Assembly: GCA_001442985.1 (NCBI GenBank)
Contig: LDYB01000014.1
Span: 186,001-250,000 of the forward strand
Reading direction: 5' to 3'
From: Armatimonadetes bacterium DC
Lineage (GTDB): Bacteria; Armatimonadota; Fimbriimonadia; Fimbriimonadales; GBS-DC
Length of the DNA stretch: 64,000 bases
Made by a program: the position numbers and the translations under genes. Under the pieces are notes generated by a model, which saw only the letters and a program-made list of their open reading frames with translations, had not been told where the DNA came from and did not search any database. Each line of letters starts with the position of its first letter. The first letter of the stretch is position 1. This document shows positions 1-64,000 of the stretch, in pieces.

Positions 1-566
1 TCCTGCTTCTCGCCTGTCGGGTAGAACCACTGGAACGGCAGGCGCGTGATAATCGGCAGCAGCAGCCGCCCCAGCCACTCCACCGTGCGATACGAGCGAA
101 TCGGGATAGGCACGCCCACCGCGAACACTAAGTCCCCATACACCACGCTTTTCGCCAGCTGCGCCAGCTCCTGCGCCATGCCGAACCGATCCACCGCGGA
201 GACCAGCAGCACGCGCTTCTGGCCAAAGTCCAGCACGCCCTGCGCCTGGAGCCAGCGCACCGCCTCGCGCTCTAAGGTGTTTTTCAGACCGCTGCCGTCC
301 ACCACGGGCGTCTTTTTGGCAACCGAGACCAGTTTCTGAATGGAGCGGAACACATAGCGGCGGTTGCCCACCCAGATATAGAGGTCGGCGCCGCCGATAC
401 CCAGCGCGTCCACCTCGCCGTCCAGCTCTGCAAAGAGCTGCTGAAACCGTTTCAGGTCGCCGTCGGTGCCGATCCGCTCAATCAGGAACGGCTCGCCCCG
501 CAGGGTAATTTCACTGCGCTTGTCGCGCTTCGAAGAACCCAGACTGACGGAAACGATGTGCTTCAT
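1..566 (-). CDS. Quinate/shikimate-dehydrogenase-like protein (3' end off the left edge)
   Basis: The N-terminal 188 codons of a longer protein are present; the rest lies beyond the window. It opens MKHIVSVSLGSSKRDK and contains VDGSGLKNTLER at residues 89-100. I associate these motifs with the roughly 300-residue family usually named quinate 5-dehydrogenase, whose biochemistry is not firmly established. The start at 566 is chosen because a TATCCT -10 box lies exactly 7 bases upstream and no ribosome binding site is visible, so the mRNA is predicted leaderless. It follows the hypothetical gene at 584-973 on the same strand. The family name is from memory of motifs, so substrate and reaction stay open. 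Confidence 0.6.
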   Translation of the reverse strand, partial: MKHIVSVSLGSSKRDKRSEITLRGEPFLIERIGTDGDLKRFQQLFAELDGEVDALGIGGADLYIWVGNRRYVFRSIQKLVSVAKKTPVVDGSGLKNTLEREAVRWLQAQGVLDFGQKRVLLVSAVDRFGMAQELAQLAKSVVYGDLVFAVGVPIPIRSYRTVEWLGRLLLPIITRLPFQWFYPTGEKQ

Positions 567-573
567 CAGCAGA

Positions 574-579
574 AGGATA
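574..579 (-). promoter_or_regulatory. -10 box TATCCT, predicted leaderless start
   Basis: On the minus strand GGGTATCCT is followed by 7 bases and then the ATG at 566. This places the expected transcription start on the start codon. Confidence 0.55.
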
Positions 580-583
580 CCCG

Positions 584-973
584 CTATCGGGAGACCATCT
601 TCACCTTGAACCGCGCCGTAACGAGTTGCGGACCCAGCGAACCTCCTGACACGCCCACCAGACCGAGATCTATGTCTTCAAAATAAAAGAAGGAGCCAAC
701 GCCTCCATCAGGGAGCTGGAAACCGCCGTGAACCATCTTTTCGCTGGGCACACGCATAAAGCGTGGCTCGATCAGCGTCGGGTTCGGCTGACCCAGCGTG
801 AACTGGAGAGTTATCATCAGCACCTTCTCAAGAAGTTCATCATGGTGTGGCTCGCTTTTCTGGATAAACTCGGGGCGGTCGCCAAAATATTTGAAGAAGT
901 AGCGCATCACCCCCGCATGGCTGGACGCCGTTTGCAGGCGATATTTCAGCTCAGCGAAATGTTGCACGGTCAT
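584..973 (-). CDS. Hypothetical protein, 129 aa
   Basis: I do not recognise the family. The protein begins MTVQHFAELKYRL and has no signal peptide or membrane helix. It looks like a small soluble protein, with a helical N-terminal half and a beta-rich, glycine-containing C-terminal half (FFYFEDIDLGLVGVSGG). The ATG at 973 is preferred over the upstream ATG at 1006 because GGGAGG lies about 8 bases before it. The gene ends 17 bases before the next minus-strand gene, which has its own -10 box. Confidence 0.5.
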   Translation of the reverse strand: MTVQHFAELKYRLQTASSHAGVMRYFFKYFGDRPEFIQKSEPHHDELLEKVLMITLQFTLGQPNPTLIEPRFMRVPSEKMVHGGFQLPDGGVGSFFYFEDIDLGLVGVSGGSLGPQLVTARFKVKMVSR

Positions 974-1052
974 GACTCGTTGCCTCCCTGCGTGGGGATT
1001 CGCCACGAGGGGTGCTGTTCCTGCTCCGTTGCAAGGACGCCAGATGGAACTT

Positions 1053-1145
1053 GATGCCCCCTGAAAGCGCGACGGCTAAAGCTGCTCTGTCGCAAAGATA
1101 CCTTCTGGAACCCACGATGCCCCCTGAAAGCGCGACGGCTAAAGC
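1053..1145. repeat. 30-bp perfect direct repeat, two copies
   Basis: The sequence GATGCCCCCTGAAAGCGC and the 12 bases after it occur at 1053-1082 and again at 1116-1145 without mismatch. The second copy runs into the left arm of the palindromic element at 1134. The unit therefore looks like a partial duplication of that element's left edge plus its flank. Confidence 0.8.
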
Positions 1146-1230
1146 CGTTCCTAATGAACAAAGCCAGCCTCCGCTGGCTATATCAGCCGACGCAGGTCGG
1201 CTTCGTCTTATAGGAACGGCTTCAGCCGTC
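1134..1230 (+). repeat. Cloverleaf-type interspersed palindromic repeat, copy A
   Basis: This 97-bp element has outer arms GACGGCTAAAGCCGTTCCT and AGGAACGGCTTCAGCCGTC. Between them sit two hairpins, AGCCAGCctccGCTGGCT and AGCCGACgcaGGTCGGCT. Each outer arm is itself palindromic. Near-identical copies lie at 12151-12250 (inverted), 19481-19530 (right half only) and 33151-33247. It is non-coding: the peptide RLRLIGTASA that appears in several frames is a by-product of the repeat. Confidence 0.85.
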
Positions 1231-1536
1231 AGGGCACAGTCTCCAAGACGGCGCCCCTGTCAGAAAGCCTACCCCTCTAAGGAACCTCGTGGAGGGGGTC
1301 GTGGAATACCTGTGTTCCCATCCTTGCGACGGGGCAAGTAGACCTGTTCTGCAGGGGGGAGCCGAACTGTGACCTGCGGCAACCCCTGCTGCGCTTTGCC
1401 TCATTTGCGGGCGGCACTCTAACGCGGACGCGGTACCCTCAGCCAGACCGCCCGTTTCGCCCGCGCGTGATTGGTGTCGCGCCCCCACACCCCAACGAAG
1501 GTGCCACCTTCATCCTCTGATACCCCCCGCTTTTGT
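1231..1536. other. Intergenic stretch with repeat-derived flank, no gene seen
   Basis: I see no convincing gene here. The block at about 1252-1281 (CCTACCCCTCTAAGG) resembles 33294-33322 downstream of repeat copy D, so the interspersed repeat unit probably extends beyond its palindromic core. The segment 1281-1305 (GGAACCTCGTGGAGGGGGTC) recurs with a few changes at 1855-1879, on the far side of the CRISPR array. Confidence 0.5.
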
Positions 1537-1597
1537 GATTCCGAACCCCCCTGACTCATGAGTCAAATTTCGCCCTTTTCGGGGGAGGTTCGGAATC
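1537..1597. repeat. Long inverted repeat upstream of the CRISPR array
   Basis: The arms GATTCCGAACC and GGTTCGGAATC, each continued by a C-run or G-run, enclose a perfect 14-bp palindrome TGACTCATGAGTCA at 1552-1565. The element lies within 110 bp of the first CRISPR repeat, on the side expected for the leader. A regulator-binding site or a leader structure is plausible but unproven. Confidence 0.65.
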
Positions 1598-1643
1598 CGC
1601 CCTTGCAATTTGGGTTCAAAAAGGGGTAGAATTGGCGCGTAGG

Positions 1644-1820
1644 GTCACGAAAGACCGCCCCTGTGCAGGGGATTGAAACAAACCCTGCAGCTCCCATTCG
1701 ATCCGGTTACAAATGTCACGAAAGACCGCCCCTGTGCAGGGGATTGAAACAATTCCCAAACTGGCAGCCGCCCTGAGATTATGAGTCACGAAAGACCGCC
1801 CCTGTGCAGGGGATTGAAAC
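1644..1820 (+). CRISPR. Short CRISPR array, three 36-bp repeats and two spacers
   Basis: Three identical 36-bp repeats lie at 1644-1679, 1715-1750 and 1785-1820. They begin GTCACGAAAGACCGCC and end GGGGATTGAAAC. The two spacers are 35 and 34 bp. An ATTGAAAC end is typical of type I and III repeats, so transcription is inferred left to right with the leader at lower coordinates. No cas gene lies in the window, so the array is an orphan or is served in trans. No degeneration is seen in the last repeat. Confidence 0.95.
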
Positions 1821-1833
1821 TGACGATCTTCAC

Positions 1834-1860
1834 GGTTCCCCTTGCGAAGCAGGGGGAACC
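1834..1860 (+). terminator. Hairpin just after the last CRISPR repeat
   Basis: GGTTCCCC (1834-1841) pairs with GGGGAACC (1853-1860) across an 11-base loop. There is no T-run, so it could end the CRISPR transcript only weakly, or it may be an unrelated repeat. Confidence 0.3.
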
Positions 1861-1932
1861 TCACGGAGGGGGTCTCGGATGGCGCGCGCCCTTATCCTCA
1901 CAACAGAGCAGTTGTTCCTGCTAAAGGCGAGG

Positions 1933-1938
1933 TATACT
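1933..1938 (+). promoter_or_regulatory. -10 box TATACT for the ABC-exporter-like gene
   Basis: GGTATACT lies 14 bases before the ATG at 1953, giving a very short predicted leader without a Shine-Dalgarno sequence. Confidence 0.45.
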
Positions 1939-1952
1939 TTCACGCTGGTGCG

Positions 1953-3662
1953 ATGGTTCTGCGTGTATTGGCATTTATTGGTGTCCGAACTCTGGTGAAC
2001 AGTTTTCGGCGCGCGTTTTCCAACCCTGTGCGGGCGGTGCTGACCACGCTGGTGATCCTGTTTATCCTGTGTGGCTGGGGAGGGGCGCTGTTAGGGAGCG
2101 TGCTGGGCAGTCCTTCTCGCAGTGCGCCCATGCCTCAAGGCGATCCGCAGACTCTGCTGGCGCGTGCGCTTGCCAGCACGCTGATAGTCCACTGGTTTTA
2201 TGTGGTCTCGCTATGGCTTTCGGCGCTGTTTCGCCCCGTCACGCTGTTGTTTCAGGAGAGCGATGTGCATTATCTGTTCACGACGCCGTTGCGAGCGCTC
2301 AGCGTATTTCGCGGGCTGTTGCTCATGCGGGGGCTGCTGGGAGCGGTCATGCTGTTCCTGATGATGGTGGCATATGTGTTATTGATGGGCGGGCGCACGA
2401 CGATGCGCGCGTTTGTGACTCTGGAGCCGGTGATAGGAGGCTGGGCGCTGCTGAGTTATCCGATACTCTATCTGCTGGCGTTTACGGGTTTGCTGATGGT
2501 GAGCGTGGTGCTGGCGCTTCGGGAGATTCAGGGGCGCTCGGCGCGTCGCTACTGGGTTTGGGGCGTGCTGGTCTGGGTAGGGCTGACTCTAATGCTGGTG
2601 GGCTGGCGGTTCTATGGAGAGTGGAGCGCGGGCAGTGGTTTCAGCGTTGCGATGAACCGTGCGGCAGACTGGACGCCTGCGGCGCTGTTGCTGTTTCCGG
2701 TGCGCTGTCTGGTGGATAGCGCGCTGGTGATTTACAACGGCTGGACGCCCGCGATGCTGGGGGGCGCACTCTTCTGGGGCGCGCTGGTGTGGTGGGGTAA
2801 TCGGGAGCTGGTGCGTCATCAGGGCTGGCTGTATGAGCTGGGCGCGGAGCTGGCGCGGCTGGGGGGCAAGGTGAGCCGTGCCCGTAAGGACCCGATGCGC
2901 GCCTACATGGAACGCGCCGCCGAACGCGCCCAGCAGAAGCCCCTGCGTACCCTGCGCTGGCTGGAACGCTGGACGCCTCAGGGCGTGTGGGCGCTCCTCT
3001 GGCGCGATTTGCTGATCACATGGCGCGCCAGCGGCTGGGTCAACCTGCTGGCAGTGGCGGTGCTGGCGCTGGCGCCCCTTGTGCTGATGTGGCTGGCGGC
3101 GCGCGACGGGGATGCAACCCCCAGAGCACTTCAGGTGATTTATCTGGCGATGCAGAGCGCGGTCGCCTTCTTCTACGCGTTTGGGAGCTACTACGGGATG
3201 ACAGAAATGCTCCGCCGTGTGGAGTGGCAGAAGCCGATGCCGTTTGTCAGCTGGCAGGTGGTGGTCGTGGAAGCCCTGCCAACAGTGGTGTTCTTCGCGC
3301 TGGGGCAGGTGTTGACGATTCTGGTTGCGACGCTCTGGTTCCCCAGTATGGCGGCGTTCTGGGTGGTGGGCAGCTTGATGGTGACCTCGTGGCTGGTGGT
3401 ACTGCAGATGGTGATGTTTATGGTGGCTCTCATCAACCCCGACCCCAGCGACTATACCCAGCGCCTGCTGGCGAGCTTCATCATGGTTCCGTTGCTTTGC
3501 CTCGGAGGCGGACCGGGCGTTCTGGTGGGCATTCTGGGGCTGGTCTATCAGTGGAACATGCTTCTGCTGGGGCTGGCGGTGCTGGTGGTGCAGACACTCC
3601 TTGCGATGGTGCTGACGGCGATTAATGCGACGCTTTATGAGCGGTTTAATCCTGTGGATTAG
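1953..3662 (+). CDS. Putative ABC exporter membrane protein, 569 aa
   Basis: This is a polytopic membrane protein with clusters of long hydrophobic helices in the N-terminal third (for example VLTTLVILFILCGWGGALLG) and again from about residue 370 to the end. The middle carries a charged linker (SRARKDPMRAYMERAAERAQ). The segment FQESDVHYLFTTPLRALSVF fits the family called putative ABC exporter, membrane parts thought to work with an ABC ATPase. No ATPase gene is adjacent, so its partner and substrate are unknown. The ATG at 1953 follows a TATACT box; the frame is open further upstream into repeat-like sequence. Its stop overlaps that of the convergent gpsA by 3 bases. Confidence 0.65.
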   Translation: MVLRVLAFIGVRTLVNSFRRAFSNPVRAVLTTLVILFILCGWGGALLGSVLGSPSRSAPMPQGDPQTLLARALASTLIVHWFYVVSLWLSALFRPVTLLFQESDVHYLFTTPLRALSVFRGLLLMRGLLGAVMLFLMMVAYVLLMGGRTTMRAFVTLEPVIGGWALLSYPILYLLAFTGLLMVSVVLALREIQGRSARRYWVWGVLVWVGLTLMLVGWRFYGEWSAGSGFSVAMNRAADWTPAALLLFPVRCLVDSALVIYNGWTPAMLGGALFWGALVWWGNRELVRHQGWLYELGAELARLGGKVSRARKDPMRAYMERAAERAQQKPLRTLRWLERWTPQGVWALLWRDLLITWRASGWVNLLAVAVLALAPLVLMWLAARDGDATPRALQVIYLAMQSAVAFFYAFGSYYGMTEMLRRVEWQKPMPFVSWQVVVVEALPTVVFFALGQVLTILVATLWFPSMAAFWVVGSLMVTSWLVVLQMVMFMVALINPDPSDYTQRLLASFIMVPLLCLGGGPGVLVGILGLVYQWNMLLLGLAVLVVQTLLAMVLTAINATLYERFNPVD

Positions 3663-4669
3663 GTTCTCACGAACCGAAACTCGCGCTCGCCTCTGGGGGG
3701 GCGCGTCATGAGGCTTTGGAGGGCATCCGAGACCGAGCGGGCGCCGTTGAGAATCTCCGCAATCGCGTTCAGCAGAGGGGTGTCAATCCCGTGCTGGTGC
3801 GCCAGCCTCTGCGCCACGAACGCGGTGAAGTAGCCTTCGGCGACTTGCCCCAGCTCCTGAAGCGCCTGCTGGGGCGTTTTGCCCTGCGCGACGGCATAGC
3901 CCAGCCGGTAGTTGCGGCTGAGTCGGCTGGCGGCGGTGGCAAACAGGTCGCCCACACCGGTCAGTCCCATAAAAGTTTCAGGGCATGCGCCCAGCGCGGC
4001 GCCGAGCCGCATCATCTCCGCCAGCCCGCGCGCCAGCAGCGCGCCTTTGGTGTTGTCGCCGAAGCCCAAGCCGTCGCTCATGCCCGCGCCAATCGCGTAC
4101 ACATTTTTGAGCGCGCCCCCCAGCTCCACGCCCACCACATCGTTGTTGGTGTAGACGCGCAGGGTGGGGGTCATAAACAGCTCCTGCACCGTCTCGGCGG
4201 TGGGGAGGTGGTAGGCGGCGGCGACGGTGGCGGTGGGCACGCCGCGCACCAGCTCCACCGCCAGATTCGGTCCCGAAAGCACCGCGATTTGCTCCGGCGT
4301 CCAGCGCCCCGTTTCCAGCACGACCTCGCTCATGCGTTTGCCCGTGTCGGGTTCCAGCCCTTTGGCGGCGATAATGCAGAGCGAGGCGCCATAGGGCAAC
4401 CGATTCAGCACGGAGCGCACCGCGCCCGACGGCACCGCCAGCACCCACGCCTCGCACGCTGTCAGCGCGTGGAGGTCGGCAGTCGGCGTCACGGTGTCGG
4501 GTAGCACGACTTCAGGCAGGTAGCGGCGGTTCACATGCTCACGCTGGAGCGCCTGAATGCGTTCGGGGTCGCGTCCCCAGAGCCACACCGGCACTCCCTT
4601 CTGACCCAGCAGATACGCCAGCGCCGTGCCCCACGAGCCTGCGCCGATGACGCCAATACATTCAGGCAT
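3659..4669 (-). CDS. gpsA: Glycerol-3-phosphate dehydrogenase [NAD(P)+]
   Basis: GpsA reduces dihydroxyacetone phosphate to sn-glycerol 3-phosphate, the backbone for phospholipids. The 336-residue length fits the family. The N-terminal Rossmann motif GAGSWG is at residues 9-14. Further hallmarks are SGPNLAVE, the catalytic-lysine segment GGALKNVYAIGAGMSDG and the C-terminal GARSVSDALQSLM. It is cytoplasmic and soluble. Its start overlaps the end of the small upstream gene by 8 bases, so the two are probably co-translated. A psd-like gene for the same lipid pathway is at 52657. Confidence 0.95.
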   Translation of the reverse strand: MPECIGVIGAGSWGTALAYLLGQKGVPVWLWGRDPERIQALQREHVNRRYLPEVVLPDTVTPTADLHALTACEAWVLAVPSGAVRSVLNRLPYGASLCIIAAKGLEPDTGKRMSEVVLETGRWTPEQIAVLSGPNLAVELVRGVPTATVAAAYHLPTAETVQELFMTPTLRVYTNNDVVGVELGGALKNVYAIGAGMSDGLGFGDNTKGALLARGLAEMMRLGAALGACPETFMGLTGVGDLFATAASRLSRNYRLGYAVAQGKTPQQALQELGQVAEGYFTAFVAQRLAHQHGIDTPLLNAIAEILNGARSVSDALQSLMTRPPRGEREFRFVRT

Positions 4670-4943
4670 GCTCTTCTGCCTCCTCTTGCGCCCAGTTCAA
4701 TGCCAGTTCCTGCAGCAGGGCAACCGCCTCCTCACGCTTGCGCAGGGGAACCCAGATAAAAATCGGCTGAGGGATGGAAGGGTACAGCGGCACCTGCGGC
4801 GCTTCGGGCGTGAAGGTCAGCACGCGATGGTCTATCAGATAGGTCTGCACCAGCTTCGCCGTGATGTCGTCGTAGGCGACCGCAACTGCGACCAGCTCTT
4901 CCGAAACTTTCTGCTCGTCTTCCGCGAGGATACGCCAGCTCAT
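4662..4943 (-). CDS. DUF2007-like small protein, 93 aa
   Basis: The soluble protein starts MSWRILAEDEQKV and contains VAVAYDDITAKLVQTYLIDHRV. This resembles the DUF2007 (putative signal-transducing) fold, in which a short ferredoxin-like unit reads 'who sits on which strand' of a longer partner. The C-terminus is acidic (AQEEAEEHA). The gene precedes and overlaps gpsA. A TATGCT -10 box ends only 6 bases before the ATG, so this mRNA may be leaderless. Function is unknown. Confidence 0.55.
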   Translation of the reverse strand: MSWRILAEDEQKVSEELVAVAVAYDDITAKLVQTYLIDHRVLTFTPEAPQVPLYPSIPQPIFIWVPLRKREEAVALLQELALNWAQEEAEEHA

Positions 4944-4949
4944 GCCATG

Positions 4950-4955
4950 AGCATA
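4950..4955 (-). promoter_or_regulatory. -10 box TATGCT for the DUF2007-gpsA unit
   Basis: GAGGTATGCT on the minus strand is followed by 6 bases and the ATG at 4943. Confidence 0.45.
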
Positions 4956-4993
4956 CCTCAGGAGGCAGGGAGCTTCGCCCCTGCCTCCGCAAG

Positions 4994-6175
4994 TTACGGC
5001 TGCACCGTGTGGCTGACGGTTTCGCGTAGCACGAACCCGCGCTTCAGGAACTCACGCACGAACACATGCCCCGACATGGATTGCTCGTAAGGGACAATCC
5101 CGCGGGGAACCGTGCCGTTGGCGACCCCAATCGCGATAATGGACGCCGAGAAGCCCGTGCAACGCTCCATCGCGGTGAAGCCCGTTTCGTCGTCGTGATA
5201 GTCAATATACTGCACGCTGATTTCGTAGGGCGCGCCGTTCTTCTCGCCGGACGCATAAACCCACACCACCACCAGGTCCTTCTCTTCGGGGAAGTCTATT
5301 TTAGGGGGGATCACCGTAGCGGTGAACTGGCGTGGGATGACGGGATGCCCCTCCACCTTGATGGGTTCCTCGTCAAAAAAGCCCAGGTCGCGCAGGGCGC
5401 GCATGATGTCCCAGTGTCCGGGGTAGCGGAGGGTTTTGTAGTCGTACTCCTGCACCTTGCCCGCGAGGGTGTAGGGCGCGGTGGAGGTGCCGCCTGAGGT
5501 GGGCGCGGCTTCCAGCAAGCCCAGTTCCTCAATTTCCAGATACTCAATATCTTCCAGAGTGGGCACATAGGTAGGCTTGCCTTCCCGCAGCACCAGCGCC
5601 TCGCCCGTATACTCCGAGATGACACCAATCATGTTGAACACCAGCTTGTAGCCGAGCGGACCCACCGGGCGTTGGGGCAGCCCCCCACAGCGCAGGCGAA
5701 TTTCGTGGCAGGTGTCCATCTTCTCCATACAGTAAAGCCCCAGATGGTTCACCATGCCGGGCGCGAGCCCGCAGTCGGGTACAAGAGCGATGCCGGCTTC
5801 TTTGGCTTCCTCGTCGCGCTTGCGAAATTCGTACCAGAACCATTCGGGGTCGTTGCCCATATCGATAAAGCTGCGCTTCGCGTCCAGCGCGAGCTGAATC
5901 AGGCGCATATTCATCTGCCACGGCACCGCGCTGATGACCACATCCGCCTCGCTGAAGTAGTCCAGCACCTGCTTTTCGTCGCGGGCGTCTACTCTTCGGG
6001 GGAACACGATTTGCTTTTGAAGCAGTTGATTGACCCACTCCGCTTTTTGTGTGGCGCGCTCCAGATCAATGTCGGCGAGATAAATCACCTCTGCATTTCC
6101 GAATCGCGCCAGGTCGTAGGCAACCGCAGGACCCTGCATTCCTGCGCCCAGAATGGCATATCGAAACGAACTCAT
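4994..6175 (-). CDS. Saccharopine-dehydrogenase-family oxidoreductase, 393 aa
   Basis: An N-terminal Rossmann fold is marked by YAILGAGMQGPAVAYDL (residues 5-21), and an acidic residue after strand 2 (YLADIDLERA) favours NAD. DCGLAPGMVNHLG and the C-terminal domain match saccharopine reductase / lysine 6-dehydrogenase relatives. Such enzymes act at the carbon-nitrogen bond of lysine derivatives, but the exact substrate cannot be told from sequence. The start is supported by AGGAGG about 9 bases upstream. The gene lies downstream of flagellin behind a strong hairpin, so it is probably a separate unit. Confidence 0.75.
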   Translation of the reverse strand: MSSFRYAILGAGMQGPAVAYDLARFGNAEVIYLADIDLERATQKAEWVNQLLQKQIVFPRRVDARDEKQVLDYFSEADVVISAVPWQMNMRLIQLALDAKRSFIDMGNDPEWFWYEFRKRDEEAKEAGIALVPDCGLAPGMVNHLGLYCMEKMDTCHEIRLRCGGLPQRPVGPLGYKLVFNMIGVISEYTGEALVLREGKPTYVPTLEDIEYLEIEELGLLEAAPTSGGTSTAPYTLAGKVQEYDYKTLRYPGHWDIMRALRDLGFFDEEPIKVEGHPVIPRQFTATVIPPKIDFPEEKDLVVVWVYASGEKNGAPYEISVQYIDYHDDETGFTAMERCTGFSASIIAIGVANGTVPRGIVPYEQSMSGHVFVREFLKRGFVLRETVSHTVQP

Positions 6176-6203
6176 AGGCGTAAACCTCCTTCTTTTTTAT
6201 GCT

Positions 6204-6238
6204 AAAAAACGGGGGGTCAACTCTGACCCCCCGTTTTA
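6204..6238 (-). terminator. Strong terminator of the flagellin gene
   Basis: AAAACGGGGGGTCA pairs with TGACCCCCCGTTTT around a 4-base loop and is followed on the minus strand by TTTT. It lies 22 bases beyond the flagellin stop. Confidence 0.85.
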
Positions 6239-6243
6239 GTATA
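6238..6243 (-). promoter_or_regulatory. Possible -10 box TATACT overlapping the terminator
   Basis: GGGTATACT sits at the 5' foot of the terminator hairpin. If used, transcription of the dehydrogenase gene at 4994-6175 would start within the hairpin, so that its own transcript would not form the full stem. Confidence 0.35.
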
Positions 6244-6259
6244 CCCGATTCGCCCGGTT

Positions 6260-7738
6260 TTAGCGGATGAGCTGCAGGACGCCCTGCGGCGCGAAGTTCG
6301 CCTGCCCCAGCACGGACATACCCGCCTGCTGCAGGATCTGGAACTTGGTGAACCGGCTGATTTCCTCGGCGAAGTTCACATCGCGGATAGCCGACTCGGT
6401 CGCGGTCAGGTTCTCCTTGGCGACGGCGAGCGAGCGCATATTACTCTCGAGGACATTCTTCTGGAACGCGCCCATATCGCCGCGCAGTTTGGAGACCTGC
6501 TGAATCGCCGCGTCGATGATTTTCAGAGCCTCTTCGGCGCCGCCCGCTTTGGTGACATCGATGTCGGCAAGGCTCTTGCCTGCCACGACGCCTGTACCCA
6601 GCTGGCTGGCGCGCATGTTGTTGATGGAGATCTGGGCAGTTTGACCCGCGTTCGCGCCAATCTGGAAGGTTACATCGCCTGCTGTGGTGCGTGCGACAGC
6701 GTACGCGGTGTTATTGTCAACATTGCCGCGTTCCTTGAGCAGGATCACATTACCTCGCGCGTCAGACAAACGCAGTCCTGAGGTCTTACCAATCCCGCCG
6801 GTGAAGTAGACGGTGATGTCGTTGCCGTTCACATCTTTCACGGTCACGGTGGCGCGAGCATCCTGCCCTGCCGTTACCGTAGCGGACTGCAAGCCCAGCA
6901 CATTCGCCGAGTCGCTGACATCCACACGGAAGTTGGAGCCGTACTCGGTGGCACGCAGGGTCACGACCCGGGTTCTGTCGTTATACTCTGCTACCACACC
7001 TGTTACCGAGCTGAGCGAGTTAATCTTATCCAGAATGCGTCCCAGCGTCTCGGTGCCGTCGGTGGTGACGCTCACGCCGTTGATGACGATGGTGCCCGCG
7101 GTAGTAATCACCGAGCTCAGGGTGGTGCCGGTTGCCAGTGCAGCACCTGCCGCGGAGGCGCGAGTCGCTTCCTGCGTTACCTCAACAGTCACCATACCTG
7201 TGCCGACGGTATACTCCGCCGCTGTTGCGGCGCCAATCTGCCCGTACACGGTGCCGCCGAAGAAGACGCCGCCGATGCGCGTTGGGTCGGTTACTGCCGA
7301 CGAAACCCCCGCGCTGCCATCCAGCAGCTTCTTGGTGCCGAACTGGGTCTGCTCCGCAATACGGTTGATGCTGTTGATGGCGGAGCGAATCTGGTTCTGG
7401 TTCGCCTGAAGCGCGGTCAGGTCGTTGGTACCTGTGTTCCCCGAAGCCACAGCCAGCTGGCGCATGCTGCGCAACAGGTTGTGAACCTCTTCCAGAGCGC
7501 CTTCGGCGGTCTTCACGAGGTTCGTGGCATCCTGCGAGTTAGAAATTGCCTGCTCCAAACCCGCAATCTGGGCGCGCAGGTCTTCCGAGCGAATCAGCCC
7601 TGCCGGGTCGTCGCCTGCGCGGTTAATGCGCAAACCCGAAGCGAGCTTCTCAATCGAACGGCTGAACCCATCCGAAGCGTTCTGCACATTGCGCAGCGCG
7701 TTGAGCGCTGACATGTTGGTGTTAATCCGCAAACTCAT
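6260..7738 (-). CDS. fliC: Flagellin, 492 aa
   Basis: The subunit of the flagellar filament. The N-terminal D0/D1 region (MSLRINTNMSALNALRN to about residue 140) and the C-terminal region (about 410-492, ending VLGQANFAPQGVLQLIR) are clearly conserved. The middle 140-400 is a variable surface domain rich in Thr, Ala and Val, with few Cys or Trp. It is exported by the flagellar apparatus, so no signal peptide is expected. GGGAGG precedes the ATG. The gene stands alone with its own terminator and a structured upstream region, and no other flagellar gene is in the window. The REC-PilZ gene upstream may tune motility. Confidence 0.97.
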   Translation of the reverse strand: MSLRINTNMSALNALRNVQNASDGFSRSIEKLASGLRINRAGDDPAGLIRSEDLRAQIAGLEQAISNSQDATNLVKTAEGALEEVHNLLRSMRQLAVASGNTGTNDLTALQANQNQIRSAINSINRIAEQTQFGTKKLLDGSAGVSSAVTDPTRIGGVFFGGTVYGQIGAATAAEYTVGTGMVTVEVTQEATRASAAGAALATGTTLSSVITTAGTIVINGVSVTTDGTETLGRILDKINSLSSVTGVVAEYNDRTRVVTLRATEYGSNFRVDVSDSANVLGLQSATVTAGQDARATVTVKDVNGNDITVYFTGGIGKTSGLRLSDARGNVILLKERGNVDNNTAYAVARTTAGDVTFQIGANAGQTAQISINNMRASQLGTGVVAGKSLADIDVTKAGGAEEALKIIDAAIQQVSKLRGDMGAFQKNVLESNMRSLAVAKENLTATESAIRDVNFAEEISRFTKFQILQQAGMSVLGQANFAPQGVLQLIR

Positions 7739-7766
7739 CGTTCCATCCTCCCTGATAGAGTTTTTT

Positions 7767-7821
7767 TCTGGACGCCCCTCCCCGCCGATCCGTCAGCAGG
7801 GCAGTTTTTTGCGCGTCCAGA
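7767..7821 (-). promoter_or_regulatory. Inverted repeat in the flagellin 5' untranslated region
   Basis: TCTGGACGC (7767-7775) pairs with GCGTCCAGA (7813-7821) across 37 bases. It ends 28 bases before the flagellin ATG and could shape mRNA stability or translation. Confidence 0.45.
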
Positions 7822-7850
7822 GGGGATTTTCGGAGCGAACTTAATCCGAT

Positions 7851-7875
7851 TTCTCGGCAAAAATACGGGGGTTTG
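7851..7875 (-). promoter_or_regulatory. Possible sigma-28-like flagellin promoter
   Basis: On the minus strand CAAA (7875-7872) and GCCGAGAA (7858-7851) resemble the flagellar sigma factor consensus TAAA and GCCGATAA. The spacing of 13 is shorter than the usual 15, so this is tentative. No GGTATAAT-type box is seen here, unlike most genes in the window. Confidence 0.35.
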
Positions 7876-7910
7876 TGAAAAATCGTAAAATTACGGGTTC
7901 CCCCGCTGAA

Positions 7911-8951
7911 TTACGGGGATGCCGCGAGCAGCCGCTCTATCTGAAGCGTACGAAGCGCCTTCCGCACCGACTGGGGAACCACCTCACGGAACGCGATTCC
8001 CAGGCGATAGACGGGCTGGTGGGCTTGCATCCCTGCGACCATGTGGCACACGACGCCCTCAATTTGGAAGGCGAGGGCACCGCCCGGAGTCTCCCACTCG
8101 ATGGTGAGCGTGCCTGCCGTGTCGCGTCCCACCTCTTCATACACGAGCGCGCCGGCGCCGCCCTCGCTGAGGTCCACCAGCTGCCCCCAGATGGAGCGCT
8201 GGATTCTGCCCACTGGTGAAAGCGCAACCCGCCCGCGAGCAGGGATGCGTGGGTACCGCCTGCGCTGGATTCGCCGTATCACCTGAGGCTGGCGTATCAG
8301 CCAGAGGTCGGTCTCCGTGCCGCCCCGATGCTCCACCACACGCGAGCGGAACTGATAGAGCGCGTCCTCGCCGTACCACTCCACACACACCTGAGGAGGC
8401 GCTGCGGCTTCCAGAGACGGCGTTTGCAAGCAGAGCATCCGATCGTCCATGCGTTCGGGCGAGGCTACCAGCCGGTTGCTCTCCCAGCTCAACCAGACAA
8501 GGCGTGCCGAAACTGGTGACACGGATTCCGTTAGCGGCGCACCCGCCCGCGCCTCCATCGAGACAATCGCATGCGTGGGTAAAGCAGGGCGCATCAGCAA
8601 TCGGCGCACTGTCGCCAGAAGTGCTTCAATCTCGAAGGGCTTATAAAGCACTGCGTCGGGTGCGTGGGCAAGCGCCTTCTCCAACTCCCGATCCAGCGCA
8701 TACGCCGTAATCAAGATCACAGGCAGGTGCGGATCTCGCTCCCGAATCTGGCGTAAGACCTCGCTCCCTGGCAAATCGGGCAGGCGGATATCCAGAATCA
8801 CGAGGTCATACGGTTTGGCTTCCAGGCGCGCCACCACCTCGCTCGCGCGATGGACAACCTCACAAGGAAATCCTGCCGTGCGCAGCGCGTCCGCCACAAC
8901 ACGATAGACTAACCTTTCATCCTCCACAACCAGAATTCGCCAACCGTTCAC
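7911..8951 (-). CDS. Response regulator with C-terminal PilZ domain, 346 aa
   Basis: A receiver domain (residues 1-120) has the acidic pair E10-D11, phosphoacceptor D54 in VILDIRLPD and K104. A linker domain resembles the YcgR N-terminal module. The PilZ domain (about 225-340) has the c-di-GMP signature: an RxxxR element in RRRYPR (to R235) and DLSEGG (260-265). It probably couples a kinase signal and c-di-GMP to flagellar or pilus motion. The GTG at 8951 is preferred to the upstream ATG at 8975 because GGAGGAGG lies just before it. It lies upstream of flagellin on the same strand. Confidence 0.85.
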   Translation of the reverse strand: MNGWRILVVEDERLVYRVVADALRTAGFPCEVVHRASEVVARLEAKPYDLVILDIRLPDLPGSEVLRQIRERDPHLPVILITAYALDRELEKALAHAPDAVLYKPFEIEALLATVRRLLMRPALPTHAIVSMEARAGAPLTESVSPVSARLVWLSWESNRLVASPERMDDRMLCLQTPSLEAAAPPQVCVEWYGEDALYQFRSRVVEHRGGTETDLWLIRQPQVIRRIQRRRYPRIPARGRVALSPVGRIQRSIWGQLVDLSEGGAGALVYEEVGRDTAGTLTIEWETPGGALAFQIEGVVCHMVAGMQAHQPVYRLGIAFREVVPQSVRKALRTLQIERLLAASP

Positions 8952-9055
8952 CTGACCTCCTCCTTGAGTAAACAATTACGCGCGCCCCACTCTACCGACA
9001 GCAACTTTTGTGCCAATCAGGAGCATTTCACGGCGATTCAACATGTGATTTCTCT

Positions 9056-9071
9056 GAATTGTTGACAATTC
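9056..9071. promoter_or_regulatory. Operator-like palindrome between divergent genes
   Basis: GAATTGTTGACAATTC is an inverted repeat of 6-base arms with a 4-base centre. It lies midway between the divergent REC-PilZ and sugar dehydrogenase genes. Confidence 0.4.
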
Positions 9072-9113
9072 GCATGAAAAACGGCGTTCCCCCAATACCT
9101 TCCCCTCATCAGG

Positions 9114-9119
9114 TATGCT
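9114..9119 (+). promoter_or_regulatory. -10 box TATGCT for the sugar dehydrogenase
   Basis: AGGTATGCT is followed by 6 bases and the ATG at 9126, with no Shine-Dalgarno sequence. Confidence 0.45.
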
Positions 9120-9125
9120 ATAGGC

Positions 9126-10166
9126 ATGGGTCAGAGCGTTTTCAAGGTGGAAGTAGTGGCGCGAGGGCTGCAGGTACCGTGGGCGATGGTGTTTGCGCCC
9201 GATGGCAGGCTCATTTTCACCGAGCGTGTCGGGCGAGTGCGGGTGATTGAGAAGGGGCGCTTGCGTGAAAAACCGCTGGCGGAGATTGCCGACTGTGTGC
9301 ATCGGGGTGAGGGCGGGCTGATGGGGCTGGCGCTCCACCCGAACTTTGCCCGCACGCGCTGGCTCTATCTGGCGTACCTCTACGAGCAGGGCGGGCTGAA
9401 GGTGCGTGTGGTGCGCTACCGCGAAACGGGCGACGCACTGGTGGAGCCAAAAGTTATCATTGAGGGCATTCAGGGCAATTTCGTGCATGACGGCACGGCG
9501 CTGGGATTCGGTCCCGATGGCAAGCTCTACATTACCACGGGCGACGCCGCCCAGCGCGAACTGGCACAGCGCTTAGACCGCCTTGAGGGCAAAACCCTCC
9601 GCCTCAACGATGACGGCTCCATTCCCCCGGACAACCCCTTTGTTAAGACGCCCAACGCGCGACCCGAAATCTGGTCTTACGGACACCGCAACGCACAGGG
9701 CATGGACTGGCAGCCCGGCACAGGCTTGATGTTCCAGACGGAGCATGGTCCCTCAGGATTTGACGGTCCGGGCGGGGGCGACGAGGTGAATATTGTGGAG
9801 CGGGGCAAAAACTACGGCTGGCCCGTGATCCATCATCGTCAGACACGCGCGGGGATGGAAGCGCCTTTGCTGGAGTTCACCCCGGCTGTCGCGCCGGGCG
9901 CATGCGCCTTCTATCGGGGCAACAAAATCCCTCAGTGGCGCCATAACCTGTTTGTTGCGTGCCTGCGGGGGCAGAAACTGATTCGGGTCGTGCTGGAGGG
10001 CAGGCGGGTTGTGAAGACCGAGGACCTGCTGGTGAACGAGTATGGGCGCTTGCGAGCGGTGGCATCGGGTCCCGATGGGTTTTTGTATGTGTCCACTTCC
10101 AATCGGGATGGGCGCGGGCGTCCCCACCCTGATGACGACAGAATCTTGCGCCTGGTGCCTGCTTAG
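9126..10166 (+). CDS. PQQ-dependent sugar dehydrogenase (GSDH family), 346 aa
   Basis: Six-bladed beta-propeller of the glucose/sorbosone dehydrogenase family, which oxidises aldose sugars using pyrroloquinoline quinone. Visible hallmarks are VPWAMVFAPDGRLIFTERVG near the N-terminus, HDGTALGFGPDGKLYITTGD, YGHRNAQGMDW and GGGDEVNIVERGKNYGWP. Most members are periplasmic, yet no signal peptide is seen at this start, and the TATGCT box six bases upstream argues against a longer N-terminus. It may be cytoplasmic or exported by another route. The next gene encodes an unrelated pseudopilin. Confidence 0.88.
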   Translation: MGQSVFKVEVVARGLQVPWAMVFAPDGRLIFTERVGRVRVIEKGRLREKPLAEIADCVHRGEGGLMGLALHPNFARTRWLYLAYLYEQGGLKVRVVRYRETGDALVEPKVIIEGIQGNFVHDGTALGFGPDGKLYITTGDAAQRELAQRLDRLEGKTLRLNDDGSIPPDNPFVKTPNARPEIWSYGHRNAQGMDWQPGTGLMFQTEHGPSGFDGPGGGDEVNIVERGKNYGWPVIHHRQTRAGMEAPLLEFTPAVAPGACAFYRGNKIPQWRHNLFVACLRGQKLIRVVLEGRRVVKTEDLLVNEYGRLRAVASGPDGFLYVSTSNRDGRGRPHPDDDRILRLVPA

Positions 10167-10167
10167 A

Positions 10168-10181
10168 AAAAATTTTCTAAA
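10168..10181 (+). other. AT-rich palindrome after the sugar dehydrogenase
   Basis: The stop codon runs into TAGAAAAAATTTTCTA, an AT-rich inverted repeat in an otherwise GC-rich region. It could be a weak terminator or a binding site. Confidence 0.3.
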
Positions 10182-10254
10182 TTTCTGTGGGAACTTTTCG
10201 TTGAGTTTTGGCGTATTTCCCGTTGAAGAAATCCCGCAGAGTGAGGGCGTCGGC

Positions 10255-10899
10255 ATGAGACGGCAAGCTTTTCAACGGGGCTTCAAGCTGATAGAGCTGC
10301 TGGTGGTGGTAGCGATACTGATTGTTCTGGCGGGGATTGTTTGGGTGATGACTCGTTCTTCGCGAGAAGCCGCTGCGCGCTCCCAGTGTATGCAAAACTT
10401 GCGACAAATAGCCATCGCTACCTATCAGTATATGATCGATTACCAGACCATTTACGACAGTCCCTTCTCGCTCATGGACTATCTGAAAGATCGTCAGGGG
10501 GCGAGCGCAGAGAAAATTTTTATTTGCCCGCGCGACCGGCTGCAGGTACCTATTCGAGAGGCGGCTTCTTCGTACTACTGGTCTGTACCAACAGAAGAGC
10601 CACCACAGACGCTTCTGAGGGAACATCCGAACAAGGTACTGCTTACTTGTGAACACCACCTGGGCTTACCGTTGTTGAGGAGAGGAGACTGGGCGGGATA
10701 CGACTATGACTCAACTCCCTCCTGGCCGTTTCTGATAGTGCTGCGCGTGAACGGCTCAGTGGAGACGATTCACAGCTGCCAGGTTCGCCAAGTGCGAAGG
10801 CAAGTAGGGAACATGACCGTCCTTTCGCCGATTTATCCGGGTGAGGAAGGCTACGAACAGGCAACAGAAAGATACGACATGTATCGGTGGTGTCGTTAG
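10255..10899 (+). CDS. Prepilin-like (type II secretion/type IV pilin) protein, 214 aa
   Basis: The N-terminus has a class III prepilin signal: a basic leader (MRRQAFQR), then GFKLIELLVVVAILIVLAGI with the cleavage Gly and Glu+5, as in pseudopilins. The soluble part has CMQNLRQIAIATYQYMIDY, typical of the pseudopilin-like (DUF1559/H-X9-DG) secreted proteins common in Planctomycetes and Armatimonadota. Two Cys-containing segments (FICPRD, LLTCEHH) may form a disulfide. A weak GTGAGGG precedes the ATG. The in-frame start at 10042 would overlap the previous gene and is rejected. Confidence 0.75.
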   Translation: MRRQAFQRGFKLIELLVVVAILIVLAGIVWVMTRSSREAAARSQCMQNLRQIAIATYQYMIDYQTIYDSPFSLMDYLKDRQGASAEKIFICPRDRLQVPIREAASSYYWSVPTEEPPQTLLREHPNKVLLTCEHHLGLPLLRRGDWAGYDYDSTPSWPFLIVLRVNGSVETIHSCQVRQVRRQVGNMTVLSPIYPGEEGYEQATERYDMYRWCR

Positions 10900-10912
10900 G
10901 AGGCGGGCGGTG

Positions 10913-12070
10913 TTAGCCCGCCTGCTGAGCCAGTTCCACGATTTTGCGAGCGGCTTCCTGCATCGTTTCGGCAGGGATGAGGGGCGTGCCTGCCAGCAGG
11001 GCGCGCCCTTCCTCGGCGTGCGTGCCTGCAAGGCGCACCACGATTGGCACTTTCACCTCTAAGGTCGCCAGCGCTTCCAGAATGCCGCGCGCCACCTCGT
11101 CGCCCCGCGTAATCCCGCCGAAGATGTTAAAGAGCAACCCCTTCACATTCGGGTCCATCATCACCAGCTCGACGGCGTTGCGCACGCGGTCGGCTTTCGC
11201 GCCGCCGCCGATATCGAGGAAGTTCGCAGGGCGCCCGCCCGCACGCGCCACCTCGTCGACAGTACACATCACCAGTCCCGCGCCGTTGCCAATAATCCCG
11301 ATATCGCCGCCCAATCGCACATACGCCAGCCCGCGACGCTGCGCCTCCGCCTCGATGGGGTCTTCAATACTTTCCTCGTGATATTGCGCAAGCCGCTTCT
11401 GGCGGTAGAGGGCATTCTCGTCGAGGGTCATTTTCGCGTCGGCGCAAATCACGCGCCCGTCGCGCGTTACGGCGCAGGGGTTAATCTCCGCCAGATTCGC
11501 GTCGCATGCCAGATAGGCGCGGTACAGCCCCTGCAGAATCGGCGCGAGCATCTTGACACCTTCCATCGTGAACCCCGCGCCGAACAGCACCTCCCGAATG
11601 CCGTAGTCCGTCAAGCCGAGCAGGGGGTCTACGGGCAGGGTCGCAATCGCTTCGGGGTGCGTCGCTGCGACCTCTTCGATATCCATCCCGCCCTGCTGGC
11701 TGACCATCAGCGCGTTCCGCTGGGTCGTGCGGTCTACCGTGATGCCAATGTAGTATTCCTTTTCAATTTCAATTGCCTCTTCTACCAGCACGGCTTCGGC
11801 GACCATGCCCTGCGGGTTCTGGGGCGAGATGAGCCGTTTGCCGAGAATCTCCTTTGCGGCGGCGTAAGCCTCGTCGGGGGTGTCGGCGAGTTTGATTCCG
11901 CCTGCTTTGCCACGACCGCCCATATGCACCTGCGCCTTGATGACCACGCGCTTGCCAAGCCGCTCCGCAATTGCCTTTGCGCCTTCGGGCGTGGTTGCCA
12001 CTTCGCCGTTGGGCACGGGCAAGCCAAAATCGCGCAAAATCTGTTTCGCCTGATACTCGTGCAGTTTCAT
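10913..12070 (-). CDS. sucC: Succinate-CoA ligase (ADP-forming) beta subunit
   Basis: Beta subunit of succinyl-CoA synthetase, the substrate-level phosphorylation step of the TCA cycle. The 385-residue length and start MKLHEYQAKQILRDFGLPVP are standard. ATP-grasp features include VIKAQVHMGGRGKAGGIK and EINPCAVTRDG; LFNIFGGITRGDEVA is near the C-terminus. The ATG at 12070 is set by the conserved N-terminus, with AGGAG about 10 bases upstream. The longer open frame upstream only reads through the interspersed repeat. The alpha subunit gene sucD is not adjacent. Confidence 0.97.
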   Translation of the reverse strand: MKLHEYQAKQILRDFGLPVPNGEVATTPEGAKAIAERLGKRVVIKAQVHMGGRGKAGGIKLADTPDEAYAAAKEILGKRLISPQNPQGMVAEAVLVEEAIEIEKEYYIGITVDRTTQRNALMVSQQGGMDIEEVAATHPEAIATLPVDPLLGLTDYGIREVLFGAGFTMEGVKMLAPILQGLYRAYLACDANLAEINPCAVTRDGRVICADAKMTLDENALYRQKRLAQYHEESIEDPIEAEAQRRGLAYVRLGGDIGIIGNGAGLVMCTVDEVARAGGRPANFLDIGGGAKADRVRNAVELVMMDPNVKGLLFNIFGGITRGDEVARGILEALATLEVKVPIVVRLAGTHAEEGRALLAGTPLIPAETMQEAARKIVELAQQAG

Positions 12071-12091
12071 CCCTGAACTCCTGTGGGCAAG

Positions 12092-12097
12092 ATTATA
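12092..12097 (-). promoter_or_regulatory. -10 box TATAAT for sucC
   Basis: GGGTATAAT on the minus strand lies 21 bases before the sucC ATG and leaves a short leader carrying AGGAG. Confidence 0.55.
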
Positions 12098-12150
12098 CCC
12101 AAGCGGGGTAGTATTCGGCGGCAGAGGGTATTCGGAAACCCCCTTATGCC

Positions 12151-12250
12151 AGATGGCTGAAGCCGTTCCTATAAGACGAAGCCGACCTGCGTCGGCTGAT
12201 TCAGCCAGCGCGGGCTGGCTTCGTTTTATCAGGAACGGGTTCACCCGTCT
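12151..12250 (-). repeat. Cloverleaf-type interspersed repeat, copy B (inverted)
   Basis: The 100-bp copy reads in the opposite orientation to copies A and D: the AGCCGACctgcGTCGGCT hairpin comes first and the AGCCAGCgcgGGCTGGCT hairpin second. The outer arms are slightly diverged (AGATGGCTGAAGCCGTTCCT against AGGAACGGGTTCACCCGTCT). It fills the sucC to 12322 divergent intergenic region. Confidence 0.85.
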
Positions 12251-12294
12251 GGATTCAAGCACGAAGTTGCTGGATGGTCTCCAAGAGATGGTGG

Positions 12295-12300
12295 TACAAT
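12295..12300 (+). promoter_or_regulatory. -10 box TACAAT for the HhH-GPD-like gene
   Basis: GTGGTACAAT lies 21 bases before the ATG at 12322, with a weak AGGGTAAG as ribosome binding site. Confidence 0.45.
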
Positions 12301-12321
12301 AAAAAGCAGGGTAAGAAACCG

Positions 12322-13191
12322 ATGCACGGCTCAAACATCGCCTACCGACTCACGGAAGCGTTTGCGACAGGCACGCTGAAGCCTGCCGATCCGAACGCGC
12401 CACGCCCCGGCTGGGAGAGCCTGCCTGAAGTTCGGGCAGCCGAGAGGCTCTACAGCGCCGGGTTCTGCGACAGGGATGTACGGCTGTTTCTCACTTTTAC
12501 ATGTGCGATGGATCGGGTACGCGATGCGGAACAGCTCTGGCAAAAGTCAGCCGATGCAATCATTCGGTGTCCAGAGCTATTTCAGCCAGAATGGATTGTG
12601 GGGCACCCTACAGAGACGCGCCAGTTGCTGCAACGCCTCGGCATCAGCCAGCGGCATGGTCCCGACTCTTCAGCGTGGATTCGGATTGCCGAGTCGCTGA
12701 CGCACTCGAATCCTCAGACCCAGCCTGTGTATAATGCCATCCATAAAGGGACTGGCGAGGTTCGGCAACTGCTTCAATCGCTTCGGGCAAATGACAGGAG
12801 CAGGCGCCCCTATTTCCCTCTCCTGAAGGGTCCGAAAATCAGCGTGATGTGGGTTCGAATGCTCGTTGTGCCTGGACGCGCCTCCTTGCAGAACATCGCG
12901 GCACTCCCTGTGGCGGTGGACATCCATGTGAAACGAGTTAGCGAAAATCTGGAGGTCGTTTCGGCTCAAGGCAGCCAGATTGGCCCCTATGTCCGCCAGC
13001 GCATACAGCAGGCGTGGGCACAGGAAATCCAGCAGAGTGGGATCGTCGCCCCCGTAGGGCTGGAAGGCAGTGGAGGCGGACTGGATCCCGCGCTCTGGTA
13101 CTACGGTAAATGGGGCTGCGCCTTCTGCTACAAGCAGGCGCGCCGTATCCCAATTTCTGAGCTCTGTAATCAGTGCCGATTTTCGCCCTGA
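12322..13191 (+). CDS. Divergent HhH-GPD-like DNA glycosylase with Cys4 C-terminus, 289 aa
   Basis: I read this as a distant endonuclease III (Nth/MutY) relative. The segment FPLLKGPKISVMWVRML (K172) resembles the helix-hairpin-helix with its catalytic lysine. VAVDIHVKRVSENLEV resembles the VDTHVxRVxxRLG segment with the catalytic aspartate (D200). Four cysteines near the end (C266, C269, C282, C285; CX2C-X12-CX2C) could hold an Fe-S cluster or zinc, but the spacing differs from the classical C-X6-C-X2-C-X5-C of Nth. The family is seldom annotated beyond hypothetical. The start at 12322 (MHGSNIAYRL) is chosen by position after the -10 box; an in-frame start at 12274 lies upstream of that box. 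Confidence 0.55.
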   Translation: MHGSNIAYRLTEAFATGTLKPADPNAPRPGWESLPEVRAAERLYSAGFCDRDVRLFLTFTCAMDRVRDAEQLWQKSADAIIRCPELFQPEWIVGHPTETRQLLQRLGISQRHGPDSSAWIRIAESLTHSNPQTQPVYNAIHKGTGEVRQLLQSLRANDRSRRPYFPLLKGPKISVMWVRMLVVPGRASLQNIAALPVAVDIHVKRVSENLEVVSAQGSQIGPYVRQRIQQAWAQEIQQSGIVAPVGLEGSGGGLDPALWYYGKWGCAFCYKQARRIPISELCNQCRFSP

Positions 13192-13353
13192 TGCTTCACA
13201 GGACGGAAGGGTCTTCAAGAAGCGGGATTGGGTGGTGGCGGCGTTTTGGGCGTGTGTCTCGGTAATTGACGCGAACGACTCCAAACCCAACGCTACATAC
13301 ACTACGGCAGGACTTCTAACCCGCAGGTGGAAATTCCGCCCCAGGAGGCAACG

Positions 13354-14820
13354 ATGCGAACCTACGGGCTGTTTATTGGCGGCGAATGGGTCTCCACTGC
13401 GGAGCGCTACGAGGTGCGCAACCCTGCGAACGGCGAGGTGATTGCCGAATGCGCGGTGGCAGGCGAGCGCGAGGTGGAACAGGCGATTCAGGCGGCACTT
13501 CAGGCATTCCCCGACTGGGCGGCGCGCTCTTATGAGGAGCGGGGCGAGATTCTGCGTGCTGTTGCCCGACGCCTGCAGGAACGGTTTGAAGAGTTCGCAC
13601 TCGTGGAGTCGCAGGAGACGGGGCGCACCATCCGCGAGACGATGGCGCACGACATCCCCGCCTCGGTCAGCGTGTTGGACTACTTCGCTGGGATTGCGCC
13701 CGCCATTCAGGGCGAGACCATCCCCGTACCCGGCATGTATCTCAACTATACGCGCCGCGAACCCTACGGGGTGGTCGCTGCCATCACGCCGTGGAATTTC
13801 CCACTGTGGCTGGCGGTGATTAAGATTGCCCCTGCGCTGGTGGCAGGCAACACGATGGTGCTGAAACCTGCGCCCACCACGCCCCTCACCGCGCTGATGC
13901 TGGCGGAGATTATGGCAGAGGTGGGGCTGCCCTCTGGTGTGTTCAATGTGCTGACCGACCCCACGCCGGGTACTGTCGGCGACATGCTGACCGCTCATCC
14001 GAAGGTAAGCAAAATCTCGTTCACGGGTTCCACAGCGGTAGGCGTGCGGGTGATGCAGCGCGCGGCGACCCATGTGGCGCCCGTGTCGCTGGAGCTGGGC
14101 GGCAAGTCGCCCTTTATTGTGTTCGCCGACGCCGATTTAGACCGCGCCCTCGCCTATGCGCTGCTGGCAAACTACTTCGCGCAGGGACAGATGTGTACCG
14201 CAGGCTCGCGAATCTTCGTGGAGCGCCCGGTCTATGAAACCTTCCGCGAGCGATTCGTGCAGCGCGTGCAGCGCCTGCAGATTGGCGACCCGCAAGACCC
14301 GCTCACCGAGTTCGGCACCCTCCACAAGCGCGAGCAACTCGAAAAACCCCGCCACTATGTGGAACTGGCGCAGCAGGACGGCGCGAAGGTTCTGACGGGC
14401 GGCAACCCCCTCACCGAGCCGCCGTTTGATAAGGGCTTCTACTTCCAGCCGACCGTGCTGGAGGAGGTGGAACCCACCACCCGAGTCGCATGCGACGAAA
14501 TCTTCGGACCCGTGGCGATGCTGATGCCGTTTGAAGGGGAAGAGGAGGCGGTGCGCCTCGCGAACATGGTAGACTATGGGCTGGCGGCAGGCATCTGGAC
14601 GCAGGATATCGGCAAGGCGCTGCGAGTCGCCCATCAGGTGCAGGCAGGCAAGGTCTGGATTAACTGCTACAATATGATTCCGCCCCACGCGCCCTACGGT
14701 GGCTACAAACTCAGCGGCTTCGGTCGGGAGCTGGGCTTACACTGCCTGTTAGACCTCTACACCCAGGTCAAAAATGTGCATATCGACATCAGCCCCGACT
14801 ACTTTGAGTGGTTTGGTTAG
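13354..14820 (+). CDS. NAD(P)-dependent aldehyde dehydrogenase, 488 aa
   Basis: Full-length member of the aldehyde dehydrogenase superfamily, oxidising an aldehyde to the acid. PWNFP carries the oxyanion N148. SLELGGKSPF carries the general base E247. GQMCTAGSR carries the nucleophile C281. Overall it looks closest to betaine/aminoaldehyde-type ALDHs, though substrate is not deducible. The ATG at 13354 has GGAGG five bases upstream; the in-frame ATG at 13327 lies before it and is rejected. It stands alone, followed by a toxin-antitoxin relic. Confidence 0.93.
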   Translation: MRTYGLFIGGEWVSTAERYEVRNPANGEVIAECAVAGEREVEQAIQAALQAFPDWAARSYEERGEILRAVARRLQERFEEFALVESQETGRTIRETMAHDIPASVSVLDYFAGIAPAIQGETIPVPGMYLNYTRREPYGVVAAITPWNFPLWLAVIKIAPALVAGNTMVLKPAPTTPLTALMLAEIMAEVGLPSGVFNVLTDPTPGTVGDMLTAHPKVSKISFTGSTAVGVRVMQRAATHVAPVSLELGGKSPFIVFADADLDRALAYALLANYFAQGQMCTAGSRIFVERPVYETFRERFVQRVQRLQIGDPQDPLTEFGTLHKREQLEKPRHYVELAQQDGAKVLTGGNPLTEPPFDKGFYFQPTVLEEVEPTTRVACDEIFGPVAMLMPFEGEEEAVRLANMVDYGLAAGIWTQDIGKALRVAHQVQAGKVWINCYNMIPPHAPYGGYKLSGFGRELGLHCLLDLYTQVKNVHIDISPDYFEWFG

Positions 14821-14842
14821 GCGGACAATACTACAACCTGGG

Positions 14843-14959
14843 CTGACCCACTCAGCCGCGCGGCGCCGTGGCAAGAATGGAGAAGAGAACGAAGGCGCGC
14901 CTCCTCTCGTGCAACGGCTCTGCCAGACGGTCGGGCAACTCCACCTGAATAGTCTTCAT
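14843..14959 (-). pseudogene. Relic of an antitoxin/PIN toxin pair
   Basis: Bases 14903-14959 encode the first 19 residues (MKTIQVELPDRLAEPLHER) of the antitoxin found intact at 15886-16092, then the match stops. Bases 14843-14867 are a perfect 25-bp match to 15690-15714 inside the PIN gene. The two fragments are joined by unrelated sequence, so this is an internally deleted second copy of the module. Confidence 0.8.
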
Positions 14960-14970
14960 AAAACTCACCT

Positions 14971-14986
14971 TGAGGATTGTACCTCA
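14971..14986. promoter_or_regulatory. Operator TGAGG-N6-CCTCA, copy 1
   Basis: The perfect inverted repeat TGAGG-ATTGTA-CCTCA covers the TACAAT box facing the relic antitoxin and abuts the -10 box of the Uma2 gene. It is conserved exactly in the second copy at 16097-16112, which fits autoregulation by the antitoxin. Confidence 0.6.
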
Positions 14987-14991
14987 TGCGG

Positions 14992-14997
14992 TATAAT
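14992..14997 (+). promoter_or_regulatory. -10 box TATAAT for the first Uma2 gene
   Basis: GCGGTATAAT lies 18 bases before the ATG at 15016. Confidence 0.5.
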
Positions 14998-15015
14998 CGT
15001 TTCGGGTGAGCGTAA

Positions 15016-15612
15016 ATGAGCCTTTCGGTACGGTCGCGCGGGGTTCCGATGAGCCGCGAGCAGTTCCTGCAACTGCCTGAAGGTCCCCCTTTTTACGACT
15101 ATGTGAACGGGGAGGCTATTGAGGTGAACCGACCCACTCTCAGACATCAGGAGATTCTGCTGGCGCTGGCGTCCCAGCTGCTTTTGCATACGCGCGCAAA
15201 ACAGCTTGGCAAAGTGGCGATTGAGGTGAATCTGGAACTGCCCAACGGCAACATTTACACACCCGATATCCTCTTTTATTCTCCCCAAACCGAGCCGCGT
15301 CTGGATTTGCAACGCGGCTATGTGCGGGGTGTGCCCGATTTGATTGTGGAGATTCTCTCTCCCTCCACCGCCGAGTACGACCGTACCCAGAAGATGAGCG
15401 ATTACGCCGCCTGCCAGGTGCCGTGGGTATGGCTGGTGGATCAGGACACGCTGGTGATCGAAGAGTATCAGTGGACGCCGGAGGGGTATCTGCGTCGTCA
15501 GGCGGTGAACGCCCAGACGCCGTTCACGCCTCACTTGTTTCTGGAGCTCACCCTCCAGATGGCACAACTGGTGCCTGCGGCTTCGGAAAGCGAGTCCCAG
15601 GAAGATTTTTGA
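15016..15612 (+). CDS. Uma2-family (DUF820) endonuclease-like protein, copy 1
   Basis: This 198-residue protein has the PD-(D/E)XK-like fold of Uma2 proteins. Likely active-site elements are PDI (D84), VEILSPST (E112) and YDRTQKMSDYA. The cellular role of the family is unclear; copies are abundant in cyanobacteria and thermophiles. The first about 38 residues and residues 101-186 are nearly identical to the copy at 16141, whereas residues 39-100 differ strongly, giving a mosaic pattern. No clear ribosome binding site is seen. The 5' flank carries the same operator and TATAAT box as copy 2. Confidence 0.9.
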   Translation: MSLSVRSRGVPMSREQFLQLPEGPPFYDYVNGEAIEVNRPTLRHQEILLALASQLLLHTRAKQLGKVAIEVNLELPNGNIYTPDILFYSPQTEPRLDLQRGYVRGVPDLIVEILSPSTAEYDRTQKMSDYAACQVPWVWLVDQDTLVIEEYQWTPEGYLRRQAVNAQTPFTPHLFLELTLQMAQLVPAASESESQEDF

Positions 15613-15622
15613 CCTATCTCAT

Positions 15623-15922
15623 TCAGAAAGCCCAAAAATCTGTTCCAGCGCTTGAAGCGCGACACGCACCACAGTCCACATAGCCTGCGCTGACCCACTC
15701 AGCCGCGCGGCGCCTCCATTCTGAACCGACCTCAACAATCTGGAAACTCGCTGGTAAATGCCTGTGGGGCATGATTCGTCCCCACTCTGCGTTCACTTCG
15801 GGGGTCAGGGCGATCCTGCCAAGATGCTCAAGCAATTGAATTTGTCCTATCTGAGAGAGGTGCAGAAGCGGACCCGTGTTGCAGACTATGAGTCGTGATT
15901 CTGACGCAGTTGCTGTGCCCAT
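15623..15922 (-). CDS. PIN-domain toxin-like protein, probably truncated, 99 aa
   Basis: The N-terminus LIVCNTGPLLHLSQIGQIQLL matches PIN-domain (DUF3368-type) toxins, RNases held in check by a partner antitoxin; the N in CNTGP occupies the usual first acidic position. PIN domains of this kind run to 130-160 residues and have a further acidic motif (GE..A..LA). Here the frame ends at 99 residues with an unusual tail (VDCGACRASSAGTDFWAF) at the junction with the Uma2 gene. The 3' end therefore appears lost and the toxin is likely inactive. It overlaps the antitoxin by 37 bases. Confidence 0.65.
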   Translation of the reverse strand: MGTATASESRLIVCNTGPLLHLSQIGQIQLLEHLGRIALTPEVNAEWGRIMPHRHLPASFQIVEVGSEWRRRAAEWVSAGYVDCGACRASSAGTDFWAF

Positions 15923-16092
15923 TGAATATCCTCCATCTGGAATCGCTCAGCAAGCTGGCGCGGGTGTCGGCGCAGGAACTCAAACAGGGCGGCACGCACC
16001 GCTTCCTCTTCGCTCTGGAACCACCCCTCCCGCACCCTCTCGTGCAACGGCTCTGCCAGACGGTCGGGCAACTCCACCTGAATAGTCTTCAT
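15886..16092 (-). CDS. Ribbon-helix-helix-type antitoxin, 68 aa
   Basis: MKTIQVELPDRLAEPLHERV, followed by QSEEEAVRAALFEFLRRH, has the strand-helix-helix pattern of ParD/CopG-like antitoxins: a DNA-binding N-terminus plus a toxin-binding tail. It overlaps the start of the PIN gene, the usual antitoxin-then-toxin order. A TACAAT box (16102-16107) lies 9 bases before its ATG inside the inverted repeat TGAGG-N6-CCTCA, fitting autorepression. A very long open frame that extends this one antisense through the Uma2 gene is a shadow. Confidence 0.75.
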   Translation of the reverse strand: MKTIQVELPDRLAEPLHERVREGWFQSEEEAVRAALFEFLRRHPRQLAERFQMEDIQWAQQLRQNHDS

Positions 16093-16096
16093 ATCT

Positions 16097-16112
16097 TGAG
16101 GATTGTACCTCA
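16097..16112. promoter_or_regulatory. Operator TGAGG-N6-CCTCA, copy 2, with antitoxin -10 box
   Basis: The 5-base arms flank TACAAT (minus strand, 16107-16102), the likely -10 box of the antitoxin gene. The divergent Uma2 -10 box TATAAT begins 6 bases further on, so one bound repressor could control both directions. Confidence 0.6.
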
Positions 16113-16117
16113 TGCGG

Positions 16118-16123
16118 TATAAT
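16118..16123 (+). promoter_or_regulatory. -10 box TATAAT for the second Uma2 gene
   Basis: GCGGTATAAT is followed 8 bases later by an in-frame GTG (16132) and 17 bases later by the ATG at 16141. Confidence 0.5.
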
Positions 16124-16140
16124 CGTTTCGGGTGAGCGTG

Positions 16141-16743
16141 ATGAGTCTTTCGGTACGGTCGCGCGGGGTTCCGATGAGCCGCGAGCAGTTCCTGCAACTG
16201 CCCGAAGGTCCCCCTTTTTACGACTATGTGAACGGGGAGGCTATTGAGGTGAATAAGCCCACAGTAAAGCACCAGTATCTGCTGATTCGGCTGGCGAGCC
16301 TGTTGATGAATTATGTGGAATCGCGCCAACTGGGTCTGGTGGTAGGCGACTGTAATCTGGAGCTGCCAAACGGCAATATTTACGCCCCCGATATTCTCTA
16401 CTTGAGCAAGGCGAATCTGCAGGCTTATGACCAGGCGCGCGGCTATGTACGGGGTGTGCCCGATTTGATTGTGGAGATTCTCTCTCCCTCCACCGCCGAG
16501 TACGACCGTACCCAGAAAATGAGCGATTACGCCGCCTGCCAGGTGCCGTGGGTATGGCTGGTGGATCAGGACACGCTGGTGATCGAAGAGTATCAGTGGA
16601 CGCCGGAGGGGTATCTGCGTCGTCAGGCGGTGAACGCCCAGACGCCGTTCACGCCTCACTTGTTTCTGGAGCTCACCCTCCAGATGGCACAACTGGTGCC
16701 CCCATCCCTACCCGAAGGCTCCAAAGCCGCGGAAGGGGTATAA
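16141..16743 (+). CDS. Uma2-family (DUF820) endonuclease-like protein, copy 2
   Basis: Paralogue of the gene at 15016, 200 residues from this ATG. Its ends are almost identical in DNA to copy 1 (two differences in about 112 bases at the 5' end; very few in the last 260 common bases) but the middle is diverged. PDI and VEILSPST are kept, so both look catalytically complete. An in-frame GTG at 16132, 8 bases after the -10 box, could serve as a leaderless start; copy 1 has a one-base difference that puts that GTG out of frame. The stop codon, in GGGGTATAA, forms part of the TATAAT box of miaB. Confidence 0.9.
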   Translation: MSLSVRSRGVPMSREQFLQLPEGPPFYDYVNGEAIEVNKPTVKHQYLLIRLASLLMNYVESRQLGLVVGDCNLELPNGNIYAPDILYLSKANLQAYDQARGYVRGVPDLIVEILSPSTAEYDRTQKMSDYAACQVPWVWLVDQDTLVIEEYQWTPEGYLRRQAVNAQTPFTPHLFLELTLQMAQLVPPSLPEGSKAAEGV

Positions 16744-16744
16744 T
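16739..16744 (+). promoter_or_regulatory. -10 box TATAAT for miaB, built on the Uma2 stop codon
   Basis: The TAA stop of the Uma2 gene (16741-16743) lies inside the hexamer TATAAT. The miaB ATG follows 20 bases later. Confidence 0.55.
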
Positions 16745-16764
16745 TCCGTTTTGGTGAAACACGC

Positions 16765-18099
16765 ATGCCACGCTATACCATTCTCACATGGGGCTGCCAG
16801 ATGAACGAAGAAGACTCCGAGCAGATGGGGCTTTATCTGCAGGAGCGCGGCTACGAGCCGACCGAACGCCTCGAAGAGGCGGATGTCGTGCTGCTGAACA
16901 CCTGCTCGGTGCGCCGCAAGCCCGAAGATAAGGTGTTCAGCACGCTGGGGCAGCTGCGCAAGCTCAAGGAGCGCAAGCCCCATATGGTGATTGGCGTGTG
17001 CGGCTGCATGGCGCAGTTGCGCGCGGAGGAAATCAAACAGCGGGCACCCCATGTGGATATGATTGTCGGTACGGCGCATGTGGCGCAGGTCGGCGCGCTG
17101 TTGGAAGAGGTGCTTCAGAAACGCCGGCTGGCGATGCGGCTGGAACTGCCTGAGCGCAAAGGCGCCATTGTTACGGATCTCCCCCAGCGCAAGGTAGACC
17201 GCCAGCCGAAGCTGAAGGCGTTCGTGCCGATTCAATACGGATGCGATAAGTTCTGTACTTTCTGCATCGTGCCGATTACGCGCGGGCGCGAGCGCAGTCG
17301 CCCCACCGCCGATATTCTCGACGAAATCAAACGCCTTGCCGAGCGCGGCACGAAGGAGGTCATCCTGCTGGGGCAGACCGTGAACTCCTACGGCAAAAAC
17401 CTGCTGGAGGGGCGCGTGCCGTTCGCACGCCTGCTGAAGCTCATCAACGACATAGAAGGCATCGAGCGTATCCGCTTCACCTCGCCCTACCCGCGCGATT
17501 TCCGCGACGACCTGATTGAAGCGATTGCCACCCTCCCCAAAGTGATGGAGCAGGTTCACCTGCCCCTGCAGTCGGGCGACAACACAATTCTCAAGGCGAT
17601 GCGCCGACTCTACACGGTGGAGCAGTTTGAAGAGATTGTTCACAAGCTCCGCGAGCGCATCCCCAACATCGCCATCACCACGGACATTATCGTTGGCTTT
17701 CCGGGCGAGACCGACGAGCAGTTCGAGAACACGCTGAAGGTGGTGGAGCGCATCCGCTTCGACGGCGCGTTTATGTTCGCCTACAGCCCGCGTCCGGGCA
17801 CGCCTGCCGCCGCGATGGAAAACCAGGTGCCCCGCCATATCAAGCAGGAGCGCCTGGAGCGCTTGATCGCCCTGCAGAACCGCATCACCTGCGAGATTAA
17901 CGCCTCACAGGTCGGGCGCGTGTTCGAAGTGCTGGTGGAAGGTCCCAGCCAGAAAGATCCCAGCAAGCTGGCAGGCTTCACCCGCGAGAACAAGATGATG
18001 CACTTCGTGGGCGGGCGCGAGCTGATTGGCAAGATTGTGCGCGTGCGCGCTGACGAGGCGCATCTGTGGGGCTTCTATGGAACCCTTGTGGAAGACTGA
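16765..18099 (+). CDS. miaB: tRNA (N6-isopentenyladenosine(37)-C2)-methylthiotransferase
   Basis: MiaB adds a methylthio group to i6A37 of tRNAs reading UNN codons. The 444-residue protein has the three domains in order. The N-terminal UPF0004 domain has cluster cysteines C11 (WGCQMNEEDSE), C47 (NTCSVR) and C81 (GCMAQ). The radical-SAM domain has C160, C164 and C167 (YGCDKFCTFC). A C-terminal TRAM RNA-binding domain follows from about 380. The dimethylallyltransferase miaA is not in the window. Its end overlaps the convergent VanZ gene by 25 bases. Confidence 0.96.
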   Translation: MPRYTILTWGCQMNEEDSEQMGLYLQERGYEPTERLEEADVVLLNTCSVRRKPEDKVFSTLGQLRKLKERKPHMVIGVCGCMAQLRAEEIKQRAPHVDMIVGTAHVAQVGALLEEVLQKRRLAMRLELPERKGAIVTDLPQRKVDRQPKLKAFVPIQYGCDKFCTFCIVPITRGRERSRPTADILDEIKRLAERGTKEVILLGQTVNSYGKNLLEGRVPFARLLKLINDIEGIERIRFTSPYPRDFRDDLIEAIATLPKVMEQVHLPLQSGDNTILKAMRRLYTVEQFEEIVHKLRERIPNIAITTDIIVGFPGETDEQFENTLKVVERIRFDGAFMFAYSPRPGTPAAAMENQVPRHIKQERLERLIALQNRITCEINASQVGRVFEVLVEGPSQKDPSKLAGFTRENKMMHFVGGRELIGKIVRVRADEAHLWGFYGTLVED

Positions 18100-18527
18100 C
18101 CCCACCGGGAGCGTATCCAGAGTGCCATCGTCAGAATGCCTCCCGTATCAATCCCCACATCCATCAGGGTGGCGGTGCGCCCCGGCACAAACGACTGCTG
18201 CCACTCGTCCAGAAAGGCACGCAGGATGCTGGTGAGAATCGCCCATCGCAACGCAACAGGGGGCGCCAAACCGAAACTGTCGCGGAACATCCGGTAGCCC
18301 AGATAGGCAAGAATCGCGAATCCGCAAAAATGGGCTCCTTTGCGCACCAGAAAATTGAGCGTGTTCAGCATTTCGGGGCTCAGGCGTTCTGCAAGCACAG
18401 GGCTAATCGCTTGCAGAATCTTAACAAGCCACTCCGCCGAGTTTTCGGAGCTGCCCATGCGCGACGAGAACACCACATAGAGCGCAACCCACCCCAGCCA
18501 GACCGCCAGCCAGCCCCAGCGTTTCAT
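18075..18527 (-). CDS. VanZ-family membrane protein, 150 aa
   Basis: Small integral membrane protein with about four helices. The pattern WLAVWLGWVALYVVFSSRMGS, then LNFLVRKGAHFCGFAILAYLGYR and FLDEWQQSFVPGRTATLMDVGIDTGG, is the VanZ signature (KxxHxxxFxxL and DExxQxxxPxRxxxxxDxxxNxxG). Function in most bacteria is unknown. It overlaps the upstream permease gene by an ATGA quartet, so the two are translated together. The long frame continuing upstream to 19400 is only the +1 shadow of that permease. Confidence 0.88.
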   Translation of the reverse strand: MKRWGWLAVWLGWVALYVVFSSRMGSSENSAEWLVKILQAISPVLAERLSPEMLNTLNFLVRKGAHFCGFAILAYLGYRMFRDSFGLAPPVALRWAILTSILRAFLDEWQQSFVPGRTATLMDVGIDTGGILTMALWIRSRWGQSSTRVP

Positions 18528-19333
18528 CGGATAATCCCTTTTGCATGGGGTTTGAACAACACGACCACCAGAAAGAGCGCACTCGCAATCAGCGCCACCG
18601 CCGCTCCGGGCGGAATCGGCTGCCACAGCGCCAGCCCAAACCCGCCCACAAGGCTTATGCCCCCCAGTAGTCCGCTGAGCGCCATCATCTGCTGGAAGCT
18701 CTGGCTGAGCGCCCGCGCCGACGCTGCAGGCAACACCAGCAGCGCACTGATGGGCAGAATCCCCACTGCCCGCACGCCCACCGCTACCGCCAGCGACAAC
18801 CCTATCAGGAAGAGCGTCTCTACCAGCCGCACGGGCACGCCCTGCGCCTGCGCCAGCTCGCGGTGGAACCCAATCCGGATCAGCGGGCGCGCCAGCCCCA
18901 GCAGCATCGCCCACCCCAGACAGTCCACCCCAAATAGCCGCCAGAGGTCGGCAGGCTCTATCCCCAGCACATCGCCGAACAGCAACGCCTGAAGCGCCAG
19001 CGGTGCCTCGGTCAGGCTCACCAGCATAATGCCCAGCGCCGAGACGCCCGTAATCGCCACCACCAGCAGCGTGTCCGGCGGCAACGCCGTGCGACTCTGG
19101 AACCACGCAATCAGCAAGGCGAACAGGGGCGCAGTAATCAGCAGCGCATCGCCTAACTGCCAGCCCAGCACCACCGCCAGCGCCGCGCCCAGAAACGCCG
19201 AATGCGCTACTGCGTCGCCAAAATATGCCACCCGCTGACCCACCACAAACACCCCCAGAAACGGATAGAACGCCGTCAACAGCGCCATCGCCATCAGCGC
19301 ATACCGCACAAAATCGAACTGAAACCAGTCCAT
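18524..19333 (-). CDS. Metal ABC transporter permease (ZnuB/MntB type), 269 aa
   Basis: A membrane protein with about eight helices of the ABC-3 family, which imports zinc, manganese or iron with a binding protein and an ATPase. VAYFGDAVAHSAFLGAALAVVLGW is the characteristic early motif and VRAVGILPISALLVLPAASARALS the EAA-like region near the C-terminus. The ATG at 19333 (MDWFQFDFVRYAL) is preferred over the TTG at 19354 because a TATAAT box lies between them. No ATPase or binding protein is adjacent; a matching ATPase gene lies at 58546. Confidence 0.88.
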   Translation of the reverse strand: MDWFQFDFVRYALMAMALLTAFYPFLGVFVVGQRVAYFGDAVAHSAFLGAALAVVLGWQLGDALLITAPLFALLIAWFQSRTALPPDTLLVVAITGVSALGIMLVSLTEAPLALQALLFGDVLGIEPADLWRLFGVDCLGWAMLLGLARPLIRIGFHRELAQAQGVPVRLVETLFLIGLSLAVAVGVRAVGILPISALLVLPAASARALSQSFQQMMALSGLLGGISLVGGFGLALWQPIPPGAAVALIASALFLVVVLFKPHAKGIIR

Positions 19334-19343
19334 CGCCTTCCGT

Positions 19344-19349
19344 ATTATA
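19344..19349 (-). promoter_or_regulatory. -10 box TATAAT for the metal permease-VanZ unit
   Basis: GAGTATAAT on the minus strand is followed by 10 bases, including GGAAGG, and the ATG at 19333. Confidence 0.5.
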
Positions 19350-19480
19350 CTCAATGCCCGGTGAGGGGGCAGGACGCGGGAACCGCGTCCGTACAGGCAA
19401 GCGTAGGGGTGCGGTCGCCGCGCCCCACGCGGCGAAATCCGCCGTCTCAGAAAGATGGAGCGCGCAGGATGCGCGGGCTA

Positions 19481-19530
19481 CTTCAGCCGACGCAGGTCGG
19501 CTTCGTTTGATAGGAACGGCTTCAGCCGTC
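19481..19530 (+). repeat. Cloverleaf-type interspersed repeat, copy C (right half)
   Basis: Only the AGCCGACgcaGGTCGGCT hairpin and the right outer arm AGGAACGGCTTCAGCCGTC remain. The left half is replaced by unrelated sequence. The surrounding 19350-19560 holds no gene that I can see. Confidence 0.8.
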
Positions 19531-19561
19531 AGGCACGAAATGGGGTTTCTCGCTGCCCCCC

Positions 19562-19591
19562 TTGACTTCAGCCAGCGTAATCGGGTATATT
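19562..19591 (+). promoter_or_regulatory. Promoter of the ba3 oxidase operon
   Basis: TTGACT (19562-19567) and TATATT (19586-19591) are spaced by 18 bases, the best two-box promoter in the window. The 59-base leader has a short hairpin TAGACC-catca-GGTCTA (19603-19619) and ends in GGAGAGGTGA before the ATG at 19651. Confidence 0.7.
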
Positions 19592-19650
19592 AATCGCGTC
19601 AGTAGACCCATCAGGTCTATTGACAATTCTGGACTGGAGAGGTGAACCTT

Positions 19651-19773
19651 ATGCACGAGACCGAGGAGACGCGGTTTGTACCGAAAGGCGCCGTGGCATT
19701 CTTTATCGCGATGCTGATTCTCTACGCCGTTATCTGGCTTGCGACCTATATGGTGATGGTCGTCTGGAGGTGA
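19651..19773 (+). CDS. Cytochrome ba3 oxidase subunit IIa-like peptide, 40 aa
   Basis: The protein MHETEETRFVPKGAVAFFIA and onward is a single transmembrane helix with a short polar N-terminus. Size, topology and place (just before subunit II) match the subunit IIa (CbaD) of the Thermus thermophilus ba3 oxidase, which packs against subunits I and II and replaces a helix that subunit II lacks. The gene has GGAGAGG upstream and ends one base before the start of subunit II. At 40 codons it is easily missed by gene finders. Confidence 0.85.
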   Translation: MHETEETRFVPKGAVAFFIAMLILYAVIWLATYMVMVVWR

Positions 19774-19774
19774 T

Positions 19775-20221
19775 ATGATGGATCGCTTCGAGAAGAACGC
19801 GATTGTGCTGGCGTTAGCGCTGCTGTTTTTCTTCTTCGGACTGGTGGTTTACGCGGCGAAGGCGCTCCAGATTGAGGTGCCCACCTGTCTGACGGGGGTC
19901 AACCCCTTTCAGGAGGGGCGCGTGATTGTGCTGGACGAGGGCGCCAAACGCTATCAGGTCAACCTGCTGGCGCGCATGTGGAACTTTGAACCCTACGAGA
20001 TTCGCCTGCCCGCTGGCGCGAAGGTGGACCTCTACCTGACCAGCCGCGATGTGGTGCATGGACTCCGCATCAACTACACGAATGTGAACCTGATGGCGAT
20101 TCCGGGCACGGTCAGCTACGCGCGTGTGCGGTTTGACAAGCCAGGGGTCTACTCGATCGTTTGCCATGAGTATTGTGGTATCAATCACCACCTCATGGCG
20201 GGCAAGATTATTGTGGAATGA
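19775..20221 (+). CDS. cbaB: ba3-type cytochrome c oxidase subunit II
   Basis: Subunit II carries the CuA centre that accepts electrons from cytochrome c. One N-terminal helix (residues about 9-29) anchors a cupredoxin domain. The CuA ligands are all visible: H95 (DVVHG), C130, C134, H138 and M141 in CHEYCGINHHLM. At 148 residues, with a single helix, it is of the short B-type (ba3) form. A second ATG follows directly (19778). It belongs to the operon IIa-II-I-SCO. Confidence 0.95.
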   Translation: MMDRFEKNAIVLALALLFFFFGLVVYAAKALQIEVPTCLTGVNPFQEGRVIVLDEGAKRYQVNLLARMWNFEPYEIRLPAGAKVDLYLTSRDVVHGLRINYTNVNLMAIPGTVSYARVRFDKPGVYSIVCHEYCGINHHLMAGKIIVE

Positions 20222-20233
20222 GGAGGGATTGCG

Positions 20234-21945
<1,712 letters not shown>

Positions 21946-21949
<4 letters not shown>

Positions 21950-22674
21950 AACCGCTCATCCGACCTCCTCACCGAGCCATCCCCAGCCTCCCAGCGGGGC
22001 TGGGGAGGTGGCTCTGGGCGCTGGCTCTGGGGACGCTGATGCCCCTTGTCTGGGCGCAGGGCATCCCACCCGATGAGTCGCGCACGCTCGGAACCGTAGT
22101 GCCCAACACCCCGCTGATTGACGCGCAGGGGCGCAAGTTCCACCTGCACGACCTCAAGGGTAAGCCTGTGATTCTCAGCCCCATCTACGCCCGATGCCCC
22201 AGCGCGTGCGTGGCGATTGGCAACAGCCTGCAGAAGGCGCTGCCACAGGTGGGCGTGCCTGGCAGGGATTTCTGGGTGCTATCGCTCACCTTTGACCCCA
22301 AAGAAGGGTTGAGCCACATTCAGGCGTATCAGAACCGCCACCGCATGGACGGCTACGGCTGGCGCGCCGTGTATGCGGAGAATTCCAAAGCGCTCTTTGA
22401 GCTGCTGGACGCGATAGACTTCCGCTTCACCTACATCTCGGAAGCCATCAAAGACCATCCCAACTTTCTGGTGGTGCTGTCGCCTGAGATGGAGATTCGC
22501 GCCTATGTGTACGGCACGGAGTACGACCCTGCGGCAATCCGCAAGGCGCTCAGGATTGCGCGAGGTGAGTTGACGCTGTGGGAGCGATGGCGCGAATACT
22601 GGCTCGCTCCCACGCTGCTGTTAATGGCGCTTGCGCTGGGCGGGGTGTGGCTCTACCGGCAGTTCAGGCGTTGA
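21946..22674 (+). CDS. SCO1/SenC-family copper chaperone, 242 aa
   Basis: SCO proteins deliver copper to, or reduce, the CuA site of subunit II. A signal/anchor helix (residues about 21-37, ending VWAQG) leads to a thioredoxin-like domain with C84 and C88 (RCPSAC) and the third ligand H171 (KDHPNF). A second C-terminal helix (LAPTLLLMALALGGVWLYR) gives an extra membrane anchor. The gene overlaps the oxidase subunit I by ATGA, confirming its place in the operon, and meets the convergent peptidase gene with an 11-base overlap. Confidence 0.93.
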
Positions 22675-24355
22675 GAGGCAGCTCCACCCGCACGACGCCC
22701 GCCCGTTCGTGGCGGGCAATCAGCTGTACTGTGCCGCCCTGTGGCGCATGCACCACCCACTCCACCTTAGCGCGGTCATCGGTGGGGTCGGCGGTCCAGC
22801 CGCTGATGGCGGAGGGCTTGTAGGCGCGTCCTTCCAGCTGCCCCAGCTCCTCGCGTGGTTTGCCCGTGCGCAAGCTCGCGCCTTCGGGCAGCTCAATCTC
22901 GGCAATCACGCCGCGCACCACCTTCTTCTCCAGCGCCTTTTTGGTGATATAGGTGGGGAGCCAGCCCGTGTTCTGCACCACGAGCCGCACCTGATAGAGG
23001 TGGTCGCCCAGTGGCGTCGCCTTCGCCTCGTAAATCTCCAGTTTCGGCGAAATCAGCAGGTGCCACACCAGCCAGTCGGGGAACAGCGCCACCTCTTTCT
23101 CCAGAAACTGTGGGGGTGGGTTGCGCCACGCATACAGCACATCCCAGCCGCCCAGCTCCACTTTGCCCAGCTGCGGGTGGTCAAACTCGTACCAGTCCAC
23201 ATAACCCTTGCCGCCCAGCACCTCGTCGCTCCACTTGAGCAGCTTCAGGTCGTCCTCAACGGGATGCTCGCGGTACCAGTCAATAAACTTATAGTCGGTG
23301 ATACCCGCCTGACGCTGGGGACTCCAGATTTCCACCGTCCACGCGAACACGCCGAGGTGGTCGTACATCCAGTCGTCAAACACGCCTGAAATATACTCTT
23401 TGGGATGGTATTTGAAATCGTGATAGACGGAGACATTCGGGTAGCCCGTGATTTCGGTGCCCTTCGCGCCGATTTTCTGGTAGGTCCAGAGGTCTTCGGC
23501 GGGGAAGGCGTCGTCGGGCTGGTGGCTATAGGGGCGCAACAGCACGCCGCTCCATGTGTGGAAGGTGATACCGCCCGTGATGTTAGGGTGTTTCACGATA
23601 AAGTCCACAATCGCACGCACTTCGGGTTCGGAGGTGGGGTAGGGACCTGCGCCGGGCTGTTCGTATTCCTGACGCCAGTGGGCGGGGAAGTTGCGGTTCA
23701 GGTCTAACCCCTCTTTTTTGGGCTGGAGGGTGAGGATAGCGGGGTCAAACGGCTCTTCGAATCTGCCTTCGGGCAGGATTCGGTAGTATTCGCCGCCCAC
23801 CTCGTCGGGTTCGCGGCGCACCATCAGGCGGGGTTCGTCGGGGTGCTTTTTCCAGTTGCCGTTCGGGTCGCGGATGCGCATCATCAGCATGCGTCCATCG
23901 CCGTCGATATCTTCCTGAACCAAGCCGCCGATGGGGTCTTCGTCGTAGGGATAGGGGCGCGTGCTGGAGCGGATGATTTTGGGCTTCTCGGCGAGCGCCC
24001 ACTCCGCCCCGTCGGGGTTCACGCGGGGACACACATAAAACGCACGGGTATCCAGACAGCGCGTGATTTTCTCGTGCGTGCCGTACTCGTTCACAAGGCG
24101 GTGAATCAGATACAGGCACGCGGTGGAGGGCGAGACCTCGCTGGCGTGGATGTTGCCGTCCACCCACAGCGCGGGTTTCTCCTCGGCGGGACCCGTTTTG
24201 AAGTTCGTGAGGGTCAGCAGCCAGATATCGCGCCCTTCGTAGCTCTTGCCGATGCTCTCAATACGCACCAGATGCGGATACTCCTCGGCATACGCATGCA
24301 GAATCTGCGTCAACTCGTCGTACCGATAGTAAGTATCGAACCGTACCTGTGGCAT
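22664..24355 (-). CDS. M14-family zinc carboxypeptidase, 563 aa
   Basis: The peptidase M14 domain begins at the N-terminus (YYRYDELTQILHAYAEEYP). Zinc ligands H70 and E73 lie in NIHASE, a third histidine is in ITFHTWSG, and the catalytic glutamate is likely in WTVEIWSP. A long insert (DIDGDGRMLMMRIRDPNGNW) and a beta-sandwich C-terminal region are typical of large bacterial members. No signal peptide is seen. The ATG at 24355 has GGAGG upstream; the in-frame ATG at 24418 precedes that site and is rejected. Confidence 0.92.
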   Translation of the reverse strand: MPQVRFDTYYRYDELTQILHAYAEEYPHLVRIESIGKSYEGRDIWLLTLTNFKTGPAEEKPALWVDGNIHASEVSPSTACLYLIHRLVNEYGTHEKITRCLDTRAFYVCPRVNPDGAEWALAEKPKIIRSSTRPYPYDEDPIGGLVQEDIDGDGRMLMMRIRDPNGNWKKHPDEPRLMVRREPDEVGGEYYRILPEGRFEEPFDPAILTLQPKKEGLDLNRNFPAHWRQEYEQPGAGPYPTSEPEVRAIVDFIVKHPNITGGITFHTWSGVLLRPYSHQPDDAFPAEDLWTYQKIGAKGTEITGYPNVSVYHDFKYHPKEYISGVFDDWMYDHLGVFAWTVEIWSPQRQAGITDYKFIDWYREHPVEDDLKLLKWSDEVLGGKGYVDWYEFDHPQLGKVELGGWDVLYAWRNPPPQFLEKEVALFPDWLVWHLLISPKLEIYEAKATPLGDHLYQVRLVVQNTGWLPTYITKKALEKKVVRGVIAEIELPEGASLRTGKPREELGQLEGRAYKPSAISGWTADPTDDRAKVEWVVHAPQGGTVQLIARHERAGVVRVELPLNA

Positions 24356-24510
24356 AGGGGTGCCTCCACGTAGAGAGTTCGGCGTGGGGGTGGGGGTTCC
24401 TGCAGGCTGAAGAGACACCCTGGAATTGGCTGGAAAGCGCCGCGCCTTCTGTCATCTTCCCCAACAGGAATCCCCCAGCCCACACCGAATAACCAGAACG
24501 GAGGGCCGCC

Positions 24511-25824
24511 ATGATAACACGCCGTGAGTTTCTGGTACAGTCGGGCAAGGCGCTGGTTGGGGCGGCGGCAGGACTCACCATCCTGCGGGCGTGGAGCCAT
24601 AGCCCCAACGATACGATTGGCGTGGCAGTTGTCGGCTTTAATGGGCAGGGCAAAACGCACATCCGCCAGTTCAGCCAGATGGAGGGCGTGCAGATTGTCG
24701 CGCTCTGCGATGTGGACGAGCGCGTGCTGCAGCAGGGCGCGGCGATGGTGGAGCAACTCACAGGCAAACGCCCCAAACTCTATGTGGATGTGCGCCAGCT
24801 GCTGGAAGACCCCGATGTGGATGTGGTTTCCACCGCTACGCCGAACCACTGGCATGCGCTGATCACCATCTGGGCGTGCCAGGCAGGCAAGGATGTGTAT
24901 GTGGAAAAGCCCGCCTGCTGGAGCTTTTATGAGGGCGAGAAGATGGTGGAAGCAGCGCGCAAATACAACCGCATCGTGCAGGTGGGGCATCAGACACGCT
25001 CAGACCCCATCACGCGCAACGCTATCCAGCGCGCCCGCGCAGGCGAAATCGGCGAAATCTATATGGTGCGCGGGCTGTGCTACAAACCGCGCGGTCCGAT
25101 TGGCTTCCAGAAAGATACCGACCCGCCCCCATGGCTCCACTGGGAGCTGTGGCAGGGTCCCGCTGAACGGCGCCCCTTCAACCCGAACTATGTGCATTAT
25201 AACTGGCACTGGTTCTGGAACTATGGCAACGGCGATATCGGCAATCAGGGCGTCCACCAGATGGACATCGGGCGCTGGTTTCTGGGCAAGGGCTTGCCCG
25301 TGAAGGTGCATTCCGTCGGCGGGCGATACGGCTACAAAGATCAGGGCGAGACCCCCAACACCCAGGTGGCGACCTTTGAGTACGAGGACGGCAAGCTGCT
25401 GGTGTTTGAGGTGCGCGGGCTTTACACCAACGACGAACAGGGCGCGAAGATTGGCAATCTGGTGTACGGATCGCTGGGCTACATGTCGTCGGGCGATGGG
25501 TATAAAGCGCGGCGCAGCCCCACTGAAGAGCTACCCCCTAACGAGAACCTGAAGCTGGAGCCGCTGGAGGGCACAGGCGAGGACAACCACTACCGCAACT
25601 TCATTCAGGCGGTGCGCAGCCGCCGCTGGCAGGACCTGCACTGCGATGTGGCGGAAGGGGTCATCTCGGCGCAGCTGTGCCATCTGGCGAACATCTCGTA
25701 TCGGCTGGGGCGCTCGCTGCGGTTTGACCCCGTACGCAAGCAGTTCGTCGGCGACAAAGAGGCGAACGCGATGCTCAGGCGCGCCCGTCAGGTGAAAGGC
25801 TTCGAAATCCCCGAAAGGGTATAA
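24511..25824 (+). CDS. Gfo/Idh/MocA-family oxidoreductase with Tat signal, 437 aa
   Basis: The N-terminus has a twin-arginine export signal (TRREFLVQSGKALVGAAAGL). The Rossmann domain follows (VAVVGFNGQGKTHIRQF), then VEKPACW with the catalytic-type lysine and GDIGNQGVHQMDIGRWF in the C-terminal domain. Such exported members are numerous in Planctomycetes, Bacteroidetes and Armatimonadota and act on sugars or inositols, but the substrate is unknown. GGAGG lies 7 bases before the ATG. The TAA stop (25822-25824) lies within the -10 box of the thiolase gene. Confidence 0.93.
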   Translation: MITRREFLVQSGKALVGAAAGLTILRAWSHSPNDTIGVAVVGFNGQGKTHIRQFSQMEGVQIVALCDVDERVLQQGAAMVEQLTGKRPKLYVDVRQLLEDPDVDVVSTATPNHWHALITIWACQAGKDVYVEKPACWSFYEGEKMVEAARKYNRIVQVGHQTRSDPITRNAIQRARAGEIGEIYMVRGLCYKPRGPIGFQKDTDPPPWLHWELWQGPAERRPFNPNYVHYNWHWFWNYGNGDIGNQGVHQMDIGRWFLGKGLPVKVHSVGGRYGYKDQGETPNTQVATFEYEDGKLLVFEVRGLYTNDEQGAKIGNLVYGSLGYMSSGDGYKARRSPTEELPPNENLKLEPLEGTGEDNHYRNFIQAVRSRRWQDLHCDVAEGVISAQLCHLANISYRLGRSLRFDPVRKQFVGDKEANAMLRRARQVKGFEIPERV

Positions 25825-25825
25825 T
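25820..25825 (+). promoter_or_regulatory. -10 box TATAAT for the thiolase, built on a stop codon
   Basis: The upstream gene ends GTA TAA and the next base T completes TATAAT. Exactly 7 bases then lead to the ATG at 25833, so the mRNA is predicted leaderless. Confidence 0.65.
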
Positions 25826-25832
25826 CCCGCCT

Positions 25833-27017
25833 ATGATGCAGGAGGCGTTGATTATCGCAGTGGCGCGGACGCCGATTGGCAAAAGCCCGCGCGGTAGCTT
25901 TCGCCACACCCGCCCCGACGATTTAGCCAGCGTCGCTATTCAAGCCGTGCTAGCGCGTTGTCCTGCGTTGACCCCTGAAGAGGTGGAGGATGTGATTTTT
26001 GGCTGCTCCACACCCGAAGGCGAGTCGGGCATGAATGTGGCGCGCGTGGCGGCGTTACGGGCAGGATTGCCTCAGAGCATCCCCGGCGCGACGGTGAATC
26101 GATTCTGCGCGTCGGGGCTGGAAGCAGTGGCGATTGCCTGCGAGCGCATCCGCTCTGGCGACGCCGAGGTGATAATTGCAGGCGGTGTGGAGAGCATGAC
26201 GCGCGTGCCGTTTTTAGACATCCGCACGCACCCCAACCCCACTTTGTTCCAGAACGCGCCGAACACCTACCTCAGCATGGGGCTGTCGGTAGAGCAGCTC
26301 GCCCGCAAGTATGGCATTACCCGCGAGCAGGCAGACGCTTTCGCCCTGCAGAGCCATCAGAAAGCGATACGGGCGCAGGATTCAGGCTGGTTTGAGGATG
26401 AGATCGTGCCCGTTCAGACCGAGATACAGGAAGTTGATGCCCAAGGGCGTCCGGTGCGTGTGCCCATCACGGTTTCTGCCGACGAGGGACCGCGGCGCGA
26501 CACCAGCATGGAGGCGCTGGCGAAACTGAAGCCCGCGTTTCGCGCCGATGGGGTCATCACGGCGGGTAATGCTTCCCAGCGGAGCGACGGCGCCGCGGCA
26601 GTGCTGGTGATGAGCGAGCGCAAGGCGAACGCGCTGGGCGTCAAGCCGCTGGCACGGTTCGTGGGCTACACGACCGCCGCGCTCACCCCCGAAGATTTCG
26701 GCGTCGCGCCTGCTTACGCCATCCCGAAACTGCTCACACGCCACGCCCTCCAGCCTGAAGACATAGACCATATTGAGTTCAACGAGGCGTTCGCGGCGCA
26801 GGTGCTGGCATCCCAGCAGATTTATCCCCTGCCGATGGAGCGGGTGAACCCGCTGGGTGGGGCGATTGCGCTGGGGCATCCACTGGGTTGCACCGGCGCG
26901 CGACAGGTGGCGACGCTGGTGTACGCTCTCCAGCGCACAGGCGGACGCTACGGGCTGGTCACGATGTGCGCCGCGCTGGGCATGGGTGCCGCAGGGCTGT
27001 TTGAACGGGTGGCATGA
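25833..27017 (+). CDS. Thiolase (acetyl-CoA acyltransferase), 394 aa
   Basis: Degrades or condenses acyl-CoA in beta-oxidation or acetoacetyl-CoA synthesis. The nucleophile C92 is in NRFCASGLEAVA. NEAFAAQ and GHPLGCTGARQ supply the remaining catalytic histidine and cysteine. The length is standard. No other fatty-acid gene is adjacent, so the direction of the reaction cannot be judged. It overlaps the following ZIP transporter gene by ATGA. Confidence 0.95.
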   Translation: MMQEALIIAVARTPIGKSPRGSFRHTRPDDLASVAIQAVLARCPALTPEEVEDVIFGCSTPEGESGMNVARVAALRAGLPQSIPGATVNRFCASGLEAVAIACERIRSGDAEVIIAGGVESMTRVPFLDIRTHPNPTLFQNAPNTYLSMGLSVEQLARKYGITREQADAFALQSHQKAIRAQDSGWFEDEIVPVQTEIQEVDAQGRPVRVPITVSADEGPRRDTSMEALAKLKPAFRADGVITAGNASQRSDGAAAVLVMSERKANALGVKPLARFVGYTTAALTPEDFGVAPAYAIPKLLTRHALQPEDIDHIEFNEAFAAQVLASQQIYPLPMERVNPLGGAIALGHPLGCTGARQVATLVYALQRTGGRYGLVTMCAALGMGAAGLFERVA

Positions 27018-27796
27018 TGGAACAGCTCTTCGTGCAGGCTTTCGGCTCCAACCCGATTATGCACGGGCTGGTGGGCGGGCTGATCATTACGGTGCTGAAC
27101 GCGCTCGGCGCCCTGCTCGTGATGCTCTGGAAGAACCCCTCCGAGCGCGTGCTGGACACCTCGCTCGGATTCGCAGCGGGGGTGATGTTGACCGCCAGTT
27201 TCACCAGCCTGATTTTGCCCGGAATTGAGTACGGCGGGCTGCTGCCCGTCGTGATTGGGATGGTGGTGGGCGTGGTGCTGATTGATCTGGCAGACCACTT
27301 TGTGCCTCACTTCCACACAATCCTGGGCTATGAGGGGATCGCCTCGCCGCGGACGAAGGCGGTGCTGCTGTTTATTATCGCCATCACACTCCATAACGCG
27401 CCCGAGGGGCTGGCAGTCGGTGTGGCGTTCGGCGCGGGCGATGTGGTGGACGGGCTGAAGCTGATGTTCGCGATTGGCATGCAGAACATCCCCGAAGGGC
27501 TGGCGGTCGCCATTTCGGCATTGGGGATCGGGATGGGACTCCGCCATTATGCCGCGTGGGTGGGCGTGCGGGCGGGGCTGATAGAGATTCCGCTCGCGCT
27601 GGCGGGCGCCGCGGCGGTCTACCTGATGCGCCCCCTGCTCCCCTATGCGATGGGGTTCGCCGCGGGCGCGATGCTCTATGTGATTAGCGACGAGATTGTG
27701 CCCGAAACGCACCGCAAGGGGCACGAGCGCTTCGCCACCTTCGGCACGATGCTGGGCGTGATGGTGATGCTTGTGCTGGATGTGGCGTTAGGCTGA
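27014..27796 (+). CDS. ZIP-family metal transporter, 260 aa
   Basis: Eight-helix divalent-metal importer of the ZupT/GufA branch. Helix 4 has the metal motif HNAPEG and helix 5 has QNIPEG, the paired ExxH-like binding sites. A short His-containing loop (DHFVPHFH) lies between helices 3 and 4. It could import zinc or iron into the cytoplasm. It is translationally coupled to the thiolase gene and overlaps the convergent kinase gene by 9 bases. Confidence 0.93.
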   Translation: MMEQLFVQAFGSNPIMHGLVGGLIITVLNALGALLVMLWKNPSERVLDTSLGFAAGVMLTASFTSLILPGIEYGGLLPVVIGMVVGVVLIDLADHFVPHFHTILGYEGIASPRTKAVLLFIIAITLHNAPEGLAVGVAFGAGDVVDGLKLMFAIGMQNIPEGLAVAISALGIGMGLRHYAAWVGVRAGLIEIPLALAGAAAVYLMRPLLPYAMGFAAGAMLYVISDEIVPETHRKGHERFATFGTMLGVMVMLVLDVALG

Positions 27797-28696
27797 GTCG
27801 GCGCAGTATCGCCGCCACGCGATTCGCGCCACCGCCACCGCTGGCTCCATGAGGGGCGTGTGGTAGTGGGCGCGGGGAAACTCCCTGCTGAACACTTCCT
27901 CAAAAGTTTTCTGGAACAGGCTCGGCTGGCGGAACATGCCCCCCGTGAGCGCGACCCAGAGTGGCTCCTGAGGTTCAAAAACGCCTCTCGCGCAGGCGAG
28001 CGCGTCGCGAGCCAGAACCGTCGCGCGCTCCACCATCAGCTGCTGCGCCAGCGCGTCGCCCGATTCGGCGGTCTCCAGCACATGCGTTGCGAACCGTGCC
28101 AGCTCGTGGCGGGGCATGCCGCGCTGATAGAGCAACGGGATGAGCTCGCGCAGGTCGCTGATGCCGAAAAACGCCTGCACCGCGTTCACCAGCTGGCTGG
28201 GCGACTCGCGCCCGTCCCACGAGCGCACTGCCAGCTGCAAGCCGTGCCGCGCCAGATCATACGCGCTTCCCTCATCGCCAATCAGTGCGCCCCAGCCGCC
28301 CACTGTGCGGGCAAGCCGATCGGACACGAACGCGCTGATAACGGAACCCGTGCCCGCCACAATCGCAAGCCCGTGCGCCACATCGGCGCCCGTGCTGACG
28401 AACGCCATACGCGTCTCTTCCACCGCAAACGCCTGGGGGTTACCCAGCCGTTTCAGCACCCACTCCCAGTTGGCGAAAGTGCCCGCTACGGTGTAGCCCA
28501 GCGCCAGCACGGGTTCGGAAATGCCCTTCAGGGCAGATTCGATGGCGGTTTCAAACGATTCGCGCTGTTGTGCTTCGCTGACGAAGTTGAGGTTGGCAGG
28601 ACCGCCCTGCCCATACGCGAGGAGCGCGCCCTGCGCATCCAGCACGGCGCACCCCGTTTTCGTGCCGCCGCCTTCCAGCCCGACGATGACGCCCAT
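27788..28696 (-). CDS. BadF/BadG/NagK-type sugar kinase, 302 aa
   Basis: An ASKHA-fold ATPase. GLEGGGTKTGCAVLD is the first phosphate loop, GLAIVAGTGSVIS the second and GGWGALIGDEGSAYDLAR the sugar/adenosine region. It is closest to N-acetylglucosamine kinases that recycle amino sugars from peptidoglycan or chitin. A TATCCT box exactly 7 bases before the ATG, with no ribosome binding site, predicts a leaderless message. Confidence 0.85.
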   Translation of the reverse strand: MGVIVGLEGGGTKTGCAVLDAQGALLAYGQGGPANLNFVSEAQQRESFETAIESALKGISEPVLALGYTVAGTFANWEWVLKRLGNPQAFAVEETRMAFVSTGADVAHGLAIVAGTGSVISAFVSDRLARTVGGWGALIGDEGSAYDLARHGLQLAVRSWDGRESPSQLVNAVQAFFGISDLRELIPLLYQRGMPRHELARFATHVLETAESGDALAQQLMVERATVLARDALACARGVFEPQEPLWVALTGGMFRQPSLFQKTFEEVFSREFPRAHYHTPLMEPAVAVARIAWRRYCADSA

Positions 28697-28703
28697 CCAG
28701 TAA

Positions 28704-28709
28704 AGGATA
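28704..28709 (-). promoter_or_regulatory. -10 box TATCCT, predicted leaderless start
   Basis: GAGGTATCCT on the minus strand is followed by 7 bases and the ATG at 28696. Confidence 0.55.
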
Positions 28710-28719
28710 CCTCAGAGGC

Positions 28720-30744
28720 TTACCCTGCCATCGCGAGGGCGCGTTCGGTTTTCTGGGCACCGTGCGCGTGGCGAATCAGCTCACCGACATCCAGAATCAA
28801 CGCCACGCGCCCGTCGCCCAAGATAGTGGCGCCCGAAAAGCCCGGCACACGCACAAAGTTCTCTTCCAGGCTCTTAATCACAATCTGCTGTTGCCCCACG
28901 ATGCTATCGATCTGCAGGGCGATTTGCTGACCGTCCTGTTCCAGAACGACAATCAGCCCTGCTTCGTCGGAGGGCGGCAACCCCACGAACTGGCACAGGC
29001 GCAACAGGGGCACAAACCGCCCGCGCACATTCACCACTTCGTAGGTGTCGAACATCGCGCTATGCTGGAGGCTCTCAGGCTGGAAGGCTTCCACCACGGT
29101 GGTGAGGGGCACGAGGTAATGCTCCCCGCCCACATTCAGCCCCAAGCCGTCCATAATCGCGAGTGTCAGAGGCACTTTGATTTGCAGGCGCGTACCCTGA
29201 CCCTGCTCCGACTGGAGGGAGATGGTGCCGCCGAGGCTTTCCACATTGCGTTTGACGACATCCATCCCGACGCCGCGCCCCGACAGGTCGCTCACCTGCT
29301 GGGCTGTGGAGAGCCCGGGCTGGAAGATGAAGTCCAGCAGCGTTTCGCGGCTGGGCTGGTCATGCTCAGAGAGCCAGCCGAGCTGAATCGCCTTCTGGCG
29401 CACGCGCTCGAGGTCAATCCCGCGTCCGTCGTCGCGCACTTCAATATAGATGCGCCCCTCTGCCTGATAGGCGCTGAGGGTGAGCGTGCCCGTTTCGGGC
29501 TTGCCCGCACGCCGACGCTCTTCGGGCGTCTCGATGCCGTGGTCAATCGCGTTCCGAATGAGATGCGTGAGCGGATCGCTGAGCGCTTCCAGAAGCGTGC
29601 GGTCTAACTTGGTCTCCTCGCCCTCAATCACGAGGTTTACCTTCTTGCCGAGTTTATTGGCGGTATCACGCACCATGCGCGGGAACCGATTGAAGAGGTA
29701 GCTGATGGGCAACAGACGAATCGCCATCACGCGCTCGTGCAGTTCCCGCACATGGCGCTCCATCTGGGTAATCGCGTTGCGCAATCGCTCGTCGGTCTCG
29801 GCGCTCTGGGCGGTAGAGAGCATCGACTGGGCAATCACAATCTCGCTGACGAGGTTGAACAGGGCGTCAATCTTCTCGGTGGCGACGCGAATGCTCTGCG
29901 ACTCGGTTTTCTGGGCGCTAACGGGCGAAGTGCTGGGTGTTGTGGTCGCACTGGGCGTACTGGACGATACAGGTTGCACCGCAGCGGTCGTTGTTTCGGA
30001 GGAATCAGCAATGGTGGCGGTGGAATCGGACGCAAGCGGTTCAATTTGCACCGTGGCGCCTTCGGCGCTGAGTTCCAGAATCGCACGCAGAATGGCTGGC
30101 TCGAAGGCGGTGGCGACCACCATCTCCCACGAGCCGTAGCAGGCGTCGGGTTTCAGCGCGTCCAGCGGTGGAATCTGGTGGGTGAAACGGCACTCCAGAA
30201 TCTGGCAATAAGCCTCCAGCTCATTCAGCAACTGAAGCGGGTCATGTTCGGCAGAAAGCGTGGGCGCAGGCTGATAGCTCACACGATACTGCACAGGCTG
30301 GGGTTCGGTGTTCTCCACTTCAGCGGCAGCGGGCGTGCTGGGGGCGGCAGGCGTGGGGGTAATCGGCGCGCCCTGCAACACCTGCGAGAGCTGCTGCAGA
30401 ATCACCTCGCACTGCGGGTCGCCCACATCGCCCTCGGTGCGGGTGCGCTCCAGCAGGCTGCGAATCACATCCACTGCCTGCAGCAGCAGGTTGGTCATCT
30501 CAGGCGTGAGGGGGCGCTGTTCTTTGCGTAGCACCTCCATCGCGCTCTCCAGACCGTGTGTAAACTTGCTCAGATGGGTGAACCCCATCGCCGCGCTGTT
30601 GCCCTTGAAAGAGTGCGCATAGCGGAAAAGCGCGTTCACCGTTTCGGGGTCAGGACCGCGCTCCTCAAGGGAGAGCAAAATCTGCTCCATCCCTTCCAGC
30701 ATCTCGTTCGATTCATCGTAAAACAGCTGGAACAACTCGTCCAT
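28720..30744 (-). CDS. cheA: Chemotaxis histidine kinase CheA, 674 aa
   Basis: CheA links chemoreceptors to the flagellar motor by phosphorylating CheY. The HPt domain (residues 1-105) has H44 in YAHSFKGNSAAMGF. A Pro/Thr/Ser-rich linker (about 230-280) follows. Then come the dimerisation helices, the HATPase with N-box HLIRNAIDHGIE and G-boxes DDGRGID and GRGVGMD, and a C-terminal CheW-like domain. A typical P2 CheY-binding domain is not obvious; a small domain at about 155-235 takes its place. The only other nearby chemotaxis-like gene is the STAS gene directly upstream. Confidence 0.95.
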   Translation of the reverse strand: MDELFQLFYDESNEMLEGMEQILLSLEERGPDPETVNALFRYAHSFKGNSAAMGFTHLSKFTHGLESAMEVLRKEQRPLTPEMTNLLLQAVDVIRSLLERTRTEGDVGDPQCEVILQQLSQVLQGAPITPTPAAPSTPAAAEVENTEPQPVQYRVSYQPAPTLSAEHDPLQLLNELEAYCQILECRFTHQIPPLDALKPDACYGSWEMVVATAFEPAILRAILELSAEGATVQIEPLASDSTATIADSSETTTAAVQPVSSSTPSATTTPSTSPVSAQKTESQSIRVATEKIDALFNLVSEIVIAQSMLSTAQSAETDERLRNAITQMERHVRELHERVMAIRLLPISYLFNRFPRMVRDTANKLGKKVNLVIEGEETKLDRTLLEALSDPLTHLIRNAIDHGIETPEERRRAGKPETGTLTLSAYQAEGRIYIEVRDDGRGIDLERVRQKAIQLGWLSEHDQPSRETLLDFIFQPGLSTAQQVSDLSGRGVGMDVVKRNVESLGGTISLQSEQGQGTRLQIKVPLTLAIMDGLGLNVGGEHYLVPLTTVVEAFQPESLQHSAMFDTYEVVNVRGRFVPLLRLCQFVGLPPSDEAGLIVVLEQDGQQIALQIDSIVGQQQIVIKSLEENFVRVPGFSGATILGDGRVALILDVGELIRHAHGAQKTERALAMAG

Positions 30745-30755
30745 TGCGTGCCTCC

Positions 30756-31055
30756 TTAACTTTCAATCATTGCTTGCCACAGTCCATAGCGCTCCAGCTG
30801 GGCGTATAAATCGGGCGCAGGCTCCTTGTAGCGCAAAGGGAGATTGTGATTCTGCAGGCTCTTGCCCAGCGCAATCAGCACCTGAACTCCCGCGTAGTGA
30901 ATGGCGTGCAGGTTTTCCCACTCAATCGTGGTCGGCTTCGGGTTTTTGGCAATCTGCTGCGCTACCTGATAGAGTTCGTTCACCTGGGCGTAGCCGATTT
31001 CGCCTGCGAGGCTCAGGCGATACCCTCTGGCGCTACTTTTGAGCTGAATACTCAT
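30756..31055 (-). CDS. STAS-domain protein lacking the phosphorylatable serine, 99 aa
   Basis: A small anti-sigma-factor-antagonist-like STAS domain: SARGYRLSLAGEIGYAQVNEL, then IEWENLHAIHYAGVQVLIALGK. In regulated STAS proteins the loop reads DSSG; here it is H53-Y54-A55-G56, so the serine switch is absent. It lies 11 bases before cheA on the same strand and may be a structural or signalling adaptor in the chemotaxis complex. The ATG at 31055 has GGAGG upstream; the in-frame ATG at 31172 lies inside the lptB 3' end. Confidence 0.75.
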   Translation of the reverse strand: MSIQLKSSARGYRLSLAGEIGYAQVNELYQVAQQIAKNPKPTTIEWENLHAIHYAGVQVLIALGKSLQNHNLPLRYKEPAPDLYAQLERYGLWQAMIES

Positions 31056-31113
31056 CGCGACCTCCTGTGCTGGCAAAATTGTCGGCAACAGGAGGCGTGT
31101 TTTTGAGGGGGAC

Positions 31114-31839
31114 TTACGGATACCACTCAAAGCTCTCGCCGAAGTAGAACTTGCGGGCGAGCGGGTTGGCAATCACCTCTTCGGGCGTGCCCTGCGCCAC
31201 AATCGTGCCGTCGGCGAGGATATAGCTGCGGTCGGTGATGCGCAAAGTCGCGCTCACATTGTGGTCGGTAATCAGCACACCGATATTCCGCTCGCGGAGT
31301 GCCAGAATAATCTCCTGCAGTTCCTCAATCGTTTTGGGGTCAATCCCCGTGAAGGGTTCGTCCAGCAGCAGGAAGGCGGGTTCAAGGGCTAAGGCGCGGG
31401 CGATTTCCACGCGGCGGCGCTCGCCTCCCGAAAGTGCGTAGCCTTTCTGATGGCGCAGGTGGGCGATATGAAACTCTTCCAGCAGGCGCTCCACGCGGGC
31501 GCGGCGCTCCTCGCGGGGGACGCCGTTCATCTCCAGTACCAGATGCAGGTTCTGCTCTACCGTGAGCTGGCGGAAGACGGAGGCTTCCTGTGGCAGGTAG
31601 CCGATGCCGAGCCGCGCACGCTGATACATCGGCAGGCGGGTGATATCCTGCTCCCCCAGAAACACGCGCCCTCCGTGCGGGCGAATCAGCCCCACCACCA
31701 TATAAAAGGTGGTCGTCTTGCCTGCGCCGTTGGGACCCAGCAGCCCCACGACCTCGCCCCGCGCCACTTCCAGGCTCACATCGCGCACCACCACGCGCTT
31801 GCGATAGGCGCGACGCAGCCCCTCTGCACGCAATGTCAT
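31114..31839 (-). CDS. lptB: LPS export ABC transporter ATP-binding protein
   Basis: Cytoplasmic ATPase of the LptB2FG complex, which extracts lipopolysaccharide from the inner membrane. The 241-residue length fits. Walker A is GPNGAGKTT, the Q-loop is in [17 protein letters not shown], the signature is [16 protein letters not shown], Walker B is [12 protein letters not shown] and the switch is TDHNV. It implies a diderm cell envelope. No other lpt gene is adjacent. The TACACT box lies 10 bases before the ATG. Confidence 0.93.
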
Positions 31840-31849
31840 GCTGGCGTTA

Positions 31850-31855
31850 AGTGTA
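31850..31855 (-). promoter_or_regulatory. -10 box TACACT for lptB
   Basis: CAGGTACACT on the minus strand lies 10 bases before the lptB ATG, inside the 3' edge of the tatD region. Confidence 0.4.
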
Positions 31856-31859
31856 CCTG

Positions 31860-32636
31860 CTACGGAGCGTGTGTGATGCGAGGAAAAAGCTGGCGCACAT
31901 TTCGCTCTGTCAGTTCAGCAAGGGCGTCAAGGGGCATTTCCCACAGGGCGGCGAGCTGCTGGGCGATTAAGGGAATGTAGGCAGGCTCGTTGCGCTTGCC
32001 CCGATAGGGGTGTGGCGCAAGGTAAGGGGCGTCGGTCTCCAGTACGATGCGATCGCGAGGCGTCTCGCGCACAATCGCGCGGAGCGATTCGGCGCTCCGA
32101 AAAGTTATCACGCCGCCAATCCCCAGCCAGTAGCCCAGTTCCAGCCCGCGGCGGGCATGCGTCTCTGTGCCCGAAAAACAGTGCAACACGCCCCGCACCG
32201 AAGGGTATTGCGCCAGCACCTCCAGCAGCGGGTCATACGCCTCGCGACAGTGAATCACCACAGGCAGCTGGAGTGTCTGGGCGAGGGTCATCTGGGCGTG
32301 GAACGCTTCATATTGCACCTCACGGGGCGAGAGGTCGCGATAGAAATCGAGCCCAATTTCACCGATTGCCACCACGCGCGGGTGTTGACACAGTTCAGCG
32401 AGTTGCTGGTGGGTGGCGGGGTTCCACTGTGCCGCGTCGTGGGGATGAATGCCGACTGTCGCATAGAGGCTGGGGTGCTGTTCAGCGAGTTGTACCGCGC
32501 GCTGGCTGCTTTCGAGGTCGTAGCCCACCACCACAAAGCGTTGCACACCCCCCTGCTGGGCGCGTGCCACAACAGCCTCCCACTCGCTCAGGAGGTCGGG
32601 GTGATTCAGATGGCAGTGTGTGTCGGTCCAGAACAT
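31860..32636 (-). CDS. tatD: TatD-family metal-dependent hydrolase, 258 aa
   Basis: A TIM-barrel metal-dependent DNase family. Metal ligands are visible in DTHCHLNH near the N-terminus, [21 protein letters not shown] and [10 protein letters not shown]. The start at 32636 ([10 protein letters not shown]) matches the family N-terminus; the in-frame start at 32672 lies inside the tRNA-Ser gene. Only 8 bases separate the ATG from the CCA end of tRNA-Ser, so the mRNA 5' end is probably made by tRNA 3' processing. Confidence 0.93.
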
Positions 32637-32644
32637 CGTTGTGA

Positions 32645-32737
32645 TGGCGGAGAGGGTGGGATTCGAACCCACGACCCCCCTTTTGGGAGGGTTCCCGATT
32701 TCGAGTCGGGCCCGTTCAGCCGCTCCGGCACCTCTCC
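32645..32737 (-). tRNA. tRNA-Ser(CGA)
   Basis: Cloverleaf with acceptor GGAGAGG/CCTCTCC, anticodon loop CTCGAAA (anticodon CGA), the long variable arm typical of serine tRNAs and an encoded CCA. It is the last of five tRNA genes in the cluster. Confidence 0.96.
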
Positions 32738-32741
32738 GTGC

Positions 32742-32818
32742 TGGCGCGCCCGGAGGGATTCGAACCCCCGACCCCCAGATCCGAAGTCTGGTGCTCTGGT
32801 CCGCTGAGCTACGGGCGC
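32742..32818 (-). tRNA. tRNA-Arg(TCG)
   Basis: Acceptor GCGCCCG, D-arm TAGCTCAGCGGACCAGAGC, anticodon stem-loop CCAGA-CTTCGGA-TCTGG (anticodon TCG), T-arm GGTTCGAATCC and encoded CCA. Confidence 0.97.
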
Positions 32819-32828
32819 AAGAGTGAAA

Positions 32829-32906
32829 TGGTCGGGGCGCCCGGACTCGAACCGGGGACCTCTACCACCCCATGGTAGCGCGCTAACCATACTGCGCCAC
32901 GCCCCG
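32829..32906 (-). tRNA. tRNA-Pro(GGG)
   Basis: Acceptor CGGGGCG starts with the C typical of proline tRNAs. The anticodon stem-loop CTACC-ATGGGGT-GGTAG gives anticodon GGG; T-arm GGTTCGAGTCC; CCA encoded. Confidence 0.96.
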
Positions 32907-32917
32907 ACGCTTACAAG

Positions 32918-32993
<76 letters not shown>

Positions 32994-32997
32994 ATGC

Positions 32998-33075
32998 TGG
33001 GGCGACCGATGGGATTCGAACCCACGACCTCCTGAGCCACAGTCAGGCGCTCTAACCGACTGAGCTACGGTCGCC
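32998..33075 (-). tRNA. tRNA-His(GTG)
   Basis: The anticodon stem-loop CCTGA-CTGTGGC-TCAGG gives GTG. An extra encoded 5' G (position -1, base 33075) pairs with C73, the histidine identity element. CCA is encoded. It is the first tRNA of the cluster. Confidence 0.96.
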
Positions 33076-33085
33076 GTGCCTATAC

Positions 33086-33091
33086 AGTATA
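33086..33091 (-). promoter_or_regulatory. -10 box TATACT of the tRNA cluster
   Basis: GGGTATACT on the minus strand ends 10 bases before tRNA-His, so the transcript starts 3-4 bases before the mature 5' end. Confidence 0.55.
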
Positions 33092-33150
33092 CCCAATTGG
33101 CACGGGGAAAAATCAAGAGGGAGGGTGTTCGAAAAATCACCGCTGAACGG

Positions 33151-33247
33151 GACGGCTGAAGCCGTTCCTAAGAAACAAAGCCAGCCTCCGCTGGCTTTAT
33201 CAGCCGACGCAGGTCGGCTTCGTCTCGTAGGAACGGCTTCAGCCGTC
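33151..33247 (+). repeat. Cloverleaf-type interspersed repeat, copy D
   Basis: Full 97-bp copy with the most perfect arms: GACGGCTGAAGCCGTTCCTA and TAGGAACGGCTTCAGCCGTC are exact 20-bp complements. It is nearly identical to copy A at 1134. The 50 bases beyond it (to about 33322) also resemble the flank of copy A. Confidence 0.88.
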
Positions 33248-33331
33248 AAGGCGGGGGCGTTCCCCAACATGCTCCGGGAGCGCATAAGCCGGCGTCCCTC
33301 TCAAAAAACCTACCCCTTTAAGGCGTCTCTG

Positions 33332-33359
33332 GTAGGGGCGAGGCACGCCTCGCCCCTAC
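33332..33359 (-). terminator. Perfect 13-bp hairpin after the small-gene operon
   Basis: GTAGGGGCGAGGC and GCCTCGCCCCTAC form a 13-bp stem with a 2-base loop. On the minus strand it lies 10 bases beyond the stop of the last of four small genes; on that strand only a short T-stretch precedes it, so it may be a dispersed palindrome acting as a transcript end. Confidence 0.5.
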
Positions 33360-33369
33360 TAAAACCCCC

Positions 33370-33675
33370 TCATATTGCCCCCACAATCACAAGGCGGTAA
33401 ATTGGCTCTGTGCCGATGCGGTATTCCAGCGCTTTGTAGACACGATAAGCCGTACCGCGCCACAGGAAAGTGTCGTCGGGCAGAAGCAACACATCGGGCA
33501 GGTGAGCGAGCATCCAGACGGGGTAGGGCAAGCTCGCGCGCTCGGTTGGAGAGAAAAACCACTCCAGCAGCTCTGGCGGCGGGGGCGAGAACAGCCCATA
33601 AAAGCTCTGCCCGCCCACCTGAAACGGCTCCCCGTAACGCTGAAACCAGTGGCGCACCAGTTGACCAATCTGCAT
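33370..33675 (-). CDS. Small protein, possibly phage head-tail joining-like, 101 aa
   Basis: MQIGQLVRHWFQRYGEPFQV opens a mostly beta-predicted protein with LLPDDTFLWRGTAYRVYKALEYRI near the end. That layout (a short helix, then small barrel strands around a 'D.F...G..Y.V' motif) recalls phage neck or head-closure proteins. I have no firm family match. It is the last of four tightly spaced minus-strand genes; 3 bases separate it from the previous one. Confidence 0.45.
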   Translation of the reverse strand: MQIGQLVRHWFQRYGEPFQVGGQSFYGLFSPPPPELLEWFFSPTERASLPYPVWMLAHLPDVLLLPDDTFLWRGTAYRVYKALEYRIGTEPIYRLVIVGAI

Positions 33676-33678
33676 CGG

Positions 33679-34086
33679 CTATGCCTCCTCTTCTGAGTCG
33701 CGAGGCTGTCGGACGATGAACTGCAATCGCGCGTTGCGGCGCAGGTAGGGCGCGAGTCGGGCATAGCCCTGCGCTTTGAGTCCCGACGGGTCTAACGGGT
33801 TCGGCGGGAAGTAGGCGGGCGTAATCTGGAGCCAGCCGAGCCGAAAGCCGACCCACGCGCCCACCTCGCGCCAGAGGGTGGCGCTCATCTCGCCCGCCAC
33901 CAGCTCCAGCGCGCCCAGATTCAACAATGCCAGCAAATCGGGGTCGGGCGATTGCAGATACACGGGGTCTATCGCATATCGGATTGCGGGCACCATCTCG
34001 TCGATCAGCGCGTCAATATCGCTATCGTAGGCGGTGCCGCTCAGGCGCAGTTTGCGCTTCACATCCTCACGCTGAACCGTAATCAT
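33679..34086 (-). CDS. Small protein resembling a phage head-tail connector, 135 aa
   Basis: The start MITVQREDVKRKLRLSGTAYDSDIDALIDEMVPAIRYAID has the look of the gp6/HK97 head-tail adaptor: a short N-terminal strand, then helices beginning with 'D..I..LI'. The rest contains helical segments and an aromatic stretch (WVGFRLGWLQITPAYFPP). AGGAGG precedes the ATG. Assignment rests on pattern only; the usual terminase, portal and capsid genes are absent. Confidence 0.45.
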   Translation of the reverse strand: MITVQREDVKRKLRLSGTAYDSDIDALIDEMVPAIRYAIDPVYLQSPDPDLLALLNLGALELVAGEMSATLWREVGAWVGFRLGWLQITPAYFPPNPLDPSGLKAQGYARLAPYLRRNARLQFIVRQPRDSEEEA

Positions 34087-34097
34087 GGCGCACCTCC

Positions 34098-34376
34098 TCA
34101 GGGCTTATGCGAGTCCAGCCACTGGTGGAGCGTGTGGCGCAGGCTCAGCAGCACTTCGCGAATCTCGTGCAGGGTCTGCTCCATGCGCTCGTAGGACTCT
34201 TCTGTGCGATGCACGCTCTCACGCAGATAGGCGATGAACTCGTCGGTCACGGTCTGCTCCTGCTCGCGGGCAGATTCCACCAGCTTGTCCATGCGGGTCA
34301 GAATCTGGCGTGTCAATAGCAGCGTCCAGCCGATGAGCATGCTGACCACGGTTGCGAACTGCATCCAGTCCATCAT
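34098..34376 (-). CDS. Small membrane protein with coiled coil, holin-like, 92 aa
   Basis: One N-terminal transmembrane helix (residues about 5-24, FATVVSMLIGWTLLLTRQIL) is followed by a long charged helix with heptad character (MDKLVESAREQEQTVTDEFI and on to HTLHQWLDSH). Small single-helix proteins of this shape occur next to phage lysis or tail genes, but nothing is diagnostic. It overlaps the preceding gene by ATGA. Confidence 0.45.
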   Translation of the reverse strand: MMDWMQFATVVSMLIGWTLLLTRQILTRMDKLVESAREQEQTVTDEFIAYLRESVHRTEESYERMEQTLHEIREVLLSLRHTLHQWLDSHKP

Positions 34377-34576
34377 GGCTCCCACCGCTCCAGTTGATAC
34401 AGCACAATCTGGCGCAGGGCGTTTTCGAGTTGCTCCACCAGTTCGGCGGGCACCTGAAAACGGTGCGCAATTGCTTCCCGCTGGGCGCGCGGCAGACGCA
34501 GAGCGCGCTCGTTCAGCCATTTCTCTACCGAAGGGCGCAGCGCTTGCCAGAGCCATCGAATCAGGGTCTGTCGCAT
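34373..34576 (-). CDS. Small basic helical protein, 67 aa
   Basis: MRQTLIRWLWQALRPSVEKW continues into LPRAQREAIAHRFQVPAELVEQLENALRQI, an all-helical, amphipathic protein. No family is recognised. It is the first gene of the four-gene set and overlaps the next by ATGA. A GGGAGA-like sequence precedes its ATG. Confidence 0.4.
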   Translation of the reverse strand: MRQTLIRWLWQALRPSVEKWLNERALRLPRAQREAIAHRFQVPAELVEQLENALRQIVLYQLERWEP

Positions 34577-34642
34577 TCCTGTTCACTCTCCCAGAGAAGG
34601 GACACGGAGCGCAGGGGCATGCAACTTCGCGCGGGTTTGGGG

Positions 34643-34648
34643 TACAAT
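34643..34648 (+). promoter_or_regulatory. -10 box TACAAT for rpmB-murB
   Basis: GGGGTACAAT lies 31 bases before the rpmB ATG, leaving a normal leader with AGGAGG. Confidence 0.5.
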
Positions 34649-34679
34649 GTGGGGTTGCAAACAGGAGGCAAATAAGGAA

Positions 34680-34904
34680 ATGGCACGCGTTTGCGAAATC
34701 TGTGGAAAAGGTCCGATGTTCGGGCACAATATTCAGCACCGCCATTCGGGTCAGTGGCGCTATCGTGCCCCAAAGACGAATCGGCAGTGGGCGCCGAATT
34801 TGCAGACCGTCCGCGCCTATGTGAACGGCGGGAAGACAGTGCGCCGTATCAAGGTGTGTACGCGCTGTTTGAAGGCGGGCAAAGTGCTGCGCGCGGTTGG
34901 ATGA
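34680..34904 (+). CDS. rpmB: 50S ribosomal protein L28
   Basis: A 74-residue L28 with both zinc-ribbon cysteine pairs (CEICG near the N-terminus and CTRCLKAG near the end), the C+ form. The middle SGQWRYRAPKTNRQWAPNLQ is typical. The start at 34680 gives MARVCEICGKGP, the normal N-terminus; AGGAGG lies 10 bases upstream. It overlaps murB by ATGA, an unusual pairing of a ribosomal and a cell-wall gene. Confidence 0.96.
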   Translation: MARVCEICGKGPMFGHNIQHRHSGQWRYRAPKTNRQWAPNLQTVRAYVNGGKTVRRIKVCTRCLKAGKVLRAVG

Positions 34905-35884
34905 GCTGGGATGCGGTTTTAGAGTCGCTGACGCCGCTTTGCTCGGAGCCAATCCGCCGTTCGGAGCCGATGCGCCGCCACACCACCCTGCGCGTGGGCG
35001 GTCCCGCGGCGCTTTTTTATCGGGTGCGCCATATCGACGAGTTCGCCCGAATCGCCGAATGGTGTCAGCAGCACGGCGTGCCCACCTTTATTATGGGGCA
35101 CGGGAGCAACATTCTGGTCAGCGACCGCGGCATCCCGGCGGTGGTGCTGTATAACGCCTGCGACCGCGCCGAGATTGGCGAGGAGACCTACGCCCAGACG
35201 GGGATTGCATTTCAGGAGCTGTTTTTGAAGACGGCGCGCGCGGGCTTGAGCGGGCTGGAGTTCGCCGTCGGGATTCCGGGCACATTAGGCGGCGCGCTGG
35301 TCTCCAACGCAGGCGCGTATCGCCACAATATTGCCGACCTGTTAATCGCAATTGAGCTGGTGTCGGAGGGGCGTCGGCAGTGGGTTTCGCCCGACTGGAT
35401 GGAGTTTTCCTATCGTGATAGCAAACTGCGCCGTCCGAACGCGCCGCCTACCGCCCTGCTGAGCGTGAAGTTGCGTCTGCAGCCCGACCAGCGCCTGAAG
35501 ATTCTGGCTCGCGCGCGCGAACTGCAGCGCCAGCGCATCGAGAAGCAACCGCCCGAATCGTCGGCGGGCAGTTTCTTCAAAAATGTCTACTCTTACGAGT
35601 TAGCCGAGCGCCTGCCTCAGCTGCCAAAGCCACTGCGTGAAGTGGGCGTCGTGCCTGCAGGCTTTCTGATAGAGGCGTGCGGGCTGAAAGGCTACACCGT
35701 TGGCGGCGCGTGCGTCTCGCGCAAACACGCCAACTTTCTGATTAATCGGGGATGGGCAACCGCCACGGATTTCCGCAAACTCGCCGACTTCGTGAAACAG
35801 CGTGTGTATGAGCAGTTCGGCGTCTGGCTGGAGGAGGAGGTGCTTTCGGTCGGCGATTGGAGCGAGCCGCACGAGGGGGCATAA
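34901..35884 (+). CDS. murB: UDP-N-acetylenolpyruvoylglucosamine reductase
   Basis: MurB makes UDP-MurNAc for peptidoglycan, using NADPH and FAD. The FAD-binding features are HTTLRVGGPA and MGHGSNILVSD. The catalytic region includes EFSYRDSKLR and the serine segment SAGSFFKN; the C-terminus has HANFLINRGWATATDF. The 327 residues and the lack of the 100-residue insert place it in the short type II form. Translation is coupled to rpmB by the ATGA overlap. Confidence 0.95.
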   Translation: MSWDAVLESLTPLCSEPIRRSEPMRRHTTLRVGGPAALFYRVRHIDEFARIAEWCQQHGVPTFIMGHGSNILVSDRGIPAVVLYNACDRAEIGEETYAQTGIAFQELFLKTARAGLSGLEFAVGIPGTLGGALVSNAGAYRHNIADLLIAIELVSEGRRQWVSPDWMEFSYRDSKLRRPNAPPTALLSVKLRLQPDQRLKILARARELQRQRIEKQPPESSAGSFFKNVYSYELAERLPQLPKPLREVGVVPAGFLIEACGLKGYTVGGACVSRKHANFLINRGWATATDFRKLADFVKQRVYEQFGVWLEEEVLSVGDWSEPHEGA

Positions 35885-35887
35885 GCG

Positions 35888-37591
35888 GTGGCGACACCGA
35901 AAAATATCCCGTTTGACAGTCTGAACCTGTATGCGGTGCTGACCGAGTGCCAGCCGCTGGTGGGGGGACGAATTCAGGACATCCGCCAGCCTGAGCCACT
36001 CACGGTGGTGCTGGAGGTCTACGCTCAGCGCCGCGAACATTATCTGCTGATTTCTGCCGATGCCCAGTTCGCGCGGCTCCATAGGGTCAGCAAACGCCCG
36101 CCGAACGCGCCCACGCCGCCCCCGTTTCTGCAGAGCCTGCGCAAGCACATAGAGGGCGGAACCCTCACCCAGATCGAGCAGATCGGGTTTGACCGCATCG
36201 TGAGCCTGCATGTGCGCACGCGCGAGGGCGAATACCGCCTGATGGTGGAGCTGATGGGCAAGCACTCCAACATCATTCTGGTGAACCCGTCGGGGCTGAT
36301 TCAGAGCGCGATTAAGTGGGTTTCACCTAAGCAGAGTGCGGTGCGCCCCATCCGTTCGGCGGAGCGGTATCAGTTGCCTCCGACGCGCGTGGAGGGTCTG
36401 CGCAACCCGCTGACGCTGAGCGATGCCGAATGGCGCGCCCTCTGGGAGCAGGCGGAGGGCGACTGGCAGGCATATCTGGAGGGCTTGAGCGGCTTCACAG
36501 CGCAGGAACTGAACGCCGTCGCCGAAGGCGGTTTTGAGAGCCTGTTGGCATGGGTGGAACGCCTGCGCCACGCACGCTGGGAGCCTGTGGTCATACGCGA
36601 CCCCAACACCCATCGGGCGATAGGCGCCTACCCTTTCCCAACCCTGCAGTTTCCCCCCGCGTGGCAGCACCCGCGTCAGAGCCTCAACAGCGCGTGGGAG
36701 ACCGTGTTCGACGAGCGCATTCGCCACGCCCGCATGGACGCCTTGCGCAATACCCTCCTGCCCGCCCTGCGCAAAGCGCTTCAGGCACGCCAGCGCGCTC
36801 TGGAAGAGATTGAACGCGCCCTCGAAGAGGGTCTCCACGCCGACCGCTGGCAACTGTTTGGGGAGCTGATTCTCGCCTTCGGACATACGCTGGAGCCAGA
36901 CGCCACGAAACTGCTTGCCCCTGACTACACGCACCCCGATATGCCCACGATTGAAATCCCGATAGACCCCACCCGAAGCGTGGTGGAGAACGCCGAGCGC
37001 TATTTTCAGAAAGCGCGCCGCGCCCGTGAGCATCAAAACGAGCTGGCACAGCGCTACGGCATACTGAGCGAGGAAGCGGAGGCGTTGCGCCTCGCGTTGG
37101 AACGCACCGAAAACGCGCACACCGAGACCGACCTGCGCCCGATTCTGGAAGAAGCCCGAGCGCGCGGCTGGCTGCGCGAAACTGCCCCGCTGCACCCCGC
37201 CAAACGCGCCGAGAAAGACCCCTTTGAAGGACACCGCATCCGCGTGCATCTCAGCCCCGACGGCTATCAGGTGCTGGTGGGCGAAAACGCCGAAGCGAAC
37301 GACTACCTGCTGACCCGCGTGGCGCGCCCCAACGATTGGTGGCTCCATGTGCGTGCAGGCACAGGAGCGCATGTGATTATCCGCACGAACAATCAACCTG
37401 AGCGCGTGCCCCGACGCACCTTAGAGTTCGCCGCGAAACTCGCCGCCCAGAACAGCGCCGACCGACACGCGCATATCGTGGAGGTGGACTACACCCTGCG
37501 CAAGTATGTGCGCAAGCCGAAAGGCGCGCCGTCGGGTTTTGCGCTCTACACCCACGAAAAGACGCTCGCCGTGCGCCCCAACGCGCCGTAG
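35888..37591 (+). CDS. rqcH: NFACT-family ribosome-quality-control protein (RqcH/Rqc2-like)
   Basis: Bacterial Rqc2 homologues bind stalled large subunits and add alanine tails to the nascent chain. Domain order in 567 residues: NFACT-N (FDSLNLYAVLTECQPLVGGRI, then HSNIILVN), a helix-hairpin-helix plus coiled coil in the middle (about 180-420) and the NFACT-R domain (WLHVRAGTGAHVII) with HIVEVDYTLRKYVRKPKGAP. The coding frame opens with GTG just 3 bases after the murB stop, so it belongs to the same transcript. Confidence 0.9.
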   Translation: MATPKNIPFDSLNLYAVLTECQPLVGGRIQDIRQPEPLTVVLEVYAQRREHYLLISADAQFARLHRVSKRPPNAPTPPPFLQSLRKHIEGGTLTQIEQIGFDRIVSLHVRTREGEYRLMVELMGKHSNIILVNPSGLIQSAIKWVSPKQSAVRPIRSAERYQLPPTRVEGLRNPLTLSDAEWRALWEQAEGDWQAYLEGLSGFTAQELNAVAEGGFESLLAWVERLRHARWEPVVIRDPNTHRAIGAYPFPTLQFPPAWQHPRQSLNSAWETVFDERIRHARMDALRNTLLPALRKALQARQRALEEIERALEEGLHADRWQLFGELILAFGHTLEPDATKLLAPDYTHPDMPTIEIPIDPTRSVVENAERYFQKARRAREHQNELAQRYGILSEEAEALRLALERTENAHTETDLRPILEEARARGWLRETAPLHPAKRAEKDPFEGHRIRVHLSPDGYQVLVGENAEANDYLLTRVARPNDWWLHVRAGTGAHVIIRTNNQPERVPRRTLEFAAKLAAQNSADRHAHIVEVDYTLRKYVRKPKGAPSGFALYTHEKTLAVRPNAP

Positions 37592-37595
37592 CCCC

Positions 37596-39395
<1,800 letters not shown>

Positions 39396-39456
39396 CGCTG
39401 TGCCCTCCTGAGGGGAATCGTTTGCTCACAGAATCTCTTTTTCCTGCTATATCGGG

Positions 39457-39462
39457 TATTCT
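39457..39462 (+). promoter_or_regulatory. -10 box TATTCT, predicted leaderless GTG start
   Basis: CGGGTATTCT is followed by 7 bases and the GTG at 39470. Confidence 0.45.
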
Positions 39463-39469
39463 TTAAACT

Positions 39470-39964
39470 GTGCTGTCAGGTATGCCTCACGGGGTGCAGA
39501 TTTTGCTGGGGGTGCTGTTGGCACTGGTGGCAGGGGTGGAGAGCAGCGCGCTCCTGCTGCATGGGCTTTCCATGCTGGAAGACCCGAATATGTTGCGCGA
39601 TGGTCAGTATATGCTCGTCTTCTTTATCGGGGGTGGGTCTGGTCTGCTGGCGGCAATACCAAGCGCTATCGTGGTGGGCGTCCAACTGGCGCGAAAACCT
39701 CACCTTTTCGTACCGCTTGGGATTGCGCTGAGCATCTGTCTGGCGATAGGGGTCGGTACTGGGCTGATTTTGAGCATCTTCGGGGGTGTCAACGCCGTGC
39801 TGTGGGGGCTTCTCGGCATGGGGTTGGCGCTGCTCGGACTCCCAATGGCGCCCTTGAGCATTCTGTGGTTCCATCACACGCTTCCTGTAACGCTCCCTGT
39901 GGGGCTGGGGTTGCTTGTGGTGGCGGTAGGGGTGAGCTGGCGGTATGGGAAGGGGGGACTATGA
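39470..39964 (+). CDS. Small polytopic membrane protein, 164 aa
   Basis: Four or five hydrophobic helices are evident, for example VQILLGVLLALVAGVESSAL and LGIALSICLAIGVGTGLIL, with very short loops. I recognise no family. Two starts are possible: GTG at 39470, exactly 7 bases after a TATTCT box, or ATG at 39482. The position of the box favours the GTG and a leaderless message. It overlaps the convergent restriction gene by 6 bases. Confidence 0.55.
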   Translation: MLSGMPHGVQILLGVLLALVAGVESSALLLHGLSMLEDPNMLRDGQYMLVFFIGGGSGLLAAIPSAIVVGVQLARKPHLFVPLGIALSICLAIGVGTGLILSIFGGVNAVLWGLLGMGLALLGLPMAPLSILWFHHTLPVTLPVGLGLLVVAVGVSWRYGKGGL

Positions 39965-40792
39965 GGAGGACCTGATCCCGAAAGTTTGCAATATCTTCTG
40001 CTCAAACTCTCGCCCGACCTCTTCGTAGATTGCGAGGAGCGCCTCGTAAGTTCCCTCGCCGCCTATCAGGTTCCAGAATTCTGCTCCAATCAGCACAGCA
40101 TCCTCAAAAGGGGCATAGTTTTTCGCATAGTTCCACTGATAGTCCTCGCGCGAATGTCCATACGGGTTATACGGAAGCGCAAAGTACGCCTGGACTTCGG
40201 GACGGGGTTTCCCTTTAATCAGGTGGATGCGCAGCAATCGCTGGGTAACCTCCAAACACTGCCCTTTGTTCGGCTGCGGTGACTTGATCTCGAAGAATAG
40301 TTCGTTACCGTTGTGCGTGAGAATATAAATATCCGCAGTTGCTTCGAGAAACTGTGTAGCGCTACTGGCACCCGCTGCCAGCACCGAGTTGACCATATCA
40401 GCAAACGCCAGTCTCTGACCCTTGGTTGCCATTCTCTCAAAGTTTCTTACCTGAGCATCAATGGCATCAATCGCTTCCTTGCTTACCTGCGCTGAAATTT
40501 TGTGGTTGCGTCTGGCGTCCCGATGGTACTGTCGGGCGATGAACAGGGCGCACTGCTCAAAAGTGCTGCCTAATCGGGTGCTGAACTTCCTCTCAAGCTC
40601 GCTGATGCCCCGTAGAGGAGCAGGAAGCACTGCTGCATGGAATGGCTTCAGTGTGGCTTTATTCGCAGTAGAATCGTGCGAGACCTTTTTGTCATCTCCT
40701 TTTGTTTCCGAGAGCAACTTTTCAATAAACTTGCGAAGATAACTCTTGATCTGTTCCTGTGTCTTGTAGTTGATAGGGTCTCCACCTGCCAT
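39959..40792 (-). CDS. TdeIII-like type II restriction endonuclease, 277 aa
   Basis: The sequence pattern matches the TdeIII restriction family (a characterised member is reported to cut GGNCC). The PD-(D/E)XK core is visible as D154 in ATADIYIL and E168-I-K170 in LFFEIKSPQPNKGQ; E80 may complete the site. It starts on the last base of the methyltransferase stop (TGATG), so it is translated only after the methyltransferase. Target site is inferred from family only. Confidence 0.82.
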   Translation of the reverse strand: MAGGDPINYKTQEQIKSYLRKFIEKLLSETKGDDKKVSHDSTANKATLKPFHAAVLPAPLRGISELERKFSTRLGSTFEQCALFIARQYHRDARRNHKISAQVSKEAIDAIDAQVRNFERMATKGQRLAFADMVNSVLAAGASSATQFLEATADIYILTHNGNELFFEIKSPQPNKGQCLEVTQRLLRIHLIKGKPRPEVQAYFALPYNPYGHSREDYQWNYAKNYAPFEDAVLIGAEFWNLIGGEGTYEALLAIYEEVGREFEQKILQTFGIRSSS

Positions 40793-42021
40793 CAGCGTTT
40801 CCTCCAGATGAAAACCGACTCGAAAAACTCCGTTGAGCGTCTCCCTGTACGCCGATTAACATGACGGTGAAGCACGCCCTCTTCCACGACATCGAGCTGG
40901 CGGGCAATCTCTGGATAAAGGTTGTGCTTATCGTTAGCGACAACAATAATCGGCGCGTTAGAGGGCATAACCTCCAGCGCACGGCGGAAAACAGCCGCAA
41001 TATCTGCCATATATTGAGCCTTTGCCCGTTCCGACGCGCCATTCGAGGCGGCGCCAATCTCGCGCACGCTTAAATCGGGAAGATTCAGCAGGTGGTAGGC
41101 ATACGCATGCTGGTCATGGTAATCAATAAGCCCTACATAGGGGGGACTGGTGATGATACCGTCCACTGGCGGGAAGCAAGCCTCGCGGCTATCTGCGTGG
41201 TGAATCTCGACACGAGCGTTCGTGCGTACATAAGCAAACTCAGCAACGCGCCGAACCGTGTCCTCGCTATAGCGCTTCAGAAACTTAAGGGCTTCGGTTG
41301 TCGGCTCGCAGACGCGCCGGTGTTTATAGCACCAGTACGGCTCGGTTTGCGGTTTCTTGGGGAAATCCAGGTCGTAATGGGGCGTCAGGCGAGCGGATCG
41401 TGCCGAGCGCGAGAGGATGACCCGCAATAAATCCTTGTAAAGATAGTCCCCCTGCTCTATGACGGAGCGATAAGTCAGCAGCTCGCGGAGCGCCTGCGGC
41501 GCGTACCACATCCTTAAATAGTCGGAGCGAGGCGAATCCACTTCCAAAACGCACGGTTCTACCTCCCCCAGTAACGAGAGCTGACTGTTCCGCCGTGTTA
41601 GCAGGCGTTCGGTTTGTGCCAATGCGTCGAACACTTCCCACCGCATACGGGAGAGGTCGTAAACTTCCGTTTTAGCGCGACACAACATCACATTGAAGGC
41701 AGACACATCATAACCCACAGCGTGTATGCCCAGCTCATTCGCCTGCACCAGTGTTGTCCCAGAGCCGACGAATGGGTCTAACACGGTCTGACCGGGCTGG
41801 AAATATTTGCGCAGGAAGACCTCCACCAGCTGCGGGATGAACTTGCCCAGATATGGGTGCAACCGATGCACATGGCGCGTGCGGACACGCTCAGGCAAGT
41901 CTTTTTCGCGCCAATTAAGATTCAACGCCTCCAGCGGGGTATCGGGCGTCACGGAGGCGGGGTCAATCGGCTGATGCGCTCCGTGATAGATCCCTACGCG
42001 ACGCTCCTCGTTCGTTAGCAT
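40792..42021 (-). CDS. Site-specific DNA methyltransferase (type II), 409 aa
   Basis: Modification partner of the TdeIII-like nuclease. SAM-binding motif I is DPFVGSGTT (residues 82-90) and the catalytic motif IV is TSPPY (291-295), which favours N4-cytosine methylation. Motif I precedes motif IV with some 200 residues between, so the order differs from typical beta-class enzymes where TSPPY comes first. A target-recognition region probably fills 120-280. A TATCCT box exactly 7 bases before the ATG predicts a leaderless start. Confidence 0.88.
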   Translation of the reverse strand: MLTNEERRVGIYHGAHQPIDPASVTPDTPLEALNLNWREKDLPERVRTRHVHRLHPYLGKFIPQLVEVFLRKYFQPGQTVLDPFVGSGTTLVQANELGIHAVGYDVSAFNVMLCRAKTEVYDLSRMRWEVFDALAQTERLLTRRNSQLSLLGEVEPCVLEVDSPRSDYLRMWYAPQALRELLTYRSVIEQGDYLYKDLLRVILSRSARSARLTPHYDLDFPKKPQTEPYWCYKHRRVCEPTTEALKFLKRYSEDTVRRVAEFAYVRTNARVEIHHADSREACFPPVDGIITSPPYVGLIDYHDQHAYAYHLLNLPDLSVREIGAASNGASERAKAQYMADIAAVFRRALEVMPSNAPIIVVANDKHNLYPEIARQLDVVEEGVLHRHVNRRTGRRSTEFFESVFIWRKR

Positions 42022-42028
42022 CGCCTGT

Positions 42029-42034
42029 AGGATA
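42029..42034 (-). promoter_or_regulatory. -10 box TATCCT for the restriction-modification operon
   Basis: GGGTATCCT on the minus strand is followed by 7 bases and the ATG at 42021. It overlaps the tail of the small gene at 42037 by proximity only. Confidence 0.55.
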
Positions 42035-42036
42035 CC

Positions 42037-42129
42037 CTATCCCTTCGTTTGGGCGCGCCAATAAAACCAGTGCCACAGCAAAATGGCGCCCTGAATCAGC
42101 AGCACGCTTAGCACGCACCAGAGCCACAT
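42037..42129 (-). CDS. 30-residue single-helix membrane peptide
   Basis: An ORF below the usual size cut-off encodes MWLWCVLSVLLIQGAILLWH, then FYWRAQTKG. It is one transmembrane helix with a positively charged C-terminal tail, so the tail should face the cytoplasm. It starts 4 bases after the stop of the large PHP-domain gene, with AGAGG before the ATG, so it is probably translated from the same mRNA. Real expression is not proven; the strong hydrophobicity, Trp content and tight spacing argue for it. Confidence 0.45.
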   Translation of the reverse strand: MWLWCVLSVLLIQGAILLWHWFYWRAQTKG

Positions 42130-42133
42130 GCCT

Positions 42134-44692
42134 CTACTCGCGCTCCCAGTAGAGCGGGTTGGTGAACGAAAGCGGGTACGCCCCATAAAGCGCCGTGAAC
42201 TTCTCGCCACGAGCAATCAGAATCACCCAGCCTCTGGGCGCATCAGGCGGCAGAGGCACCTGAATCGTGCCCCGATAGTTCAGCGGCGCGTTTTCGGGCT
42301 GGTTCAGCACAACCTCTTTCACCACCTGCCCGTTCACCACCACCTGCAATTTGTTTGTGCGAATCCACGAGGGCGCGCGCACCTCTGCCACCAGCGTGAG
42401 CGTGTCGCTCTTCACGCGCACCGTGCCCCCAATCGGTACACGGCTTCGGTTCTCCTGGGCGTAAAAAGTGAGCATCGGTCCGCCGCACACCACGAGATTG
42501 CCCTGTCGCATGGTCGCGGTGAGGTTCGCGGGCGTCACGCGGCGCGGGTCGCGATGTCCAAAGTAGATGTAAGTGCGCGGATAGCCCGGCTGAAGCCGAT
42601 AAGCGTGGTGGCTGTCGGTGTTGCCAATCGCCAGATAGCGCTTGCCCTGATTCAGGAAGTAGTACCAGTCCTGCATCACGAGCTCTGCGCCGCTGGGGTT
42701 ATCGCCGTTGAAGACCTCTATTGCGTCAAAAGCGTCGGAAAACTCTTCGGCGCGTTTGATTTCGCCGGTTTTGGGGTCAAAGCCCACATAGGCAAAATAA
42801 CCCATCGTGGGCGCACGGGGATGGTTCACCTGCACAATCACATCGCCGTCGTAGTTTTTACGCGCCGCCTCAAAAATCTCCTTCGCACCCAGATCATACC
42901 ACGAGACCGCGCCGTTATTGGGCAGGTTCGGGTCATAGCGCTGGGGGTAGGCATTAAAGTGTCCCAGCGGCCAGACGGGCGTAATCTCCGTGCCCACGAT
43001 GGACACGATGCGGTTCTCCGCTTTCAGCTGGCGAATCACAGGGCTGAAGTCGGTGTTGATGTCGTGGTCGGTGGCGGTCAGGATATGCACGCCGCAGGCA
43101 ATATACGCCTTCACCTTATCCGCCAGCGGGTCGTGGGAATCGGGCGAGGGCAGGGCATGCACATGGAAATCGCCCGCCAGATAGCCCGGCATCGGGGCGG
43201 TATGTTTCAGGATTGCCTCAAGGAGGGTCGTTTCGCCAGAAACCAGCGTGAGCTCCTGCTGGGCAACCTCATATTCAAAGCCGCGCGTGAGCGTGATGCG
43301 ATACTTGCCCGGCTCCACCGGGAGCGTTTCGTCGCCTGTGAGGCTGAAGTAGGTGCGTTCGAAGCGTCCGAAGTTGCCCTCTTCGCCGAATCGCACACGC
43401 TCAGGCTTCGGAACGCTCGCCGATTCCAGCCGTTCGAACACGACGGCGACAGGTTCGGGGCGTCGGCGTTCGTTCAGGGCGCGAATCTGGAGCAAAGCGG
43501 GCGCCTCCAGCGTAATGATGGGCGTTTCGCTGGCGGGAGCCTCCACTCGAAAAGCGCGCGGGCTATGATGATCCGCAAACGCCATCCCCTGATAGGCGCC
43601 CGGCGTCAGCTGCGCGGTGAAACGCCCCAGCTCATCGGTCGTGGCAAGCGTAACAAATTCGTCCGAGCCGTTCATCAGATAGACCCGCGCGTCGGGGAGG
43701 GGCTTGCCCGTGTTGTCAATCACGCGCCCGCGCAGGGTAACCAGCTCTGCCTGCGTGTTCTGATGCCGACGCCACTCGCGCCGAATGGTTTCCAGCTCGC
43801 CTTCTGAGACAGTGAACGCCCAGCGCACGGTGAGCGTGTGTTGCGGCTCTACAGGCGCATTCATCACGAGCGGAACGAGATAGATGTCCTGCACCTTCTG
43901 TACCTGAGTGAAGACGCCCTCTGTGAGGTAGACACCATACGCCAGGCGCGAGCCGACATTCGCCACAAACGGGATGGCGCCCCGAAGCGTTTGCAACAGC
44001 CCCAGCGCGGGCGGACCCGCGAACCGAAACGCATGGCTCGCGCTCCCGAACGGCGGGAGAAACATTACCATCCCATCGCCCTGAACCCAGCCCAGCATGA
44101 GCGTATAGCGCTGGGGGCTGGAGGTGGCATTCTGCAGCTGGCATTCAATCTGCAGAGTGGGGCTATCGGGATTGAGCGTGTAGGTGAGCGTGGCGTGAAC
44201 CCCTATCGGCTGGCTGGGTGTGCGAAGCGCCTGATCCACAATCGGGAAGCGCTCATCCACCATCTCGGCGCGCACAATCGCGGGCTTGCCCTCACCCCCT
44301 TCCGATTCCACACGCACGGAAACCGCTTTCAGCAGGCGCGCGTTGGTGAGTCCCCGCGCGTCCATCACTGCCAGAAACATCTCGCCGAGCATATCGGCGT
44401 CGTGCCCGCCTGCATTCCGAACCGCATCCAGCAGGCGCCCCCCGTACAACGAATAACCCGAAGTGCGCCGTGCGCCCGCAATCACAAAAGTCGCCTCATG
44501 ATTGCGCAGCACAAAATCGCCTGCTCTGCCCTCCGCTTTTGCGCCGCCCGGCAAATCGGACTCTGCCGCCCGAACCGCCTCCGCCGTGCCTTTCGGTGGG
44601 ATGGGAATCGGCTTCAGGGGTTTGCCGTGGTCGTGCGCCAGCGCAATGCTGAGAACCGCCCAGAACACCCATAGCCAGCCGCTCCGTCGCAT
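42134..44692 (-). CDS. Secreted CehA/McbA-type PHP-domain metallohydrolase, 852 aa
   Basis: A signal peptide (MRRSGWLWVFWAVLSIALA) precedes a beta-rich N-terminal half. A carboxypeptidase-like regulatory domain lies at about 330-400 (LRGRVIDNTGKPLPDARVYL). The PHP phosphoesterase-like domain begins at about 510, with metal ligands in GDFHVHALPSPDSHD, TATDHDI, QVNHPR and GNTDSHHAY. Related proteins hydrolyse esters or phosphoesters outside the cytoplasm; the substrate is unknown. Upstream GGAGG lies close to the ATG. The 30-residue peptide follows at once. Confidence 0.85.
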   Translation of the reverse strand: MRRSGWLWVFWAVLSIALAHDHGKPLKPIPIPPKGTAEAVRAAESDLPGGAKAEGRAGDFVLRNHEATFVIAGARRTSGYSLYGGRLLDAVRNAGGHDADMLGEMFLAVMDARGLTNARLLKAVSVRVESEGGEGKPAIVRAEMVDERFPIVDQALRTPSQPIGVHATLTYTLNPDSPTLQIECQLQNATSSPQRYTLMLGWVQGDGMVMFLPPFGSASHAFRFAGPPALGLLQTLRGAIPFVANVGSRLAYGVYLTEGVFTQVQKVQDIYLVPLVMNAPVEPQHTLTVRWAFTVSEGELETIRREWRRHQNTQAELVTLRGRVIDNTGKPLPDARVYLMNGSDEFVTLATTDELGRFTAQLTPGAYQGMAFADHHSPRAFRVEAPASETPIITLEAPALLQIRALNERRRPEPVAVVFERLESASVPKPERVRFGEEGNFGRFERTYFSLTGDETLPVEPGKYRITLTRGFEYEVAQQELTLVSGETTLLEAILKHTAPMPGYLAGDFHVHALPSPDSHDPLADKVKAYIACGVHILTATDHDINTDFSPVIRQLKAENRIVSIVGTEITPVWPLGHFNAYPQRYDPNLPNNGAVSWYDLGAKEIFEAARKNYDGDVIVQVNHPRAPTMGYFAYVGFDPKTGEIKRAEEFSDAFDAIEVFNGDNPSGAELVMQDWYYFLNQGKRYLAIGNTDSHHAYRLQPGYPRTYIYFGHRDPRRVTPANLTATMRQGNLVVCGGPMLTFYAQENRSRVPIGGTVRVKSDTLTLVAEVRAPSWIRTNKLQVVVNGQVVKEVVLNQPENAPLNYRGTIQVPLPPDAPRGWVILIARGEKFTALYGAYPLSFTNPLYWERE

Positions 44693-44758
44693 GCAGAACC
44701 TCCTTCTAATGACCTTTCAGTCAAACGCCATGATACCCCACATGCATTAAAGGAGGGT

Positions 44759-44796
44759 AAAAAACAGGGGGAAGGAGCCTGTGCCCTGTCCCCCGT
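44759..44796 (-). terminator. Terminator of the EF-hand protein gene
   Basis: On the minus strand GGGGGACAGG ... CCTTCCCCCTG forms a stem and is followed by TTTTTT. It lies just beyond the stop at 44820. Confidence 0.75.
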
Positions 44797-44819
44797 TGTA
44801 CCCCAGCAACAGCATGCCT

Positions 44820-46160
44820 TCAGCAGTTCCCGAAGTTGAACAGCACTTCCAGCAGGTCGGCGTCGTCTACGATGCCGTCATCGTTGAGGTCTGCGTTGGG
44901 TTCATCGCTGCCAAAGGCGAAGAGGACATTCACCAGGTCTGTGTCATCCACGCATCCGTCACCGTTGGTGTCGCCCGCAAGTGCCACGAGCAGCACAAAG
45001 GCGTGGCGCATTCGATGGCTCTCGGTGAAGTCGTTGGCAACGCCCCCTATCGCGAAACGCCCACTATCGACAAGAGCCAGTCGGGAAAATGCAACCCACC
45101 ACCCCTCGCGAACAAGTTCTTCAGGGACAGGAACGGGGGCTTGCCACGCGATTGTGCCATCGGCTCGAACCTTTATCAGGGTTCCCAGCCTCAGCAGGTA
45201 AACATTCCCCGCGGCGTCGATGCTCCAGTCGGTGAGATAAAGGTCCTGTAAGGGGGTTTCCCACTCGCGTGCAAGGGTCTCCGTGTTCAAGCGTATCAGA
45301 AGCGCGTTGCCAGAGTCAGACAGAGCAAGGGCGTACAGAAAATTACCGCCTGATTTCAACAGCACCTTGTCGCCTTCAATTCCCGCGGGACCGAACATAC
45401 ACGCTGCCGCCTCATCAGCGCTTCCCCACGAGTACACCAGCTGGCTCTCCAGTGGCAGGGCGTGAAGCACGAACCCGAAGGGGTCGTCCAGAAAGGTGAA
45501 GGTATCGCTTTGCCAGTAGAACCCCTTGCGCCCCGTGGCGCTCCCGTTCCAGCCGTTCAGCACAACCCCGCTTGCAGGAGACCACGCAATGCCCAGCAGG
45601 TAGCCGTCGCTACCTGTTATTGTCGTGGTCTGCACCGTCAGGGTGGAAGGGTCTACGGCGTGGTAGCCAAACTGGCGCAGGTGGGTGTTGAAGCCGATAT
45701 AGAGCGTTTCGCCGTTGAAGGTCAAAGCAGCGGGTACACCCAGCGCACGCCTTTCTGCGAGCGCGTATCCCCCAGCAGGATAGTAGACAATCGTGGTGCG
45801 CTCTGGGAGCGGTCCGTTGCTTCCCCATGCAGGTTCGGAGAGGGCGCACACCACCAGGCTCTCTCCGTTCGGGAGCGGTACAACACCGAAGGCGTCTTCC
45901 TGCGCGCCGTTGGCAAACCCGTAGGGGCGTACATCCACCAGCGCGCCGCCAAGAGTGTAGCGCACAAGGCTAATTGCGTCATCGCCTGTGGGCTGATACA
46001 AACTTGTCAGCCCGTACAGGACGCCAGCACTGTATTGTAAGTCTTTCAGCACCGTCTCGTAGTTTTCAGCGCCATACAGTCGATACCATCGTGTAGCCAG
46101 CTGGCTTGAAGCAACTCCTATCACACTACAAACCACTAAGCACACCATCAGAGTACGCAT
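44820..46160 (-). CDS. Secreted protein with dockerin-like EF-hand C-terminus, 446 aa
   Basis: A signal peptide (MRTLMVCLVVCSVIGVASS) is followed by a beta-propeller-like body with repeated motifs. The C-terminal about 55 residues hold two calcium-binding loops, DTNGDGCVDDTD and DLNDDGIVDDAD, each followed by LLEVLF-type helices, ending FNFGNC. This is a dockerin type I-like pair. No cohesin is seen in the window, so it may serve for surface attachment rather than a cellulosome. It ends in a strong terminator and lies 12 bases after the next gene upstream. Confidence 0.8.
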   Translation of the reverse strand: MRTLMVCLVVCSVIGVASSQLATRWYRLYGAENYETVLKDLQYSAGVLYGLTSLYQPTGDDAISLVRYTLGGALVDVRPYGFANGAQEDAFGVVPLPNGESLVVCALSEPAWGSNGPLPERTTIVYYPAGGYALAERRALGVPAALTFNGETLYIGFNTHLRQFGYHAVDPSTLTVQTTTITGSDGYLLGIAWSPASGVVLNGWNGSATGRKGFYWQSDTFTFLDDPFGFVLHALPLESQLVYSWGSADEAAACMFGPAGIEGDKVLLKSGGNFLYALALSDSGNALLIRLNTETLAREWETPLQDLYLTDWSIDAAGNVYLLRLGTLIKVRADGTIAWQAPVPVPEELVREGWWVAFSRLALVDSGRFAIGGVANDFTESHRMRHAFVLLVALAGDTNGDGCVDDTDLVNVLFAFGSDEPNADLNDDGIVDDADLLEVLFNFGNC

Positions 46161-46172
46161 GATGCCACCTCC

Positions 46173-47006
46173 TCAGTATGGGCGGAATACAAGGGGATAA
46201 CAGCCATCCCACCAGAAGTTGCTCGGCACACCCGAACTGTTGTAGCCTGTGTAAGGGTCGTATTCGGGGTTCGTGTCGTTGGGCGAAGTTACCAATCCCA
46301 GTCGACGCCACCGCACATGGGTATCCACGAAAGCCATCGTGACCCCTCTGGGATGAATCCACAGGGAGTCTGGAGTTAGCATGGTGCCCGTAAGCGGACA
46401 GTACGGCGGCTCGGAACGGCGCGGCGCATATCGGCATTCAGCCGCAGGGTCCGAGCAATTCAGTCTCGGGTTACTGAGAGCAAATCCCACGAGATAAGAC
46501 CGCCCCAAGCCTTCCCAGAAAGCGGGCACGGTGGCGGGATGCTCGACTCGCGCCATCACAAGTTGGTGGAGCAGACCGTTGTAGGTATACGAAACCTTGA
46601 GGGGGCGTCGCAAGGGGTTGGCATAATCGCTCACGCTTGAAAGCTTTCGCGCAATCGCGGTGGGACAGTGCATATTCTCATGAGGGTGTCGCAGATACGG
46701 AATAAGCGCATTTGCCCACATCGAAGCGAACGCATCACGCCACCCCGATTGAGCGGTACGCCAGTCGTGCGGAACAGGATGCGCATACTGATAGAGCCAT
46801 GTTCCAGACCGATCGCGACCAAATGCCAGGGGCATGATCTCATCGTAGTCCTGAAGGTACATCGCAAACGCTGTCGTGAGATTGCGGATACGCTGGGCGC
46901 ATATCGCTTCGTCATCGCGAATCTGGGCGACCAGAGTCGGTACGACAACACTCAGCAAAAGAGCCACTAAAACAACACCGAACCATTGCCTTCTCAGAGT
47001 GCGCAT
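46173..47006 (-). CDS. Secreted pseudopilin-like protein, 277 aa
   Basis: The N-terminus is a signal peptide (WFGVVLVALLLSVVVPTLVAQ) rather than a prepilin leader. The segment CAQRIRNLTTAFAMYLQDYDEIMP and the C-terminal GVTMAFVDTHVRWRR match the body and end motif of the DUF1559/H-X9-DG pseudopilin-like proteins. It thus looks like a member that lost its methylation motif or exports by Sec. Four cysteines in the last third may form disulfides. It lies between two EF-hand protein genes on the same strand and probably shares their transcript. Confidence 0.7.
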   Translation of the reverse strand: MRTLRRQWFGVVLVALLLSVVVPTLVAQIRDDEAICAQRIRNLTTAFAMYLQDYDEIMPLAFGRDRSGTWLYQYAHPVPHDWRTAQSGWRDAFASMWANALIPYLRHPHENMHCPTAIARKLSSVSDYANPLRRPLKVSYTYNGLLHQLVMARVEHPATVPAFWEGLGRSYLVGFALSNPRLNCSDPAAECRYAPRRSEPPYCPLTGTMLTPDSLWIHPRGVTMAFVDTHVRWRRLGLVTSPNDTNPEYDPYTGYNSSGVPSNFWWDGCYPLVFRPY

Positions 47007-47070
47007 CGTTAACCTCCTCTACTTTGGGGTGTCCCCGCAGGATTGCTGTGTTTTAGACTGTGGATTTTTC

Positions 47071-49140
47071 TTAGCAGTTCCCGAAGTTAAACAACACCTC
47101 CAGCAGGTCGGCGTCGTCTACAACGCTATCTTCGTTCACATCGGCAGGCATGCTGCCTGCACTCCCGAACGCGAACAACACTTCCAGCAGGTCGGCGTCG
47201 TCCACGCAGCCGTCGCCGTTCACATCCGCGCGACGGGTCAAAACCCACGCCGCAATCCCGTGATTGGCGAATGAAGTGTAAAAGACTCGCCCACCTGACC
47301 CGGTTGCCATGTCGCTGTACGCCAGCAGCTCTGAATCGAATGGGATAATCGCCCGACTGAGTTCTGTTTCGCTGGAAAAATCCCACAGATAAGTGTTCCC
47401 CGCACGCAGGACGGTGAGCATCGTGTCGTTCAGGGCAAACCGCGCCTCTTCTACCGTAGATTCGTAGCTTGCGACATCGGCGCCCGAACTGAGGTCTACC
47501 ACCCGCACCCTGCTGCTTTCTACAATCAGCAGTCGGGAGGCATCCGACGCATAGCGTAAGTCGTGGGCATCACTGGCGGTTTCAATCTGCCCAACGAGGC
47601 TACCTGTGTTCGCGTCGTAGAAGAAGACGCTGTTCATTCGTCCTCCAACGGCGAGCGTCTGGCTATCGGGGCTGAACGCGGCGCATTCGGGAGCGAAGCG
47701 CTCTTCCTCGCCGCCCGCGATGGAGAAGAGCAACGCGCCCGTTGCCCGCTCCAGCACGAAAATCCCCGAACGCGACACCACGGCGAGCGTCTGCTCATCA
47801 GGCGAGAGGCGTACCTGCGTGATACCTGGCTCAGGCGACGCGAAAGTGTAAAGCAACACGGGGCTGGCAGGGTTCTGCACATCCCAGAGCTTCGCCTCAT
47901 ACATGTCACACGAGGCGAGGTAGCGCCCGCTTGCCGAAAGCGCGACGCTTCCCACCTGATCCGAATGCGCCGCAAAGCGATTGACGATAGCGCCGGTGGA
48001 TTTGTTTATGAGGTAAAGGTTGCCTTCAAAATCGCCTGCCGCAAGATGTACGCCGTTTTCGGATGCGTCCACCGCCATCGGGCGCGTCAGGTCGCCGTAA
48101 AACTGGCGCAAGCGCGCACCGCTCGGCGACCACACCTCCACCAGCGCGAGATTGTAGTCCGAAAAGAGGTTGAACGGGAAGTTACCCAGAAAGGGGAAGT
48201 GGAAGCACCCTGCCACCAGCACGCTGTGATTGCCCGCGATACCCAGCGACTGGACGCTGGTGCGGGTGTTGAACTGTGTCAGGCGCTGCCCGGTGGCGAG
48301 GTCGTGCTGATAGATGTTCGCGTCCGTTGCGCCGATGAACACAGCATTCGGCGCGAAAGCAATCCCTGTTACGCCGCCATTGTAGGGCGCGTACCATGCG
48401 ACTGTTCCTGCCTGCCATGAGAAGCCCAACGCGCGGCTTTCGGTGTTGGGCATGCCCAGAATCAGCCAGTTGCCGTCGGGCGAGTTCGCCAGCCGCTGGG
48501 CGCCCGTCCACGCGATGCGTGTTTGCCCCAGATACGCGCCCGAAAGGCTCCACATCCGCAAATAGCCGTAGGCGTCAGAGGTGACGATGCGCGTCTCATC
48601 CGCCGTAAACGCCACCGCAGTGGGTACGAACGCCTGCGCCGCCTGCATTACCAGCGCCCCATCTGAAACGCGCCACACGCGCACCACGCGGTCGCGTCCC
48701 ACTGCCGCCACATAGTCGCCGCTGCGGGAAAGCGTCGCGCTCACAAGCGACGCATTCACGCCAATCACCCGAATCGGCTGCCACGAAGCGACATCCCAGA
48801 GCGCAATCTGGCTCGTCGGGCGCGCTCCCGTCGTGGGATGCGTCTGGTCTGCAATCAGCAGGCGGTTCTGGCGCAGCTCAATCGCCACGAGGGGGAATCG
48901 GCGCGTGGGAATTATGCGCTCCACCACGCCTGTGTTCAGATTCAGCCAGCCCACGAGGTTGTAGCCCACTCGCACGGCTGCGTGCGTGCCCGACTCGTTC
49001 ACCGCCAGATGGAGCGGATACAGAGTCGGCTGCACCCAGCGCAGGACGGCTTTATACGCGCTGCTCTGGGCGTGGGCGCTCACGCCTGCCAGCAAAATTA
49101 GAAGAGCGACAACGAACCTGTGCCCATCTCTCTTTCGCAT
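47071..49140 (-). CDS. Secreted WD40-like beta-propeller with EF-hand C-terminus, 689 aa
   Basis: A signal peptide (FVVALLILLAGVSAHAQ) is followed by many WD40-like blades (for example GDYVAAVGRDRVVRVWRVSD and GRYLASCDMYEAKLWDVQNP), enough for one or two propellers. The C-terminus has two calcium loops, DVNGDGCVDDAD and DVNEDSVVDDAD, and ends FNFGNC as in the 446-residue protein. The DNA of the EF-hand segments is almost the same in the two genes. The role is probably extracellular binding or sensing; nothing catalytic is seen. Confidence 0.82.
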   Translation of the reverse strand: MRKRDGHRFVVALLILLAGVSAHAQSSAYKAVLRWVQPTLYPLHLAVNESGTHAAVRVGYNLVGWLNLNTGVVERIIPTRRFPLVAIELRQNRLLIADQTHPTTGARPTSQIALWDVASWQPIRVIGVNASLVSATLSRSGDYVAAVGRDRVVRVWRVSDGALVMQAAQAFVPTAVAFTADETRIVTSDAYGYLRMWSLSGAYLGQTRIAWTGAQRLANSPDGNWLILGMPNTESRALGFSWQAGTVAWYAPYNGGVTGIAFAPNAVFIGATDANIYQHDLATGQRLTQFNTRTSVQSLGIAGNHSVLVAGCFHFPFLGNFPFNLFSDYNLALVEVWSPSGARLRQFYGDLTRPMAVDASENGVHLAAGDFEGNLYLINKSTGAIVNRFAAHSDQVGSVALSASGRYLASCDMYEAKLWDVQNPASPVLLYTFASPEPGITQVRLSPDEQTLAVVSRSGIFVLERATGALLFSIAGGEEERFAPECAAFSPDSQTLAVGGRMNSVFFYDANTGSLVGQIETASDAHDLRYASDASRLLIVESSRVRVVDLSSGADVASYESTVEEARFALNDTMLTVLRAGNTYLWDFSSETELSRAIIPFDSELLAYSDMATGSGGRVFYTSFANHGIAAWVLTRRADVNGDGCVDDADLLEVLFAFGSAGSMPADVNEDSVVDDADLLEVLFNFGNC

Positions 49141-49164
49141 TCACCACAAACCTCCGTCGCCCAG

Positions 49165-49228
49165 TTAGACGAAAAAAGGGTGGTAAAGTGGCAGGGAGTC
49201 GGCACGCTGATCCAAAATCATCGTCTAA
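49165..49228. repeat. Inverted repeat upstream of the HAF-repeat genes
   Basis: TTAGACGA (49165-49172) and TCGTCTAA (49221-49228) flank 48 bases in the divergent intergenic region. Spacing of this kind could fit a looping regulator, but this is speculative. Confidence 0.3.
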
Positions 49229-49257
49229 TTAAACCCTGTAGAAAGGAGGTGTTGCGC

Positions 49258-50223
49258 TTGCAACGATGGTGGATGGTTTTGAGCCTGGCTATGGCGGCTG
49301 TACCGGGCTGGGTGCAGACTCTGACTCAGGTCTCCACGCGCCCAGACACGCAGGTTGCTGCGATGACTTCGGACGCGCGGGTGCTGGTGGGGTACTCTCC
49401 ACGCCTCAACTTCCCCTACGCTTTCTGGTGGACGCGCCAGACAGGAGAAGTGCCCCTGCCACTGCCGCCAGGCGCGCAATCCGTGATGGCGCGCGGCGTC
49501 TCGGAAGACGGCAACACAGTAGTGGGTAGTGTCGCGCTCAACAATCAGTGGGAGCCGATTGTGTGGCGCCGACAGGGCAGCGGGTTCACTTATCAGTTCC
49601 TTTCTTATCCTTCTGGGGTGCAAAATATCACGGTTCAGGGCGTTTCGGGCGACGGCAGGATTATCGCCGCGAACTACCTGGTGAGCGAAACAAAGGGGTG
49701 CTACTGGCTGGATGGCGTGTTCCACTATGCCCCCGCTTCTATCACCCAGATAAACGGGATTACACGCACAGGAATCATGTTCGGGCTGCTGGGCACGGCG
49801 TATGGGTTCCGTTTCACTCTGGCGCGGGGCGTGGAGCAGCTGCCTGCGGGTGTTTGGGCGCTCTCAACCGACGGACGCTACGGCGGTGGAAGCGCGCCGA
49901 ACGACCAGATTTTGTATATGGATCCGTGCGGTGTGATTTCCTTGGGAAGCGCGCCGAACGGCGGCTATGGCAGCGCATATGCTATCAGCGATGATGGGCG
50001 CATTCTGGTCGGCGCACAACGGAGTGTAGGCGCCATCCGCTGGAAGCGCGAAAACGGCTTTCTGGACGGCGTGGAGAACCTCAACACCACTTTCGCGCCC
50101 TACCTCGGCGGCGTGGTGCTGGACGGCGCATACGCCCTCTCCGCCGATGGGCGCTACATTGCGGGCGCGGCGTGGTTCGGCACAGTTCGATACGCCTACC
50201 TGCTGGACACAAATGGACGATAA
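49258..50223 (+). CDS. Secreted HAF-repeat (beta-propeller-like) protein, 321 aa
   Basis: Start chosen at TTG 49258, since AAAGGAGG lies about 8 bases before it; the peptide LQRWWMVLSLAMAAVPGWVQ is then a signal sequence. The body repeats 'G(V/I)S(E/D/A)DGxxxVG' motifs (GVSEDGNTVVGSV, AISDDGRILVGAQ, ALSADGRYIAGAA), the extracellular HAF repeat family. Unlike the next gene it has no EF-hand tail. The two genes are 12 bases apart, probably one operon, divergent from the WD40 gene. Confidence 0.75.
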   Translation: MQRWWMVLSLAMAAVPGWVQTLTQVSTRPDTQVAAMTSDARVLVGYSPRLNFPYAFWWTRQTGEVPLPLPPGAQSVMARGVSEDGNTVVGSVALNNQWEPIVWRRQGSGFTYQFLSYPSGVQNITVQGVSGDGRIIAANYLVSETKGCYWLDGVFHYAPASITQINGITRTGIMFGLLGTAYGFRFTLARGVEQLPAGVWALSTDGRYGGGSAPNDQILYMDPCGVISLGSAPNGGYGSAYAISDDGRILVGAQRSVGAIRWKRENGFLDGVENLNTTFAPYLGGVVLDGAYALSADGRYIAGAAWFGTVRYAYLLDTNGR

Positions 50224-50235
50224 GGAGGGCTGACG

Positions 50236-51414
50236 ATGCGATATGCTCTGTTGACGGCTCTGGGAATGGTTTTTGGGCTTGCCAGCGCTCAGCGCCTTAC
50301 CCTTTTGCCGACGCCGGATGGGTTTTACGGGGGCGTGCCGTATTATGTGGCGCACAACGGCTCAATTGTGGTGGGCACAGTACGCGACAGCTGGAATTTC
50401 TACGGCGTCTACTGGGCAAACGGGCAGGTGCATTTTATCCCCAGCTTTGTGTCGGGTTCGGTCAGTTCGACAGCAACAGGCGTGGGCGGGGTCAGCGCGG
50501 ACGGCTCCATCGTCGCTGTGGTGGGCAACCCCTTCGGCTACCTGTGGAATCGACAGACGGGGCAGTTTGTGGATTTGTATCCGCGCAATCGCAACCGCGC
50601 GCCTCAACCGCGTTCTCTCAGCGCCGACGGCAGAACGGTTGTCGGCACGATTCAGGGCAACTCCGGGCAGGTGTGGTTCCTCTGGCGTGAAGGCGAGGGG
50701 CTGGACATCCATCGTCGCCTCAGCGGGATGGTCGTCTCGCCCGACGGTGAGACCCTCTACGGGGTTCTGGAGGACGGCATTCCCATCCCTGCTCGCTCGA
50801 CCGACCTCTGCGCGGTGGAAACGCTGGTAGAGCAGGGTGCCCCCCTGGACGCGCGCGTCGTCCGGGTGTCCCACAACGAACGCTATCTGCTTTTGCGCCC
50901 GGGCAACACGCTCAATGTGGCGTATGTGTGGGAAATACCCACGGGCACGACCTACACGATTGTGCCGCCTTATGACTATGTTTTCGCCACAGCTATCGCC
51001 GACGATGGCACGGTTTACGGCTACTACCGCCCTACCAGTAGCCCCACAGTGATTGTGCCGTTCCGCTGGAGCGTGCAGGACGGCTTCCAGGACCTGCACG
51101 AAGTGTTTCCCTGCGCCCTGCCTGACGGATATGCATACTGGACAGTGCGGGATGTCAGCCCAGACGGGCGTTATCTTGTGGGCGAGGTGAAGCGTCTTAG
51201 CGACAACCGTACCTTCCCGTTCTTGCTGGACACGGGCGGCTGCCTGCCCGGCGATGTGGACTGCAACGGCTGTGTGGACGATGCCGATCTCCTGCAAGTG
51301 CTGTTCCAGTTCGGTGCGACAGGGCGCGGCTTGAACGCCGACCTGAACTGCGACGCCGTTGTGGATGACGCCGACCTGCTGATGGTGCTGTTCCACTTCG
51401 GTAGCGGATGTTAG
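50236..51414 (+). CDS. Secreted HAF-repeat protein with EF-hand C-terminus, 392 aa
   Basis: A signal peptide ([19 protein letters not shown]) leads to HAF-type repeats ([39 protein letters not shown]). The C-terminus has two calcium-binding loops, [12 protein letters not shown] and [12 protein letters not shown], and ends HFGSGC. A third cysteine sits in each loop. It is a paralogue of the upstream gene with a dockerin-like tail added. GGAGG lies before the ATG. Confidence 0.82.
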
Positions 51415-51460
51415 GGGGCAGGAATCCCTCTTGCCCCAGCGAATCACCCCAGCGGGAGCC

Positions 51461-52117
51461 ATGAAACCGCTGGGGCAGCTGATTGTGATTTGCGGGAGCA
51501 TGTTCGCGGGCAAGTCGGAGGAGCTGATTCGGCTGGTGCGCCGTGCGATGTACGCACGCAAAAAGATTCAGGTCTTCAAACATGCCCTCGATGATCGGTT
51601 CCATCACTCCGCCGTCGCCACGCATAACGGCGTGCAGATTGATGCCGTGCCCGTGCGCAACACACAGGAGATTCTCAACCTGCTGGAACCCGACACTGAG
51701 GTGGTGGCGATTGAAGAAGCCCAGTTTTTCGACGAGAAACTGGTGCGCCTGTGTGTGGAGCTGGCGGATGCGGGCAAAACCGTGATTGCCGCGGGGCTGG
51801 ATCAGGACTTTCGGCGTCAGCCGTTCGGGATTATGCCGCAGCTGATGGCGGTTGCCGATGAGGTGGTCAAGCTCCGCGCGATCTGTGTGGTGTGCGGGCG
51901 CCCTGCCAGCCACACACAGCGATTGGTGGACGGTCGTCCTGCCGCGTGGGACGAGCCGACCATTCTGGTGGGCGCGGAAGACCACTACGAGGCGCGGTGT
52001 CGCAACTGCCATCAGGTGCGGCGCGTGCCGGCTCACCTGCGCCGACGGCTCTGGCGTCCCCAGAAACGCGCCAAAACGCCGCCCCAATCCGCCAAACTCG
52101 GAGAAAAGAGCGCATGA
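51461..52117 (+). CDS. tdk: Thymidine kinase
   Basis: Salvage kinase phosphorylating thymidine. The P-loop is [13 protein letters not shown]. The DNA-binding-type lasso and zinc site are [13 protein letters not shown] with CRNC near the end; AIEEAQFFD carries the catalytic glutamate and [12 protein letters not shown] the nucleoside site. The ATG at 51461 follows GGGAG; a TTG at 51431 in frame is a less likely start. The basic C-terminal tail ([17 protein letters not shown]) is longer than usual. It overlaps the next gene by ATGA. Confidence 0.94.
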
Positions 52118-52656
52118 AGTTCCGATGGTCTGGCTCGGTGCGGCAGCCAGAGGAGGAGGTGCGCCAGCGCATCCGGCGCTACTTTGAGCGTATCGGCTTC
52201 CGCACGCTGGAAGAGGCGCCCACGCTGAGCCTCCAGCGCGGCGAGACGGGTCTGCACCTGGACCCGCGCCGAATCTGGATGCGCATCGAAGCCAAAGTAC
52301 AGGGCTGGGGCGCGGAAACCCTGGTGGATATCACCTTCGAACTCGCTTCACGCCGCCTGCTCTCGGAGACGGGCGCGGAACTGCTGGTCTCGGAAGTGCG
52401 CGAGATGACGCGCTACCTGCAGAATGGCGACGCCGATTTTGAACGGCTGGAAACGCTCCAGCAGCGCGCTGTGCGGGAGTTGCGCGCGATCCTCATCACT
52501 GCTGTCGGGGTTGCGGTTGTGCTCTCTGTGGGGGCGGCATATCTGCTGTACGCCCTGCGCTGGACGGGACCGCTCGCGCCCGTGCTGGGCGGCTTGCTGG
52601 TGGGACTCGTCGCGGGCTACCTCTATGCCCGAATGGGGCGCTTTCGCAAACGGTAG
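52114..52656 (+). CDS. Hypothetical membrane-anchored protein, 180 aa
   Basis: The N-terminal about 120 residues are soluble and charged ([21 protein letters not shown], then a helix from about 85 to 120). The C-terminus has two transmembrane helices ([21 protein letters not shown] and [20 protein letters not shown]) and ends GRFRKR. I recognise no family. It is translationally coupled to tdk and its stop codon adjoins that of the convergent psd gene. Confidence 0.55.
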
Positions 52657-53370
52657 TCAGCCCTTCAGCCGCGCCACGGGCGTGAGACCCCCATACACCT
52701 GCGCCCCCGTGTGCGTGAGAATCTCCACTGCACGCGAGAAAATTAGCAGGTCTACCTGACTCCCGCGCTCTATAAACGACACCTTCTGCCCTGCACGCAC
52801 CTGCTCGCCCTCGCGGATGTAGGTCGTAATCTTGTTCACGAACTTATCGGCGATTTCCACCATCACCACGCGCACGCGCTCGTTTTCCAGAAAGACGGTC
52901 TGGCGCTCGTTTTCCAGATGATAGCGTTTGCCCAGCAAATCCACCGCCCGACGCAGCCACGCCATGCTCACATATTCCCACAAATCCACCATCGGCAGGT
53001 TCGCTTTCGCGGGGGTGTAGACAATTTTGCGCACGACGCCCGCAATCGGGGCGTAGTTGTAATGCACATCCAGCGGACTCATGTAGATTCCAATCAGCCA
53101 GCCTTCGGGGGAGACTCCTTCCCAATCGGCGCGGGTGATTTCGGTGATGGGGATAGGGCGCCCCAGCTTTTCGGCAAACACGGTTCCTTCTGCCGACACG
53201 GGGCGGATGTAGACCACCTTGCCGTCGCATGGCGCCAGAATCAGGTCGGGGTCAGTGGGCGGAGTGCGCTGGGGGTCGCGATAGAACCAGACCCTGCGCA
53301 GGAACCAGTTCGCGCCCGCAATCCCTGCGCCGACGCCCAGCGCAATCTTGAGCCATCTGGGAAGTGCCAT
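52657..53370 (-). CDS. psd: Phosphatidylserine decarboxylase
   Basis: Makes phosphatidylethanolamine at the membrane. The 237-residue proenzyme has an N-terminal hydrophobic helix, APCDGKV (47-51), MSPLDVHYNYAP with H104, and the self-cleavage site G203-S204 in ERGSQVD. Cleavage there yields the pyruvoyl group. Length fits the shorter bacterial class (about 215-240). It lies just downstream of atpC behind a hairpin. Confidence 0.92.
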   Translation of the reverse strand: MALPRWLKIALGVGAGIAGANWFLRRVWFYRDPQRTPPTDPDLILAPCDGKVVYIRPVSAEGTVFAEKLGRPIPITEITRADWEGVSPEGWLIGIYMSPLDVHYNYAPIAGVVRKIVYTPAKANLPMVDLWEYVSMAWLRRAVDLLGKRYHLENERQTVFLENERVRVVMVEIADKFVNKITTYIREGEQVRAGQKVSFIERGSQVDLLIFSRAVEILTHTGAQVYGGLTPVARLKG

Positions 53371-53385
53371 CGTGATTGGGGTGTG

Positions 53386-53406
53386 CCCCCCTGAACCTCA
53401 GGGGGG
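53386..53406 (-). terminator. Hairpin between atpC and psd
   Basis: CCCCCCTGA and TCAGGGGGG form a 9-bp stem with a 3-base loop just before the psd ATG. No T-run follows, so it may attenuate rather than stop transcription. Confidence 0.45.
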
Positions 53407-53413
53407 GCGCGTG

Positions 53414-53820
53414 TTAGACCTGTTCTCCAATTGCGCGCAGGCGTGCCTTGGCGCGTTCCAGCGCGAGCTTCGCCTCCGCCAGCTCCTCTTCCGAGAGCGG
53501 TTGCTGGAGCAGTTCCATCGCGCGGCGGAACGCGACACGGGCGCGGTCGGGGTCAATCTCCTCCGCCAGTTCCGCGGCGTCCGCCAGCACAATGGTGCGG
53601 TCGGGCAGCACCTCGGCGAAGCCGCCCAGCACTGTGAACTTGCGCGACACGCCATCGGCACGACGATACTCGCCCACGCCATATTGGAGCGCGGTGAAAA
53701 ACGGTGCGTGCCCTGCCATCACGCCGAAGTAGCCTTCTGCGCCCGGCAGGCGCACATGCACCACCCGCTCTTCCAGCACTGTCCTGTCAGGGCTGACAAT
53801 CGAGAGCAGAAACTCGCGCA

Positions 53821-53821
<1 letters not shown>
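53414..53821 (-). CDS. atpC: F1 ATP synthase epsilon subunit
   Basis: The 135-residue epsilon subunit has the N-terminal beta-sandwich (MREFLLSIVSPDRTVLEERVVHVRLPGAEGYFGVM) and the C-terminal helical hairpin (LSEEELAEAKLALERAKARL). It links rotor to stator regulation. Its ATG overlaps the last base of the atpD stop codon (TAATG). Confidence 0.96.
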
Positions 53822-56106
<2,285 letters not shown>

Positions 56107-56110
<4 letters not shown>

Positions 56111-57000
56111 CGGTAATCCTCCTCTAAGTCTTCCAGTCGGTGTCGGCGCATCAGCTCCCACTCGCGGTCCACGACCTCTTCGCTGGGGTTCGAGGCAGGC
56201 GATTCCGCTTCTATCTCCTCGCCGAACATCTTGCCGTACTCGGCAATCTGTTCTGGCGAGAGCGGCGCCTCTTCCTCGACGGTGGGAATCTCCTCAACCA
56301 CTTCTGCGCCTTGCCACTCTAATTGCTTCTCTTCGATAATCGCCTCGGCGATGCGCCCCGCAATCAGGCGGATGGCGCGAATCGCGTCATCGTTGCCCGG
56401 GATGGGGTAGTCCACCTCGTCGGGGTCGCAGTTGGTGTCCACAATAGCGATTGTGGTGATGCCCAATCGGTTCGCCTCCGCAACGGCGGTGTGTTCCTCT
56501 TTGAGGTCTACGATAAAGAGCGCGGAGGGCAGTCCGGGCATGTCCTTGATCCCGCCGAGGTTGCGTTCCAGTTTCTCGTACTCTTTGCGCAGTTTCGCCG
56601 CCTCTTTTTTGGGGATGCGATCCAGCTCCCCTTCCTGAATCATGCGTTCCAGTTCTTTGAGGCGTCGGACGCGCGACTGGATGGTGCGGAAGTTGGTGAG
56701 CGTGCCGCCGAGCCAGCGGTGGGTGATGTAGTACTGGCGGCTGCGGAGTGCCGCTTCTTTGATGGCGTCGCGCGCCTGCTTCTTGGTGCCGACGAACAGG
56801 ATATGTCCGCCTGAGTTCACGATGTCCTTCACGGCGCGCTGGGCAATCTCGAACATCTCGACGGTCTTATGCAGGTCGATGATGTGGATGCCGTTGCGTG
56901 CGCCGTAGATATACTTCTTCATGTTGGGATGCCACTTGCGTGTAGGGTGCCCGAAATGCACCCCTGCTTCCAGCAGTTCCCGCATTGTCAGTTGTGCCAT
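56107..57000 (-). CDS. rpsB: 30S ribosomal protein S2
   Basis: The S2 core begins [23 protein letters not shown], then includes [15 protein letters not shown] and [20 protein letters not shown]. The 297 residues exceed the typical 230-260 owing to an acidic C-terminal extension ([19 protein letters not shown] and on). The leader region runs to about 57102, with a TATACT box at 57109-57114. This operon leader may hold the usual autoregulatory site, which I could not confirm. Confidence 0.97.
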
Positions 57001-57108
57001 ATAAGACCTCCTCAGGGTTGATTTCCGCCCGCGCCGTCATCCGCGCTTTCCACCCTCGTTCCCTGAGGGCACCCCAGCGCGTCAGGCGCGGTACGAGATG
57101 CGCCCATG

Positions 57109-57114
57109 AGTATA
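57109..57114 (-). promoter_or_regulatory. -10 box TATACT of the rpsB-tsf-atpDC unit
   Basis: CGGGTATACT on the minus strand predicts a start near 57102 and a leader of about 100 bases. That leader contains several GC-rich pairing segments (for example CTGACGCGC and GCGCGGTA). Confidence 0.5.
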
Positions 57115-57243
57115 CCCGATGGGGCGAAGCAGCAAAGTAGCGCTCCCAGATCCACGAGGAAGCGTCTTCGGCTGGTGCGCACGGCGAATTGCCTCTCTCC
57201 TTCAGAAAGCGCGCTGAGAGCCGTAAGTTGAACGCTTTTGGGG

Positions 57244-57249
57244 TATAAT
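57244..57249 (+). promoter_or_regulatory. -10 box TATAAT of the UPF0175/DUF3368 pair
   Basis: GGGGTATAAT is followed by exactly 7 bases and the ATG at 57257, predicting a leaderless message. Confidence 0.6.
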
Positions 57250-57256
57250 CAGTGTG

Positions 57257-57541
57257 ATGGCTCTATCACTGGATGTGCAAATCCCTGAACATCTGAAGAC
57301 AACATTGGAACTGGCGGGCTATTCTCCTGAAACGCTGAGTAGGGAAGCGCGTCGCACCCTCGCTGCGTACCTGTATACGCGCAACATCCTTACCCTTGCT
57401 CAAGCCGCTGAACTGGCGGATATGCCCGTGCGGGAGTTTATCCCCTTTCTGGCAGGCATGGGGCTGCCTGTCATCAACTACCCTCCCGATGAGCTGGCTC
57501 ACGATATAGAATCGATAGAATGGCAGATACAAGAAAGGTAG
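57257..57541 (+). CDS. UPF0175-family antitoxin, 94 aa
   Basis: LDVQIPEHLKTTLELAGYSPETLSREARRTLAAYLYTRNILTLAQAAELADMPVREFIPFL is the UPF0175 pattern, an AbrB/RHH-like DNA-binding antitoxin usually paired with a PIN toxin. An in-frame GTG three bases upstream (57254) is possible, but the predicted transcript starts at the ATG. The end overlaps the toxin gene by 22 bases. Confidence 0.88.
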   Translation: MALSLDVQIPEHLKTTLELAGYSPETLSREARRTLAAYLYTRNILTLAQAAELADMPVREFIPFLAGMGLPVINYPPDELAHDIESIEWQIQER

Positions 57542-58020
57542 AGGCGGTCGCCGATACCTCGTTCCTGATTGCCCTGCAGTGGTTGGAACTCCTCGAAACC
57601 CTTGAGGCGCTCTATTCGAGGGTGCTGGTTCCCAACCGGGTCTGGGAGGAGTTTTGCGCTGGGGCAAGCGAGTACGAGATATCTGCCGTTTCATCAATTC
57701 AAGGGCTACAGCGCGCCCAAGTATCTAACGCGACCCTCGCCGTGGCAATCGAAGCCGCTGCTGGAGGGGGCGAAGCTGAGGTAATCGCCCTCGCGTTAGA
57801 GTCGGGAATCGCCCTTGTACTAATGGACGACTACAGGGGGCGTAAAGTGGCACAGCGGTTGGGACTGAAAACTCGCGGAACGCTCGGGCATCTGTTAGCG
57901 CTGAAGCGAATTGGAGCCATCCCTACGGTGAAGGACTACCTCAATACCCTGAGAGAAAGAGGTTTCTTCCTGAGCGATCAGATTATCAACGAGGTCCTAT
58001 CGCGGGCAGGCGAGCAATAG
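57520..58020 (+). CDS. DUF3368-family PIN-domain toxin, 166 aa
   Basis: A full PIN domain: VADTSFLIALQWLELLETL with the first Asp, GGGEAEVIALALESG with the second acidic site and LMDDYRGRKVAQRLGLKTRGTLG with the third and fourth. Such proteins are Mg-dependent RNases neutralised by their neighbours. With the UPF0175 gene this forms a complete toxin-antitoxin pair, unlike the truncated PIN gene at 15623. The start within the antitoxin gene (22-base overlap) implies coupled translation. Confidence 0.9.
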   Translation: MADTRKVEAVADTSFLIALQWLELLETLEALYSRVLVPNRVWEEFCAGASEYEISAVSSIQGLQRAQVSNATLAVAIEAAAGGGEAEVIALALESGIALVLMDDYRGRKVAQRLGLKTRGTLGHLLALKRIGAIPTVKDYLNTLRERGFFLSDQIINEVLSRAGEQ

Positions 58021-58116
58021 GCACGCCCTGCAGTTTTGCACCGACGCAGGGGTGGCAGCGAAAAGAGTTTGGCGCAGAAGGAACTAAACAGGGAGTCAAA
58101 GCCACTCCGCTGGGGT

Positions 58117-58122
58117 ACAATA
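58117..58122 (+). promoter_or_regulatory. -10 box TACAAT of the YjbQ-ABC unit
   Basis: GGGGTACAAT is followed by 7 bases and the ATG at 58130. Confidence 0.55.
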
Positions 58123-58129
58123 TAACGCA

Positions 58130-58546
58130 ATGGTGCATTCGTCGCGTTTCACGGTGTCCACGCGGGGTAACGATGATATGCTCGATATCACAGGGCAGGT
58201 GGAACAGGCGATTCTGGAGAGCGGCGTGCTGAACGGAATCGCAACGGTGTTTGTGGTCGGCTCCACCGCTGCCGTGACGACCATCGAGTACGAGCCGGGG
58301 CTGGCGCAGGATATGGCGCGGGTGATGGAGCGAATCGCCCCACGCGACGATTTCTACGCCCACGAAGCACGCTGGAAAGACGATAACGGACACTCCCACA
58401 TCCGTGCCTCGCTACTGGGACCCTCGCTCACCGTGCCAATCGTGAACGGACAGATGGTGATTGGCACCTGGCAACAGATTGTGCTGGTGGACTTCGACAC
58501 ACGCCCCCGCCAGCGCACGGTGCATGTGCAGATTCTGGGAGAATAA
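58130..58546 (+). CDS. YjbQ/UPF0047 family protein, 138 aa
   Basis: A compact beta-rich family seen in all domains of life, with weak thiamine-phosphate-synthase-like activity reported for E. coli YjbQ. Hallmarks are VFVVGSTAAVTTIEYEPG, and ARWKDDNGHSHIRASLLGPS with histidines that probably bind metal, ending VLVDFDTRPRQRTVHVQILG. The stop codon overlaps the start of the ABC gene by one base (TAATG). Confidence 0.9.
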   Translation: MVHSSRFTVSTRGNDDMLDITGQVEQAILESGVLNGIATVFVVGSTAAVTTIEYEPGLAQDMARVMERIAPRDDFYAHEARWKDDNGHSHIRASLLGPSLTVPIVNGQMVIGTWQQIVLVDFDTRPRQRTVHVQILGE

Positions 58547-59274
58547 TGACCCCTCTGATTGAAGTCGCTGACCTGCGGGTGCAGTTAGATGGGCGCCCCA
58601 TTCTGGAAGGGGTTCACCTCCGCCTGTTCCCGCAAGAGACCGTCGCCCTGATCGGTCCTAACGGCGCAGGGAAGACCACGCTGTTGCGCGTGCTGCTGGG
58701 GCTGGTGCCCTACCAGTCAGGACAGGTGCGGGTGCTGGGGAAGGCGCCGCATCAGCTGACCCGCGCTGACCGCGCCCAGATTGGCTATGTGCCGCAGGCG
58801 CTCCAGTTTGACCGCACGATGCCCCTGCTGGTGAGCGAGCTGCTGCGGGCGATTCTGGGCGATGCCTACCAGAAACGCGCGCGCCTGATTGCGGTGCTGG
58901 AAGCGGTGGACGCCGTACATCTGCTTGACAAGCCCGTGCGGGCGCTCTCTGGGGGCGAGATGCAACGCGTGGTGATTGCGTGCGCTTTAGCGCAGGAGCC
59001 GAAACTGTTGCTGCTGGACGAGCCTGCCACGGGGATTGATGTGGGCACGCGCCTCCATTTTTACGACCTCGTGGAACACCTGCGCACGGAGCGTCAGGTG
59101 GGCACGCTGATCGTCTCGCACGATTTGAGCATCGTGAGCCGCTACGCCACGCGCGTGGTCTGCATCCACCACAGACTGGTGTGCGAAGGAACCCCTGCAG
59201 AAGTTTTGCAGATGCCCCTCTTAGAGGAGGTCTACGGGCACGCGGTGGGGGTCTATCACCACCATGAGCATTAA
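58546..59274 (+). CDS. Metal ABC transporter ATP-binding protein (ZnuC type), 242 aa
   Basis: ATPase with Walker [12 protein letters not shown], signature ALSGGEMQRVVIACAL, Walker B LLLDEPATGIDVG and switch VSHDLSIVSRYA. YVPQALQFDRTMPLLVSELL is typical for zinc/manganese importers. It lacks its own permease nearby; the matching permease gene is at 18524. The gene order YjbQ-ABC ATPase suggests only shared transcription. It overlaps the convergent queC by 4 bases. Confidence 0.88.
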   Translation: MTPLIEVADLRVQLDGRPILEGVHLRLFPQETVALIGPNGAGKTTLLRVLLGLVPYQSGQVRVLGKAPHQLTRADRAQIGYVPQALQFDRTMPLLVSELLRAILGDAYQKRARLIAVLEAVDAVHLLDKPVRALSGGEMQRVVIACALAQEPKLLLLDEPATGIDVGTRLHFYDLVEHLRTERQVGTLIVSHDLSIVSRYATRVVCIHHRLVCEGTPAEVLQMPLLEEVYGHAVGVYHHHEH

Positions 59275-59996
59275 GATTGGGGCGAGCTGATTGTAGAGCG
59301 TGCGCGCACTATCAGCGGGTCTTCGATGCCTGCTTCCTCAAAGCCCCTGGCGCGCAGACGACAGGCAGGACACTGCCCACATGGGGGGAACCGACCTTCA
59401 TAGCAGGTGTGCGAGTAGGCTAACGCCTCCAGCGCGCCCACTTCTATTGCTAACTTCACGCTCTCGGCTTTGGTGAGGAACATCAGCGGAGTGTGAATCG
59501 TGATGTCCCACTCCATGCCCAGCCGGATGGCTTGCTCCAGCGCGTCGATGGTGGCGCGGCGGCAGTCGGGATAGCCCGAATAGTCGGTCTGGCACATGCC
59601 ACCCACCAGATGGTGGCATTCCAGCTGATACGCCCATGCGGCTGCCAGCACCAGAAAGAGCAGGTTGCGCCCGGGCACGAAGGTGTTGGGCAGGTTGCCC
59701 CGCCCGCCCGTCTCCTGAATCGGGATGTCGCTCAGTAGCGCCGAGCCGCCCAGCTGTTCCAGCTCGCAAACGCGCAAAATCAAGTGATGCGCCACCCCCG
59801 CCATCTGCGCCACCGTGCGTGCGGCGTCCAGCTCAATTCGGTGTCGCTGCCCGTAGTCAAAGGTGAGCGCGTAGACTTTCTCAAAATGCCGTTTCGCCCA
59901 GTAGAGGCAGGTCGTGCTATCCTGCCCGCCCGAAAGCAGCACGACTGCCGAGGGCGCTCTCTGCTGGCTTGCGGAGAGTTCCATTGATTGCGTCAT
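59271..59996 (-). CDS. queC: 7-cyano-7-deazaguanine synthase
   Basis: QueC converts carboxydeazaguanine to preQ0 for queuosine tRNA modification. The PP-loop ATPase motif is LLSGGQDSTTCLYWA. The zinc site cysteines are in YSHTCYEGRFPPCGQCPACRLR. FVPGRNLLFLVLAAAWAY and VGGMCQTDYSGYPDCR are conserved. The ATG at 59996 lies 9 bases after a TACACT box; a further in-frame ATG (59984) is possible. Other queuosine genes are not in the window. Confidence 0.96.
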   Translation of the reverse strand: MTQSMELSASQQRAPSAVVLLSGGQDSTTCLYWAKRHFEKVYALTFDYGQRHRIELDAARTVAQMAGVAHHLILRVCELEQLGGSALLSDIPIQETGGRGNLPNTFVPGRNLLFLVLAAAWAYQLECHHLVGGMCQTDYSGYPDCRRATIDALEQAIRLGMEWDITIHTPLMFLTKAESVKLAIEVGALEALAYSHTCYEGRFPPCGQCPACRLRARGFEEAGIEDPLIVRARSTISSPQS

Positions 59997-60005
59997 CCCT
60001 GTAAG

Positions 60006-60011
60006 AGTGTA
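60006..60011 (-). promoter_or_regulatory. -10 box TACACT for queC
   Basis: CAGGTACACT on the minus strand lies 9 bases before the queC ATG. Confidence 0.45.
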
Positions 60012-60110
60012 CCTGATTTGAATAGCCCGCGCCTCGTGTATTTGGGTTTGGGCACGGCGCCCCGCGACGATTCTTTGCAGTGGCTCGGCACTTGTTTCTG
60101 CAAAATCGGG

Positions 60111-60116
60111 TATAAT
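60111..60116 (+). promoter_or_regulatory. -10 box TATAAT for the nuclease-like gene
   Basis: CGGGTATAAT is followed by a short leader with AGGAGG and the GTG at 60141. Confidence 0.55.
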
Positions 60117-60140
60117 AAGCACAGGAGGCACAACGGATCG

Positions 60141-60503
60141 GTGCGAAGTCGCAAGGCGACGGTGGCGTTCGTGCATCCCAGCGAGGAGGCGTTCGCACGC
60201 CTGCTGGATTACTATAAAATCCGCTGGGAGTATGAACCGCGCACCTTTGTGCTTCAGACCGACGAGAACGGCAACCCCAAGGAGTCGTTCACGCCCGACT
60301 TCTATCTCCCCGACTATGATCTCTATATTGAGCTGACCGTGCGTCGCGCGAACATCAATCGGCGCAAGCGACGCAAGATTGCGATGTTGCGTGCGCTCTA
60401 CCCCAACATCCAGATACGGCTGATGAGCGCCCGCGATTTCGAGCGGCTCATGCTCAAGTACGGGCTGGAGCGCCCGAAAGTCGGGAACGACTCCGGGCGT
60501 TAA
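60141..60503 (+). CDS. PD-(D/E)XK-like small protein, 120 aa
   Basis: VHPSEEAFARLLDYYKIRWEY, then ESFTPDFYLPDYDLYIELTV has the pattern E..FA..L......W.YEP plus F.PDFYLP....YIE of a PD-(D/E)XK nuclease-type fold; the usual ExK lysine is replaced (ELT). I recall similar short proteins next to purine-salvage genes but no function is settled. The GTG at 60141 (MRSRKATVAF) is preferred because promoter and AGGAGG lie just before it. It overlaps the convergent sepF by 4 bases. Confidence 0.65.
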   Translation: MRSRKATVAFVHPSEEAFARLLDYYKIRWEYEPRTFVLQTDENGNPKESFTPDFYLPDYDLYIELTVRRANINRRKRRKIAMLRALYPNIQIRLMSARDFERLMLKYGLERPKVGNDSGR

Positions 60504-60931
60504 TCGTCGGTTCGGGAGCGCGGTATCGCGGTCGGCGCGTCGATAATCGCTTGAGGCGGCGCGTAGACGAACACATGCTCGCTCACTTTCTCCACGCTGC
60601 CCTCAATCGCGTAGACCACGCCGTTCAGAAAGTCAACAATCCGCTCGCGCACGCCCTGCGGCGCTGAAGCGAGGTTCAGAATCTGCTGAATCCCCTCTTT
60701 CAAGCCGTCCGCTGCGAGTCGCGCGTCCTCAAGGCTCTGCACCTCGCGCCGAATCGCGATGTGATACGCATGGAACCGTCGATAGCGCACGGTCGTATCC
60801 GTGCGGGGTGCAGGGGTGGGGTCGTCCTCGTCTTCTTCGGCGCCTGCGGAGACCCAGCCTTTGAGCCGTGCCCACAGCGAGGGGCGAGCCTGCTCGTAGC
60901 CTTCGTCCTCGTACGGGTAGTGATGTTTCAT
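60500..60931 (-). CDS. sepF: Cell division protein SepF
   Basis: SepF binds FtsZ and tethers it to the membrane. MKHHYPYEDEGYEQARPSLWARLKGWV offers an amphipathic N-terminal helix; the core is ADGLKEGIQQILNLASAPQGVRERIVDFLNGVVYAIEGSVEKVSEHVFVYAP. The 143 residues fit the family. It lies 2 bases after the PLP-protein gene, the order found in many bacteria (yggS-sepF). The ATG at 60931 has GGAGG upstream. Confidence 0.93.
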   Translation of the reverse strand: MKHHYPYEDEGYEQARPSLWARLKGWVSAGAEEDEDDPTPAPRTDTTVRYRRFHAYHIAIRREVQSLEDARLAADGLKEGIQQILNLASAPQGVRERIVDFLNGVVYAIEGSVEKVSEHVFVYAPPQAIIDAPTAIPRSRTDD

Positions 60932-60933
60932 GG

Positions 60934-61629
60934 TCAACCTCCCTGTTCGTGGCGTTCTCCAAACAGCGCCGTGCCGATTCGGAGCATGGTCGCGCCCTCC
61001 TGAATAGCAATCTCGAAGTCGTGGCTCATGCCCATCGAGAGCCACAGGCGGTTTGCTTCAGGCAGTTGCTCGAATAGCGCTCGCAGGGTTTGAAACGCCC
61101 GGCGGATGGGCGCTTCCTGCTCGGTGTAGGGCGCCAGCCCCATTAGCCCCTGCAGAGCGATATTCGGCATCTGAAGCGCCTGTTCCACCAGCGCAGGCGT
61201 CTGCGCTACAGGCGCTCCCGCCCGCGTCGGTCCCTCGGAAAGGCGCACTTCAATCAGCACGGGCTGCACAATCCCCAATTTCAACGCGCGTTGTTGAATC
61301 TCCTGCAACAATTCCGCGCGATCCACGCTCTGAATCAGCGCAAAACGCCCCACCACATACTTCACCTTGTTGGTCTGCAGGTGCCCGATAAAATGCCAGC
61401 GGATATCATCGGGCAGAAGGGGGATTTTTTCGCGGGCTTCCTGCCAGTAGTTTTCGCCGAAATCGCGGATGCCCAGAGCGTAAGCGTGCTGTATGCGCTC
61501 TGGGGGCACGCCTTTGGACACGGCGACGATTCGCAGACTCTGGGGGTCGCGTCCCGACTGGGCGCAGGCGCGGGCGATGCGCTCCTGCAGGGCGTGCCAG
61601 CGTTCAGAGAGCGGATTCGCGTTCGCCAT
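60934..61629 (-). CDS. PLP homeostasis protein (YggS/PLPBP family), 231 aa
   Basis: Single-domain alanine-racemase-like barrel that binds pyridoxal phosphate without known catalysis. The PLP lysine is in IVAVSKG; FGENYWQEAREKI, WHFIGHLQTNK and LSMGMSHDFEIAIQEGATMLRIGTALFG are conserved. The start at 61629 (MANANPLSERW) overlaps the phoU end by 26 bases. Its neighbours phoU and sepF lie on the same strand. Confidence 0.94.
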   Translation of the reverse strand: MANANPLSERWHALQERIARACAQSGRDPQSLRIVAVSKGVPPERIQHAYALGIRDFGENYWQEAREKIPLLPDDIRWHFIGHLQTNKVKYVVGRFALIQSVDRAELLQEIQQRALKLGIVQPVLIEVRLSEGPTRAGAPVAQTPALVEQALQMPNIALQGLMGLAPYTEQEAPIRRAFQTLRALFEQLPEANRLWLSMGMSHDFEIAIQEGATMLRIGTALFGERHEQGG

Positions 61630-62350
61630 GCTCCTGTTCGCTGGCGTGCTGGGCAGCCTCCGCGTACGCCTCGTCCAGCGTGCCACTCTTGTGGCGTTTC
61701 ACCAGATGCTCCAGTCTGCCCGTCTCCATAAACCACACGCGCTCCGCAATGTTCGTTACATGGTCCGCAATCCGTTCCAGATAGTGCGCAATCAGCAGCA
61801 GCCACGAGGCGGGCACCACCTGTTCGGGATGCTGACGCATAATCTCCTGCAGTTGCGAACGAATCTGGCGGTACACGGCGTCGGCGTTATCGTCGTTTTC
61901 GCACACCTGCAACGCCAGTTGCAAATCGCGCTTCACGAAGGCTTCAATCGCGTCCAGAAGCATGCGCCGCGCAACATTCGAAAGACGCGGGATGTCCACC
62001 TCTGGCGGTTCGTGGTGGTCCTGATAAATCTTGCGTACCGCTTTGGCGATGTCTACAGCGTAGTCGCCGATGCGTTCGATGTCGGTAATCATCTTCATTA
62101 CAGTGCCGATAATGCGCAGGTCGCGCCCTGCGGGCTGCTGGAGTGCAATCATGCGCAGGCAGTGGGCTTCGATATCGACATCCATTTCGTCGACTTCATC
62201 ATCGCGTTTGATGACCTGCTCGGCGCGCGCCATGTCGCGCCGCTGGAGCGCCTCGACGGCGTCCGCGACCATCGATTCCACGATGCTCGCCATCGCCAGC
62301 ACTTTAGTTTCCAGTGCGTTCAGTTCCGCATCGAAGGCTTGGCGGGTCAT
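61604..62350 (-). CDS. phoU: Phosphate signalling protein PhoU, 248 aa
   Basis: Two tandem three-helix PhoU domains each with an acidic metal motif: KRDDEVDEMDVDIEAHCLRMI, with IERIGDYAVDIAK, in the first; and CENDDNADAVYRQI, with LERIADHVTNIAE, in the second. PhoU restrains the Pst system and PhoR, but pst genes are not in the window. A TATAAT box, formed partly by the hutI stop codon, lies exactly 7 bases before the ATG and predicts a leaderless message. Confidence 0.95.
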   Translation of the reverse strand: MTRQAFDAELNALETKVLAMASIVESMVADAVEALQRRDMARAEQVIKRDDEVDEMDVDIEAHCLRMIALQQPAGRDLRIIGTVMKMITDIERIGDYAVDIAKAVRKIYQDHHEPPEVDIPRLSNVARRMLLDAIEAFVKRDLQLALQVCENDDNADAVYRQIRSQLQEIMRQHPEQVVPASWLLLIAHYLERIADHVTNIAERVWFMETGRLEHLVKRHKSGTLDEAYAEAAQHASEQEHGERESAL

Positions 62351-62357
62351 GCTGGCT

Positions 62358-62363
62358 ATTATA
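62358..62363 (-). promoter_or_regulatory. -10 box TATAAT for phoU, built on the hutI stop codon
   Basis: The hutI gene ends GTA TAA; the next base T completes TATAAT. Seven bases then separate it from the phoU ATG at 62350. Confidence 0.65.
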
Positions 62364-63585
62364 CCTGCTCGATCAAAACGCCCTCGCACCAGACAGAATG
62401 GACAGGGTTCGCACCGAGGGTGTAGGATAAATCGCGCCAGTCGGCGCTTTGTAACACCAGAAAGTCGGCGCGGGCGTTGGGGATTAACGCCCCCCGGTCG
62501 GTCAGCCCGATTGCCGCGGCGGCGTTCACGGTGCTGGCAATCAGCGCTTCGGCAGGGGTCAGGCGATGCAGGCGGGTCGCCAGCGCCATCGCCTGTTGAA
62601 TCGAAAAGAGCGGGCTGGAGCCGGGGTTGAGGTCGGTTCCGATCGCAACCGCTCCCCCTGCCTCTATCAGCGCCCGTGCTGGAGCAGGAGACAGCCCCAG
62701 GTGGAGGTTCACTCCGGGCAGGATCACCCCGATGGTCTGGCTTCGGGCTAAGGCGCGAATTTGTGCTTCGCCTGAGGCTTCCAGATGGTCTACCGAGAGC
62801 GCGCCCAGCCGCACGCCCAGCTCCACCCCACCCAGCGCGTGAAATTGATCGGCGTGCAGTTTGATTGCCAGCCCGTGCTGGCGCGCGCTCCCCAGAATCT
62901 GTTCTGCTTCCTGCACGGTGAACGCCTCGCGCTCTACAAACACATCCACTGCCTCTGCCAGCCCCTGCTGGGCGACTTCGGGGATGAGCTGGCGGCAAAC
63001 CGTGTGCAGATACGCCTCCCGCCCTGTGCGAGGGGGCACATGAATTAGCAGAGTCGGCTTCAGCGTAATGGGGTGGAGGCGCACCTGCAGCTGCGGGATG
63101 GCTTTCAGCATCTTGAGTTCCGCTTCAGGGGTCAGCCCGTAGCCCGATTTGACCTCTATTGTGGTCGCACCGGAACGGATCAGGCACTTCAGGCGGGGCA
63201 GCGCGAGAGCGACGAGTTCCTCAAGGCTGGCTTGCGCGGTGTGGTGGATGGTGTGATAAATTCCGCCGCCCCGCGCGAGAATCTGCTCGTAGGTGGCTCC
63301 CTGCAGGCGCGCCTCAAAATCGTCCAGTCGGTCGCCTGCCCACACAGCATGGGTGTGGGGGTCGGTCAGGGCAGGCACGACAGCGCGCCCGCCAAGGTCT
63401 ATCACTTCGTCCGCCGTGCCCCCCCACTCCGTGCGCGCACCCACCCAGGCGATGTGCCCGTCCTGAACCGCGATTGCCGCATCGGGGATAACCTGAACCT
63501 GCCGATGTTCCACGCCCCGATGCGCCCCCAGTCGCGTGGGGGTAACCAGTTGCGCGATATTCACAAAAAGCCGAGCCGCGTGCAT
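62359..63585 (-). CDS. hutI: Imidazolonepropionase
   Basis: HutI hydrolyses imidazolone propionate in histidine degradation. An amidohydrolase barrel with the metal pair in DPHTHAVWAGDR, then TTIEVKSGYGLTPEAELKML, KLHADQFHALGGVELG, LPGVNLHLG and GTDLNPGSSP are all present in 408 residues. The ATG at 63585 (MHAARLFVNI) sits after a TATACT box; an in-frame ATG (63612) lies beyond it. No other hut gene is adjacent. Confidence 0.95.
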   Translation of the reverse strand: MHAARLFVNIAQLVTPTRLGAHRGVEHRQVQVIPDAAIAVQDGHIAWVGARTEWGGTADEVIDLGGRAVVPALTDPHTHAVWAGDRLDDFEARLQGATYEQILARGGGIYHTIHHTAQASLEELVALALPRLKCLIRSGATTIEVKSGYGLTPEAELKMLKAIPQLQVRLHPITLKPTLLIHVPPRTGREAYLHTVCRQLIPEVAQQGLAEAVDVFVEREAFTVQEAEQILGSARQHGLAIKLHADQFHALGGVELGVRLGALSVDHLEASGEAQIRALARSQTIGVILPGVNLHLGLSPAPARALIEAGGAVAIGTDLNPGSSPLFSIQQAMALATRLHRLTPAEALIASTVNAAAAIGLTDRGALIPNARADFLVLQSADWRDLSYTLGANPVHSVWCEGVLIEQV

Positions 63586-63598
63586 CGTGCCCGGCGAA

Positions 63599-63604
63599 AG
63601 TATA
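63599..63604 (-). promoter_or_regulatory. -10 box TATACT for hutI
   Basis: GCGGTATACT on the minus strand lies 13 bases before the hutI ATG. Confidence 0.45.
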
Positions 63605-63610
63605 CCGCGC

Positions 63611-63640
63611 AAAAGGGGCAGGAGCCAGTGCCCCTGCCCC
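63611..63640 (-). terminator. Terminator of the PEP-CTERM gene
   Basis: On the minus strand GGGGCAGGGGCACTGGCTCC and CCCTTTT form a GC-rich stem (GGGGCAGG pairing CCTGCCCC) followed by TTTT. It lies 25 bases beyond the stop at 63665. Confidence 0.75.
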
Positions 63641-63664
63641 AGAATGGCGCGTTTCGGTGTGCGT

Positions 63665-64000
63665 TTACCGCTTGCGGCGGCGCAGGGCGAGCAGGCTCAC
63701 CAAGCCCGTGCCGAGCGCAAGCATGCTCGCCGGTTCGGGCACGACCTCGTAGATGTCGAGGCGGTCGCCATAAGCCGCCGCTCCTGTGCCGCCCTTGACC
63801 ACGAAGATATAGAACTTGCCGTCGGCGAAGCCCCAGCTGGCGTTCAGGAAGGTGTTGTCGAAGGCGACCTCGTTGTAGCCCTCTTCACCTGTGTCTTCGG
63901 AGCCGGTCAGCTCGCCGACCACGGTGCCATCGGGCTGGATGATGAACACCTTGTTCTGCCCCGACACGCGCTGGTTATACAGCACGAGATCCGACAGATG
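63665..64000 (-). CDS. PEP-CTERM-sorted secreted protein (5' part off the right edge)
   Basis: The last about 111 residues are present; the frame stays open to the edge of the window. The C-terminus VPEPASMLALGTGLVSLLALRRRKR is a PEP-CTERM sorting signal: VPEP, a transmembrane helix and a basic tail, processed by an exosortase. The preceding part (DGKFYIFVVKGGTG and so on) looks like beta-sheet surface protein. It is evidence for an exosortase system in this organism. Confidence 0.88.
   Translation of the reverse strand, partial: HLSDLVLYNQRVSGQNKVFIIQPDGTVVGELTGSEDTGEEGYNEVAFDNTFLNASWGFADGKFYIFVVKGGTGAAAYGDRLDIYEVVPEPASMLALGTGLVSLLALRRRKR

Follow-up and report, generated by a model that had tools for sequence, protein, structure and literature searches.

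A likely AGOG/Qng1-related branch of HhH-GPD proteins, encoded in Armatimonadetes bacterium DC and patchily present in bacteria, haloarchaea and a halovirus

The window, by which we mean the whole stretch of 64,000 nucleotides that was analysed, carries on its plus strand a gene (12322..13191) that translates to 289 amino acids and a stop codon. We designate its product an AGOG/Qng1-like HhH-GPD protein. An ATG at 12274 is also in frame and would give a form of 305 amino acids, but the start at 12322 is plausible, since the match of the nearest relative spans residues 10-288 of the 289-residue form. The segment FPLLKGPK (residues 165-172; 12814..12837, plus strand), an HhH hairpin according to its motif, ends in the presumed catalytic K172. 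The presumed catalytic D200, identified by profile alignment, is found in VDIHVKRV (residues 199-206; 12916..12939, plus strand). The segment DPALW (residues 255-259; 13084..13098, plus strand) provides a D-x3-W motif which profile alignment places on the base pocket of AGOG, and a tail with four cysteines in the spacing CX2C-X12-CX2C (residues 266-285; 13117..13176, plus strand) has the appearance of a zinc ribbon. The cysteines of the protein are residues 49, 61, 83, 266, 269, 282 and 285. An earlier note on this DNA had pointed to LLKGPK (residues 167-172, with K172), to VDIHVKRV with D200 and to the spacing of the last four cysteines (Cys266/269/282/285), and the translated frame bears out all three.

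The gene is flanked by a succinyl-CoA-synthetase-beta-like gene on the opposite strand and by an aldehyde dehydrogenase gene. With the exception of a Uma2 protein, a putative endonuclease, no repair or DNA-modification protein was detected among the ten neighbours scanned, and the promoter scan returned no sigma-70-like site. Directly upstream of the gene (window 12155-12245) there is a repeat of palindromic structure, about 90-100 bases long and with the core GAAGCCGACCTGCGTCGGCTGA, which folds much better than shuffled sequences (z -9.7); the palindromic repeat also occurs near window positions 1180-1204, 19480-19504 and 33197-33221. The core is present in 57 copies in the genome when up to one mismatch is allowed, versus 0 in the reversed control, and the copies form a REP- or MITE-like family that is dispersed over the genome. 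Upstream of the gene, matches to miRNA and CRISPR-repeat models of Rfam stayed under the gathering scores, were caused by the palindrome and were discarded. Further downstream, the first 80 residues of two minus-strand ORFs (14965-15567 and 15886-16692) are nearly the same, which is likely the result of a recent duplication. The former is antisense to the Uma2 gene, and a plus-strand ORF (16132-16743) lies opposite the latter.

Searched on its own, the window protein matched no model in Pfam, NCBIfam, PHROGs or PADLOC, and there was no match to PF00730, the HhH-GPD model of Pfam. Alcohol dehydrogenase matches (best E 0.32) were discarded. Five relatives could be collected, and in the comparison of all six members they are 20-46% identical to the window protein. 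The closest one is 47% identical, comes from an alphaproteobacterial MAG and was the one relative among 17 stretches obtained by an exact-peptide scan of a species-genome collection. A tblastn search yielded a protein from a plasmid of Halomicrobium urmianum (24% identical to the window protein), from which further tblastn searches reached a relative on a Halalkalicoccus plasmid and gp212 of the halovirus HGTV-1, which is annotated as endonuclease III and was matched in both HGTV-1 records. A profile search added a protein from a small genome of 0.9 Mb; in the class of the MAG, 2/385 genomes matched, this one and the MAG. Haloarchaea or a halovirus are thus the source of three of the five relatives. 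Two further candidates were rejected: L005 (E 7.8e-4), in whose frame no FPxLxGxK segment was seen, and L006, where an octapeptide had matched an unrelated phage ORF by chance.

The family was found in one of 61 genomes searched, namely the window's own. Within its phylum two of 291 genomes matched, the own genome and the rejected L005, so that 1/291 remains without the latter; within the MAG's phylum only the MAG itself matched (1/398). In viral contigs, the scans turned up no genuine relative. The family is thus rare and patchy in the genomes searched, which suggests horizontal spread. The observation is more than chance, given the 47% identical MAG protein and the invariance of K172 and D200 in the six members.

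The six proteins are homologous, and their alignment retains K172, D200 and W259 without exception, while D255 is kept in five of six and replaced by H in one. F165 and G170 are likewise kept in 6/6 members together with K172, so that every member has GxK followed by D at a distance of 27-28 residues. At position K+7, an arginine (R179) is found in five of six. K172 and D200 are likely the catalytic pair; D200 is placed by profile alignment, and K172 only by the GxK hairpin and its invariance.

The cysteine tail is restricted to two of the six members, the window protein and the MAG relative. Fpg/Nei proteins end in a zinc ribbon, and by its spacing and its place right after the pocket motif the tail may be a comparable element. 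The 4Fe-4S motif of Nth is C-X6-C-X2-C-X5-C. An Nth-like, Fe-S-binding reading of the cysteines was rejected, and an Fe-S cluster in the window protein is unlikely, because the tail does not have the Nth spacing and is missing in four of the six members.

The nearest known family was identified at the level of sequence profiles. The Pfam model AGOG (archaeal 8-oxoguanine DNA glycosylase; PF09171) is the best single-protein match of four of the six members (E 7e-4, 4e-4, 0.099 and 2e-4). Its gathering score of 26.1 bits is reached by no member (best 21.1 bits), and neither the window protein nor the MAG domain, searched singly, matches AGOG. In searches of the PDB with a family profile, the AGOG of Pyrobaculum (1xqo) came first, with E-values of 7.8e-4, 4e-5 and 6.3e-7 for profiles of four, five and six rows. 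The six-row search also returned two more AGOG proteins and human NTHL1 as weak matches (E at least 0.67), and unrelated chains were present as well (E at least 0.08). The TAL-effector matches of the L003 protein in the PDB consist of many short repeats, each below 3 bits in the three alignments shown, and were rejected.

In the profile alignment with Pyrobaculum AGOG (Pae-AGOG), D200 corresponds to D172, D255 to D218 and W259 to W222. In the excerpted text of PMC9638937, K140 and D172 of Pae-AGOG are described as essential, the exchange W222A abolishes activity, and D208 and W212 of the Pyrococcus enzyme (Pab-AGOG) hold the base. The alignment begins shortly ahead of D200 and ends shortly past W259, with K172 outside; in the sole local alignment that extends to the lysine (P0002), this residue is the first one aligned and faces K147 of Pae-AGOG, not K140. 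The N-terminal half lies outside the profile matches to AGOG, and the glutamine that reads N7-H of 8-oxoG (Q24 in Pab-AGOG) was not placed. The earlier note had suggested a profile search and a structure prediction as checks, and the former led to HhH-GPD kin, with the Pyrobaculum enzyme in first place.

The window protein and the MAG relative were modelled with AlphaFold, with no more than two sequences as input in each case. Mean pLDDT is 60.3 and 57.7, respectively, and residues 196-224 and 235-289 of the window-protein model are below 50. Both models are helical save for short strands. Among the VIA rows shown, 45 of 50 for the window protein and 34 of 46 for the MAG relative are HhH-GPD glycosylases or Qng1/DUF2419, to which two and one phage PUGT rows, respectively, are added. 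In both cases all rows above Z 3 belong to the HhH-GPD fold or PUGT, and the first unrelated rows appear at Z 2.6. Qng1/DUF2419 is first for the window protein (Z 7.9, rmsd 5.1 over 156), where it is tied with OGG1 (Z 7.7), and first for the MAG relative (Z 10.6, rmsd 3.2 over 147), where MUTYH follows with 8.1. AGOG reaches at best Z 5.8 and 6.8, respectively; most of the Z values are within the range that VIA calls uninformative for helical proteins (common arrangement). The fold reading was thus taken from the make-up of the VIA lists together with the sequence evidence. A comparison by Foldseek against the PDB gave no match at E <= 0.001 for either model. The list of the window protein is led by unrelated structures (estrogen receptor, E 1.8), with AGOG (1xqp) at rank 25 and a prob of 0.20; that of the MAG relative is led by DUF2419, which occupies ranks 1-9 (best E 0.044, prob 0.92). 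When the MAG-relative model was compared with a viral structure library, HGTV-1 gp212 was first (E 0.008, prob 1.00) and the next row had E 1.0. The structure search and tblastn thus independently pick the same protein. With mostly HhH-GPD-fold rows in VIA for two low-confidence models (pLDDT 60 and 58), the structure prediction agrees with the profile search, and an HhH-GPD fold is very likely. We consider it likely that the protein belongs to an AGOG/Qng1 branch, as a family without a name.

The surroundings of the relatives provide additional information. In the MAG, the family protein makes up the C-terminal portion of an ORF that also contains DUF7662 and DUF6884 (L002:4203-5855); the start of this fusion within the ORF 3414-5858 (L002) is ambiguous. 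The family gene on the Halomicrobium plasmid has a DUF6884 gene in tail-to-tail orientation at a distance of 192 bases. DUF6884 was present in two of the four other genomes or records (for the haloarchaea the plasmids only, HGTV-1 left out). It was not found, as a DpdC-type partner, in the window's own genome, in a search whose controls were positive in 5/14 cases. Excerpts of PMC11701544 describe DUF6884 as distantly related to the DNA-binding protein YaaA and as a predicted DNA binder, and B. subtilis YfjM was found there among binders of abasic and RNA-base lesions. The literature searched contained no mention of DUF7662 or of a bacterial homolog of AGOG glycosylase.

In HGTV-1, gp212 (L031:7692-8414) lies three genes from a Mom-family gene. 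Instead of the annotated endonuclease III, it looks like a member of the AGOG-like family. HGTV-1 has a second gene with the endonuclease III annotation, gene 294 (record 135168-135851). The family gene of Halalkalicoccus (L004:7803-8633) adjoins a DUF429 gene and a large Sacsin/NOV_C gene on its plasmid, and these surroundings are perhaps a mobile or defence region. A known defence system was considered and rejected for the five members other than gp212, which together gave no match in PADLOC and a single one in PHROGs (E 0.47). Of the glycosylases known from defence, Brig1 has a UDG fold and Brig3 an AAG-like fold, both different from that considered here (PMC11078745 and PMC13160076, both in excerpt).

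On balance, we favor the view that the window protein is an N-glycosylase of the HhH-GPD type, from a branch of its own next to AGOG and Qng1/DUF2419, and that it probably acts on a modified guanine as a Lys/Asp glycosylase-lyase. The base specificity is suggested by the D-x3-W pocket that AGOG, Qng1 and the new branch have in common, and excision of a modified guanine from DNA is the best single reading, although unproven. The substrate would be DNA and not a free nucleotide. A modified guanine would flip into a pocket whose lining is made up of W259 and D255, the equivalents of AGOG's D-x3-W; D200 would activate K172 as the nucleophile, which would attack C1' and release the base. A Schiff base would then form, from which the reaction could continue, as it does in AGOG, to cleavage of the strand by AP lyase activity. 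The Cys4 tail at the C-terminus, which only part of the family possesses, probably acts as a small clamp on nucleic acids and binds zinc.

Part of the evidence would also fit a Qng1-like nucleotide hydrolase that frees a 7-deazaguanine base from a nucleotide (e.g. queuosine-5'-phosphate) and does not act on DNA. Qng1/DUF2419 takes the first VIA row of both models and Foldseek ranks 1-9 of the MAG relative, and D298 and W302 are the active-site residues, again D-x3-W, of the Sphaerobacter DUF2419 protein (PMC11592518, in excerpt). However, none of the six members gave a Pfam Q_salvage match with an E-value limit of 10 (the HMMER filters drop most weak matches), and no DUF2419 chain appeared in the PDB profile searches, whereas AGOG was found. 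The Q_salvage search of the own genome also gave no match, a weak result, since none of the 14 controls was positive either. A free nucleotide as substrate is also at odds with the fusion of one member to DUF6884, a predicted DNA binder (PMC11701544, in excerpt), with the viral member three genes from Mom, and with the Cys4 tail, which suggests a polymer substrate. We thus regard the hydrolase as unlikely, if the most serious of the alternatives.

The preferred DNA glycosylase could also be a housekeeping enzyme for the repair of 8-oxoguanine, a bacterial AGOG whose specificity is the ordinary one, and AGOG as the nearest sequence family and the kept D-x3-W pocket would agree with this. However, a search of the own genome with PF00730 lists two places only, both other than the window gene. 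One is a classical Nth with C-X6-C-X2-C-X5-C, and the other looks OGG1-like by its sequence. As the genome already has these two genes, the window gene is probably accessory. Moreover, occurrence in one of the 291 phylum genomes (the own genome; L005 left out) is odd for a housekeeping function, and two AGOG base contacts appear changed. A housekeeping role is thus improbable. The AGOG enzymes named in the excerpts of the cited papers are archaeal, and Qng1 hydrolyses nucleotides.

A bolder proposal, for which the DUF6884 link of two relatives leaves room, is a glycosylase for deliberately modified guanine (e.g. 7-deazaguanine) in foreign or own DNA, which would use the AGOG/Qng1 pocket in a phage-host conflict, with DUF6884 (DpdC/YaaA-type) recognizing or processing the base or the abasic site and the virus version near Mom as the counterpart. 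DpdC of the 7-deazaguanine system carries DUF6884 according to excerpts of PMC11888242; in those of PMC12839542 it is assigned to DUF328 instead. The HGTV-1 gene table, which contains many hypothetical genes, names none for the synthesis of 7-deazaguanine; for this virus, the 7-deaza idea is thereby slightly weakened. We consider this proposal doubtful. Finally, a protein of the HhH-GPD fold that modifies bases or in some other way acts without excising them, as phage PUGT does, or one that binds DNA damage but is catalytically dead, is very improbable: PUGT structures occur among the VIA rows of both models (best Z 4.1 and 3.1), but the invariance of K172 and D200 in 6/6 members is unexpected for a dead binder.

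If the glycosylase reading applies, DUF6884, whose function is unsettled, gains a physical partner that is fused to it in one organism and adjoins it in another. The implied prediction is that the fusion binds or processes the abasic site, or the base, made by the glycosylase. The reading would also explain a viral gene that is now labelled endonuclease III.

Compared with known systems, OGG1 shares the HhH-GPD fold with the window-protein model (Z 7.7) but has no sequence match. Endonuclease III (Nth) is similar in the VD(T/I)HV segment around the catalytic aspartate (profile E 0.028) and in its fold rows (Z 5.8 for the window protein, 7.7 for the MAG relative); it differs in the K-D spacing, and the window protein has neither a PF00730 match nor the C-X6-C-X2-C-X5-C cluster. 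The comparison of K172 and D200 with endonuclease III in the earlier note thus survives as an HhH-GPD assignment with a likely catalytic pair, but not as a particular kinship with Nth (E 6e-7 for AGOG versus 0.028). The nearest family by sequence profile (E 6.3e-7) is AGOG (PF09171; 1XQO, 7OLB), with its catalytic aspartate, the lysine in the HhH hairpin and the D-x3-W base pocket. The catalytic and the pocket aspartate are 46 residues apart in Pae-AGOG, 45, 46 and 47 in three relatives, and 39, 52 and 55 in the other three members. The K-D spacing is 32 in AGOG (residue numbers of PMC9638937, in excerpt) versus 27-28 in the family. If K172 is aligned with K142 of Pab-AGOG, the position of F146 is M, L or Y in the family, and that of the base-contacting lysine K149 (K+7) is R or Y. 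Unlike AGOG, two members have the Cys4 tail, and the hosts are bacteria, haloarchaea and a halovirus. The queuosine salvage enzyme Qng1/DUF2419 (PF10343; 7U07) is the first structural row for both models and has the D-x3-W active-site pair, but no sequence-profile match to the family; DUF2419 itself had been modelled on a Pyrobaculum glycosylase (review PMC4425180, in excerpt). AGOG, Qng1 and the new branch seem to use one common pocket for a guanine-type base, and a third, patchily distributed D-x3-W branch would tie a DNA repair enzyme to a micronutrient-salvage enzyme via one ancestral modified-guanine pocket.

Follow-up and report, generated by a model that had tools for sequence, protein, structure and literature searches.

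A four-gene block of Armatimonadetes bacterium DC as the probable neck of a dispersed, GTA-like phage head

The four small genes described here lie in a 64,000-nucleotide stretch of DNA, which was analysed as a whole and is referred to as the window (G000:C14:186001-250000). They were interpreted as the neck of an ancient phage head, vertically inherited, dispersed around the genome and similar to a gene transfer agent (GTA), which is more probably a domesticated particle than a dead virus. That a dispersed and maintained phage-head system exists in the order Fimbriimonadales was concluded with high confidence. A GTA function is probable; as far as sequence tells, the system resembles a GTA and would package and transfer DNA. 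The source genome, G000, comprised 2.85 Mb in 26 contigs and was ~95% complete. The block was arranged as follows:

34577-34646, intergenic, 70 bp between the divergent rpmB (L28) and g67
34373-34576, minus strand, g67: 67 aa, first gene of the block, no transmembrane segment seen
34098-34376, minus strand, g92: 92 aa, hydrophobic N-terminal segment and coiled coil
33679-34086, minus strand, g135: predicted head-tail adaptor of the HK97 gp6 / SPP1 gp15 type
33370-33675, minus strand, g101: predicted stopper or head-closure protein of the lambda gpFII / SPP1 gp16 type

All four reading frames were intact and tightly packed on the minus strand, in agreement with a first-pass annotation of the window. 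This had also described ordered ATGA overlaps; one was present, shared by g67 and g92, whereas the other junctions had gaps of 11 bp (g92-g135) and 3 bp (g135-g101). The operon presumably starts within the 70-bp gap, rpmB beginning at 34647 on the plus strand, and a promoter may be located there. Names read from sequence placed rpmB (L28) and a murB-like gene on one flank of the block, and five tRNAs, tatD, lptB and cheA on the other. The G-C content of the block (0.59-0.63) and its GC3 took the values of the adjacent host genes. Near the block, the window contained no recognisable integrase, terminase, portal or capsid; the description of the block as having no phage core genes was accurate locally, therefore, but capsid and portal were encoded elsewhere in the same genome. 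The five tRNA genes (His, Lys, Pro, Arg, Ser) stood in a row at 32645-33074 of the window, just downstream of the block. Origin from a tRNA attachment site was considered and dropped, because homologous blocks in relatives did not adjoin tRNAs and an integrase was absent.

Searches of Pfam and PHROG with the four block proteins alone returned nothing significant, and PDB sequence searches with the g135 and g101 profiles produced chance matches only. The predicted structure of g135 (pLDDT 89.3) consisted of helices and a beta hairpin, and its top PDB fold match, identified by Foldseek, was the SPP1 gp6/gp15/gp16 connector (prob 0.77, with a weak E of 0.33); phage necks accounted for 6/10 of its fold matches. 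The predicted structure of g101 (pLDDT 95.5) had the helix and small beta barrel expected of gpFII/gp16 stoppers, and Foldseek paired it with the lambda neck, the T1 stopper and the Pam3 neck at a probability of ~1.00 (TM 0.53-0.66; E 0.01-0.15). These were the best-ranking matches for both proteins, none of them being significant alone by E-value. On these models, g135 is predicted to resemble an adaptor of the SPP1 gp15 type, and for g101 a lambda gpFII-type stopper is predicted. This accords with the earlier reading of the 135-residue product as an HK97 gp6-type connector and of the 101-residue product as a head-closure protein, for which structure prediction had been proposed as a check and gave putative phage-neck folds in both cases. 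The likeness to SPP1 gp15/gp16 and lambda gpFII extends to the gene order behind the capsid as well as the predicted folds, but not to a sequence-level match with g135 or g101. The adaptor and stopper profiles showed no relatedness to each other.

A holin flavour had also been attributed to the block, which was unsupported for g67 and g92, neither having a significant match in Pfam or PHROG. Described earlier as a coiled-coil membrane protein, g92 alone looked membrane-anchored. By profile comparison, it was homologous to the transmembrane/coiled-coil protein that occupies its place in family f5 (prob 93.7%, E = 1.8e-7). Recognised relatives of g67 were confined to the window's family. A kinship between g67 and an LLH-type holin-like protein found in distant clusters was tried and dropped (prob 0.6%).

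Protein searches identified a g135 homologue in 32/41 relatives from the order, none with internal stops, and profile searches identified it in 106/291 Armatimonadota genomes, nearly always in single copy; these are, therefore, genes and not chance ORFs. By profile, carriers comprised 18/18 genomes of the window's family plus many genomes in several distant families; g135 was undetected in G018 and G020, where other head genes occur. Median pairwise dN/dS in the window's family was 0.27 for g67, 0.15 for g92, 0.15 for g135 and 0.28 for g101, these being rough Nei-Gojobori values for which three genomes were entered twice and dS was often ~1. All four genes are genuine; they evolve under purifying selection and are conserved in the order Fimbriimonadales. 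With intact frames and dN/dS of 0.15-0.28, the block does appear maintained, as had been supposed; the suggestion that it might be the relic of a prophage did not fare as well, since purifying selection speaks against decay. The block also occurred in genomes without a surrounding prophage. In G006 (L035, L046), the capsid, g135 and portal frames were each split, through either sequencing errors or recent decay in that lineage.

A conserved trio of genes lay immediately ahead of the block in G003 and G005, members of the window's family, and in further families of the order: head maturation protease (phrog_976), cement (phrog_1731) and a major capsid protein of the Mu gpT type (PF10124, E ~1e-59). 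In G000, the trio and a Mu-type portal were located as follows:

C19:90617-91546, minus strand, capsid
C19:91559-91972, minus strand, cement
C19:91974-92768, minus strand, protease
C25, ~99762-100880, minus strand, Mu-type portal

Hence, the head genes of G000 formed three separate loci: the neck block, the protease-cement-capsid cluster and the portal. Given these other head loci in the same genome, and the trio beside the block in relatives, the block is one part of a set of phage-head genes that is otherwise found elsewhere in the genome. It is not an isolated module whose neck rings serve some different end; a domesticated module of that sort was one of two possibilities raised by the first-pass annotation. 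Behind the G000 trio were a gene of at most 199 aa and then a 705-aa fibre-like gene, the whole cluster, which included two fibre-like genes, occupying ~87.9-92.8 kb. The fibre-like gene (L040:6934-9051) was present in several copies in the window's family, with one near a prophage in G004, and was excluded as a core component on both grounds; the gene at its position in L126 carried a DUF2961 domain.

Among the 41 order relatives, head genes were usually single copy and found at up to four dispersed loci. In most genomes of the order, homologues of the three G000 loci co-occurred with a terminase whose ATPase and nuclease motifs are intact. In the complete genome of G004, the portal (1.23 Mb), capsid trio (1.41 Mb), terminase (2.27 Mb) and neck block (2.56 Mb) were spread over more than 1.3 Mb, so that they could not be packaged as one unit. 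Across the window's family, the portal stood alone and the terminase nearly always so, with neighbours that differed from genome to genome; in G012, the terminase was ~2.5 kb from the capsid. In G030, the protease, cement, capsid, g135, g101, terminase and portal genes were contiguous. A terminase (PF03237 + PF17289) was identified in all 17 other genomes of the window's family, though searches of the G000 assembly (~95% complete) found none, and the system is therefore possibly incomplete in G000. By simple pattern matching, practically every full-length terminase retained the Walker A motif (CGRRWGK[TS]), Walker B and the first of the nuclease motifs, and most retained the later ones.

In distant Armatimonadota, head genes occurred in compact clusters of ~9 kb (L126, L128, L129 and L137), in the order terS, terL, portal, protease, cement, capsid, variable gene(s), g135 and g101. 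These were followed by small membrane or coiled-coil proteins, and L128 and L129 additionally ended with an M23 endopeptidase or amidase. As the stopper was succeeded by lysis genes, the latter occupied the usual place of tail genes. Host genes lay beyond; those tested encoded alcohol dehydrogenase, ParB, a metallo-beta-lactamase fold, ComEC, an MFS transporter, polysaccharide synthesis, SpoIIE and others. No integrase, transposase, replication or tail genes were recognised in the compact clusters, and L128 and L129 contained one inserted gene each that was foreign to the head set. A Mu-like prophage would be contiguous and carry both a MuA-type transposase and tail genes; the compact clusters were without either, and the genes of the window's family (f1) were unlinked. 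Just downstream of the head cluster in L126 (L126:12980-16747) were ParB, a metallo-beta-lactamase-fold protein and a ComEC-type competence protein.

Pairwise comparison of seven trees (capsid, portal, terL, protease, cement, g135 and rpoB) produced Spearman coefficients of 0.68-0.89 for tree distances and 5-15 shared splits; where head genes were compared with rpoB, the values were 0.68-0.83 and 9-15. The observed agreement was reached by 0/499 permutations, and the window's family was a clade in the capsid, portal and terL trees. Genomes without the system lacked it wholesale and not piecemeal. G022, G028, G040 (genus g11), G039 and the less complete G033 were all without capsid, portal and g135, and G032 had only other, prophage-type copies of head genes; the terminases of G039 and G032 did not match those of the head system.

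Six features define gene transfer agents (PMC9662315), and three of these were found from sequence. The capsid, portal, terminase, protease and cement genes matched phage families, pointing to proteins from a tailed-phage ancestor; the genes were fully resident in the host genome at several loci (three in G000, four in G004) with host genes around them; and the agreement of trees with rpoB indicated vertical inheritance. The other features are cargo that is mostly random host DNA, its delivery to further cells, and a head too small for the element's own genome; on the last, the wide spacing of the G004 loci would prevent their packaging as a unit, and the compact clusters of distant Armatimonadota span only ~9 kb. 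The RcGTA type of Alphaproteobacteria (Rhodogtaviriformidae) also has host-resident phage head genes at several loci, vertical inheritance and loss in some lineages (PMC9662315; PMC10883770). The present system is alike in all these respects, but differs in its Mu gpT-type capsid and Mu-type portal, in belonging to another phylum and being known from genes alone, in the absence of recognised tail genes, and in a far greater dispersal, which in the window's family leaves single head genes at separate loci. The GTAs of Brachyspira and Bartonella (BhGTA, BaGTA) are likewise domesticated phage-derived particle genes in a host genome (PMC9662315). The likeness to these, judged by description and not by sequence, lies in that residence. 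Their main structural genes are clustered, and the particles are tailed in most descriptions.

The GTA reading derives from several lines of evidence: the position of the block directly behind protease-cement-capsid in relatives, and the trio and portal in the same genome; the contiguous clusters of ancestral type, host-flanked and ending in lysis genes; the agreement of seven gene trees, the joint absence of scattered loci and purifying selection; and, lastly, the retained terminase motifs, the predicted neck folds and the distribution of g135 through the phylum, mostly in single copy. In such a system, the shell would assemble on the portal in some cells, and the terminase would pack pieces of the host chromosome. 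The g135 protein would bind under the portal and g101 would close the channel, retaining the DNA, after which lysis genes, like those seen in the distant compact clusters, would release the particle and its DNA would reach kin.

A tape measure (PF10145, phrog_12798), sheath (PF04984) and gpJ-like tail protein (PF13550) were absent from G000 and almost all carriers. The absence of a tail is suggestive only, because PF10145 was insensitive and overlooked the tape measure carried by the G004 prophage, a control that phrog_12798 recovered. Since no tail was recognised, delivery might proceed through an unrecognised or scattered tail, or through adsorption to the recipient combined with competence. 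Known GTA particles have tails, and the GTA reading is weakened accordingly, as it is by the failure to find a terminase in G000, the weak Foldseek match of g135, the non-detection of g135 in G018 and G020, and the split frames of G006. A bolder version, which is possible but less likely than not, envisages a tail-less GTA ancestral to much of the phylum. Its head, filled with DNA, sealed at the portal and bearing fibre-like proteins, would leave the cell with the help of lysis genes, and recipients would take it up by adsorption and competence. The genes of such a GTA would, just as tentatively, be scattered through the chromosome like those of any ordinary host function.

It is unlikely that the heads were domesticated for a different use, for example as a protein-loaded or DNA-storing compartment that is never delivered. 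The lack of a recognisable tail would suit such a compartment, as would the compact clusters, where the stopper leads directly into lysis genes; yet portal, motif-intact terminase, adaptor and stopper have all been kept, parts that package and hold DNA and for which an empty compartment would have no need, and the endolysin genes of the same clusters suggest release.

Old prophage remnants undergoing slow loss would explain why the genes are scattered and lost in some lineages, why a terminase was not found in G000 and why frames are split in G006. This was nevertheless considered very unlikely, given open frames with dN/dS of 0.15-0.28, retention by 18/18 family members and more widely in the phylum, and absence that is joint and not piecemeal. 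More improbable still is that these are structural genes of a mobile element that is still moving, either a prophage or a phage satellite. Some phages and satellites encode Mu-type heads, and related heads were present on a few IMG/VR contigs (13). However, the compact clusters had no recognised integrase or replication genes and were bounded by host genes, the trees resembled rpoB, and the loci of the window's family were unlinked; furthermore, the nearest named phage capsids were only ~30-36% identical, and g135 had no match at E<=1 among 50,697 phage records.

Proven GTAs are known from few lineages. If the preferred, GTA-like reading is true, an element inherited through the Armatimonadota would represent an independent domestication, from a Mu-type head. 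It would be among the most dispersed GTAs known, bearing on whether a GTA needs a tail, and would offer a concrete route of gene exchange for an almost uncultured phylum. Solitary head genes are easily overlooked or annotated as prophage fragments, and the present block drew attention solely as a group of orphan neck genes. No report of a GTA in Armatimonadota was found in the searched open-access library, co-occurrences of the terms being incidental.

Ordinary prophages do occur in these bacteria, one of 45.5 kb being reported from Fimbriimonas ginsengisoli (PMC4072686). A separate Mu-like prophage in G004 (L049; G004:C1:668800-688700), with a MuA-type transposase (PF09299), a tape measure and its own cement, capsid and portal, contrasts with the dispersed head system of the same genome. 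Mu-like phages and prophages (Mu and JBD30 type; FP_Mushu; L049) resemble that system in capsid (PF10124; PDB 8rkc and related chains), portal (PF06074) and terminase, but combine transposase and tape measure in one contiguous element, whereas neither turned up in the present, dispersed set of genes. Among the IMG/VR contigs, L168 (IMGVR_UViG_3300032397_002336), which is filed as viral, carried portal, protease, cement, capsid, g135 and g101; it may represent a host contig with this head system. L167 had an adaptor of the ordinary head-tail family phrog_195 and probably derives from a phage.
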